From contig JAUMYC010000003.1 in assembly GCA_030528845.1 (NCBI GenBank), positions 1 through 38,672 on the forward strand: DNA of 38,672 nucleotides, given 5' to 3'. Made by a program: the position numbers and the translations under genes. Positions 1 through 38,672 of the stretch are shown here, one piece after another. A model generated the notes under the pieces. It was not told where the DNA came from. It ran no database searches and was given only the letters and a program-made list of their open reading frames with translations. This DNA comes from Eubacteriales bacterium. GTDB taxonomy: Bacteria; Bacillota_A; Clostridia; Christensenellales; Aristaeellaceae. Positions within the stretch are counted from its first letter, which is position 1. Each line of letters starts with the position of its first letter.

Positions 1-3
1 GAA

Positions 4-177
4 CTAGATCTCCTCCTTGTCGTGCTTGTGGTATTCCATTTCACCGGGCTTGTCCAGATAGCCCCATGCGTGTTCAAAGGGGGCGTTGAGGTCGGCCGGG
101 ATGACCGGGCCGGCCTTGATGGTGTTCAGGTGCGCGTCTTCGGCGGTGGCGAGATCGAATTTGGTTTTGAGGATCAT
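4..177 (-). pseudogene. Cupin-domain protein fragment, interrupted by TAG
   Basis: Reading leftward from the ATG at 177 there are 57 codons before an in-frame TAG at 6-4. A good ribosome site (GGAGG) lies just upstream, near 186-190. The fragment contains AFEHAWGY-like and GEMEYHKHDKEE segments. The latter fits the first cupin metal motif (G...HxH...E), so this is the N-terminal third of a small single-domain cupin. The reading stops exactly where family members continue with an aromatic residue of the next beta strand: ATC-TAG-TTC would be Ile-Tyr-Phe if TAG were TAC. Either the gene carries a nonsense mutation, or the terminal bases of the window contain an error. The normal family length of about 110 aa would run off the window. 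Its substrate cannot be told. Confidence 0.5.
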
Positions 178-211
178 GAAAGGGCCTCCTTTTGCGGGAT
201 CTTGTTTGGGC

Positions 212-330
212 GGGCGACCGCAAGGGTCGCCCCTACGGAGTGGGCAGCGGTGGGTAGGGGCGGCCTTGCGCCCGCCCGTATTGCATCATGATGCCCGGAA
301 ATGCCGGGCGACCGCAAGGGTCGCCCCTAC
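212..330. repeat. Cluster of REP-like palindromic repeats
   Basis: A 25-bp unit occurs identically at 212-236 and 306-330. Each copy is a hairpin with stem GGGCGACC/GGTCGCCC and a GCAAG loop, followed by CCTAC. A diverged unit in the opposite orientation lies at 255-278 (core GGGGCGGCCTTGCGCCCGCCC in two parts). Such units are dispersed intergenic repeats in many gut Clostridia. No protein-coding potential is evident here. Confidence 0.75.
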
Positions 331-351
331 AAGGCGGACAGCGGAACGAAG

Positions 352-384
352 AATGTCGGCCCTCCGGAGCGGAGAACCGACATT
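352..384 (-). terminator. Hairpin downstream of pgi
   Basis: Perfect 8-bp arms AATGTCGG (352-359) and CCGACATT (377-384) enclose a second inner stem (CTCCG/CGGAG). It lies 14 bp beyond the pgi stop codon. The run of T after the hairpin on the minus strand is weak (TTCTTCGTT), so it may be a weak terminator or another palindromic repeat. Confidence 0.45.
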
Positions 385-397
385 TTTGCGCGTATGA

Positions 398-1735
398 TTA
401 CAGGCGGGCTTCGAGCTCCTTGCGGCGCTCTTCAAAGCCGGGCTTGCCCAGCAGGGCGAACATGTTTTTCTTGTAGGCTTCGACGCCGGGCTGGTCAAAG
501 GGATTGACGCCCAGCAGATAGCCGGACAGGCCGCAGGCCTTCTCGAAGAAATAGACCAGATAGCCGAAATGCCATGCATCGGCGGAATCGATCTCGATGA
601 TGATGTTGGGGGTGCCGCCGTCCATATGGGCCATGAGAGTGCCCTGATAGGCCTTGGAGTTGACGAACTGCACGGTCTTGCCGGCGAGGTAGTTCAGGCC
701 GTCGATGTCCTCGGCCGCTTCCTCGATGTAGGCCTCGGTGCGGGGCTCGTTGACCCACAGCACGGTCTCGAAGAGGTTGCGGGTGCCGTCCTGAATGAAC
801 TGGCCGATGGAGTGCAGGTCGGTGGAGAAGTTGGCGGCGGTGGGGAAGATGCCCTTCTGATCCTTGCCTTCGGACTCGGCGTAGAGCTGCTTGAACCATT
901 CGCCCATCATGGTGAGGGCCGGCTCATAGTTGACGAGGATCTCGGTGTTCTTGCCCTTGCGATAGAGGATATTGCGCAGCGCGGCATACCGGAAGGCGGG
1001 GTTGGTGGACATATCGCCGCCGATGCAGACTTCGCGGGCGTCCTGCGCGCCCTTCATCATGGCTTCGATATCGATGCCGGCGGCGGCGATGGGCAGCAGG
1101 CCCACGGCGGTCAGCACGGAGAAGCGGCCGCCGACGTCGTCCGGAACGATGAAGGATTCATAGCCTTCGGCGGTGGCGAGGGCCTTGAGGGCTCCGCGCG
1201 CCTTGTCGGTGGTGGCGTAGATGCGGCCCTTGGCGCCTTCCTTGCCATACTTTTCTTCCAGCAGCTTCTTGAAGATGCGGAAGGCGATGGCCGGCTCGGT
1301 GGTGGTGCCGGATTTGGAGATGATGTTGACGGAGAAATCGCGCTCGCCGATGATCTTCACGACGTCGTTGAGGTAGGAAGAGGAGATGTTGGAGCCGACG
1401 AAGTAGATCTCGGGGATGTTCTCTTCGCGGATGCCGTTGTACATCTGGCCCTTGACGAATTCGATGGCGGCGCGGGCGCCCAGATAGGAGCCGCCGATGC
1501 CGATGACGACGAGCACGGCGCTGTCGCTCTGGATCTTCCTGGCGGCGGCCTGGATGCGGGCGAACTCTTCCTTGTCATAGTTGACGGGCAGGTCCAGCCA
1601 GCCGAGGAAATCGTTGCCGGCGCCCGTGCGGGAGACCAGCACTTCGTTCACGGTGTTCATCATCGCGGACATATTGTCCAGTTCGCGCTGCTCGATAAAG
1701 CCGGCAACGCCGGTCATTTTCAGATTCATTGCCAT
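398..1735 (-). CDS. pgi: Glucose-6-phosphate isomerase
   Basis: Cytosolic enzyme interconverting glucose 6-phosphate and fructose 6-phosphate at the entry of glycolysis. The 445-aa length fits the short Gram-positive form of Pgi (about 450 aa). Recognisable blocks are [12 protein letters not shown] at residues 79-90 (phosphosugar-binding SIS fold), SKSGTTTEP at 140-148 (phosphate loop), the signature [11 protein letters not shown] from 202, and ESEGKDQ from 287 with the expected catalytic Glu region. The C-terminal AYKKN near 421 carries the conserved Lys. The ATG at 1735 has GGAGA 8 bases upstream; an in-frame ATG two codons later is a less likely start. Transcribed alone from the promoter at 1787-1815, divergent from the glycosylasparaginase operon. 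Nothing is missing or odd. Confidence 0.97.
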
Positions 1736-1786
1736 AGTCGATCGTCTCCATTTCTCTGCCCGCGCGGGGCAGCGTTACTCCCTATC

Positions 1787-1815
1787 ATTATAAAACTTCG
1801 GGGAGCGGAATACAA
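1787..1815 (-). promoter_or_regulatory. Sigma-A type promoter of pgi
   Basis: On the minus strand, TTGTAT (1815-1810), a 17-bp spacer and a perfect TATAAT (1792-1787). Transcription should begin near 1780, giving a leader of about 45 nt before the pgi ATG. The match is by eye. Confidence 0.75.
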
Positions 1816-1899
1816 GTGTATTTGCGGTAAACGCGCGCGGCTGCGCGGGAGAACGGGCCTCTTTTTTTGCGCGCGCGGCTCTGAGAGCGGGCGGACATC

Positions 1900-1928
1900 T
1901 TGAAGGAATGGGCGGCGCTTGGTATAAT
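1900..1928 (+). promoter_or_regulatory. Sigma-A type promoter of the asparaginase/CBM9 pair
   Basis: TTGAAG (1900-1905), exactly 17 bp, then TATAAT (1923-1928). The expected start is near 1935, about 33 nt before the ATG at 1968. It is divergent to the pgi promoter, and about 84 bp separate the two -35 boxes. Confidence 0.8.
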
Positions 1929-1967
1929 GAAGGCACGAAAAATACCTTTTTTAGGAGGGCTTTGGAT

Positions 1968-2834
1968 ATGTGGTCTACAGTTGCGACGTGGCAGTTTGCC
2001 CTGCAGGCGGTGAGCAAGGCGCAGGAGATCCTTGAAAAGGGCGGCAAGGCCGTGGACGCCGTGGAAGCGGGCATCCATCTGGTGGAGACCGACCCGACGG
2101 TGGAATCGGTCGGGCGCGGCGGTTATTTGAATGCGAACGGCGAATTGGAGCTGGACGCGGCCGTGATGGACGGCACGACGCTCAAGATGGGCGTGGTGGC
2201 CGGCGTGCGCGGCTTTGAGCATCCCGTGTCCATCGCGCGCGCCGTGATGGAAAAGACGATCCATTCCATCCTCGTGGGCGAGGGCGCCGAGCAGTTCGCG
2301 CGCAAATGCGGCTTTGAGGAAGTGCCGGTGGAATACATGGTCACGCCCGAGGCGATCAGGATCTGGGAAGAGAAGATCGGCAAGGGGCACGATACCATCG
2401 GTCAGGTGGCGCTGGACGAAAACGGCGATATGGTCGTGGCCACGTCCACTTCCGGCGCGAGCATGAAGGTGCCCGGCAGGGTGGGCGATTCGCCCATCAT
2501 CGGCTCCGGCTTTTATGTGGAGACCGGCGTGGGCGGCGCTGCGGCGACGGGCCTTGGCGAGGACATCATGCGCACCTGCTGCTCGTTCCGCGCGGTGGAG
2601 CTGATGCGGCAGGGCGTGCACCCGCAGAAGGCGGCGGAAGAAGTCGTCAAGAGCGCGCACGAGGCCATCATCCGCCACGGCGGCAAGCCGGACTGCATCG
2701 CGCTGGTCTGCCTGAACGCGAAGGGCGAATACGGCGGCGCGGCGAACCATCAGGGCTTCAGCTATGCCAGCGCGCGGCAGGGCGAGGAGCCCAAGGTCGT
2801 GCCGGTGACGCCCATCATCGACAAGGACGCGTGA
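1968..2834 (+). CDS. Glycosylasparaginase-type N-terminal nucleophile hydrolase
   Basis: Family: N4-(beta-N-acetylglucosaminyl)-L-asparaginase / isoaspartyl peptidase (Ntn hydrolases). Members autocleave to expose a threonine nucleophile. The predicted 288-aa protein has GKAVDAVEAG near residue 25, a DGTT motif near 65, and GHDTIG around residues 141-146, where Thr143 would be the nucleophile. TSTSG and KVPGRVGDSPIIGSG follow (substrate-binding loop), then GxGE and MRQG. The start at 1968 is chosen because AGGAGG (1953-1958) sits 9 bases upstream; an upstream in-frame ATG at 1908 overlaps the promoter. There is no signal peptide, so it should act in the cytoplasm, releasing sugar from imported GlcNAc-Asn or cleaving related amides. 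The CBM9-like gene follows after 6 bp, suggesting co-transcription and a glycopeptide/glycan role. The exact substrate is not shown by sequence. Confidence 0.88.
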   Translation: MWSTVATWQFALQAVSKAQEILEKGGKAVDAVEAGIHLVETDPTVESVGRGGYLNANGELELDAAVMDGTTLKMGVVAGVRGFEHPVSIARAVMEKTIHSILVGEGAEQFARKCGFEEVPVEYMVTPEAIRIWEEKIGKGHDTIGQVALDENGDMVVATSTSGASMKVPGRVGDSPIIGSGFYVETGVGGAAATGLGEDIMRTCCSFRAVELMRQGVHPQKAAEEVVKSAHEAIIRHGGKPDCIALVCLNAKGEYGGAANHQGFSYASARQGEEPKVVPVTPIIDKDA

Positions 2835-2840
2835 GCGAAG

Positions 2841-3881
2841 ATGAAGGGAAATGCAAGAGTTAAAGAGCCGATCATCCCCTGTTGCCCGCCGGTGTATCGC
2901 GCGTTCCGCGCGCAGGGCAAGCCCGGCGCGCTGGACGGAAGGCTGGACAAGCCCTTCTGGCAGGCGGGGGAATGGATCGAGGATTTTCATGATATCGAGG
3001 GCGACAGCCTGCCCCGGCCGTGGAAGCGGACGCGCGTGAAGGTGCTCTGGGACGAAGAGGCGCTCTATGTGGGCGCGCAGCTTTGGGACGACACCATCTG
3101 GGCGACGGTGCAGCACCGCGACGAGCTGATCTACATCGACAACGATTTTGAGGTCTTCCTTGCGCCGCAGGACAGCTCGCACCGCTATTTTGAGATCGAA
3201 ATGAACGCGCTGAACACGGTGTGGGATCTTTTGATGGAGCGCCCGCAGAGAGACTGCGTGCGGCGCATCATCGGCTGGGACGTGCAGGGGCTGGAGAGCG
3301 CCGTGTACATCGAAGGCAAGCTCAACGACCCCGGCGCGGACAACCGCTATTGGTCGCTGGAGCTCAAGCTCCCGTGGTTTTCGCTGCGTGAATGCGGCAG
3401 GGACAGCTGCTATCCGGAGCGCTTTGCGCCGGAGGTCGGCGAGGTCTGGCGCATGGATTTTTCGCGCGTGGAATACGAAGTGGATATCGTCGGCGGCGCG
3501 TATGTCAAGCGCAAAGACCCCGCCACGGGCGCGCCTCTGCCCGAGCACAACTGGCTCTGGGCGCCCACGGGCGTGATCGACGCGCACATGCCGGAGATGT
3601 GGGGCTATCTCGTGTTCACCCAAAAGGGCGAGGAGCACCCGCTGCCCGCGGATGACGGGGTGAAATGGGCGCTGCGCAAGCTGTATTACCGGCAGCATGC
3701 CTATGCCTGCAAAAACGGCGCGTTCTGCGCGGATGCGGCGGCGCTGCTGGGAGATGAGGCGGTGGAATATGCGGTCGAGGCCTATGTCACGCCCAGCATG
3801 TTCGAGGGAGTCGCTTGTTTCGACGGCGAAACGTACCACATCGATCAGGACGGCTGCGTCTGGAAGGGCGAGAAGTACTGA
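2841..3881 (+). CDS. Carbohydrate-binding family 9-like protein
   Basis: The 346-aa protein begins with a segment matching CBM9-like (DOMON-related) beta-sandwich domains: GxLDGRLDKPFWQ near 35, then a WKRTRVKVLWDEEALYVG-type strand, YIDNDFEVFLAP and YFEIEMNALNTVWDL. Single-domain members often occur in polysaccharide-use loci and bind sugars. Residues beyond about 230 (after LPEHNWLWAPTGVIDAHMPEMWG) form an extra C-terminal region with no catalytic motif that I recognise. No signal peptide is visible, which is unusual for an extracellular binder but common for this subgroup. The gene starts 6 bp after the asparaginase stop with only a weak GCGAAG ribosome site, so translation may be coupled. 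Function beyond sugar binding is unknown. Confidence 0.82.
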   Translation: MKGNARVKEPIIPCCPPVYRAFRAQGKPGALDGRLDKPFWQAGEWIEDFHDIEGDSLPRPWKRTRVKVLWDEEALYVGAQLWDDTIWATVQHRDELIYIDNDFEVFLAPQDSSHRYFEIEMNALNTVWDLLMERPQRDCVRRIIGWDVQGLESAVYIEGKLNDPGADNRYWSLELKLPWFSLRECGRDSCYPERFAPEVGEVWRMDFSRVEYEVDIVGGAYVKRKDPATGAPLPEHNWLWAPTGVIDAHMPEMWGYLVFTQKGEEHPLPADDGVKWALRKLYYRQHAYACKNGAFCADAAALLGDEAVEYAVEAYVTPSMFEGVACFDGETYHIDQDGCVWKGEKY

Positions 3882-4120
3882 GCGGCAGGGGGGACGGGGA
3901 ACGCGGGGGCTGCTCGCCCCCGGGCCCCTCGGCAAAGGGATATCATCCCTTTGCAAACCCATATAGGGGAATAAAATCCTGCCGGATATGCCTCCTCGAC
4001 AACAGAAGTTCTATCACCATAGATGGGATTCTCAAGGGGTGCTGCCCCTATAACCCCGCTAAAGGGGCATTGCCCCTTTAGAATCCCTTATTTGGAGCAG
4101 ATATTCACAACATGAAAAAA

Positions 4121-4156
4121 CAAGAGAGTCAGGCTGAGCAGCCTGACTCTTGTTTG
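4121..4156. terminator. Bidirectional rho-independent terminator
   Basis: AGAGTCAGGCTG (4125-4136) pairs perfectly with CAGCCTGACTCT (4139-4150). TGTTTGT follows on the plus strand. An A-run (4115-4120) precedes it, so on the minus strand the hairpin is followed by TTGTTTTTT. It can end both the CBM9 transcript and the GH2 operon transcript. Confidence 0.8.
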
Positions 4157-4179
4157 TACTTATAAACGTAAACCTATGC

Positions 4180-4224
4180 AGCCCGGCCCAAGGCGGCGTT
4201 AGCCTTTGCCGGGCTTTTCTCTTT
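4180..4224 (+). terminator. Second rho-independent terminator
   Basis: AGCCCGGC (4180-4187) pairs with GCCGGGCT (4208-4215), with an inner AAGGC/GCCTT stem, followed by TTTTCTCTTT. It backs up the terminator at 4121-4156 for rightward transcription. Confidence 0.7.
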
Positions 4225-4337
4225 GTCGGAAGAATTTTGCCCCCCTACATATGGGATTGCAAAGGGATGATATCCCTTTGCCGAGGGGTGCGGGGGGCGA
4301 GCAGCCCCCGCCGCGTCCTTTACTTACGCCACAACCC

Positions 4338-5177
4338 TTACTTCACAGGCACGCCGGCCTCTTGCGCGAGGGCGCGCATGGTGCGGGCGGCGGCGAGATA
4401 GGTATCGTGGTTGGGCAGATGTTCGATGAAGACGGGGGTATCCTCGCCGAGGGCATGCGCGCGCTTCATCACGAGCCCGAGATCGACGCTGCCCTCGCCG
4501 GGCTGGATCTCGGTGATGGAGAGGGGCAGCTTGCTGTCGATGAGATAGGCGTCCTTGGCGTGGATGGAGACGATATGCTCGCCGAGGACGTCGAAGCAAT
4601 GGTCGATGAAGGCGGAGGAAGCGCGGTAGCGCTCGAGGGAGTTGATCATATTGCAGTAGTCCAGATGCGCCTTGAAGCCCGTGCGGTCGATATCGCGGAT
4701 GAGCTGCAGATACTGCTCGGGCGATTCCGGGGCCATCCACGGCATGGGCTCGAGGGAATAGGCGGTGTGCTCGGGCTGCACGGAATCGATGATGGCCTGC
4801 GTGGTCTCGACCACGCGGTCGTAATACTCCTGCGTGCCCTGACAGGGGTCGTAGCCGTCCCAGCGGGAGCCGGTGGAGCCGGCGATGTTCACGCAGCAGC
4901 GCGCGCCCACATATTCGGCCAGCTCCAGCTGGCGCTTGGCGAAATCGAGCGCCTGCTGCCGTTCGTAGGCGTTGGGGGACATCACGTTTTTCCAGACGCC
5001 GACTTCGCCGATGAGCAGGCCCGCGTCGCGGATGCAGGAGAGGTATTCGTCGATTTTTTCTTTGGGAGAGGCGCTGCTCAGCGGGAAAATGACCGCGCTG
5101 TAGCCGAGCTCCTTGACCTGAGAGAGCCATTCGGAAGGGTTGGAATGCGGGTTGCAGGTGCCGCCGCCAAGTCTCAT
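4338..5177 (-). CDS. Sugar phosphate isomerase/epimerase (TIM barrel)
   Basis: A 279-aa xylose-isomerase-like TIM barrel protein (AP endonuclease 2 superfamily). The usual metal-binding series is visible: Glu in SLEPMPW, Asp in HLDYCN, His in SIHAKD, and Glu in FIEHLP. It begins MRLGGGTCNPHS and includes GARCCVNIAGSTG and the Arg/Trp-rich SRWDGYDP. Members isomerise or epimerise free or phosphorylated sugars, or act as dehydratases; the substrate cannot be read from sequence. The start at 5177 is fixed by AAGGAGGAAA seven bases upstream; the frame stays open further upstream but lacks a ribosome site. It is the last gene of the GH2 operon, 14 bp after the FMN enzyme, so it probably processes the sugar that operon releases. 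Confidence 0.88.
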   Translation of the reverse strand: MRLGGGTCNPHSNPSEWLSQVKELGYSAVIFPLSSASPKEKIDEYLSCIRDAGLLIGEVGVWKNVMSPNAYERQQALDFAKRQLELAEYVGARCCVNIAGSTGSRWDGYDPCQGTQEYYDRVVETTQAIIDSVQPEHTAYSLEPMPWMAPESPEQYLQLIRDIDRTGFKAHLDYCNMINSLERYRASSAFIDHCFDVLGEHIVSIHAKDAYLIDSKLPLSITEIQPGEGSVDLGLVMKRAHALGEDTPVFIEHLPNHDTYLAAARTMRALAQEAGVPVK

Positions 5178-5191
5178 TTTATATTTCCTCC

Positions 5192-6094
5192 TTATTGCCA
5201 TGTGTGCACGCTCGGGCGCACGGTCGTCTTGTCGATGTGGAGCAGGTCGGGCGAGGCGGTCATGGCCATGGTATAGGCGAGGTCGGCCGTGATCTCCTCG
5301 AGCACCTTCTGCGCGCCGGCCGCGCCCTGCTCCTTGATGGCGGGCATGAGCGGGCGGCCCACGCAGCAGGCTGTCGCGCCGAGGGTGAGGCATTTGAAGA
5401 TGTCGAGGCCGGTCTGCAGGCTGCAGTCGACAAACAGCGGGACTTTGCCCTGCGTTTCTTCTAAGATCTCGGGCAGCAGCTGCAGCGGCGGCACACAGGA
5501 GTTGATGCGGCCGTTGTGATGGGAAACGACCATGCCGCGCACGCCGGAATCGAGGCATTTTTTCGCATCGGTGCGGCTGTGCACGCCCTTGATGACGAAA
5601 GGGAGGGAGGTGCTGCGCACGAACCGGGCCAGCTCTTCCGTGCTCATGGGGTACATTTTGTCGCCTTCGATCTCGTCGTAGCCGCCGCGATGGAAGGCGT
5701 GGTCGATATCGATGCCCACGGCGAGGCAGCCCTTTTCTTCCGCATGGCGGATCTTGCTCAGCAGCATTTCGCGGTCGGCATAGGGCTTGATGATCTTGAC
5801 GACGGACGCGCCGGTGGCGAGCATGGCCTCGAGCTCGGCCTTCGGGCCCATGCCGGAGAAGCAGACCGCGCCCGCATCGAAGGCCCCCTGCGCCATCTTG
5901 ACCATGCCCTCCGGGGCGGTCTGATGCAGATGGGAAAGTGCGGCGGTCATGACCGGGGTGCGGAAGGTCTTGCCGTAGAGGGTGAATTCGGTGGAGGGGA
6001 GCACGGCGTCGAGATGGCGCATTTCGACGAGCAGGCTGTCGAGATAGGCGCGGGTGATGACGTCCGAGGAGATGGATCTGCGTTTGTTTTCCAT
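5192..6094 (-). CDS. FMN-dependent alpha-hydroxy-acid oxidase-like protein
   Basis: The 300-aa protein is a compact member of the lactate oxidase/glycolate oxidase/IDI-2 type FMN TIM barrel. Visible elements are TPVMTAALSHLHQTAPEG near the N-terminus and IKGVHSRTDAKKCLDSGVRGMVVSHHNGR in pieces: the Lys of the IKG strand and the His-rich VSHHNGR loop correspond to the FMN-binding Lys and the catalytic His of the family (normally SNHGGR). LFVDCSLQTGLDIFKCLTLGATACCVGRPL is the phosphate-binding end. It is shorter than classical oxidases (about 350-380 aa), the N-terminal Tyr motif is not evident, and the loop reads HHNGR instead of NHGGR. It could oxidise a sugar-derived hydroxy acid. The start at 6094 is chosen for AAGGA nearby. 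It lies between the GH2 and the isomerase in one operon. Confidence 0.82.
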   Translation of the reverse strand: MENKRRSISSDVITRAYLDSLLVEMRHLDAVLPSTEFTLYGKTFRTPVMTAALSHLHQTAPEGMVKMAQGAFDAGAVCFSGMGPKAELEAMLATGASVVKIIKPYADREMLLSKIRHAEEKGCLAVGIDIDHAFHRGGYDEIEGDKMYPMSTEELARFVRSTSLPFVIKGVHSRTDAKKCLDSGVRGMVVSHHNGRINSCVPPLQLLPEILEETQGKVPLFVDCSLQTGLDIFKCLTLGATACCVGRPLMPAIKEQGAAGAQKVLEEITADLAYTMAMTASPDLLHIDKTTVRPSVHTWQ

Positions 6095-6167
6095 GCGTTT
6101 CCTTCTTTCTTTTTTGAATAAATGGGCATGCCCGTCCGGGAGAGGCCGGGCGGGCATGGATATTCTT

Positions 6168-8792
6168 TTAATGGAGCTCAACGAGCAGGCCGTGCGGATA
6201 GCGGCCGCAGTTGCGCCCGTAGAGCGCGAGGCCGCCGTTTCCGTGCACGCGGAAGGTGAGGGTCATCTTGCCCTCTTTGGCGATGGCGGGCAGCAGGCGG
6301 CTGGGGACGGCGACGTGCTTGGCCTCGCCGAAGGAGCCGGCCTCGTCCAGCCGGCGGTGGTTGGGCTGACGATGCCAGGAGAGCATGCCGCGGGCGTCCG
6401 CCCAGTCGTTTTCGAGGGTGAAGGTCTGCACGGATTCGCCGTTGACGAGCAGCTCGACCACGCTCGGGAAGCGGGATTCGTCGGTCATCCAGTAGGAATT
6501 CTGGAACGCGCCGCGGTCGACCAGATAGCCGCGCATGAAGCCGAGGTCCTGCTGCGGGTCGCCGATGTCGTTTCTGTCCTTTTTGAGCACGCGCTTGGAG
6601 CCGGCCTCGAAATGCACGGTGATATCGCGCAGGAGCCCGACTGCGGGCAGAGCGACGGTATAAGAGATCTCGCCCTCGCCGCCGAGGCATTTTTTATCGT
6701 CGATCAGGGCGTTCCAGACCGGGCTGAAGCCCTTGGCCTCGCCTTCGCACACGGGGACTTCGATCATATTGGCGGGCAGGGCGGCCTGCACGTCAAAGCA
6801 GGTGAAATTGCGCGTGACGACATTGCCCTGCTCGTCCTTGAGATAGAGCGAGAGCACGGCGGCGGCGTTTTCGCGGGGCATGGTCACGCTCAGGCTGCCG
6901 ACGGGCGTCGCGCCGTAGCCGAAGGCGGGCAGTTTGATCGTGCCCATGGAATCGGTCACGCGGCCGCAGAGGCCCTCGTGCCAGAGCTCCCATTCCACAG
7001 TGCAGGTCTGGCTGTGCAGGTTGTCCGAGAAGGAGGAGAGCACCATGGGCACGCAGACGGCTGCGCCGGGGGCCGCGGTCTGCATGGGCGGGCAGTCCAG
7101 CGCGAGGAAATCGGCGGTGTGCAGGTCGCGCAGGCTCATGCCGCGGCAGAGATCCTGATAGCCGAAATCCTTGTCCAGATCGTCGATGCGATAGTAGCCG
7201 TTGAATTCGTTCACGACGTCGTGGAATTCGGTGAACACGAAGCCGCAGATCTTCTCATGCAGGCGGTATTCGTTGAGCATATAGTGATACTGCCATGCAA
7301 GGTCGCTGTCGCCGGCGGATTCGTCCACGCCCCAGACCATGCCGCATTCGCTGTTCATCAGGGGCGCGTCGGTCTGCTTGTTGCCGCCGATATAGTTGAA
7401 TTCGGAGCCGGGATAGGTGTTCTCGACTACGCTGCGGATGTGGTCGCGCACGACCTCGTAGCTGTTGAGGTAGAAATGCCAGGTGTTCAGGTCGGTCTCG
7501 ACGTGGTCATAGCGGCAGGGGGAATTGTCCTCCACGATGCGGGAGGGGTCGATCTGCTTGGCGCGGCGGTACATCGCGCGCACCCATTCCTGCGTTTCGG
7601 GCAGATAGACCTTTTCTTCGCCGTTCTTATGCAGAAGGCCCCAGCTTTCGTTGAAGACGACCCAAGCGAAGGTGGAGGGGTGGTTGATGTCGCGCGCCAT
7701 GATCTCGGGCAGCTCGTTTTCGTAGGCGGCTTTGGCCTCTTCCACGGGCGCGCCCCAGAAGCAGGGGATGTCTTCCATGACCAGCAGGCCCAGCTTGTCC
7801 ATCCAATAGAGCTTGCGCGGCTCTTCCGGCTTGATGTGGATGCGCACCATGTTCAGGCCGAGCCTCTTGAGACGCCATGCCTCGTTGTACATGTCCTGAT
7901 CGGTGGGATACGTGAAATGGCCCTGCGGATGGAACGCCTGGTCGAGCGTGCCGTGCAGATAGACGGGCTTGCCGTTGAGCAGGATCCATTTATAGCCGCG
8001 GCCGTCCACGTTGGCGGCGGAGATCTCGCGCACGCCGAAATAGGTGGAAACTTCGTCGGAGCCCATTTTCAGACAGCCCTCGTAGAGGTTGGGCTCGTCC
8101 GGAGACCAGAGGCGGGGCTGCACGAGGGTGAAGGCGATCTCGGCATGGCCGCCCTTGACTTCGCCGGTCCATTCGCAGCCGTCAAAACAGGCGGAGACGA
8201 GCGCTCCGTCGGGCGCGTCGGCCTCGACGGCGAAGGAGATCTCGCCGTTGATCTTCGTATTCACGCGCCAGTCCTTGATGTAGGCGGCGGGGCGGTTTTC
8301 GAGCCAGACGGTCTGCCAGATGCCCTGGATCTCGCCGTAGCCCTGCTTGCCGTAGAGCTGCGTTTCGCGGCGGTAGTCCTCGGCGCGCAGCTCGATGGTA
8401 TTCTCGCCTTCCTGCCAGAGGGAGGTGACTTCGCATTCAAAATAGGAATAGCCGCCCTGATGGGTGCAGGCGTGAGTGCCGTTGATATAAACGTCGGCGA
8501 GATAGTCCACCGCGCCGAAGCAGAGGAAGAGCCTCTCGGGCGCGGCGAAGGTCACGCTCTTTTTGTACCAGCCGATGCCGGCTGCGTTTTCCGCTACGCC
8601 GGAGAGCGGACTGACCCACGAAAAGGGCACGGTGATCGTTCTGTCGTAAGAATCGCGCGCGGCGGCGAAGGCCTGCTCGGCGGCCTCGCTGCCTTCGGCA
8701 AAGAGGGCGAACTGCCATTCGCCGTTAAGGTTCAGCCAGTGTTTGCGTTCGCGCTCCGGGCGCGGGAATTCGGGCTTGGGAATGGAATGCAT
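6168..8792 (-). CDS. Glycoside hydrolase family 2 (beta-galactosidase/glucuronidase type)
   Basis: An 874-aa GH2 enzyme. The N-terminal sugar-binding jelly roll begins with WLNLNGEWQFAL and includes VPFSWVSPLSG and an LFLCFGAVDYLADVYING-type strand. An immunoglobulin-like domain and a TIM barrel follow. The acid/base glutamate is in VVFNESWG (Glu382) and the nucleophile is probably the glutamate of MNSECGMVWG (Glu482); VFTEFHDV follows. The C-terminal 250 residues form further beta-sandwich domains. No signal peptide is seen, so it is predicted intracellular, acting on an imported glycoside. AGGAGG near 8803-8808 fixes the start. It is first in an operon with the FMN enzyme and isomerase. A GC-rich hairpin at 6122-6158 lies in the 73-bp gap after it and may lower downstream expression. 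Sequence does not settle which sugar is released. Confidence 0.92.
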   Translation of the reverse strand: MHSIPKPEFPRPERERKHWLNLNGEWQFALFAEGSEAAEQAFAAARDSYDRTITVPFSWVSPLSGVAENAAGIGWYKKSVTFAAPERLFLCFGAVDYLADVYINGTHACTHQGGYSYFECEVTSLWQEGENTIELRAEDYRRETQLYGKQGYGEIQGIWQTVWLENRPAAYIKDWRVNTKINGEISFAVEADAPDGALVSACFDGCEWTGEVKGGHAEIAFTLVQPRLWSPDEPNLYEGCLKMGSDEVSTYFGVREISAANVDGRGYKWILLNGKPVYLHGTLDQAFHPQGHFTYPTDQDMYNEAWRLKRLGLNMVRIHIKPEEPRKLYWMDKLGLLVMEDIPCFWGAPVEEAKAAYENELPEIMARDINHPSTFAWVVFNESWGLLHKNGEEKVYLPETQEWVRAMYRRAKQIDPSRIVEDNSPCRYDHVETDLNTWHFYLNSYEVVRDHIRSVVENTYPGSEFNYIGGNKQTDAPLMNSECGMVWGVDESAGDSDLAWQYHYMLNEYRLHEKICGFVFTEFHDVVNEFNGYYRIDDLDKDFGYQDLCRGMSLRDLHTADFLALDCPPMQTAAPGAAVCVPMVLSSFSDNLHSQTCTVEWELWHEGLCGRVTDSMGTIKLPAFGYGATPVGSLSVTMPRENAAAVLSLYLKDEQGNVVTRNFTCFDVQAALPANMIEVPVCEGEAKGFSPVWNALIDDKKCLGGEGEISYTVALPAVGLLRDITVHFEAGSKRVLKKDRNDIGDPQQDLGFMRGYLVDRGAFQNSYWMTDESRFPSVVELLVNGESVQTFTLENDWADARGMLSWHRQPNHRRLDEAGSFGEAKHVAVPSRLLPAIAKEGKMTLTFRVHGNGGLALYGRNCGRYPHGLLVELH

Positions 8793-8901
8793 ATGGAAAA
8801 CAGCCTCCTTCGGATGCGTTTATATACCTTTATGTAGGATACCCGAAAACCGCGCAAAAGGCAATAGAAAACCCCTCCGCAAAATGACAGGGCGAGATAA
8901 A

Positions 8902-8940
8902 ACAGTACCGGGGACGGCGAGACGATGTCCCCGGTACTGT
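8902..8940. repeat. Perfect 14-bp inverted repeat
   Basis: ACAGTACCGGGGAC (8902-8915) and its exact complement GTCCCCGGTACTGT (8927-8940) flank an 11-nt spacer. There is no T-run after either side, so a terminator is unlikely. The GGGGAC/GTCCCC ends resemble dispersed REP-type palindromes. It sits upstream of the GH2 operon, about 110 bp from its ATG. Confidence 0.65.
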
Positions 8941-9017
8941 AAAGGTGGATTTTGTGTGATAGAATATCAGAAAACCGGTCGATAAACTTGAATAGGCTCA
9001 ATTGATGCGCCGCGCCA

Positions 9018-9119
9018 AAGCCTCCCCTGTGTAAGGGGAGGTGCCCCGCAGGGGCGGAGGGGTTGTCGATCCCTCCGTCAGCTTCGCTGACAGCTCCCTT
9101 TACACAAGGGAGCCTTTCC
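9018..9119. repeat. MITE-like palindromic intergenic element (about 100 bp)
   Basis: It starts AAAGCCTCCCCTGTGTAA and ends in the near inverse complement TTACACAAGGGAGCCTTT, with internal hairpins (GCCCCGCAGGGGC; GTCAGCTTCGCTGAC). The architecture matches a widespread non-coding repeat of gut Firmicutes that carries GGAGGGGTTGT and CCCTCCGTCAGC blocks; this is recalled, not searched. Apart from it, the palindrome at 8902-8940 and the terminator at 9136-9174, the gap 8793-9219 shows nothing else. A weak GH2 promoter (TATATA near 8820 on the minus strand) is possible but not convincing. Confidence 0.7.
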
Positions 9120-9135
9120 GAAACCGGTACATATT

Positions 9136-9174
9136 GCAAAAAACCGACCTATGATCGTAACCATAGGTCGGTTT
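9136..9174 (-). terminator. Rho-independent terminator of the pflB-pflA operon
   Basis: AAACCGACCTATG (9141-9153) and CATAGGTCGGTTT (9162-9174) form a perfect 13-bp stem with an 8-nt loop. Read on the minus strand it ends in GGTTTTTTGC, a proper U-tract. It lies 46 bp beyond the pflA stop codon. Confidence 0.85.
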
Positions 9175-9219
9175 AACTCTTTTACGGATACCCGGGACAA
9201 GGCGGAGGGGTGAAGTTTT

Positions 9220-9924
9220 TCAGGGGCGGGAGAGTAGCGCGTTCAGGCGCGCCATAGTCTCCTTGTCGGGCGTGGGCCGGTCCGCAAAGGGGAAGGGAAT
9301 GCCCATGGCGTCGTATTTCGTCCGGCAGATCTTCTTGAACGGGAGCAGCTCGATGCCGTCCACGCAGGCGTGCTCCGCCGCGATGGCCTTCAGGCGCAGG
9401 AGGTTTTCCTCGCCGTCGGTGAGGCCGGGGATGACGACCTGCCGGAGCGTGGTCGGGATGTGCCGTTGGTCCAGCTCCCTGAGAAACTGCATGGGCGCCT
9501 GCAGGGAGCAGCCGACATACTGCCGGTACTGTTCCTCGCAGGTGTACTTGATATCCAGCAGCACGCGGTCGGTCACGTCCAGCACGCAGAGAGCGGCCCC
9601 GCTCAGCACGCTGCCGGAGGTGTCCAGACAGGTGTGCAGGCCTTCCTGCCGGCAGAGGGCGAACAGCTCGCGCACGAATTCGCTCTGGAGGAGCGGTTCG
9701 CCGCCGGAGACGGTGACACCGCCGTTTTTGTAATAGGAGCGCAGGCGCAGGATGCGGCCGAGCACTTCCTGCGGCGCATACTCGCTGCCGCCTTCCAAGG
9801 ACCATGTGTCCGGGTTATGGCAGCAGCCGCAGCGCAGATTGCACCCCTGCAGGAAGACGACAAAGCGCACGCCGGGGCCGTCGAGCGTGCCCAGACTTTG
9901 AAAGGAATGTACGCGCCCGTTCAT
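9220..9924 (-). CDS. pflA: Pyruvate formate-lyase activating enzyme
   Basis: A radical-SAM enzyme that installs the glycyl radical on pyruvate formate-lyase, using S-adenosylmethionine and a 4Fe-4S cluster in the cytoplasm. The cluster motif CX3CX2C is at Cys28, Cys32 and Cys35 (GCNLRCGCCHNPDTW). The start GRVHSFQSLGTLDGPGVRFVVF is typical of PflA, NGGVTVSGGEPLLQ is the SAM-binding GGE motif, and VLLDIKYT and HIPTTLRQVVIPGLTD are conserved. At 234 aa it is slightly shorter than the usual 240-250. Its ATG overlaps the pflB stop codon (ATGA at 9926-9923 region), so the two are translationally coupled and share the riboswitch-controlled promoter. Nothing is missing. Confidence 0.96.
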   Translation of the reverse strand: MNGRVHSFQSLGTLDGPGVRFVVFLQGCNLRCGCCHNPDTWSLEGGSEYAPQEVLGRILRLRSYYKNGGVTVSGGEPLLQSEFVRELFALCRQEGLHTCLDTSGSVLSGAALCVLDVTDRVLLDIKYTCEEQYRQYVGCSLQAPMQFLRELDQRHIPTTLRQVVIPGLTDGEENLLRLKAIAAEHACVDGIELLPFKKICRTKYDAMGIPFPFADRPTPDKETMARLNALLSRP

Positions 9925-12155
9925 CAGACTGCCTCATGGAAGGTGCGGGAGATGACCTCGCGCTGCTGCTCGCGGGAGAGCTTGGCGAAGTTGACCGCAT
10001 AGCCGGAGACGCGGATGGTCAGGTTCGGGTAGGCGTCCGGGTTTTCGTAGGCCTTCATGAGCGTCTCGCGGTTCATCACGTTCACGTTGATGTGGTGCGC
10101 ATCCTGGGCGAAATAGCCGTCGAGGATGGCCACGAGGTTGTTCACACGCTCCTCCTGCGTGCGGCCGAGGGCTTCGGGCGTGATGGAGAAGGTGTTGGAG
10201 ATGCCGTCGCGGCAGTCGTCATAGGAGAGCTTGGCCACGGAATTGAGCGAGGCCAGCGCGCCGTTCTCCTCGCGGTTGTGCATGGGGTTCGCGCCCGGGG
10301 CGAAGGGCATGCCCGCCCTGCGGCCGTCCGGGGTGTTGCCGGTATGCTTGCCGTAGGCCACGTTGGAGGTGATGGTGAGCACGGAAAGGGTGTGCTCCGC
10401 GCCGCGATAGGTGGGCGTTTTGCGCAGCTCGGTGATGACGCGGTGCGCCATGTCCTTGGCGATCAGATCCACGCGGTCGTCGTCGTTGCCGTATTTGGGG
10501 AAATCGCCCTCGGTGACAAAGTCGGTCACGAAGCCGTTTTCATCCTTGACGGGACGGACGGAGGCGAACTTGATGGCGGATAGGGAATCGGCCACGACGG
10601 ACAGGCCGGCGATGCCGAAGGCCATGAAGCGGTGCACGTCGGTGTCGTGCAGGGCCATCTGCGTCTTCTCGTAGGCGTACTTGTCGTGCATATAGTGGAT
10701 GATGTTCATCGTGTTGACGTAGAGGTGGCTGAGCCATTCGATATAGGTTTGGAAGCGCTCCATGACCGCGTCGAAATCGAGCTTTTCCGCGTCCATGACA
10801 GGCATCTGCGGGCCGATGTGGATATTGCTCGTGGTATCGTAGCCGCCGTTGATGGCGATGAGCAGGAGCTTGGCAAGGTTGCACCTTGCGCCGAAGAACT
10901 GCATCTGCTTGCCGACTTTCATGGCGCTGACGCAGCAGGCGATGGCATAGTCGTCGCCGTAGATGGGGCGCATGAGGTCGTCGCTCTCATACTGGATGGA
11001 GTCCGTGTCGGCGGAGACCTTCGCGCAGAATTTCTTGAACGGCTCGGGCAGGTCCTTGGACCAGAGCACCGTCAGGTTCGGCTCGGGAGAGGAGCCGAGG
11101 GTGTAGAGGGTGTTGAGCATGCGGTAGGAGCATTTGGAGACCAGAGTGCGGCCATCCTCGCCCATGCCGCCCACGGCTTCGGTGATCCACATCGGATCGC
11201 CGCCGAAGAGCTCGTTGTATTCGGGCGTGCGCAGATGGCGCGCCATGCGCAGCTTGATGACGAAATCGTCCAGCAGCTCCTGCGCGCCCTCTTCGGTCAG
11301 AATGCCCATGGCCATGTCGCGCTCGATATAGATATCGAAGAAGGTGCTCACGCGGCCGAGGGACATGGCTGCGCCGTTCTGCTCCTTGATGGCGGCGAGA
11401 TAGGCGAAGTAGGTCCACTGGACGGCCTCGCGGGCGCTGCCTGCGGGCTGGGAGATGTCATAGCCGTATTTCTGGGCGATGTCCTTGAGATAGCCCAGGA
11501 AGTTGATCTGCTGGAAGAGCTCCTCGTTGAGGCGGATGGTCTCGGTGTCGAAGGCGCCGACGGCCAGCGCGGCCTTGTCCTTTTTCTTCTCCTCGATGAG
11601 CTTGTCCACGCCGTAGAGCGCCACGCGGCGATAATCGCCGATGATGCGGCCGCGGCCGTAGGCGTCCGGCAGGCCCGTGATGACATGGCTGCGCCGCGCG
11701 AGGCGCATCTCGTCGGTGTAAGCGCGGAACACGCCGTCGTTATGGGTGGTGCGATAGCGGAACTCCTGTTCCACATGCTCGGAGAGCTTATAGCCGTAGG
11801 CTTCGCAGGCCTGCTTGACCATGCGCATGCCGCCGAAGGGGTTCACGCCCCTCTTGAGCGGGCGGTTGGTCTGCAGACCGACGATGATCTCGTTGGGCTT
11901 GTCGATATAGCCGGCGGAAGCGCCGGTGACGAGGGAAGAGGTGGCGGTGTCGATGTCGAGCACGCCGCCGTACTGCCTCTCGAGCGCAAAGAGAGACTCC
12001 ACTTTTTTCATCAGGCTGCGGGTGCGCTCCGTGGGGCCGGCGAGGAAGCCCGCGTCGCCGGTATATTCTTTATAGTTGGTCTGGATGAAATCGCGGACGT
12101 TGATCTCGTCCTTCCAAGCGCCGGGCACAAAGCCGGTCCAATTGATATGTTCCAT
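9924..12155 (-). CDS. pflB: Pyruvate formate-lyase (formate acetyltransferase)
   Basis: Glycyl-radical enzyme that converts pyruvate and CoA to acetyl-CoA and formate under anaerobiosis. The 743-aa length is that of Firmicutes PFL. The adjacent catalytic cysteines are Cys407-Cys408 in [19 protein letters not shown]. The radical glycine is Gly718 in [12 protein letters not shown] near the C-terminus. [27 protein letters not shown] and [15 protein letters not shown] are also diagnostic. One variation: the usual Ala in GARANLAK is Cys425 (GARCNLAK). The ATG at 12155 has a GGGAGGT ribosome site. Expression should depend on the ZTP riboswitch in the leader, which fits the use of PFL-derived formate for formyl-tetrahydrofolate and purine synthesis. 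pflA follows with a one-base overlap. Confidence 0.98.
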
Positions 12156-12230
12156 AACAGCATACCTCCCTGTGTGTCGCGGTATTGCCCTATGTTACTT
12201 GATAACGCGCGGCGCGCGCGTTGAATCAGA

Positions 12231-12281
12231 AAAAACAAAAAGGGCAATCCAGCTCTTTTTACGGAAAAAACTGAATTGCCC
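12231..12281 (-). terminator. Intrinsic terminator of the ZTP riboswitch expression platform
   Basis: On the minus strand GGGCAATTCAG (12281-12271) pairs with CTGGATTGCCC (12252-12242), 11 bp with one G-U pair, followed by TTTTTGTTTTTTT (12241-12229). The first arm begins with the GGGCA of the aptamer's conserved CCGTCTGGGCA, so aptamer folding and terminator formation exclude each other. Ligand binding is therefore predicted to turn pflBA transcription on. Confidence 0.88.
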
Positions 12282-12351
12282 AGACGGTCGGCATAAAACT
12301 CTTTTGCACTTCCCCGCGGTGGCTCCGCGAAATCCGTCAGTCATGCAAAAG
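12277..12351 (-). ncRNA. ZTP/ZMP riboswitch (pfl motif) upstream of pflB
   Basis: The leader read on the minus strand shows the pfl-motif layout. P1 is CTTTTGCA (12351-12344) pairing exactly with TGCAAAAG (12308-12301). The conserved TGACTGACGG follows the 5' arm. The P2 hairpin CGCGG-AGCCA-CCGCG is followed by GGGGAAG. After a short linker comes the hallmark GCCGACCGTCTGGGCA, i.e. the CCGNCUGGGC loop that contacts the purine-synthesis alarmone ZTP/ZMP. It is 110-130 nt upstream of the pflB ATG, directly downstream of a promoter, and overlaps an intrinsic terminator. Known function of the class: raise one-carbon/formate supply when 10-formyl-THF is low. The identification rests on conserved bases, structure and gene context together. 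Confidence 0.93.
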
Positions 12352-12360
12352 CACATCTGC

Positions 12361-12390
12361 ATTGTAGAGCATGGCGGCGCTCTTTGTCAA
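12361..12390 (-). promoter_or_regulatory. Promoter of the riboswitch-pflBA transcript
   Basis: On the minus strand TTGACA (12390-12385), an 18-bp spacer and TACAAT (12366-12361). The predicted start is near 12354, three bases before the P1 stem of the riboswitch. A short palindrome TTGTTGACAA overlaps the -35 box and is reminiscent of, but much shorter than, a Rex operator. Confidence 0.8.
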
Positions 12391-12460
12391 CAAGGCGGCC
12401 GGGAAGATTCTGTGTCAAAGCCGGTAAAAGTTTTGCGCAGCGCGGCTTTGTGCGGGCGCA

Positions 12461-12489
12461 TTGACACGCGCCGCGGGATATTGTACTAT
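12461..12489 (+). promoter_or_regulatory. Promoter of the PIG-L deacetylase gene
   Basis: TTGACA (12461-12466), 17 bp, TACTAT (12484-12489). The start is near 12496, about 35 nt before the ATG at 12531. It is divergent to the pfl promoter, about 70 bp apart. Confidence 0.8.
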
Positions 12490-12530
12490 GTTAAGCAAAG
12501 GAAAAGAAAACTGCGGAGGTGCTTTAGGGT

Positions 12531-13379
12531 ATGAAACTGCTGGCCATCGGCGCACATCAGGACGACAACGAATTTCGCTGCGGCGGCCTTGCCAAAAAAT
12601 ACGTCCGCTGCGGGTATGAAGCGCGCTTTCTGAGCCTGACGGACGGAAGCGGCGGGCATCACATCATGACGCCGGAGGAGACCATCGCGCGCAGGGCGCA
12701 GGAATCGGCGGCGGTGGCGCAGCTGCTGGGCATCCGCTACGACGTTTGGGACCTGCGCGACGGCGCGCTCACGGCCGACCTGCCTACGCGCGAGCGGCTC
12801 ATCCGCTATATCCGCGAGTTCAGCCCGGACGTGATCGTCTCGCACCGGCTCAACGACTATCACCCGGACCATCGCGCCGCCGGGCTGCTGGTGCAGGACG
12901 CCTCCTATCTGCTCACGGTGCCGCATGTCTGCCCGGAGACGCCCGCCATGCGCAAAATGCCCGTGATCATGTATTACGAGGATGCGTTCAAATTTCCTCC
13001 GTTCGAGCCGGACGTGGTGCTGGAGATGGACGGGGAGATCGACGTGAAGCTGCAGATCGCGCATCTGAACGTGAGCCAGGTGTACGAATGGCTGCCCTAC
13101 AACAGCGGGCATACGGACGTGCCCGAGGGCGAGGCGGAGCGTTTCGAATGGCTCAAGGGCATGGAGATCACCGCCGACACCACCGACGAGCAGATCCTCG
13201 CGGCGGGTCGGGGCTATGCCGTGCGTTTTGCGCGCACGGCGGCGCGTTTCCGCAAAGAGCTCGTCGAGCGCTACGGCGAGGAGAAGGGCGCGCGCGTGCG
13301 CTATGCCGAGGCGTTCCAGATCTGCGAATACGGAAGGCGGCCGGACGCGCAGCTGCTCGGGGAGCTCTTCCCCTTCTGA
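12531..13379 (+). CDS. PIG-L/LmbE family deacetylase
   Basis: A 282-aa zinc-dependent N-acyl amino-sugar deacetylase fold. The first zinc/catalytic motif is AHQDDNE at residues 8-14 (AHPDDE in most members, with Asp as base) and the second is HPDHRAAG near residue 110 (HxxH type). LTDGSGGHH and VIVSHRLNDYHPDH are typical. Members deacetylate GlcNAc conjugates (GlcNAc-PI, bacillithiol or mycothiol precursors, antibiotics) or other acylated sugars. There is no signal peptide, so it is cytosolic. It is a single-gene transcript with GGAGG upstream of the ATG, ending in the bidirectional terminator at 13391-13446. The substrate is not determined; with the other sugar genes nearby, an N-acetylated sugar is plausible. 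Confidence 0.88.
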   Translation: MKLLAIGAHQDDNEFRCGGLAKKYVRCGYEARFLSLTDGSGGHHIMTPEETIARRAQESAAVAQLLGIRYDVWDLRDGALTADLPTRERLIRYIREFSPDVIVSHRLNDYHPDHRAAGLLVQDASYLLTVPHVCPETPAMRKMPVIMYYEDAFKFPPFEPDVVLEMDGEIDVKLQIAHLNVSQVYEWLPYNSGHTDVPEGEAERFEWLKGMEITADTTDEQILAAGRGYAVRFARTAARFRKELVERYGEEKGARVRYAEAFQICEYGRRPDAQLLGELFPF

Positions 13380-13390
13380 GCGAAGAAACG

Positions 13391-13446
13391 AAAAAACGCC
13401 CCCGCGGCCTTGTGGAAAGGGCTGCGGGGGCGCCGTTTATTTTTGG
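13391..13446. terminator. Bidirectional terminator between PIG-L and MFS genes
   Basis: CGCCCCCGCGGCC (13397-13409) pairs with GGGCTGCGGGGGCG (13419-13432). On the minus strand the stem is followed by TTTTTT (13396-13391), on the plus strand by CGTTTATTTTT. It serves both convergent genes. Confidence 0.85.
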
Positions 13447-13457
13447 GGCGGCGCGCC

Positions 13458-14657
13458 TCAAAGGCCGGCCTTTTTTTCCTCCTTGCAGAACAGGAGCATC
13501 AGGCCCGTGGCCGCTGCAAAGGCGAGGAAGCCGAACGCGAAGGGCAGTTTGGCGTTGATCTCGTAGATGAACCCGGCCAGCGCCGAGCCGAAGATGCTGC
13601 CGAAGGATTTGATGGCGTTGAACGAGGCCATGACGAGGTTGCTGTCCTGCCCCTGGCCGAGCTCGGCCACGCGGTTTTGCGCGAGGGGGAGGGAAATGAA
13701 ATAGAACGCGAAGAAGATGACGTTGACCGCGATGAAGGGGGCCATGGAATCAAAGGCGACGACGCCGAGCATGGCAAGGGTACACATGCTCATCACGCCG
13801 GCGATGTAGGGAGAGGTGTTCCCGCGGCGCAGGATCCACAGGCAGAGCGTGCCGTTGGCGACGAGGGAGATCACGCCCAGCGCGGCCTTGATCACGCCGT
13901 TATAGCCCGAGGAGAGGCCGAACTGGTCGCGCAGGTAATAGTTGAAGCACTGCTCAAAGGCGATGTAGCCCAGATTGGCAAGGCCATAGGAGAGGAAGAC
14001 GAGGGCGAGCAGCTTGGTCATGAAGCGGCGGCACTGCGCGATGGCGGCGAAGGGGTTGCATTCGCGCGCGAGCTCTTTGCCGGAGAGCCGGCGGATGTCC
14101 TGCTGCTTGTCGTCGGCGCAGCCGAAGTAGATCAGCACGGAGGTGACAAGGAGCGTGGCCACCTGCAGCCACACCGAGGCGTACACGTTCCATTCGCCGA
14201 TCATCCCGCCGACGAAATAGCCGAAGGAGGAGGAGACGGCCGTGACGGTCGCATGGACGGCGAGGTTTGCGCCGCGGCTGCGCACGGAGGAGCGGTTGAC
14301 GGTGTAGGTCGTGAAGGAGACATAGGCGCCGCCGCAGAACACGCCCGCAAACATGCGCGCGAGCAGAAACTGCGGCTGTGTCTGCGCGAGGCCGAAGAAG
14401 ACCTGGCCCAGCGCATAGCCGAAGCCGCAGATGAGCGAGACCTTGCGGCTGGAGAGATAGCCGGCCATCTTTCCCCAAAGGGGAGAGAAGAGGAAGTTGC
14501 ACAGCATCATCGCCGCCAGCGCCAGGCCGAACATATAGTCGTTGAGCTGCAGGTTGACGATGATCGTGGGCGTGACGGGATGGACGAAATTGGCCGCCAT
14601 GTTGAAGATGAACATCAGGAAGAAGAAATAGGCCATGGAACCGTTTTTGTTCTGCAT
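13458..14657 (-). CDS. Major facilitator superfamily transporter
   Basis: A 399-aa membrane protein with about 12 hydrophobic helices. The N-terminal half starts MAYFFFLMFIFNMAANF and contains the loop GKMAGYLSSRKVSLICG between helices 2 and 3, the MFS GxLaDrxGRkxxl position. The middle loop (DDKQQDIRRLSGKELARE) is followed by a second set of helices. Length and pattern suit a drug/proton or sugar MFS exporter; no substrate motif is recognised. The ATG at 14657 has GGGAGA upstream; an alternative start is the ATG seven codons later. Transcribed alone from the promoter at 14691-14719. The region after it holds the shared terminator with the PIG-L gene. Confidence 0.9.
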   Translation of the reverse strand: MQNKNGSMAYFFFLMFIFNMAANFVHPVTPTIIVNLQLNDYMFGLALAAMMLCNFLFSPLWGKMAGYLSSRKVSLICGFGYALGQVFFGLAQTQPQFLLARMFAGVFCGGAYVSFTTYTVNRSSVRSRGANLAVHATVTAVSSSFGYFVGGMIGEWNVYASVWLQVATLLVTSVLIYFGCADDKQQDIRRLSGKELARECNPFAAIAQCRRFMTKLLALVFLSYGLANLGYIAFEQCFNYYLRDQFGLSSGYNGVIKAALGVISLVANGTLCLWILRRGNTSPYIAGVMSMCTLAMLGVVAFDSMAPFIAVNVIFFAFYFISLPLAQNRVAELGQGQDSNLVMASFNAIKSFGSIFGSALAGFIYEINAKLPFAFGFLAFAAATGLMLLFCKEEKKAGL

Positions 14658-14690
14658 TTGTATGCTCTCCCGCGTGTTGTTTTCCCTATC

Positions 14691-14719
14691 ATCTTAGCAG
14701 AGCGCCGCCGGAGAGTCAA
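14691..14719 (-). promoter_or_regulatory. Promoter of the MFS gene
   Basis: On the minus strand TTGACT (14719-14714), a 17-bp spacer and TAAGAT (14696-14691). The predicted start is near 14684, about 27 nt before the ATG. Confidence 0.7.
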
Positions 14720-14747
14720 TGGCCCATATGTGCGCATGCGCGCCCCG

Positions 14748-14787
14748 GGAAAAGATAAGGCCGCCGGAGGGCTTCTCCGGCGGCCTT
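14748..14787 (-). terminator. Terminator of the SBP-LuxR operon
   Basis: AAGGCCGCCGGAG (14757-14769) and CTCCGGCGGCCTT (14775-14787) form a perfect 13-bp stem. On the minus strand TTATCTTTTCC follows. It starts 5 bp after the stop codon of the LuxR-type gene. Confidence 0.8.
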
Positions 14788-14792
14788 GGTGC

Positions 14793-16454
14793 TTAGGCGG
14801 GGTCGCTTTCCTGCTGCATCAGCGCGGCGTAGCGCAGCAGCTGCTTGAGCGAATTGACCCCGAGCTTTGCGTAGATGTTGCGGTTGTGATAGCGCAGCGT
14901 GCTCTCTTTGATCTGCGCGATCTCGATGATCTCCTTGACCGTCTTCCCTTCCAGATAATACCGGTAGACCCGGCGCTCGGCCGGGGTGAGGGTCTCGATG
15001 CCGGAGAGGAAATGGCTGTAATCCTCCGGGTCGATCTCCTGCGTGCGCGAATAGGCGAGGCGGGAGAGCTCGACCTGCGCGCTGGCATATTTGCTCTGCG
15101 CGCTCTCGAATTCGCTCAGCAGCCGCTCCTTTTCCTCGGCCACGGCCTGCGTTTCCCGGCGCAGGTCATGCACGAGCCGCTCGTGCTCCAGGTCCTTCTG
15201 CGCCAAAAAGGCGAACAGGTCGTCGATCTCGGCCGCAGGGGAGGGAGCTCCCTCGCGGTCGTCGGATTTGATCTGCTCCAGCGCGCGCAGGATGGGCGAG
15301 AGAAAGCGGCGGCTGAAGAAGAGGCAGCAGCTGGCGGCGAAGAAGAGGAACAGCGCCAGCAGGATCAGGTTTTGCAGAATGCCGCGCTGCACGGCGCGTT
15401 CGTAATCGCGCAGGGGCAGCATCGCGCAGAGGACGAATCCTTCTTCTTCTCCGGGCGGAAAGGGGAAGGGGAGGCTCAGCCCGATATAGGAGGCCTCCTC
15501 GCCGGAGAAGAGGGTGAGGGAGTTTGCGCTGCTCTGCATCTGCAAAGCGCCCCTCGGCGCGGAATGATAGCCGTGCATATCGCCGCAGCTCAGGCCGCCG
15601 TCGGCCAAAAGAGCGCTGCCCTCCACGGGGGCGAGCAGGCAGGTGAGCCGGGAGAGCTTGGTGGGCTGGGCGTGATAGGCGGCGAAATAGCTCGCGCTGA
15701 TCTCATAGCCGCAAAGGCCGTAGAGCGCGCCGTTTCCGCCGAAGATGGGCACGGTCAGCAGCATGACGCTGTCGGACGTGCCGGGCAGGAGAAAGGCCTG
15801 CGTGAGCCGATAGGAGCTCTCCAGCGGCAGGGCGGCCTGCGCGATGAGCTGTTCATAATCCGGAATGAACTCCGTGCTGAATTCCAGCCGCCATTTGCGG
15901 TGCGGCATCAGGCCGTGGGCCTTGCCCGTGTCCGCGAGGCCGCGCAGGAGCAGGATGCTCTCGTCGGAGTTGTCGTAGCCGGTCTGCTGCAGATAGAGCC
16001 CCGTGCGGGAGGAGGCGGCGTTCTCCAGAGAGGAATTGACTGTGGCTTCCAGCATCACGAACACGCCCGTGCAGTTGCCCAGCACGAGCCGCCGGGAGAG
16101 GGGAGCGATGAGCGCCTCCTGCAGCGCGGCGATGGCCTCGGCGTCGTCGGTCAGCGAGGAGAAGGGAAGGCCCATGCGCGAGAGCTCCTCCTCGATGATG
16201 GAGGAGGCCTCGCCGGAGAGCCGGATGCACTCGGCGGCAAGGTGCTCAAGGTGGGTCGATACGCCTCTTTTGAAGACCTCCATCTGCACGTCGAGCGCCT
16301 CGTAGGTGTTTTTGCTCTCCGCGTCGAAGCGATCGAACATAAACAGCCCGGAGAGCAGCACGACGACCAAAAGCAGGGCAAGGATCAGCATATAGCCGAA
16401 GAGCTTGCGCTTCATGGTCCATTTCGACTGGCGAAAAGAGGGTGCGTTGCGCAC
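14793..16454 (-). CDS. Membrane-anchored LuxR-type one-component sensor-regulator
   Basis: A 553-aa protein. A short cytoplasmic N-terminus is followed by a transmembrane helix at about 18-38 (LFGYMLILALLLVVVLLSG), an extracytoplasmic region of about 320 residues, a second helix at about 360-382, a charged helical linker likely to form a coiled coil (about 420-475), and a LuxR/GerE helix-turn-helix at about 486-540 (LTPAERRVYRYYLEG, TVKEIIEIAQIKESTLRYHNRNIYAKLGV). The extracellular part has the length and layout of a double-Cache sensor, but this is inference. No histidine-kinase or receiver domain is seen, so sensing and DNA binding sit in one polypeptide fixed to the membrane. The start is GTG at 16454 with AGGAGG nine bases upstream. 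It follows the solute-binding protein gene by 54 bp in one operon. Confidence 0.85.
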   Translation of the reverse strand: MRNAPSFRQSKWTMKRKLFGYMLILALLLVVVLLSGLFMFDRFDAESKNTYEALDVQMEVFKRGVSTHLEHLAAECIRLSGEASSIIEEELSRMGLPFSSLTDDAEAIAALQEALIAPLSRRLVLGNCTGVFVMLEATVNSSLENAASSRTGLYLQQTGYDNSDESILLLRGLADTGKAHGLMPHRKWRLEFSTEFIPDYEQLIAQAALPLESSYRLTQAFLLPGTSDSVMLLTVPIFGGNGALYGLCGYEISASYFAAYHAQPTKLSRLTCLLAPVEGSALLADGGLSCGDMHGYHSAPRGALQMQSSANSLTLFSGEEASYIGLSLPFPFPPGEEEGFVLCAMLPLRDYERAVQRGILQNLILLALFLFFAASCCLFFSRRFLSPILRALEQIKSDDREGAPSPAAEIDDLFAFLAQKDLEHERLVHDLRRETQAVAEEKERLLSEFESAQSKYASAQVELSRLAYSRTQEIDPEDYSHFLSGIETLTPAERRVYRYYLEGKTVKEIIEIAQIKESTLRYHNRNIYAKLGVNSLKQLLRYAALMQQESDPA

Positions 16455-16508
16455 GGCGGCGCGCCTCCTTTTTCATAGAGGTGAAAAGCGGGGGAACGTT
16501 TTCGGTGG

Positions 16509-17837
16509 TTATTGAATGGAAGCGAGCAGGGCCCATGTCTCCTCGGCGAGGGCGAGGGGGTCTTCTCCGGCGTCGCTGCGCGCGCGCAGGTCGGGCTGCA
16601 TCTCCCGCAGGCCGGCGTAGAGCGCCTCGACCTTGGCGTAGAAGCCGTCAAAATCCGGCCGGACGACGGGCGTGTAGCCCTCGAGCATGACGCGGATGGC
16701 GGTGTAGAGGCTCTTGTGGCCCTCGGAGGGGAAGTCGTAGCTGTCCATGGCGTCGAAGGCGTCGACGCGCACGGGCATGTAGCCCGTCTCCACGACGAAA
16801 TCCAGATTGCGGCTGCTCTCGGTGAGCCAGCGTACGAACACGGCGGCGGCCTCGGCCTTCTGCTCGGTGGTCTTGCGCGCGCACAGGCCCACGCCCGTCA
16901 CGGGCATATACTGCTCGCCCTCGCCGGTGCGCGGCAGGGGCAGCACCTGCAGAGCCATCTGCTCGGAGGTGTTGTCGGGATAGGTGACGACGTCGTTGTA
17001 GTAGTTCACGGCGGCGGTGGAGCCGAAGCCCGCGAGCGTCTCGCCGGTCATCACCTGCGTGTTGGCGTAGGCGTCGGAAACGGCGATGTGCCCCTTGGCA
17101 AAGGGCAGGGCGAACTTCATCCACGAGGCGCGCACGGCCTCGTCTTCCAGATGATACCAGCCGTCCTCGGTGTATTCGATGCCGCCGGTCTGCGACATGA
17201 TGTCAAACTCGACGTGGCGGATGAGATAGTCAAAGGCGCAGATGGGCTTGCCGCCGGACCATGCATAATACTTCTCCGCGGCGTCGAAGAAGCCCTCCCA
17301 GGTGGCAAGGTCTTCGTAGGTCACGCCCGTGTCTGCCGAGAAGCGCGCAAACTGCGAGCCGTTGATAAAGAGCGCATAGGAGGACTTGGACACGGGGAAC
17401 ACGGCCAGCTGCTCGCCGAGCATGCCGTCTGCGAGGAACTGGGGCACGAAATGCGACAGCTCTTCCTCGCTGAAATAGTCCTGCCAGTCCAGCAAAGCGG
17501 CCGGGTCGAAAGAGGCTGCGGTGGCGGTGTGGGCGGAGAAAAGATCGGGCGCCTCGGGCGAGCCGGGCGCGCCGGAGAGCGCCGTCTGCAGCTGCGCGTT
17601 GATCTTGGAGGTGCTCGTTACGTTGGTGACCGTTACGTTGATCCCCTTTTCCTGACCGACGGTGGAGTTGAACCGGGCGATGAGCCGGTTCATGGGAGAG
17701 TCGGCCTGCTCGCCGTAGACATGCCACATCGTCAGCGTGACGGGGTCGTCGGCGGAGAGGAGAGTGTCCTCGGAGCAGCCGGAAAGGGAGAGGAGCAGCA
17801 GAATGCCCGCGAGGAGCAGGAGCAGTCGTTTTTTCAT
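16509..17837 (-). CDS. Lipoprotein extracellular solute-binding protein (family 1)
   Basis: A 442-aa sugar-type ABC solute-binding protein. It begins MKKRLLLLLAGILLLLSL, then the lipobox LSGC, so it is anchored to the outer face of the membrane at Cys. TLTMWHVYGE, RLIARFNSTVGQEKGI and INAQLQTAL near the N-terminus are typical of family 1 binders; MPVTGVGLCARKTTEQKAEAAAVFVRWL is the usual C-terminal helix region. The start at 17837 is set by AAGGAGG nine bases upstream; the frame is open further upstream but within the leader. No permease or ATPase gene is adjacent. It shares an operon with the membrane-bound LuxR-type regulator, so it may present ligand to that sensor or serve permeases elsewhere. 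A 165-nt leader precedes it. Confidence 0.9.
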   Translation of the reverse strand: MKKRLLLLLAGILLLLSLSGCSEDTLLSADDPVTLTMWHVYGEQADSPMNRLIARFNSTVGQEKGINVTVTNVTSTSKINAQLQTALSGAPGSPEAPDLFSAHTATAASFDPAALLDWQDYFSEEELSHFVPQFLADGMLGEQLAVFPVSKSSYALFINGSQFARFSADTGVTYEDLATWEGFFDAAEKYYAWSGGKPICAFDYLIRHVEFDIMSQTGGIEYTEDGWYHLEDEAVRASWMKFALPFAKGHIAVSDAYANTQVMTGETLAGFGSTAAVNYYNDVVTYPDNTSEQMALQVLPLPRTGEGEQYMPVTGVGLCARKTTEQKAEAAAVFVRWLTESSRNLDFVVETGYMPVRVDAFDAMDSYDFPSEGHKSLYTAIRVMLEGYTPVVRPDFDGFYAKVEALYAGLREMQPDLRARSDAGEDPLALAEETWALLASIQ

Positions 17838-18009
17838 CGGGTCGTCCTCCTTGATAGGGGTAAAATGCGTTTTTTGCCCTCCAATTACCAAAAAATACGC
17901 CGTTTCCCATCAATTTGGGGGTTCTTGACGGGGACAAACGGGCCGATTTAACGGTATATTAGCCTTGGTAACAGGGAGTTTACAAGCGGCAGACGCCGCT
18001 CTTCCCCGT

Positions 18010-18038
18010 ATTATAGCAGAAAAAACGAGTTTGTACAA
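18010..18038 (-). promoter_or_regulatory. Promoter of the SBP-LuxR operon
   Basis: On the minus strand TTGTAC (18038-18033), a 17-bp spacer and TATAAT (18015-18010). The predicted start near 18003 gives a leader of about 165 nt with an AGCGGC/GCCGCT hairpin at its beginning (17985-18000). No known riboswitch class was recognised in the leader. Confidence 0.75.
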
Positions 18039-18076
18039 AAGGTGCGAAAGTTTTTTTCGACGGGAGGAGGATGGCC

Positions 18077-18463
18077 ATGAGAGACACCGTCCTATCGATC
18101 GCCAGGCACAGGATCCGGCCGGAGCGGGAGGGGAACCGCTATCAGTTCTTCTGCGAGGCCTCCGGGGTGCTCGCCTGCACCACGAGCCCGCGCCGCGCCG
18201 ACTGCGCACAGCAGGAGCTTCGCGAGGCGTGGGAGAGCGAGGGCCGGGAACATTTCAACCGCTGCCACCGCTGCGGAAGATGGGTGGTGGACGCGATGTA
18301 CAACGCGGACACGATGGAATGCGTGGACTGCTCCCCGTGGGAGGAGACGCCGCAGTTTTGCCCCATCTGCGGGGCGAAGGCCCCTCCCGGGCAGATCCGC
18401 TGCCCGAGCTGCGCGGGGCGGCTGCGCTATGGAGGGAGGGACGGACCGGATGGAGAAGACTAA
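18077..18463 (+). CDS. Small double zinc-ribbon protein
   Basis: A 128-aa soluble protein of unknown function. The N-terminal 60 residues (VLSIARHRIRPEREGNRYQF, then CTTSPRRADCAQQ) form an uncharacterised domain. The C-terminal half carries zinc-ribbon knuckles: CHRCGRW...CVDC and FCPICGAK...RCPSC. The ATG at 18077 is preferred over the one at 18071 because GGAGGAGG ends at 18070, leaving a 6-base spacing for 18077 and none for 18071. It is the first gene of a plus-strand cluster and overlaps the next gene by 14 bases. Such ribbons typically mediate protein or nucleic-acid contacts; no enzyme motif is visible. No convincing promoter was found. Confidence 0.75.
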   Translation: MRDTVLSIARHRIRPEREGNRYQFFCEASGVLACTTSPRRADCAQQELREAWESEGREHFNRCHRCGRWVVDAMYNADTMECVDCSPWEETPQFCPICGAKAPPGQIRCPSCAGRLRYGGRDGPDGED

Positions 18464-18731
18464 GCGCGCGCGCGGAGCGCCCGAGAAGCTCGGCTTTGGC
18501 GTGGAGGCCATGAAGGCGACGAGGGTCTGCAGACATTGCGGCGCCGTGGCCGGGCTGGACAAATACCTCTGCCCGGAGTGCGGAGGCCGGCTGCCCCGGG
18601 AGAATCTCTTTGAGGAGTATCAAAAGCGGCACAGGCTCTGCCCCGTCTGCGAGACGGTGCTCGCCGGGTATATGCGCTATTGTCCCCATTGCGGGGCGAA
18701 GGCCGACGAAGCGGAGGAGGATGCAGGATGA
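18450..18731 (+). CDS. Small zinc-ribbon protein
   Basis: A 93-aa protein with two zinc ribbons: CRHCGAV...YLCPECGGR and LCPVCETV...YCPHCGAK, preceded by a basic N-terminus (KTKRARGAPEKL). The start at 18450 follows a GGGAGGG site nine bases upstream, and an in-frame ATG at 18429 is less well placed. It overlaps the previous zinc-ribbon gene by 14 bases, and its stop overlaps the next gene's ATG (ATGA), so the three are likely translated as a coupled set. The function is unknown; the tight coupling with another ribbon protein suggests that the two work in one complex. Confidence 0.75.
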   Translation: MEKTKRARGAPEKLGFGVEAMKATRVCRHCGAVAGLDKYLCPECGGRLPRENLFEEYQKRHRLCPVCETVLAGYMRYCPHCGAKADEAEEDAG

Positions 18732-19231
18732 CGAGGCTTGCCGGAATGCTGGGCGCTGCACTGGCGCTCTTTGGACTCTGGCTCCTGCCGCAGCAGCTGC
18801 CGCTCGGGCAGCCGGAGCAGGCGGCGCAGATCGCCTTTTTCTCCTACAGCAGCCGCGGCTCGTCCTCCTACGAGATCTACACCTACGAGGCCGAGCGGAC
18901 GGCGGACGGGAGCGTGCAGGTGCGATACGATCTGCACTGCGGCTGGGAACAGTATACCCTGCAGGCGCAGGAGGAGCTGCTCGTGCAGCTGGAGGAGATC
19001 GCCGAACGCCATGGCCTGATCGGCTGGAACGGCTTTTCCGGCAGCAACCCCTTCATGCAGGACGGCTACGGCTTCTCTCTGGAGATCCGCCTTGCGGACG
19101 GGACGGAGATCTCCGCCCACGGAGACAACGCCTTCCCGGGCGGCTATTACGAAGCAAAGGGCGAGATCGACGAATTGTTCATGGGGCTTTTGCGCCAAAG
19201 CGGCCTTGCCCCGGAGGATATCTTCTATTAG
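18728..19231 (+). CDS. Small exported or membrane-anchored protein of unknown function
   Basis: A 167-aa protein starting MTRLAGMLGAALALFGLWLL, an uncleaved anchor or signal peptide. The outer domain is a mixed alpha/beta sequence with YSSRGSSSYEIYTYEAERT, two Cys-poor strands, an amphipathic helix (QEELLVQLEEIAERHGL) and GWNGFSGSNPFMQDGYGFSLEIRLADGTEI. I recognise no named family with confidence, though the layout of strands plus GxxxFSGSNP resembles small secreted domains from Clostridia. The ATG overlaps the preceding stop codon (ATGA), which links it to the zinc-ribbon proteins. The large secreted protein gene begins 65 bp downstream. Confidence 0.7.
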   Translation: MTRLAGMLGAALALFGLWLLPQQLPLGQPEQAAQIAFFSYSSRGSSSYEIYTYEAERTADGSVQVRYDLHCGWEQYTLQAQEELLVQLEEIAERHGLIGWNGFSGSNPFMQDGYGFSLEIRLADGTEISAHGDNAFPGGYYEAKGEIDELFMGLLRQSGLAPEDIFY

Positions 19232-19296
19232 ATAGATAAGATCGCAGAAAACACTGCCGCCGAGAGGCGATGGGCAGGAGCGAAGGAGGAAGGAAG

Positions 19297-22200
19297 ATGA
19301 CGGCGAAGAGAAGGATCCTTGCGATCGTGATGACGATCATGATGCTGCTGGGCATGCTGCCCGGCGCGAGCGCGTATGCGTGTGATCATCCCACGACCAA
19401 GACGCAGTGGGTAAACGGCGCGCCGGCCAACTGCATGGATTGGAAAGTGCGCATAGAGATGTGCACGGTCTGCGGCGCTGTGGTGTATGAATGGGAAGAA
19501 TCCGGCAGCTGCGCGCCGGAATGGGTCGTGCTGCAGGCGCCGACCTGCTACTCCGACGGCTACCGCCAGAAGATCTGCCGCTATTGCGGCGAGCCCCACG
19601 ACGAGGAGATCATCCCCGGCGGGCACAGCTTCGGCTCGTGGCGTCAGGTGAGCGAGGGCAACTGCGCGGTCCCGGCGCTGTATCAGCGCGTCTGCTCGCA
19701 ATGCGGGGAGATCGAGGAGCGCAGGGGCGACTACGGCGCGCACAACTGGGGCCCGTGGCGCTACGACATGGAGCCGACCTGCACGGAAGCGGGCGTGCGC
19801 TCGCGCGAGTGCACCGTCTGCGGACGGGGCGATGAAGAAGAAGTCCCCCCGACGGGCCATAACTTCGGCGAATGGGAGCCGGTCTCCGCGGCGACGTGCA
19901 TCGAGCCCGGCGTGCGGATGACTGTGTGCCGCAACTGCGGCTATATCGTCTATGAGGACACCGACTACGGCCCCCATCGCTGGGGCGACTGGGTGCGCAT
20001 CCGCGAGGGCGACTGCCTGAACCCCGGCGTTCTGCAGCGCACCTGCAGCCTGTGCGGGCGCGTGGAACAGCGCGAGGACGAGGAAGGCAGCCATAAATGG
20101 GGCGTCCGCATGATCACAGACCCCACCTGCACCAAAGAAGGCCTCGACAGCTACCGGTGCACGGTCTGCGGAAAGACCCAGTCCAAGACGATCGACGCGC
20201 TCGGCCATAACTGGAGCGACTGGGAGGTCATTCAGGAGGCAAAGCCCGGTCAGGTCGGCATCCGCGAGCGCCGCTGCAGGCGCTGCGGCATCACGGAGCA
20301 GGAGAGATTCTATCCGGACGATACGGTCTACCGCGGCGGCGACAACGACAGGGAGACCGTCCGGGAGATCCAGGAGGAGCTCAACGAGCAGGGCTATGAC
20401 TGCGGCAGCGTGGACGGCAGCTTCGGCCCGAACACCGAGGGCGCCCTCAGGGAATGGCAGGAGGACCACGGCTTCCCGCCGGACGGCGTGGGCTGGCGCG
20501 AGGTCATCGAAGAGCTGCTGGGCAGCGACCCCGAGGACGACGAAGACCCCGACGCGCCCATCAGCGGCGACCCGGGCGATAACGACCCCACGGGCACCGT
20601 CATTTTCACCAAACATGTCGAAAGTCTGCCGCTCAACGGCGAATATTACGAGCTGGGCGAGGGGATCCACTATCGCCTGTGCGTGACCAACGCCACGGAG
20701 CACGCCATCCATGATCTGGAGATCTGGGACATGCTCAAGGGCGGCAACGAGGACGGCTGCGTGGACAGGGTCCCGATCCTCGACGCGGGAGTGACGTATA
20801 ACGCCTATTTCACGCATGCCGTGACAGAGGAGGATGTGGCCCGCGGCCATGTGTTCAACCAGGCGACGGCGACATGGTACGCCCCGGCGGAGGATATGTG
20901 GTATGGCGACGCCTCGAACGAGACGGTCGTTCCCACCGGCAGCGAGCCGATCGAGCTCGTGCGCGTGGAAAAGAGCGTGCTGAGCACGCCCCAAAACGGC
21001 GAGTATTACGAGGGCGGCGAGACGGTGCGCTACGAGATCCGCTTTGTGAACGAAACTGCGAATGAAGTGTACGACGTGGAGGTCTACGACTTCCTGCACG
21101 GAAACAACGAGGATGCATGCGTCATCCGCGAGCCCGTCGTCGCTCCCTACGGCTCGGCGAGCGCCGTCTTTGAGCACGTCGTGACGATGGAAGACGTCTT
21201 TGCATTCGAAGTGAACAACCAGGCCGAGGCCTATTGGACCACCGCGGAATCGAGCAACCCGCTCAGCGGCGTTTCCGAGATCGTGAGCGTGCCCTGCGGC
21301 CTGAGCTGGATCCAGATCGGCGAGGAGCCCGTCTTCTTCGGCGGGCCCGAGGTGAACAAATGGGTCGAAAGCACGCCCGCCAACGGCCTGTATTATCAGC
21401 CCGGCGAATCGGTGCGCTACGGCGTGGAGGTGCACAACCCCAGCGCGCAGGAGCTGCTGAGCGTGACCGTGTTCGATCCGCTCAGAAAGGACACGATCTG
21501 GATGACGACGAGCCTCTCCGCGGGCGAAACGATGGGCTACACCTTTGAATATACGGTCACGCCCATCGACGCTGCGGCCGGAAGCCTCACGAACATCGCC
21601 ACGGCGACTGCGGAAGACGCCCTCGGCAATACCTACAGGAACGTGAGCGGCTCCGTGGTCGTCCCCACCGGCTTCGGCGAGCAGACCGAGCAGAGCATGA
21701 CGCTGCTCAAAGAGGTGATCAGCACGCCCGCCAACGGCGCCTATTACACCGAGGGCGAGCGGATCAACTACAGGATCACCTACACCAACACCGGCACGGT
21801 CGCAGTGGAAAAGGTGATCATCTATGACCCGCTGTTCCTGACTGCGTTCGGCGAGGTCGGCTCCTCCCTGCGCATGGAGCCCGGCGAGGCGAAGTATTGC
21901 CTGCTGGACTATGTCGTGACGGCGGAGGACGTCGCCAGAGGTTATGTAGCGAATGTTTCCAACGCCGCCTTTGCGGTCGACGGATTCTACAGCGGCGCGG
22001 CGATCTCCAACAGAGTCGTCGTGGACACGGACGGCGACCCGAACACCACCCACACCCCCGGCAGCGGCACGATCCACTGGGAGGAGCTGCGCAAGGACCT
22101 GCCCGAAGCCGAGGGAGAGCTGCTCTGCTGCTATCGCGAGCTCTTCTCCCGCGACGGTGAATCCATGGAATACGAAGTGCATCTGTGTGACAGGCACGCG

Positions 22201-22947
22201 GCCACGCACGGCGCGATCCTGACCATGGCGCAGAATGCCGCCGATGCAAACAGAATCGGCATGGTCTGGGAATATGCCTGCGGCATGTGGCTCAAGGAAG
22301 TCGATGCGCTCTATGAGGAGATGTATGCGGCGGCGGACAACGACGCACGCATCATCCTGATGAGCGAGCGCACGCGCATGGTGGCGCTGATCGCCAACAC
22401 GCAGCTGGCGATGAAGATCGCCTACCCCGGCCATCCTGCCGAGGTGACGCAGGCCGTCGCCGATTTCTGGCGGGAGCAGCTGATCGAGCTGTGCTATCTG
22501 ACGCATACCGCGCCGCAGAGCCGCCTCGACAGCCTGCTGATGGTCATGCGCGGAGCGGGCGAAGCCGCCGAGGGCACACAGTGCCGGTGGCTGGTGTCCG
22601 AAGAGAGAGAAGACTACTTCTTCTGCGAGGACGTCTTCTGCGCGGATCACGCCTTCCCCTATGAGATGACGGACATCCTGCTGGCGGCCGAGCCCGGCCT
22701 GAAGAGCTGGGGCGCGATCCGCTCTTTGTGGGAGGTGGAGCTGAACGTGGTCTATAACGAGCTCTACGACGCTTCCGGCGCAGAGGGCGGCATCGCCTAT
22801 CTTGCGGAATACGCCGCGTTCAACAGCTACATCGAGGCGCAGGAGCAGCTGCTCCTGCTGATGTACCCGGACGATCTTGAGATCGTCGCGGAGGAAGTCG
22901 CCCGGAGCCTGATGCTGCGCACGCAGATCGCCTGCCGGCGCAAGTAA
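19297..22947 (+). CDS. Secreted multidomain surface protein (CxxC repeats, PG-binding, DUF11-like repeats)
   Basis: A 1216-aa protein with a signal peptide (MTAKRRILAIVMTIMMLLG, cleavage near ASAYA). Residues 28-335 hold about eight Cys-rich repeats of some 40-45 aa, each with CxxCG and a GH.W/F...W core. Residues about 341-405 form a peptidoglycan-binding domain (REIQEELNEQGYDCGSVDG, FGPNTEGALREWQ). Four repeats of 115-130 aa follow from about 433, 553, 684 and 800, each with a ...STPANGxYYxxGE...I.Y...VTN start and a YxVTxxDxxxG-xxNxAxAxW end, like DUF11/isopeptide-type beta domains. The C-terminal 280 residues carry two related helical domains with Cys and LWEVELNVVYNELYD-type helices, possibly LprI-like. 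There is no LPXTG. The start at 19297 follows GGAGGA. Probably cell-wall-bound; function unknown. Confidence 0.82.
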   Translation: MTAKRRILAIVMTIMMLLGMLPGASAYACDHPTTKTQWVNGAPANCMDWKVRIEMCTVCGAVVYEWEESGSCAPEWVVLQAPTCYSDGYRQKICRYCGEPHDEEIIPGGHSFGSWRQVSEGNCAVPALYQRVCSQCGEIEERRGDYGAHNWGPWRYDMEPTCTEAGVRSRECTVCGRGDEEEVPPTGHNFGEWEPVSAATCIEPGVRMTVCRNCGYIVYEDTDYGPHRWGDWVRIREGDCLNPGVLQRTCSLCGRVEQREDEEGSHKWGVRMITDPTCTKEGLDSYRCTVCGKTQSKTIDALGHNWSDWEVIQEAKPGQVGIRERRCRRCGITEQERFYPDDTVYRGGDNDRETVREIQEELNEQGYDCGSVDGSFGPNTEGALREWQEDHGFPPDGVGWREVIEELLGSDPEDDEDPDAPISGDPGDNDPTGTVIFTKHVESLPLNGEYYELGEGIHYRLCVTNATEHAIHDLEIWDMLKGGNEDGCVDRVPILDAGVTYNAYFTHAVTEEDVARGHVFNQATATWYAPAEDMWYGDASNETVVPTGSEPIELVRVEKSVLSTPQNGEYYEGGETVRYEIRFVNETANEVYDVEVYDFLHGNNEDACVIREPVVAPYGSASAVFEHVVTMEDVFAFEVNNQAEAYWTTAESSNPLSGVSEIVSVPCGLSWIQIGEEPVFFGGPEVNKWVESTPANGLYYQPGESVRYGVEVHNPSAQELLSVTVFDPLRKDTIWMTTSLSAGETMGYTFEYTVTPIDAAAGSLTNIATATAEDALGNTYRNVSGSVVVPTGFGEQTEQSMTLLKEVISTPANGAYYTEGERINYRITYTNTGTVAVEKVIIYDPLFLTAFGEVGSSLRMEPGEAKYCLLDYVVTAEDVARGYVANVSNAAFAVDGFYSGAAISNRVVVDTDGDPNTTHTPGSGTIHWEELRKDLPEAEGELLCCYRELFSRDGESMEYEVHLCDRHAATHGAILTMAQNAADANRIGMVWEYACGMWLKEVDALYEEMYAAADNDARIILMSERTRMVALIANTQLAMKIAYPGHPAEVTQAVADFWREQLIELCYLTHTAPQSRLDSLLMVMRGAGEAAEGTQCRWLVSEEREDYFFCEDVFCADHAFPYEMTDILLAAEPGLKSWGAIRSLWEVELNVVYNELYDASGAEGGIAYLAEYAAFNSYIEAQEQLLLLMYPDDLEIVAEEVARSLMLRTQIACRRK

Positions 22948-22970
22948 GTTGGTTTTTTCCCTTGGGAGGC

Positions 22971-23008
22971 GGACGGCAGGGCGACGCATCCCCGCCCTGC
23001 CGCCGTCC
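22971..23008 (+). terminator. Intergenic GC-rich hairpin
   Basis: GGACGGC-AGGGCG (22971-22983) pairs with CGCCCT...GCCGTCC (22993-23008) with a 3-base bulge. Only CCCCCTTCTCT follows, so it may attenuate or process rather than fully terminate between the two large secreted-protein genes. Confidence 0.4.
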
Positions 23009-23079
23009 CCCTTCTCTCAAACGCCCCTTGTTTTCAGGTCACAGCCCGACGAAATTTTAACAGGAAAGGATGAGGACAC

Positions 23080-26000
23080 ATGAAAAAAAGGATCATTGCT
23101 CTGGCGCTGAGCCTCATGCTGCTGCTGAGCTGCACTGCCGTCGCGCAGGAGGCGGAATATTCCCGTTCCGGCGTTTCGATCTACGATTGGGCCGAAACGA
23201 GCGCGGAGGCCATCGTTCCCTCGGTGGTAGACGACGTAGAGATCTCCGTGATCGCAGGCGCTGTATTCAATAACAGCGAGATCCTGACCAGCTGCGTGCT
23301 GCCGGAGACGATCAAGGTGCTGGCAAAGCAGAATTTCTATCTCTGCCCTGCGCTGACCAGCCTGACGCTTCCGGAATCGCTGGAGGTCATCGACGAAACC
23401 TGTATCAGCAGCTGCGCGGCGCTGACGGAGCTGACCATCCCCTCGAGGGTCTGGTTCATCGGCCCCAAGTCGCTGCGCAACAACGAGTCGCTCAAGACCG
23501 TGCGCTTCACGGGCGTCGCGCCTGTGACGCAGCCGGACGAGTGGTATCCCTATTTTGAAAACGCTCCGGCAGACCTCGTGATCTATGTGCCGGACGACCA
23601 GATCGACGCCTATAAGGCGATCTTCCCGGAAGGGCTGAACATCCAGCCCAGCGGCGCGAACGCCGTGGTGCATGAGCGCACGGTGGACGAGAGCCTGTTT
23701 ACTGTGGACCCGGCCACCGGAGAGATCCTCTCCTGGACCGGCAGCGAGACCTATCTGGACATCCCCGCCAGCGTGGGCGGCACGGCTGTGACCGGCATCG
23801 GCGCGAAGGCCTTTGCCGACAACCGCACTCTTGTGCATATCACGGTGCCCGAGGGCGTAGTCTCCATCGGCGACGAAGCGTTCGTCTCGCCCTCGTATCT
23901 GCGCAGCGTGGATCTGCCCGACAGCGTGCAGACCATCAACTACGGCGCGTTCGTGGGCTTCAAGGGCAACGAGCTGCGCTTCCCCGCAGGGCTGCTCAGC
24001 ATCGGCGACAGGGCGTTCGTGAGCGTCGGTCTGCTCGATGTGACGCTGCCGGAAGGCTTTGTCTCCGTGGGCGCGTCCGCCTTTGAATATGCCAAGATGG
24101 ATACGCTCAACCTGCCCTCCACCCTGCAGACCATCGGCGACGAGGCGTTCTTCCATTGCGTCTACATCGAAGAGCTGACTCTGCCCGCCGGACTGACGAG
24201 CATCGGCGCGTCCGCCTTTGCGGAATGCGACCGCCTGCAGCGCGTCACCGTCGAATGCGACCCCGCGCTGCTGCCCGCCGGCTGCTTTGCGGACTGCGGC
24301 GACCTTGTGGAATTCATCTTGCCCGGCAACACCGACCCCGCAGTGGCAGACGCCCTTGCGGCGGAATACGGCGTGACCGTCTCTCTCACGGGCGCTCCCT
24401 TTGTCTCTGACGCGCCTGTGACTGCTCCCGCGAACGCCCCGGCCGGCGGCGAAGGCTATGTCGGCGTGTGGACGGGCATTCGGGCGGAAGCCGACGGCGA
24501 AGTGCTCGACCGGGCCATGATGGAAATGATCGGCCTGAACATCACGATGACCCTCAACGCGGACGGCAGCGCTATCGTTGCGATGGCCGGCGAAGGGGAG
24601 GAACAACTCAACTGGTATGAAGCCGACGGCATGCTGGTGGTCGACGACGGCACGATGGATATGCCGGTGCAGATCAACGCGGACGGCACGCTGCTGCTGG
24701 ACCTTGGCGGCGTGTATCTGACCCTTGCCAGGGACGGCGCGGCCGCTCCCGTGACCGCTCCCGCTGCCGCGCCTGCGGACGATACGAGCGCGTATCTGGG
24801 CGCGTGGTATGGCGAGGACGGCACCGTGCTCACCATCCTTGAAAACGGCGAAGCCACGGCGGAGGACGAATACGGCGTCAGCACCATGACATGGGGCGTT
24901 GAGGACGGCAAGATGATGATCCTCACCGGCTCGTGGTGGGATTCGGTGATGACCATCACCGACGGCGTGCTGAACCTGAACGACGGCTATTGGATCGACA
25001 TGAACTTCACCCGCGAACAGGGCGCTGCCCCGGCCGTCGAGGGCGCACAGGAGTACATCGGCGTCTGGACCTGCGTCAATATGTCCATGGACGGCGTCAG
25101 TCTGAACCCGGCTTCCATCGGCATGACGATGCAGCTGACCGTGCATGAAGACGGCACGGCGGAGATGTACGACGGCGAAGAGACGATGGTCTCGACGTGG
25201 ACGCTCATCGAGGGCGGCATCGAAATGGACGGCATGCCGCTGAGCATGCTCGGCGACGGCAGCCTGTATATCGACATGGACGGCACCGAGCTCTACTTTG
25301 CCAAGGGCGACGGCGCTGCCTCCGCGCCCGCCGCCGCGACTGTGGAAGTCGTCGCGGGCACGCAGGAGGACTTCATCGGCGAATGGAACTGCACGCTGGT
25401 CGTCATGGAAGGCATCAGCCTGAGCCCGGCGGACATCGGCGTGACTCTGACCATGAGCGTGAGCGCGGACGGCACTCTCGTCATGGTGGACGACGACGGC
25501 CCCGCCACCACCACCTGGACCGTGGAGGACGGCAAGCTGAGCTTCGAGGGCATGCAGCTGAGCCTGACGACGGACGGCAGACTCCTCGTTGAAGAGGAAG
25601 GCGCGAACATGTTCTTTGAACGGACCGACGGCGCTGCCCCGGCCGGCGCGCCCGCTGCGGGCGAAGGCGGCTTCGCGGGCGACTGGATCGACGCGGACGG
25701 CCTGCGCCTGACCATCAACGCAGGCGGCACTCTCATTTTGACCTATCCGGACGGCGATGTGCGCGACATGACCTGGCAGGAGGGCGACGGCAGCGCCGAA
25801 GTGACCTCCGGCAACTGGTGGGGCTGCACGATGGTGCTGACGGATGCGAACACGCTCAGCATCGACAACGGCTGGGTCGTCATGACGCGCAGCGGCGCTG
25901 CACCCGCTCCCGCTGCGGCCGGGGTCGATCCCTCCGCCTTCATGGGCGCGTGGTACGACGAAGAGGGCGGCGTGCTGACCTTCTTTGAAAACGGCGAAGT

Positions 26001-27192
26001 GACCTTCGAGGACGTCTACGGCGTGAACACCATGGGCTGGGAAGTGCAGGACGGCCAGATGATGATCACCACCGGCGCGTGGTGGGATTCCGTCCTGACC
26101 ATCAACAACGGCGTGCTCAACGTGTACGACAGCTACTATATCGACTATAACTTCACCCGCGAGCAGTCCGCCGGACAGGCGCCTGTCGCGCCCGTCGGAG
26201 GCGACGGCGAAGCGATCGCCGTCTATGCCGAACAGAGCGACTTTGTCGGCTTGTGGTTCGGCTCCGAGATGGTCGTGGACGGCGAAGCCATCGCCCTTGC
26301 CGACATCGGCATGACCATCGAGATCAACATGGCTATGGACGGCACCATCACCCTGTATGACGGCGAAGCGGCCGAGAGCGGCGTCTGGAGCGTCGTCGAC
26401 GGCGCAGCCGACATCGACGGGATGCTGCTCAGGCTGATGAGCGACGGCACCCTCGTCGGCGAAGACGAGGACGGCACGAAGCTCGTGTTCACCGGCTACA
26501 CCGGCGAATGGAAGGCCTGCTATCTCTCTACCGGCGGCCTGACGGGCGATCTGCGCTCCATGGGCATCACCAGCACCTTGATCCTCAACGCAGACGGCAC
26601 CGGCAGCGTCGATTTCCCCAGCCCCGAGCAGGGCGTGTGGTATCGCGAGGGCACAGTCGCCTACTTTGGCGAAAACGGCATGCCCATGACGCTGCTCAAC
26701 GGCGGCTTCCTCAAGTTCGGCTCGGATCTGGCGGGATATGTGATCTACAGCCAGGACGAGAACGCGCAGTGGGATCCCAACGCGGCGCTGTACGCTCCGG
26801 AACCCGTGGCGACCCCGGCTCCCGCCCCGGTCGTGCCGGCTCCGGCCCCGCAGGCGCCCGCAGGCGGCGGAGAAGTGGACATGCACGCGCGAATGGAGCG
26901 CAAGTACGTCGCCAAGACCTACACGGCCTTTGGGCAGACCATGGACGCTTCCATGCTCGGCGCGGAATACTCGCTCCTCTTCCGTGAAAACGGCACCTGC
27001 GACTTCGGCATCGCCGGCATGGTCGTGCCGAACCTGAACTGGGGCCTGCAGAAGGTCGCGACGGGCCTGACGGAGGTCGACGCGTTCGTGATCAACTACT
27101 ACGGCACCATGTTCAACGCCGTGCTGATCGACGCCGGCTTTGATATGGACTACTACGGCACCATGACGCTGCACTTTGTGCCTGCGGAATAA
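23080..27192 (+). CDS. Secreted BspA-type leucine-rich repeat protein with tandem beta modules
   Basis: A 1370-aa exported protein. The N-terminus MKKRIIALALSLMLLLSCTAVAQ is a signal peptide; LLSC is close to a lipobox, but cleavage after AVA is equally possible. Residues about 40-440 are BspA/LRR_5 repeats (GxxxIGxxAFxxCxxLxxVTLPxxL pattern). Then come about eight modules of 75-100 aa starting with a Y/F-[IVLM]-G-x-W motif (GVWTGIR, GAWYGED, GVWTCVN, GEWNCTL, GDWIDAD, GAWYDEE, GLWFGSE, GEWKACY), separated by Ala/Pro linkers such as APVTAPAAAPADD. A final domain (about 1270-1370) begins RMERKYVAKTYTAFG. Modules 2 and 6 are strikingly similar, implying duplication. BspA-type repeats often mediate binding to host or other cells. 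It lies between the other surface protein and the zinc-ribbon membrane protein. Confidence 0.85.
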   Translation: MKKRIIALALSLMLLLSCTAVAQEAEYSRSGVSIYDWAETSAEAIVPSVVDDVEISVIAGAVFNNSEILTSCVLPETIKVLAKQNFYLCPALTSLTLPESLEVIDETCISSCAALTELTIPSRVWFIGPKSLRNNESLKTVRFTGVAPVTQPDEWYPYFENAPADLVIYVPDDQIDAYKAIFPEGLNIQPSGANAVVHERTVDESLFTVDPATGEILSWTGSETYLDIPASVGGTAVTGIGAKAFADNRTLVHITVPEGVVSIGDEAFVSPSYLRSVDLPDSVQTINYGAFVGFKGNELRFPAGLLSIGDRAFVSVGLLDVTLPEGFVSVGASAFEYAKMDTLNLPSTLQTIGDEAFFHCVYIEELTLPAGLTSIGASAFAECDRLQRVTVECDPALLPAGCFADCGDLVEFILPGNTDPAVADALAAEYGVTVSLTGAPFVSDAPVTAPANAPAGGEGYVGVWTGIRAEADGEVLDRAMMEMIGLNITMTLNADGSAIVAMAGEGEEQLNWYEADGMLVVDDGTMDMPVQINADGTLLLDLGGVYLTLARDGAAAPVTAPAAAPADDTSAYLGAWYGEDGTVLTILENGEATAEDEYGVSTMTWGVEDGKMMILTGSWWDSVMTITDGVLNLNDGYWIDMNFTREQGAAPAVEGAQEYIGVWTCVNMSMDGVSLNPASIGMTMQLTVHEDGTAEMYDGEETMVSTWTLIEGGIEMDGMPLSMLGDGSLYIDMDGTELYFAKGDGAASAPAAATVEVVAGTQEDFIGEWNCTLVVMEGISLSPADIGVTLTMSVSADGTLVMVDDDGPATTTWTVEDGKLSFEGMQLSLTTDGRLLVEEEGANMFFERTDGAAPAGAPAAGEGGFAGDWIDADGLRLTINAGGTLILTYPDGDVRDMTWQEGDGSAEVTSGNWWGCTMVLTDANTLSIDNGWVVMTRSGAAPAPAAAGVDPSAFMGAWYDEEGGVLTFFENGEVTFEDVYGVNTMGWEVQDGQMMITTGAWWDSVLTINNGVLNVYDSYYIDYNFTREQSAGQAPVAPVGGDGEAIAVYAEQSDFVGLWFGSEMVVDGEAIALADIGMTIEINMAMDGTITLYDGEAAESGVWSVVDGAADIDGMLLRLMSDGTLVGEDEDGTKLVFTGYTGEWKACYLSTGGLTGDLRSMGITSTLILNADGTGSVDFPSPEQGVWYREGTVAYFGENGMPMTLLNGGFLKFGSDLAGYVIYSQDENAQWDPNAALYAPEPVATPAPAPVVPAPAPQAPAGGGEVDMHARMERKYVAKTYTAFGQTMDASMLGAEYSLLFRENGTCDFGIAGMVVPNLNWGLQKVATGLTEVDAFVINYYGTMFNAVLIDAGFDMDYYGTMTLHFVPAE

Positions 27193-27207
27193 CGCGCATC
27201 GCGCGCG

Positions 27208-27235
27208 GCCTGCCGGGGAATGCCCCCGGCAGGCC
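27208..27235 (+). terminator. Intergenic GC-rich hairpin
   Basis: GGCCTGCCGGGG (27208-27219) pairs perfectly with CCCCGGCAGGCC (27224-27235) around a 4-nt loop, 15 bp after the LRR-protein stop. The following GGCGCTTTCCC has a poor T-run, so termination may be partial. Confidence 0.5.
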
Positions 27236-27300
27236 GGCGCTTTCCCAAATCGGACGAAAGACAAGCGCAAAAAAATACAGGATGAAAGAAGGGTGAAACC

Positions 27301-28590
27301 ATGAGTACGGTCGCCTATAATTGCCCCTGCTGCGGAGCGCCGCTGGCCTACGGCGCGCAGAGCGGAAAGCTCGAATGCGCCTCCTGCGGCAACAGTTATG
27401 AACTCGAAGCGATCGAAGCGATGCAGGCGCCGCAGAGCGCCGGCGGCGTGCAGTTTGAACTGCCCACCGAGGGCTTCGGCGCGGCGGACGCGCAGAGCAT
27501 GCAGGCCTTTGTCTGCGAAAGCTGCGGCGCGGAGCTGATGACGGAAAACACGACCACGGCCACGCAATGTCCCTATTGCGGCAGCCCCACCGTGCTGCCC
27601 GGCAGGATCGAGGGCGGCGTGAAGCCGGAAAAGGTGATCCCCTTCAAGGTCACAAAGGAGCAGGCGCAAAAGCAGTTTGACGAATATTTTCAGGGGAAGC
27701 TCCTCCTGCCGAATATCTTCAAAAACAGCCGCAATCGCATCAGCGAGATGCGCAGGCTCTATGTGCCCTACTGGCTCTTTGACTGCGACGCGGAGGCGAA
27801 CATCGTCTACGACGCGGAAAAGAAGGAAAAAGAAACGCGGGGCGACTGGGAGATCGAGACGACGGAGCATTATATCGTGCGCCGCGCGGGCTCCATGCGC
27901 TTTGAGAACATCCCCGTGGACGGCAGCGAGAAGCTCGACAACGAGATCACCGAATCGCTCGAGCCCTACGACCTGAGCGAGGCCGTGCCATTCCAGCCGG
28001 CCGTGCTTGCCGGTTCCATGGCAGACCATGCCGACGTGAACGAGGGCGAATGCGAAGGCCGCGCGGTCGAGCGCGTGGAATACAGCATCGAGCAGGCCAT
28101 CCGGTCCACCGTGCGCGGCTACAGCAGCGTGACCGAGCGCAGCAAGCATATCCACGCGCAGGGCGGCAAGGTGACGCCCGTGCTCATGCCCGTATGGCTG
28201 ATCACCACGGAAAAAGAAGGCAAGACCTATACCTTCGCCATCAACGGCCAGACCGGCAAGCTCACCTGCGACGTGCCCGCCGACAAGACCAAATCCTTCC
28301 TCTGGGGCGGCGGCGTGTTTGCCGTCGTGCTGGCGATCGCGGCGCTCGTGCTGCATCTGACGCAGAACCTCGCCAGCGGAACGCTGCTCATGGCGGCGGT
28401 CGCCGCGTTCATTGCGGCGTTTGTGACGGTGGTCGTGCTCACGGGCCAGCTCAAGCAGGCGACCAGCCAGACCTCGGCGGAGGAGTACACCGTCAAGGAC
28501 TCCTTCCAGCTGCATGTGGAATACGACCGCTTCCTCTATCGGACGACCGAGCGCAGGAAGATCGAGAAAAAGGAAGAAGAGCAGAAATAG
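27301..28590 (+). CDS. Zinc-ribbon membrane protein (TFIIB-type ribbon)
   Basis: A 429-aa protein widely found in Clostridia, often named TFIIB-type zinc ribbon-containing protein; its role is unknown. It has an N-terminal ribbon CPCCGAP...LECASCGNSYE (residues 8-40) and a second ribbon CESCGAELM...TQCPYCGSPTV (about 73-100). It continues with VIPFKVTKEQAQKQF and a cytosolic domain containing MRRLYVPYWLFDCDAEA and VLMPVWLITTEKEGKTYTFAINGQTGKLTCDVP. Two adjacent C-terminal transmembrane helices (about 340-360 and 365-390) are followed by a charged KKEEEQK tail. The ribosome site is GAAGGGTG. As the last gene of the cluster with the small zinc-ribbon and surface proteins, it may act at the membrane in their export or control, which is inference only. 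Confidence 0.8.
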   Translation: MSTVAYNCPCCGAPLAYGAQSGKLECASCGNSYELEAIEAMQAPQSAGGVQFELPTEGFGAADAQSMQAFVCESCGAELMTENTTTATQCPYCGSPTVLPGRIEGGVKPEKVIPFKVTKEQAQKQFDEYFQGKLLLPNIFKNSRNRISEMRRLYVPYWLFDCDAEANIVYDAEKKEKETRGDWEIETTEHYIVRRAGSMRFENIPVDGSEKLDNEITESLEPYDLSEAVPFQPAVLAGSMADHADVNEGECEGRAVERVEYSIEQAIRSTVRGYSSVTERSKHIHAQGGKVTPVLMPVWLITTEKEGKTYTFAINGQTGKLTCDVPADKTKSFLWGGGVFAVVLAIAALVLHLTQNLASGTLLMAAVAAFIAAFVTVVVLTGQLKQATSQTSAEEYTVKDSFQLHVEYDRFLYRTTERRKIEKKEEEQK

Positions 28591-28615
28591 CGCGCGGCAG
28601 GCCTCTGCCCGGGCA

Positions 28616-28665
28616 TAAAAAAAGAACAGTCCGCATACCGAACGGGGTATGCGGACTGTTTTGCT
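28616..28665. terminator. Bidirectional rho-independent terminator
   Basis: AACAGTCCGCATACC (28625-28639) pairs perfectly over 15 bp with GGTATGCGGACTGTT (28646-28660). TTTTGCTT follows on the plus strand, and a run of A (28617-28623) precedes it for the minus strand. It separates the zinc-ribbon membrane protein gene from the convergent cystatin-like gene. Confidence 0.88.
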
Positions 28666-28683
28666 TCACGGGAAATGCGCGGC

Positions 28684-29079
28684 TTATTCGGCTTCCTCGG
28701 CGACGGCTTCGGTCTCGGCGACGACCGGCACGGCCAGCGCAGCCAGATCGAGATCGGCGATGTTCTTGATCTCTACGTTGCCTTCGAGGTCTTCATAGAG
28801 ATAGACCAGCACATAGGAGGGCTGGGCGTCCGGAACGATGACGGTGGCCTTGCACAGGAAGCAGTGGTTGGAGCCGGCGACGACCTGAGAGGCGAGATAG
28901 GTGACGGGTTCATACTGAACGCCGAGCATCTCTTCCATGGCCTTTTCGAACACGGCCTTGCGCTCTTCGGTGATGGCGTTGTCTTCCGCGACGGTCCAGC
29001 CGCCGAGGGTGGTGGCGGTCGCAGTCACGACGCCGATGAGCAGCAGAGCAGAGAGCAGGAGAACGATGATCTTTTTCAT
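28684..29079 (-). CDS. Secreted cystatin-like protein
   Basis: A 131-aa protein with a signal peptide MKKIIVLLLSALLLIGVVTATA followed by TLGGWT. The mature part has Gly26-Gly27, an alpha helix (ITEERKAVFEKAMEEMLG), then QVVAG at residues 65-69 and CFLC (Cys73, Cys76), KATVIVP, and a VLVYLYEDLEGNVEI strand. GG near the mature N-terminus, one long helix, and QVVAG at the first hairpin loop are the signature of cystatins, inhibitors of papain-like cysteine proteases. The second-hairpin PW is not visible. The acidic tail (ETEAVAEEAE) is odd. The start at 29079 follows GGAGGA. It stands alone, convergent with the surface-protein cluster. Inhibitory activity is inferred from motif and layout; related clostridial proteins are known mostly as hypothetical. 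Confidence 0.72.
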   Translation of the reverse strand: MKKIIVLLLSALLLIGVVTATATTLGGWTVAEDNAITEERKAVFEKAMEEMLGVQYEPVTYLASQVVAGSNHCFLCKATVIVPDAQPSYVLVYLYEDLEGNVEIKNIADLDLAALAVPVVAETEAVAEEAE

Positions 29080-29102
29080 GGTGGTGTTCCTCCGTTTCGT
29101 AT

Positions 29103-29155
29103 CTCCCTTTTCGGTCGAAAAGGGAGGAATATGCATCGCGGGGCGGGCTCGCCCC
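29103..29155. repeat. Pair of short palindromes upstream of the cystatin-like gene
   Basis: CTCCCTTTTCG-GT-CGAAAAGGGAG (29103-29126) is a perfect 11-bp inverted repeat. GGGGCG/CGCCCC (29140-29155) is a second, REP-like hairpin. They lie in the leader between the cystatin-like gene and the Rex promoter, and no role is evident. Confidence 0.55.
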
Positions 29156-29240
29156 TGCGAAAATATAATCATTCTTCATCGGCCGGGAAAATCCTGCCGG
29201 AAACAGCCGGAAATCGACGAAGGCGGCCTCCGGTCCGGGC

Positions 29241-29269
29241 TTGTTTTGCGGCGGAAAAGGCGCTATAAT
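29241..29269 (+). promoter_or_regulatory. Promoter of the rex gene
   Basis: TTGTTT (29241-29246), 17 bp, TATAAT (29264-29269). The start is near 29276, about 46 nt upstream of the chosen ATG at 29322. This also shows that earlier in-frame ATGs are not used. Confidence 0.78.
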
Positions 29270-29321
29270 TGAATCTGCACGGCCTGCATCCGGCCGCTGC
29301 CGGAAGGGAGAGCTGGCCGGG

Positions 29322-29945
29322 ATGGATGGAAAGATCCCCATGAATGCGCTGCAGAGGCTGCCGATGTATCTGCATGTGCTCAAGGACCACAGGCGGGCCG
29401 GGCGCACGCACACCTCTTCGAGCGCCGTCGCGGCGCAGCTTGGCCTGACGGAGATCCAGGTGCGCAAGGATCTTGCGCTGGTCAGCAAGGCGGGCAGGCC
29501 CAAGGTGGGCTATGTGCTGGAAGAGCTGATCGCCGATATCGAAAAGGCGCTGGGCTGCGACAACATACACGACGCCGTGCTCATAGGCGCGGGGCGGCTG
29601 GGCCGCGCGCTGATGGAATACTCCGGCTTTCGGGAATATGGAGTAAATATCGTGGCCGGGTTTGACGAGGACGAGCGCTGCTGCACCACCGGCGGCGAAA
29701 AGCCCGTCTACCCCATGGAGCGCCTGCAGCGCTTCTGCGCGCGCAGAAAGATCCGTCTGGGCATCATCACCGTGCCCGCGCAGCAGGCGCAGGACGTGTG
29801 CGACCGGCTCGTGGAGGCGGGCGTCACGGCGATCTGGAATTTCGCGCCGGTGCATCTTTGCACGCCGGAGCATATATTGGTCAAAAATGAAGACATGGCC
29901 GCGTCTCTGGCCGTGCTTTCTTACCATCTGACGGCGAAGCTGTAA
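29322..29945 (+). CDS. rex: Redox-sensing transcriptional repressor Rex
   Basis: A 207-aa repressor that binds operator DNA when NADH/NAD+ is low and releases it on NADH binding; it controls fermentation genes in Firmicutes. The N-terminal winged helix begins IPMNALQRLPMYLHVL, with SSSAVAAQLGLTEIQVRKDLALVS as recognition region. The wing is unusual, reading SKAGRPKVGY where most Rex have FGxxGxRGxGY. The Rossmann domain starts VLIGAGRLGRALMEY (GxGxxG); GIITVPAQQAQDVCDRLVEAGVTAIWNFAPV and the C-terminal domain-swapped helix LAVLSYHL are typical. The start at 29322 is downstream of the promoter and a GGAAGGGAG site. It is monocistronic with its own terminator at 29961-29999. Confidence 0.9.
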   Translation: MDGKIPMNALQRLPMYLHVLKDHRRAGRTHTSSSAVAAQLGLTEIQVRKDLALVSKAGRPKVGYVLEELIADIEKALGCDNIHDAVLIGAGRLGRALMEYSGFREYGVNIVAGFDEDERCCTTGGEKPVYPMERLQRFCARRKIRLGIITVPAQQAQDVCDRLVEAGVTAIWNFAPVHLCTPEHILVKNEDMAASLAVLSYHLTAKL

Positions 29946-29960
29946 GGTTTGTTCCCGAAG

Positions 29961-29999
29961 AAACGCCCGCGGCGATGATATTTTGCCGCAGGCGTTTTT
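29961..29999 (+). terminator. Rho-independent terminator of rex
   Basis: AAACGCCCGCGGC (29961-29973) pairs with GCCGCAGGCGTTT (29985-29997), followed by TTTTTG. It lies 16 bp after the rex stop codon. Confidence 0.82.
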
Positions 30000-30037
30000 G
30001 CGCGGCCCCGCCGGGGGTTTTTCTGCGCGGCGTTCTG

Positions 30038-30046
30038 TGTTATAAT
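30038..30046 (+). promoter_or_regulatory. Extended -10 promoter of mscL
   Basis: TGT-TATAAT (TATAAT at 30041-30046 with TG one base upstream) is an extended -10. The -35 region (TTTTTC near 30018) is poor. The start is near 30053, about 50 nt before the mscL ATG. Confidence 0.6.
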
Positions 30047-30102
30047 GTAGGCAAGAGCCCGCAAGGGCAAAGGGGAAATACAAAGGAAGGGATCTGTGGG
30101 GT

Positions 30103-30564
30103 ATGAAAAAGGTCAAGATCGTGGAGGAATTCAAGGCATTTGCGTTTAAGGGAAATGTCATCGACATGGCCGTCGGCGTGATGATCGGCACGGCCTTCGG
30201 CAAGATCACCACCTCCATCGTCAACGATGTGTTTATGCCGGCGCTTTCGCTGGTCACGGGCAGCGTGAACCTCAGCGGCCTGTTTTTGCAGTTGGATTTT
30301 TATAAGGAAGGCGCGGTGCGCTATCCGTCCATCGAAGCGGCGAAGGAAGCCGGCGTGGGCACGCTCAACTACGGCGCGTTTTTGCAGACCGTCGTGGATT
30401 TCCTGCTCATCGCGCTGTGCGTGTTCCTCTTTGTAAAGCTCATCTCCCGCTTCCGCAAAAAGGAAGAGGAAGCGCCCAAGCCCGAGCCGAGGCTCTGCCC
30501 CTATTGCAGGAGCGTCATCGCCGACGACGCGACGCGCTGCCCGCATTGCACGAGCCAGCTCTGA
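30103..30564 (+). CDS. mscL: Large-conductance mechanosensitive channel with C-terminal zinc ribbon
   Basis: A 153-aa pentameric membrane channel that opens on membrane stretch to release solutes after osmotic downshock. The N-terminus EEFKAFAFKGNVIDMAVGVMIGTAFGKI is the conserved first transmembrane helix (in two parts NVIDMAVGVMIG and AFGKITTSIV). The second helix is GAFLQTVVDFLLIALCVFLFVKL. The extracellular loop is of ordinary length. Unusually the C-terminal tail after KKEEEAPKPEP is a zinc ribbon, LCPYCRSVI...TRCPHC, at residues 131-150, instead of the usual short helical bundle. The ribosome site is GGAAGG. It may be read with the following dCMP-deaminase-family gene 62 bp downstream. 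Confidence 0.95.
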   Translation: MKKVKIVEEFKAFAFKGNVIDMAVGVMIGTAFGKITTSIVNDVFMPALSLVTGSVNLSGLFLQLDFYKEGAVRYPSIEAAKEAGVGTLNYGAFLQTVVDFLLIALCVFLFVKLISRFRKKEEEAPKPEPRLCPYCRSVIADDATRCPHCTSQL

Positions 30565-30626
30565 TCTGCTGAAAAAAACGAGATCGAGCGTGCTCCGGGC
30601 TCCGGCGCGCGCGGGAGGAGGCCGCC

Positions 30627-31088
30627 ATGGCGGATAAATGGGACGAACGGTTTATGCAGATGGCGCGGCTCGTGGGCACATGGGCCAGCTGCTATCAGAG
30701 CGAACGCAAGATCGGCGCGGTCATCGTGCAGAACAAGCGCGTGATCGCGACGGGCTATAACGGCGCGCCCGCGGGCGTGCGCACCTGCGTGGAGCGCGGC
30801 GAATGCATGCGCAAAAAGCTGGGCATCGCCTCCGGCACAAGGCAGGAGCTGTGCTATGCCACGCACGCCGAGCAGAACGCCATCATTCAGGTGGCGCGGC
30901 TGGGCATTTCCACAGAGGGAGCGACCCTCTACTGCACGCACCAGCCCTGCACCATGTGTGCAAAGATGATCGTCAACGCGGGCATCGTGCGCGTGGTCTA
31001 CGAGCAGGGCTATCCCGACCCCTTCGCCGTGGAGCTCCTCAGCGAAGGCGGCGTGGCTCTGGAAAAATTCGGAGCGGAACAAGAATAG
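30627..31088 (+). CDS. dCMP deaminase-family protein (ComEB-like)
   Basis: A 153-aa cytidine/deoxycytidylate deaminase-like zinc enzyme. The zinc and proton-transfer motif HAEQ has His80 and Glu82 (THAEQNAI), and the second zinc motif PCTMC has Cys108 and Cys111. RKIGAVIVQNKRVIATGYNGAP near residue 28 is the substrate loop of the dCMP deaminase family. It deaminates dCMP to dUMP for thymidylate synthesis; the related ComEB name reflects competence loci, but no com genes are near. The start follows GGGAGGAGG. The insertion GECMRKKLGIASGTRQELC between the loop and HAE is normal for the Firmicutes form and contains a possible extra zinc site. It ends before the terminator at 31133. Confidence 0.92.
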   Translation: MADKWDERFMQMARLVGTWASCYQSERKIGAVIVQNKRVIATGYNGAPAGVRTCVERGECMRKKLGIASGTRQELCYATHAEQNAIIQVARLGISTEGATLYCTHQPCTMCAKMIVNAGIVRVVYEQGYPDPFAVELLSEGGVALEKFGAEQE

Positions 31089-31132
31089 GGCAGGCCCCGT
31101 CTCAGAATGAGCGCCGCGGCCCCTCGCAAGGC

Positions 31133-31169
31133 GAAGACGCGCCCGGCCTTGGGCGCGTCTTCGGGTTTT
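31133..31169 (+). terminator. Terminator after the dCMP-deaminase-family gene
   Basis: GAAGACGCGCCC (31133-31144) pairs perfectly over 12 bp with GGGCGCGTCTTC (31151-31162), then GGGTTTTCC. The short T-run suggests moderate efficiency. Confidence 0.7.
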
Positions 31170-31225
31170 CCGGGCCGAAGGCGGCGATTGTCCATGCGAA
31201 ATTGAACGTAGGAGAGAGAAGCCAA

Positions 31226-32173
31226 GTGATCAACACACAGCGTGTCGCTCAGGTTTTGAGCCAGAATATCGGAAAGGTGATCGTAGGCAAGCAGGACGTG
31301 GTCGAGCTTTTGTTCATCGCGCTCATCTGCAAGGGGCATGTGCTGATCGAGGACGTGCCCGGCGTGGGCAAGACGAGCCTTGCCTCCGCCATGGCCCGCT
31401 CGCTGGATTGTTCCTTCAAGCGCATCCAGTTTACGCCGGACGTCACGCCCAGCGACGTGACGGGCTTTACCATCGCCAATTTTAAGACGGGCGAGATGGA
31501 ATACCGCCCCGGCGCGGTGATGAGCCAGATCGTTCTGGCCGACGAGATCAACCGCACCTCGCCCAAGACGCAGTCCTCCTTGCTGGAGGTCATGGAAGAG
31601 GGGCAGACGACCGTAGACGGCGTGACCTACTCCATGCCGAGGCCCTTTATGGTGCTGGCCACGCAAAACCCCGTGGATTTCGTGGGCACTTATCCCCTGC
31701 CCGAGGCCCAGCTGGACCGCTTTTTCATGAAGGTGTCCATCGGCTATCCCACGGCGGACGAGGAGACGGAGATCCTCGAGCGCTATACGGACGGCACGAG
31801 GCCCATGGAAGAGCTGCGGCCCATCTGCACCGCGAGCGATATCCTGCTTTTGCAGGAGCAGCTTTCGCAGGTGCGCGCCTCGAAGGAGGTGCGCGCGTAT
31901 ATCTCCATGATCGCGGCGGCCTCGCGCAGACACAGCGCGCTGCAGCTGGGCGTTTCCACGCGCGGAGCGATCGCGCTTCTGCGCGCCGCGCAGGCGGACG
32001 CCATGCTCGACGGGCGCGATTATGTGCTGCCGGAGGACGTGCAGGACATGGCGGCGAGCGTGCTTGCGCACAGGCTGGTGCTCAGCCCGGAGGCGCGCCT
32101 GCGCAACATGACGCCGGAAAAGGTGCTGGAAAACGTGATCGCATCGGTGAAGGTGCCGGTGAAGCTGCCGTGA
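31226..32173 (+). CDS. MoxR-family AAA+ ATPase
   Basis: A 315-aa MoxR-type AAA+ ATPase, a chaperone-like ATPase that usually works with a DUF58/VWA protein and a transglutaminase-like membrane protein. The Walker A motif is GVGKTS (residues 46-51, Lys49, Thr50), Walker B is VLADEIN (Asp106-Glu107), and sensor 1 lies in FMVLATQNP. It also has RIQFTPDVTPSDVTG and the C-terminal GVSTRGAIALLRAAQA, all diagnostic. The start is GTG at 31226, eight bases after AGGAGAGAG; the frame upstream is open but passes through the terminator. The DUF58 gene overlaps its stop by four bases (GTGA), giving the classic MoxR-DUF58-transglutaminase operon. Confidence 0.94.
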   Translation: MINTQRVAQVLSQNIGKVIVGKQDVVELLFIALICKGHVLIEDVPGVGKTSLASAMARSLDCSFKRIQFTPDVTPSDVTGFTIANFKTGEMEYRPGAVMSQIVLADEINRTSPKTQSSLLEVMEEGQTTVDGVTYSMPRPFMVLATQNPVDFVGTYPLPEAQLDRFFMKVSIGYPTADEETEILERYTDGTRPMEELRPICTASDILLLQEQLSQVRASKEVRAYISMIAAASRRHSALQLGVSTRGAIALLRAAQADAMLDGRDYVLPEDVQDMAASVLAHRLVLSPEARLRNMTPEKVLENVIASVKVPVKLP

Positions 32174-33318
32174 CGGGGCGCTGCATGCTGCTGCTGGCCG
32201 CTGCTGCGGCGCTGCTGGCGGCCGGGCTTTCCACGGGCGCGCCGCTGTATTATGCGCTGGCGGCGCTTGCGGGCGCGCTGGTGCTCGTGTCGCTGGCGGC
32301 GGTGCTGCTGGCGCTGCTGAGCCTGCGCGTTCAGGCGCATATGCCCCGGCTGCACGCGCAGAGGGGCGACAAGGCCGAGGTGCGCATGCGCACGCGCCAC
32401 GCGGCGCTGCTTCCTTTGGGCGCTTTGGAGGCGACTCTTTCTACCGCGGGCGAGCCGCAGACGATCGAGATCGACCAGCGGCCGCTGAAATGGAACGCGC
32501 GCACGCTGGAGGTGGCCTGTCCGCACAGGGGCGTGTACATGGCGGGAGTGTATTCCGTCGCCGCAGAGGATGTCTTCGGCCTGTTTTCCTTCCGCAGAAA
32601 GGTGCGCGACTGCTCGTTCACGATCGAAGTGGCTCCGCGCGCGCTGCGGGCGCAGGCCATGGAGCTGGGCGCGGGCGACACGGGCCCCGAAGCGCCGAAC
32701 CGTTCCACCGAGGACGACGCCTCTCCCTCCGGCATCCGCGACTGGAAGGAAGGCGACGAGCTGAAAAAGATCCATTGGAAGCTCTCCATGCGAAAAAGAG
32801 AGCTGATGGTGCGAACATATGAAGAATCGGCCCGGCCGGATTTTTTGATCCTGACGGATCTTTCGCCCATCGGCGCGCTGCGCGCGCAGGCGCTGTGCAT
32901 CGAAGACGCCATCTGCGAGGCGGCGGCTTCGGCGGCGCGGGCGCATCTCGAGCAGGGCTACCCGGTGCGCATGCCGCTGAGCTGCTCGCAGCCCGTGGAA
33001 TGCGCGGGCCGTTCGCCGCAGGATCTGCCGCGCTTTGTCGACGCGCTGACGACCGTGCGGTTCGACTGCGCCTATCCGTTTGAGCAGCTGCTGGCGGTGG
33101 AGATGCGCCGCATGCAGCGCACGGGCGGCGCGGCGCTCATCACCTCGCGCCTGACGATGCGCACAGCGGACATTGCGATGCAGATGCGCCGCAGCGGGCT
33201 GCGGGTGCGGCTGTGCTGGGTCACGGAGAGCCGGAACGAGGCGAACGAGATCATCGCGCGGCTCTCGCTCAGCGGAGTGGAAGTGGCCCGGATCAATCCG
33301 TACGCGCAGGCGCGCTGA
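32170..33318 (+). CDS. DUF58 domain-containing membrane protein
   Basis: A 382-aa partner of MoxR ATPases. Two hydrophobic segments at the N-terminus (MLLLAAAAALLAAGLSTG and YYALAALAGALVLVSLAAVL) anchor it. Residues about 190-214 carry the DUF58 hallmark DWKEGDELKKIHWKLS followed by RKRELMVRTYEES. The C-terminal half is a VWA-like fold (DFLILTDLSP as the start of the metal-site strand). GTG at 32170 overlaps the moxR stop; an ATG five codons later is the alternative start. The role is unknown in detail; such operons are linked to cell-envelope integrity or protease regulation. Confidence 0.88.
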   Translation: MTGRCMLLLAAAAALLAAGLSTGAPLYYALAALAGALVLVSLAAVLLALLSLRVQAHMPRLHAQRGDKAEVRMRTRHAALLPLGALEATLSTAGEPQTIEIDQRPLKWNARTLEVACPHRGVYMAGVYSVAAEDVFGLFSFRRKVRDCSFTIEVAPRALRAQAMELGAGDTGPEAPNRSTEDDASPSGIRDWKEGDELKKIHWKLSMRKRELMVRTYEESARPDFLILTDLSPIGALRAQALCIEDAICEAAASAARAHLEQGYPVRMPLSCSQPVECAGRSPQDLPRFVDALTTVRFDCAYPFEQLLAVEMRRMQRTGGAALITSRLTMRTADIAMQMRRSGLRVRLCWVTESRNEANEIIARLSLSGVEVARINPYAQAR

Positions 33319-33359
33319 AGGCGCGGCCTATGTCGAAGTTTTATGACCGGGATTTAAAA

Positions 33360-33437
33360 CCCGGGCGATCCAACGCCGCGTCGCGCAGGATAAACGGCGC
33401 GCGGCGGGGGTTTATGCCCGGGCGATCCAACGCCGCG
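33360..33437 (+). repeat. 21-bp direct repeats in the DUF58-transglutaminase gap
   Basis: An identical 21-bp block beginning CCCGGGCGATCCAACGCC occurs at 33360-33380 and 33417-33437, 57 bp apart, each preceded by a TTTA-containing stretch. The 212-bp gap otherwise holds only the ribosome site of the next gene. Both copies carry CCCGGG. It may be a dispersed repeat unit inserted into the operon. Confidence 0.7.
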
Positions 33438-33530
33438 ACGTGTTGAAGAAGCTGCGTGCGGCAAATAGGGAAAACGTAAACCAAACAATGCGCCGCGGCG
33501 CGTTCGGACGCGCTGCGGGAAAGGCGGAAG

Positions 33531-35831
33531 ATGAAGAAACAGGGCGGCAAAACAGGGAATGAGCTGCGCAGAAGGCTGGCGGACCGGCTGGGCTCGGCGC
33601 TGCTGGGCGCGGCGGTCGGCGGTTCGCTGGCGATCGCGCTGCTGGGCGCGCTGGGCGTTTCTGCGGGCGCGCTGCAGGCCTACGGCACGGCGCTGGCGGT
33701 GGCTTTTGCCATTGCGGCGGCGTGCTCTTCGCCGTATCTGGCGCTGGGCGTGCTGCTGGCGGCGGGGCTGGGCGCCTTCGGGCTTTGGCGCGCGGACGCG
33801 GCCCTTTGGCACGCGGGCGAGCAGATGCTCGAGACGATGCTGAGCGAGGAGGGCGGCCTGCTGCTCGCGCTGCAGAGCCACCCCGGCTTCACAGCCGCGC
33901 TGACGAGCGCCTTTTTCGGCGCGGCGAGCTATGCGCTGGCGCGCATGCAGGGCGGCGTGTTCCCGCTGCTCGTGCTGGTGGTCGCGGTCTTCCTCGCGGC
34001 GTGGTATCTGTGCGCGGAGGTCTTTTTGCTGCCGCTGATGTGCGCGCTCTTTGCGCTGGCGGCCATGCTCGCGCGCAGCCGGGATGCGCACATGCCCTGG
34101 CGCAAGATCCTGCCCTATGCGCTGGTCGCGGCGCTCGCTGCCGGGGCGTGCGCTCCGGTGGAGAGCGTGACATGGCCGCCGATGGAGGAGGCCGCGCGCA
34201 AGGTGCGCGATCTCGTGGCGGATTATTTCTCGTTCACCTCGCCGCGCACGACCTATACCGTGGCGACGGACGGCTTTCAGCCGATGGGCGAATACCTCGG
34301 CGGGCCGGCGACGCCGCTGCCGCACGAGGTCATGGCCGTGCAGACGGAGCGTTCGCTGTATCTGCGCGGCTCCATCAAGCGCAGCTACACGGGCTATTCG
34401 TGGATCGACGACGGCGTGAACAACCGCTATCTCTACCGCGACATGACCAAGGGCGCGCTGCGAAACAGGCTCTTCTCGGCAAATTTGGACGAGCGGCTGG
34501 AGCTGGGCGGCGTGTTTGCGCCCGTCAGCGCGCAGGTGCGCTTCCTTGCGGAGGGCTCCTCCTCGCTGTTCGTGCCCGATGTCGTGCAGAATATGGAAGC
34601 GCCGCTGGAAATGGCGATCTATTTTAACGATACCGGCGAGATCTTCCTGACGAGGGATGTGCAGCCGGACGACGGCTATGCCGCCGTGGGCCTTGCGCCC
34701 GTGCACGGGGCGGAGCTGGACGCGCTGCTCAAGCAGGCCGCGCAGCTCGAGGACGAGCAGTACGATGCGATCCGCAGCGAATACACGCGCCTGCCCGAGG
34801 GGATCGACCCGGGCGTGTACGCCATTGCGCGGCAGGCCGTCGCCGGGGCGCAGACGCCCTATGAGGCGGCGTATCTGCTGTGCGAGCATCTGCGCTCCGG
34901 CGAATACGCCTATGTGCTCGACGTGGATTACCCGCCCTACGGGGGCGATTTCGTTTCTCATTTCCTGCTCGATTCCAAGCAGGGCTATTGCACCTATTTC
35001 GCCTCGGCCATGGCCGTGATGGCGCGCATGGCGGGCCTGCCCGCGCGCTATGTCGAGGGCTATGCCTTTGATCCGGACGGCGAGACCACCATCGTGACCG
35101 GCGAGGACGCGCACGCATGGGTGGAGGTGTATTTCCGCGGCGCGGGCTGGATCAGCTTTGATCCCACGCCCGGTGAGGCCGGGGGCGGCGGCCACGGAGC
35201 AGACGGCTCCGAGTCGCAGGGCGAACCGGAGAGCACTCCGCAGCCGACCGCCGAGCCCACGCAGGAGCCGAACGGCGACGCGCTGAGCGAACCCACGCCC
35301 GAGCCGGAGGCGAGCGACCTGCCCACTCCCGAGCCGGACGGCGAAGAGCTGCCCCCGCAGCAGGAGAACGAGAACCCGGACGGCGCGCAGGCGCCGCGCT
35401 GGCTCTGGAAGCTGCTGGGAGTTCTGCTGGCGCTGCTGCTGCTGGCCGCGCTCGTGCTCTGGCGAGAATGGACCACGCGCCCCGCTGCCATCGCGCAGAG
35501 GCAAAGCGACCCCGAGGAGGCGCTGATGGTGTGGTATCGCGCGATGCTGGGCGTGCTTGCGGCAAGCGGACTGGAGCCGCAGCCGGGCGAAACGCCCCTC
35601 GCCACCGCCAAAAGGCTTTCTGCCGGCGGCGGAGACTGGGCCGCCTTCGCGCAGACCTGCGAGGTCGTCGCCGTATGCCGCTACAGCGGCGCCGCGCCCA
35701 ACTCCGGCGCTGTCGATCTGGCGCACGCCGCCTACCGGAGCATGCTCAAGGCGCTGCCGAGGCGAACGCAGGCGAAATGGTTCCTGCGGCGCATGGCGCG
35801 CGGCATCGGCTCGTGGAAGCAGATCCCGTAA
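33531..35831 (+). CDS. Transglutaminase-like membrane protein with C-terminal DUF4129-like region
   Basis: A 766-aa protein. Five to six N-terminal transmembrane helices (residues about 20-210) are followed by an extracytoplasmic transglutaminase core. Its catalytic triad is visible: Cys487 ([20 protein letters not shown]), His528 ([11 protein letters not shown]) and Asp544 (ISFDPTPG). Then comes a Pro/Glu/Thr-rich stretch of about 70 residues ([12 protein letters not shown]...), another transmembrane helix ([20 protein letters not shown]) and a cytoplasmic tail resembling DUF4129 ([18 protein letters not shown]). This is the standard third member of MoxR-DUF58 operons (also called TgpA/DUF3488). 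It probably acts on cell-wall or membrane-associated proteins; the substrate is not known. A strong terminator follows. Confidence 0.92.
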
Positions 35832-35844
35832 GGAGATATTTTGC

Positions 35845-35885
35845 AGAGGCACCCTTTCCGACATGCGGAAAGGGTGCCTCTTTTT
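35845..35885 (+). terminator. Strong rho-independent terminator of the MoxR operon
   Basis: AGAGGCACCCTTTCCG (35845-35860) pairs perfectly over 16 bp with CGGAAAGGGTGCCTCT (35866-35881) around ACATG, then TTTTT. It lies 13 bp after the transglutaminase stop. Confidence 0.93.
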
Positions 35886-35936
35886 GCCGCGCAGGGCAGA
35901 GGTTTGATAAAATCCGCCCGCGTGCGCCGCAGAGTG

Positions 35937-35965
35937 TTGAAAAAGCGCGCGGCGCTTGTTATACT
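35937..35965 (+). promoter_or_regulatory. Promoter of the ABC permease-SIS operon
   Basis: TTGAAA (35937-35942), 17 bp, TATACT (35960-35965). The predicted start near 35972 is about 31 nt before the first permease ATG. Confidence 0.82.
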
Positions 35966-36002
35966 TTGCGCATAGACTGTATGCGAAAAGGGGCGGATAC
36001 GG

Positions 36003-36941
36003 ATGCGCTCGAGCAAGGCGGCGGTGAACGACCGGCGGCTCTCCCGTTATTCTTCATATAATAGAAGGGACACGGCGGCGGCATGGCTGATGCTCGCGCC
36101 CTTTCTGGTGTTTTTTGCGCTGTTTGTGCTCTATCCGCTGGTGATGACGTTTTATTACAGCGTGACCTACAACAACCTCAAGCAGACGGGCGGCTGGGCG
36201 GGGCTTGCGCATTTTAAGTATATCCTCACGCGCGACCGGCATTTCAAGATGGCGCTGAAGAACACGGCGGTGTATGCGGCGATCTCCATCGTCTCGCTGA
36301 CGGTGCTGGGTTTTCTGGCGGCGGCGGCGCTGAACCGGGCCACGCGCGCGGTGAAGGGCATGCGCATGCTGATGATCTTCCCCTATGCCACGAGCATGAC
36401 CGCCGTGGCGATGATCTGGCTGATGCTCTACGACAAGCAGCTCGGCCTGCTCAACAAGGCGCTGGCGCTCCTCGGCGCGGGCAAGGTGGGCTGGCTGGAG
36501 GACCCGGACCTTGCGCTCTATTCGCTGATCTTCGTCAATGTCTGGAAAAACATCGGCTATTGCATGCTGATCTACCTCGCGGGCATGCAGTCCGTGCCCA
36601 AAGAGCTCTATGAGGCGGCGACGGTGGACGGCGCGGGAGAGCGGCAGAAGCTTCTGCACGTCACGCTGCCGATGATCCGCCCGGTCGCGTTCTTTGTGTT
36701 CATCACGAACATGGTCGAGGCGTTCAAGACGTTCGATCAGGTGCGCATCATGACGGACGGCAACCCGCTGACGAACCGGACGACGACCGTGGTGCACCAA
36801 ATCTACCTGCGCGCGTTTGTGAACGATTACCGGCGCATCGATGAGGCCTCTGCGATGGCGGTGGTGCTGCTGGCGGCGGCGTTTTTGCTCACGCTGATCA
36901 ATTACCGCTGGAACAGGGCCATCGATTCCGACGGCCGCTGA
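36003..36941 (+). CDS. Sugar ABC transporter permease (MalF/UgpA type)
   Basis: A 312-aa inner-membrane permease of the carbohydrate CUT1 family. Six transmembrane helices are seen, starting AAAWLMLAPFLVFFALFVLYPL. The cytoplasmic EAA loop, which docks the ATPase, reads LYEAATVDGAGERQKLLHVTLPM near residue 202 (EAA...G......I/L.LP). RNLQ-free N-terminus with basic residues. The ATG at 36003 has AAGGGGC upstream. The second permease follows 19 bp later. No ATPase or binding-protein gene is in this operon: CUT1 systems often share a common MsmX-like ATPase, and the binding protein may be elsewhere (one lies at 16509-17837, opposite strand). Confidence 0.93.
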   Translation: MRSSKAAVNDRRLSRYSSYNRRDTAAAWLMLAPFLVFFALFVLYPLVMTFYYSVTYNNLKQTGGWAGLAHFKYILTRDRHFKMALKNTAVYAAISIVSLTVLGFLAAAALNRATRAVKGMRMLMIFPYATSMTAVAMIWLMLYDKQLGLLNKALALLGAGKVGWLEDPDLALYSLIFVNVWKNIGYCMLIYLAGMQSVPKELYEAATVDGAGERQKLLHVTLPMIRPVAFFVFITNMVEAFKTFDQVRIMTDGNPLTNRTTTVVHQIYLRAFVNDYRRIDEASAMAVVLLAAAFLLTLINYRWNRAIDSDGR

Positions 36942-36960
36942 AAAAGGAGGGGGAGCGACT

Positions 36961-37845
36961 TTGGGTGCGATCAGGCTTTCGCGCGGCGACAGAGCGTTCG
37001 CCGCTGCGCGCTGGGCGTTTCTCGCTGCGCTGTGCTTTGTCGTGGGCGTTCCGTTTTTGATGACGCTGTCCGTCTCGCTGCAGACCATGCCGGAGATCAA
37101 CGCCCCGCAGATCACCCTTCTGCCCGCCGAGACGCAGTGGCGCAATTATTACGACGCCATGCACAACGGCGACTGGGGCCTCTATATGAAAAACAGCATG
37201 CTGATCACGCTGATCACAGTCGTGATCTCGCTTGCGATCAACTCCATGTCCGGCTATGTGTTCGCGCGCATCCCCTTTCGGGGCTCGAACGCGCTCTTTC
37301 TGCTGATCCTCGTGGGCATGATGGTACCCGCGCAGGTCACGCTCATCCCCGTTTTTCGCATGATCGTCTCCTGGCCGCTCGCGGGCGGGAACGACCTCCT
37401 CGGCAGGGGCGGCACAGGTTTGTACAACACCTATGCGGGGCTGATCCTTCCTTATATAGCGGGCTCGTTCGGCGTGTTCCTCTGCCGCCAGTTCTACGTC
37501 GGCTTCCCCAAAGAGCTCGACGACGCGGCGCTGATCGACGGCTGCGGCCGCTTCGGCCAGTTTGTGCGCATTTATCTCCCGCTGAGCGGTCCTGTGCTGG
37601 CCAGCCTCGGCGTGCTTAAGTTCACCGGCACGTGGAACGAGTATATGTGGCCGCTCGTCATGACCAGCGGCGAGGAGCTGCGCACGGTGCAGATCGCCCT
37701 GACGATGTTCCGCGACGAGAGCGAGATCAAATGGAACCTGCTCATGGCGGCGACGATCGTGGGCAGTTTGCCGATCTATGCGGTGTTCTTCTTCGCACAG
37801 AAGCATTTTGTGTCCGGCCTGCTCGCGGGCAGCGTGAAAGGATGA
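36961..37845 (+). CDS. Sugar ABC transporter permease (MalG/UgpE type)
   Basis: A 294-aa second CUT1 permease, partner of the preceding gene. It begins SLSRGDRAFAAARWAFLAALCFVVGVPF-like (first helix after basic residues) and has an EAA loop reading FPKELDDAALIDGCGRFGQF near residues 181-200. The TTG start at 36961 is inferred from the strong AGGAGGGGG eight bases upstream and the absence of a better-placed ATG. Six helices are expected. Its stop codon overlaps the ATG of the SIS gene (ATGA at 37842-37845), so the three are a translationally coupled unit for uptake and first use of a sugar or glycerol-phosphate derivative. Confidence 0.92.
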   Translation: MGAIRLSRGDRAFAAARWAFLAALCFVVGVPFLMTLSVSLQTMPEINAPQITLLPAETQWRNYYDAMHNGDWGLYMKNSMLITLITVVISLAINSMSGYVFARIPFRGSNALFLLILVGMMVPAQVTLIPVFRMIVSWPLAGGNDLLGRGGTGLYNTYAGLILPYIAGSFGVFLCRQFYVGFPKELDDAALIDGCGRFGQFVRIYLPLSGPVLASLGVLKFTGTWNEYMWPLVMTSGEELRTVQIALTMFRDESEIKWNLLMAATIVGSLPIYAVFFFAQKHFVSGLLAGSVKG

Positions 37846-38408
37846 AATATAATATGGAAAAGTTTGTGAAACCGGCGGCGGATCTCTTAGAGGCGTGCTT
37901 TGCCTCCGGCGGCAAGCTGCTCATGTGCGGAAACGGCGGCAGCAGCGCGGACAGCGCGCATATCGTGGGCGAGCTCGTCAAGGGTTTTTGTAAAAAAAGG
38001 CCGCTTCCCGAGCAGCTGCGCGAGGCGATCGGCTGCGACCGGCTGCAGATGGGCCTGCCGGCGATCGACCTGACCGCGCAGAGCGCCGTGCTTTCGGCGA
38101 TCGCGAACGATCTGGGTGCGGAGCTGTGCTACGCGCAGCAGGTGCTGGCCTACGGCCGCCCGGGCGACGTTTTGCTGGGCATTTCGACCTCCGGCAACGC
38201 CAAAAATGTCGCAATGGCGATGAAGACCGCGCGCGCGCTCGGCATGAAGACGGTCGCGCTCACGGGCTTGGGCGGCGGAGAGATCGCCAAGAAGTGCGAT
38301 CTGTGGGTCTTTTCGCAGGAAAAGGAGACTTTTCGCGTGCAGGAGGAGCATCTTTTCTTCTATCATCGGCTTTGCATCGAGCTGGAAAATCGCTTTTTTT
38401 CGGAGTGA
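37842..38408 (+). CDS. GmhA-like SIS-domain phosphosugar isomerase
   Basis: A 188-aa SIS protein resembling sedoheptulose-7-phosphate isomerase (GmhA). Elements are MCGNGGSSADSAHIVGELVKGF (phosphosugar loop), QSAVLSAIANDLGAE, YGRPGDVLLGISTSGNAKNV (the GxSxSGN sugar-phosphate loop) and VQEEHLFFYH, matching the QExHL active-site segment. Because it is coupled to the two sugar permeases rather than to heptose genes, it may act on an imported sugar-phosphate; the substrate is not set by sequence. The ATG at 37842 overlaps the permease stop; a second in-frame ATG at 37854 is possible because the AAAGG lies too close to the first. The operon ends at 38408. Confidence 0.88.
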   Translation: MKYNMEKFVKPAADLLEACFASGGKLLMCGNGGSSADSAHIVGELVKGFCKKRPLPEQLREAIGCDRLQMGLPAIDLTAQSAVLSAIANDLGAELCYAQQVLAYGRPGDVLLGISTSGNAKNVAMAMKTARALGMKTVALTGLGGGEIAKKCDLWVFSQEKETFRVQEEHLFFYHRLCIELENRFFSE

Positions 38409-38600
38409 AGGGCGCCTCGGATTGTAAAGAAAAGAGAAAACGGTCGGTTTTGCGCGGCGAGAAAACGACGGATCGGTCGGATTTCGGCGAACGGAGAGGA
38501 AGTTTGTTCGCATTTTGCGGGAGAGAACCTTCGTTTTCCGAATTTGGCAAAGGATGCTCGTTCGTGTTTTGACAAAATGTATTCTTAACCGCCAAAAGCG

Positions 38601-38629
38601 TTGACAAAGCGTACTTCGCGTGGTATTAT
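38601..38629 (+). promoter_or_regulatory. Consensus promoter for a gene beyond the window
   Basis: TTGACA (38601-38606), exactly 17 bp, TATTAT (38624-38629). The start is near 38636. No ribosome site or reading frame follows before the window ends, so the gene it serves lies outside. The rest of 38409-38600 holds no feature I can support, apart from a second TTGACA at 38569-38574 without a matching -10. Confidence 0.78.
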
Positions 38630-38672
38630 ATACAACGTTCCGCGCGGCACGGAAGCGCAGCGGCGGAGCGAA

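Follow-up and report, generated by a model that had tools for sequence, protein, structure and literature searches.

The pflBA operon in the stretch of DNA analysed here (38,672 nucleotides of a contig from a Eubacteriales bacterium, referred to below as the window) is preceded by a ZTP-class riboswitch that very probably acts as a transcriptional ON switch, with its ligand, direction and physiology read across from published relatives. Membership of the riboswitch family, the identity of the genes, the overlap between P3 and the terminator, and conservation are supported directly here. The core finding is a canonical, ordinary switch, a new example of a known riboswitch class. Only the predicted pairing beyond the terminator, described below, might come as a surprise to a specialist. 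The parts of the leader and operon, all on the minus strand, are as follows.

9220..9924, minus strand: pflA, PFL-activating enzyme, 234 aa (TIGR02493, 257 bits, cut-off 231.75)
9924..12155, minus strand: pflB, formate C-acetyltransferase, 743 aa (TIGR01255, 1159.8 bits, cut-off 994.2; Pfam PFL-like and Gly_radical)
12165..12170, minus strand: likely Shine-Dalgarno sequence of pflB, GGGAGG (from sequence)
12181..12190, minus strand: GGGCAATACC, partial copy of the terminator 5′ arm (complementarity to the terminator 3′ arm ATTGCCC, 12248-12242)
12204..12222, minus strand: GC-rich hairpin AACGCGCG-CGC-CGCGCGTT, between U-tract and copy (fold, sequence)
12230..12241, minus strand: U-tract TTTTTGTTTTTT (sequence)
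12242..12281, minus strand: intrinsic terminator hairpin, 17 pairs, loop of 6, 5′ arm 12281-12265 (terminator scan, fold)
12271..12354, minus strand: ZMP/ZTP riboswitch aptamer (RF01750, 65.1 bits, gathering score 39, full model)
12277..12293, minus strand: P3 hairpin TGCCGACCGTCTGGGCA, its 3′ strand common to the terminator (RF01750 alignment)
12301..12352, minus strand: P1 helix, 5′ strand 12352-12343, 3′ strand 12309-12301 (RF01750 alignment, fold)
12315..12329, minus strand: P2 (12329-12315), enclosed by P1
12334..12338, minus strand: J1/2 GACGG, pseudoknot partner of CCGTC 12287-12283 (published architecture and complementarity)
12361..12390, minus strand: sigma-70-type promoter TTGACA-18-TACAAT (consensus match only)

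Aptamer, promoter and operon in the window

The Rfam search proposed in an earlier, sequence-only reading of this DNA returned a significant match to RF01750 at 12354-12271, which spans model positions 1-86 of 86 (E 1.6e-08), exceeds the gathering score by a wide margin (65.1 bits against 39) and is the sole Rfam match at gathering score within the window. A P1/P2 subdomain and a P3 with the conserved CCGNCUGGGCA are both present, as seen from the RF01750 alignment and from covariation in P1, and the hallmark CCGTCTGGGCA lies at 12287-12277 on the minus strand. In the predicted J1/2-L3 pseudoknot GACGG is complementary to CCGTC, with an A-U pair where the Rfam consensus has G-C, the sole aptamer difference from RF01750 noticed in the window. 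The aptamer, its association with pfl genes and the overlapping terminator are otherwise the same as in the pfl motif, which takes its name from this gene, as described in the available text of the motif report (Weinberg 2010, PMC2864571).

Every part of the complete switch claimed for pflBA by the sequence-only reading (promoter, aptamer and terminator) was found, and the genes downstream are pflB and pflA equivalogs, which supply the purine or one-carbon gene expected behind a member of this class; the start of pflA and the stop of pflB overlap by one base. The claimed promoter is present at 12390-12361, with a −35 box TTGACA at 12390-12385, a spacer of 18 bases and a −10 box TACAAT at 12366-12361 (11 of 12 consensus positions matched). 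P1 begins at 12352, 8 bases past the −10 box, and an RNA start at P1 or an adjoining base is plausible on sequence grounds. The pflB leader extends past the coordinates first assigned to it (12231..12390), up to the pflB start at 12155.

All aptamer helices are intact in the window, and among the 58 RF01750 matches of 35 related genomes only 3 score above its 65.1 bits. The leader has its promoter, aptamer, terminator, U-tract and ribosome-binding site, complete and in order. Each of these observations argues against a relic that has decayed or become blind to its ligand, with termination or read-through being constitutive, a reading that we regard as extremely improbable.

The sequence-only reading had also brought up Rex control. 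The Rex operator consensus is TTGTTAANNNNTTAACAA, and even with up to 3 mismatches allowed, the window contains no match to it. This result concerns one consensus, beside which other variants of Rex sites are possible, and Rex control of pfl in the window was rejected as unsupported. Among 81 regions before pflB, three, all from relatives (L004, L044 and L075), contain a site 2 mismatches off the same consensus.

Distribution and conservation among related loci

Related loci were collected in a PflB-based scan, of which the best 80 of 572 relatives were kept (top PflB identity 85%); their titles are nearly all those of metagenome-assembled gut or other Clostridia. The motif CCGTCTGGGC was found within 450 bases (or the contig remainder) before pflB at 69 of the best 80 of 572 loci, and an RF01750 match before pflB in L021 brings the total to 70, making a ZTP switch at pflB near-standard among the closest relatives. 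When motif loci were checked against Rfam, 12 of 13 had RF01750 at pflB, the exception being L037 with 106 upstream bases only. Two of the 10 loci without the motif, L027 and L072, have an upstream stretch of just 173 and 240 bases. The other 8 of the best 80 of 572 loci, with 450 upstream bases each, showed neither the hallmark nor RF01750 at gathering score, and ZTP control of pflB is therefore not universal. Genomes of 13 loci, including L021 and 7 of these 8 match-free loci, were searched more broadly, and RF01750 was present somewhere in 9 of the 13, including 3 of the 7. Wider genome searches around two relatives recovered RF01750 in 82 of 147 and 73 of 198 genomes. The presence of RF01750 in all 35 related genomes is by construction, because these genomes were picked from those with the motif at pflB.

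The window and 69 relatives form the set of 70 leaders used below. P1 was parsed in 68 of them (L001 and L037 were left out, the anchor motif not being found), and three leaders out of register (L023, L026 and L043) were scored as unpaired. P1 positions paired in 92.3% of cases; 500 deals of partners gave 75.8% on average and 79.6% at most (kinship ignored). A promoter-like pair of boxes was observed 5′ of P1 in 57 of the 68 parsed leaders; in 42 of these 57 it lies 4-9 bases ahead of P1. CCGTC is the sole L3 form among the relatives and J1/2 hardly varies (GGCGG in L001), so the pseudoknot shows little covariation.

Terminator overlap and the proposed switching mechanism

The terminator was claimed by the sequence-only reading to start inside the hallmark, and its 5′ arm does begin within CCGTCTGGGCA on the minus strand. 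This arm (12281-12265) contains the P3 3′ strand, which makes the terminator mutually exclusive with the ligand-bound aptamer, and 17 of 17 stem positions are paired. The RNA 12354-12232 folds at −43.5 kcal/mol compared with a shuffle mean of −32.8 (z −3.5; 0 of 200 dinucleotide shuffles as good). The aptamer by itself was not stable beyond shuffles (z −0.20; 83 of 200 shuffles as good), and a simple terminator scan of 11500-13200 gave 1 site against a shuffle average of 1.5. With these two measures unexceptional, the case rests on the match to the family, on conservation, and on how exactly the terminator overlaps P3. A terminator overlapping the P3 3′ strand was detected in 63 of 70 leaders (window included) versus 21 of 1400 shuffles, using a detector that requires at least 10 pairs and a start in the P3 3′ strand, with mononucleotide-shuffled downstream sequences as controls. 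A looser detector, which recovered 64 of 70 leaders but also 460 of 1400 shuffles, was discarded.

In the mechanism proposed here, RNA polymerase would start adjoining P1 and synthesise the aptamer. With ZMP or ZTP bound, P3 and the J1/2-L3 pseudoknot would resist invasion and keep the strand 12260-12242 off the P3 3′ strand, so that polymerase would read through into pflB, while without ligand the strand 12260-12242 would take the GGGCA of P3, allowing the terminator to form and transcription to stop at about 12241-12230. In ligand-free, pseudoknot-free folding the terminator state beats the P3-constrained state by 3.9-5.2 kcal/mol, depending on the constraint, so that switching would need to be under kinetic control, as has been published for relatives. 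The available text of the studies of these relatives describes ZMP as stabilising P3 and the pseudoknot and thereby blocking the invading strand of the terminator (PMC7337938, PMC10085676, PMC10687018), an ON mechanism that the platform anatomy of the window fits and with which the earlier claim of ligand-prevented termination agrees. The window resembles the Thermosinus carboxydivorans ZMP riboswitch, as far as that account is available (PMC7337938), in being a transcriptional ON switch whose P3 strand is common to a rho-independent terminator, and it resembles the Clostridium beijerinckii pfl ZTP riboswitch, in the available parts of its description (PMC10085676, PMC10687018), in that the terminator nucleates on the P3 3′ strand and ZMP blocks strand displacement. 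In the text available, the F. ulcerans ZTP riboswitch is described as having the same mechanism as these two.

By the same analogy, more pyruvate formate-lyase would provide formate for 10-formyl-THF once purine formylation stalls. In the available text of Weinberg (2010, PMC2864571), pfl is among the five commonest predicted targets, and Pfl is said to yield formate for formyl-THF and purine synthesis. The response to purine and one-carbon starvation put forward in the sequence-only reading is in line with this published metabolic reading, and formate-THF ligase is encoded in 34 of the 35 related genomes. The window would thereby add a clean case of folate/purine stress governing fermentative formate output in gut Clostridia. 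A further ZTP riboswitch was observed directly 5′ of a formate-THF ligase gene in three related genomes (G017:C52, G031:C32 and G005:C66), an arrangement that may allow joint control of formate making and use.

Five of the 70 leaders (L049, L050, L056, L064 and L077) have the hallmark 30-40 bases before pflB and no detectable terminator. RF01750 was confirmed in L050, L056, L064 and L077, and the five are probably translational versions. Inspection by eye of L050 and L064 revealed an additional hairpin separating P2 from the J1/2 pseudoknot strand, as well as a CTTTC...GAAAG pair that could mask the Shine-Dalgarno sequence.

These relatives raise the question of whether an intact aptamer in the window could also switch mainly at the level of translation, the freed P3 5′ strand or other segments covering the pflB ribosome-binding site in the terminator fold. 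In the unconstrained whole-leader fold, as read from its bracket notation, part of the freed P3 5′ region does pair towards this site. However, the predicted accessibility of the window's Shine-Dalgarno sequence was 0.68 in the free fold and 0.73 in the P3-constrained fold, and group means were similarly close at 0.53/0.51 (free/constrained) for 17 leaders that pass the pairing test described below and 0.44/0.42 for the other 42, among them the window (another 4 of the 63 had no recognisable motif and were left out). Translational coupling was not adopted, given that predicted accessibility hardly differs between folds, and in view of the strong terminator in the window we consider mainly translational switching very unlikely and favour the transcriptional ON switch.

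Predicted pairing beyond the U-tract in pflB-linked leaders

Many pfl leaders contain a second partial copy of the terminator 5′ arm right after the U-tract, complementary to the terminator 3′ arm. The pairing energy of the 3′ arm with the downstream stretch was compared with that of 200 dinucleotide shuffles of the stretch, and of the 63 pfl leaders that have a terminator, the window among them, 19 paired at p<0.05, 10 of them at p<=0.01. All 19 belong to the 49 leaders in which 30 or more bases precede the start codon; of the 14 with a stretch under 30 bases, 0 passed. In controls with 100 shuffles each, the 5′ arm against the same stretch passed in 1 of 63 leaders and the 3′ arm against the reversed stretch in 5 of 63. 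With a common detector and 100 shuffles, again on the best 80 of 572 loci, 10 of 233 non-ZTP terminators passed versus 17 of 52 ZTP terminators (Fisher p 5e-08, leaders treated as independent). Pairing of the 19 strands with their own leaders averaged −15.4 kcal/mol, versus −11.2 with those of others, and 0 of 5000 re-deals were as good (phylogeny not kept). For the long leaders, 49 in all, none of 2000 re-deals was as good as the own pairing (phylogeny not kept).

Replication used 140 further loci (L081-L220, partly overlapping the first set), which yielded 96 distinct new leaders. The hallmark pattern was absent from 18 loci, and 28 leaders had no terminator by the detector, which left 68. 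In leaders with PflB the stretch tested ended at the start codon, and in all others it covered 45 bases. Of the new leaders with PflB downstream, 9 of 30 passed at p<0.05, compared with 3 of 38 new ZTP leaders without PflB found downstream (Fisher p 0.025), a rate not clearly above chance. Own pairing outdid all 2000 re-deals in the 27 new pfl leaders whose downstream stretch is 30 bases or longer (phylogeny not kept). An earlier look at L081-L138 had given 2 of 18 new leaders passing, 1 of 5 with PflB; this PflB leader, L117, fails once the stretch ends at the start codon. A ZTP leader with no PflB match within 2.7 kb, L163, was observed to have strong post-U-tract pairing (−17.8 kcal/mol, p 0.015).

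The PflB proteins of 8 of the 9 replicating leaders are 68.6-72.2% identical to that of the window, and these leaders mostly have another arm sequence, with the copy differing accordingly. At 80% identity, single linkage leaves the 28 passing leaders in 28 clusters; at 70% there are 14 and at 60% just 1, the compared segments containing the 5′ arm in the first set only. Because the pairing was replicated and the copy changes along with the arm, we think that, judging by these sequences, post-U-tract pairing is probably real in part of the pfl leaders, 28 of 93 passing.

In the window, GGGCAATACC and the terminator 3′ arm can form 7 consecutive pairs, 11 in total with bulges, with the GC-rich hairpin 12222-12204 in the loop. 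When the segment 12258-12150, which starts with the terminator 3′ arm, was folded, it gave this structure with −34.5 kcal/mol, and 6 of 200 shuffles did as well. With the copy masked, the P3-constrained, ON-like fold lost 11.0 kcal/mol of stability and the free fold 2.7. On its own the window copy reached p=0.10 against dinucleotide shuffles, and the pairing claim for the window therefore rests on the family.

The copy could be a chance match or the functionless trace of a local duplication, a reading to which we give an even chance. It is favoured by the p value of the window alone, by the finding that the own leader is the single best partner in only 5 of 19 strands, and by the mean ON-OFF energy gap, which is the same with and without the pairing (6.1 vs 6.3 kcal/mol). 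At positions where arm and copy differ (20 leaders, the 19 passing and the window), 33 cells still pair and 31 are broken, and selection is not evident from that count alone. Arguing against it are the pass rates of the pfl leaders in both sets, 19 of 63 and 9 of 30, set against those of non-ZTP terminators and of PflB-less ZTP leaders, as well as the re-deals, all 5000 of which (19 leaders) and all 2000 of which (27 new leaders) were beaten by own pairing, with kinship ignored.

Should the pairing be functional, the copy could hardly affect the termination decision, since it would be made only after polymerase passes the U-tract. In read-through RNA the freed terminator strand, paired with the copy, might help to hold the ON fold. 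In the C. beijerinckii switch the ligand-bound fold persists after read-through, and an alternative hairpin has been proposed to keep the ON fold, according to the available text (PMC10687018). By analogy with that hairpin, we infer that keeping the ON fold is the favoured role of the pairing. The C. beijerinckii alternative hairpin comprises construct nt 101-127 in the parts of the reports available (PMC10085676, PMC10687018), whereas the window offers the freed strand a possible partner in a separate segment past the U-tract. The available text of the T. carboxydivorans account (PMC7337938) describes no segment past the U-tract, whereas the window has a candidate one. Within the open-access literature, as far as its text was available, we found no description of pairing beyond the U-tract in ZTP switches.

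We therefore put forward, as a tentative proposal that we hold to be somewhat doubtful, that in some pflB-linked ZTP riboswitches of gut Clostridia, the window included, a third regulatory strand after the U-tract may capture the downstream strand of the terminator, with the U-tract in the loop. The terminator would then be blocked and the ON fold would outlast the ligand, giving the mRNA leader a latch or memory that would affect mRNA stability or translation. If the pairing is real, ZTP expression platforms could reach past the terminator, and reporter fusions that replace the native leader would miss that part; the persistence of the ligand-bound fold after read-through would also become testable by a two-sided base-pair swap.

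Neighbouring elements

A divergent promoter-like site, TTGACA-17-TACTAT, is present at 12461-12489 on the plus strand, ahead of a gene for a PIG-L family deacetylase (12531-13379, plus strand) whose top NCBIfam match, BshB1, is under its cut-off. About 70 bases lie between the two divergent −35 boxes. At the other end of the operon, the gap separating pflA from the gene that follows contains a long palindromic element, made up of nested hairpins, at 9010-9125 of the window. This element has no Rfam match at gathering score and may be a dispersed repeat; the fold of 9000-9130 is −71 kcal/mol (z −5.5).
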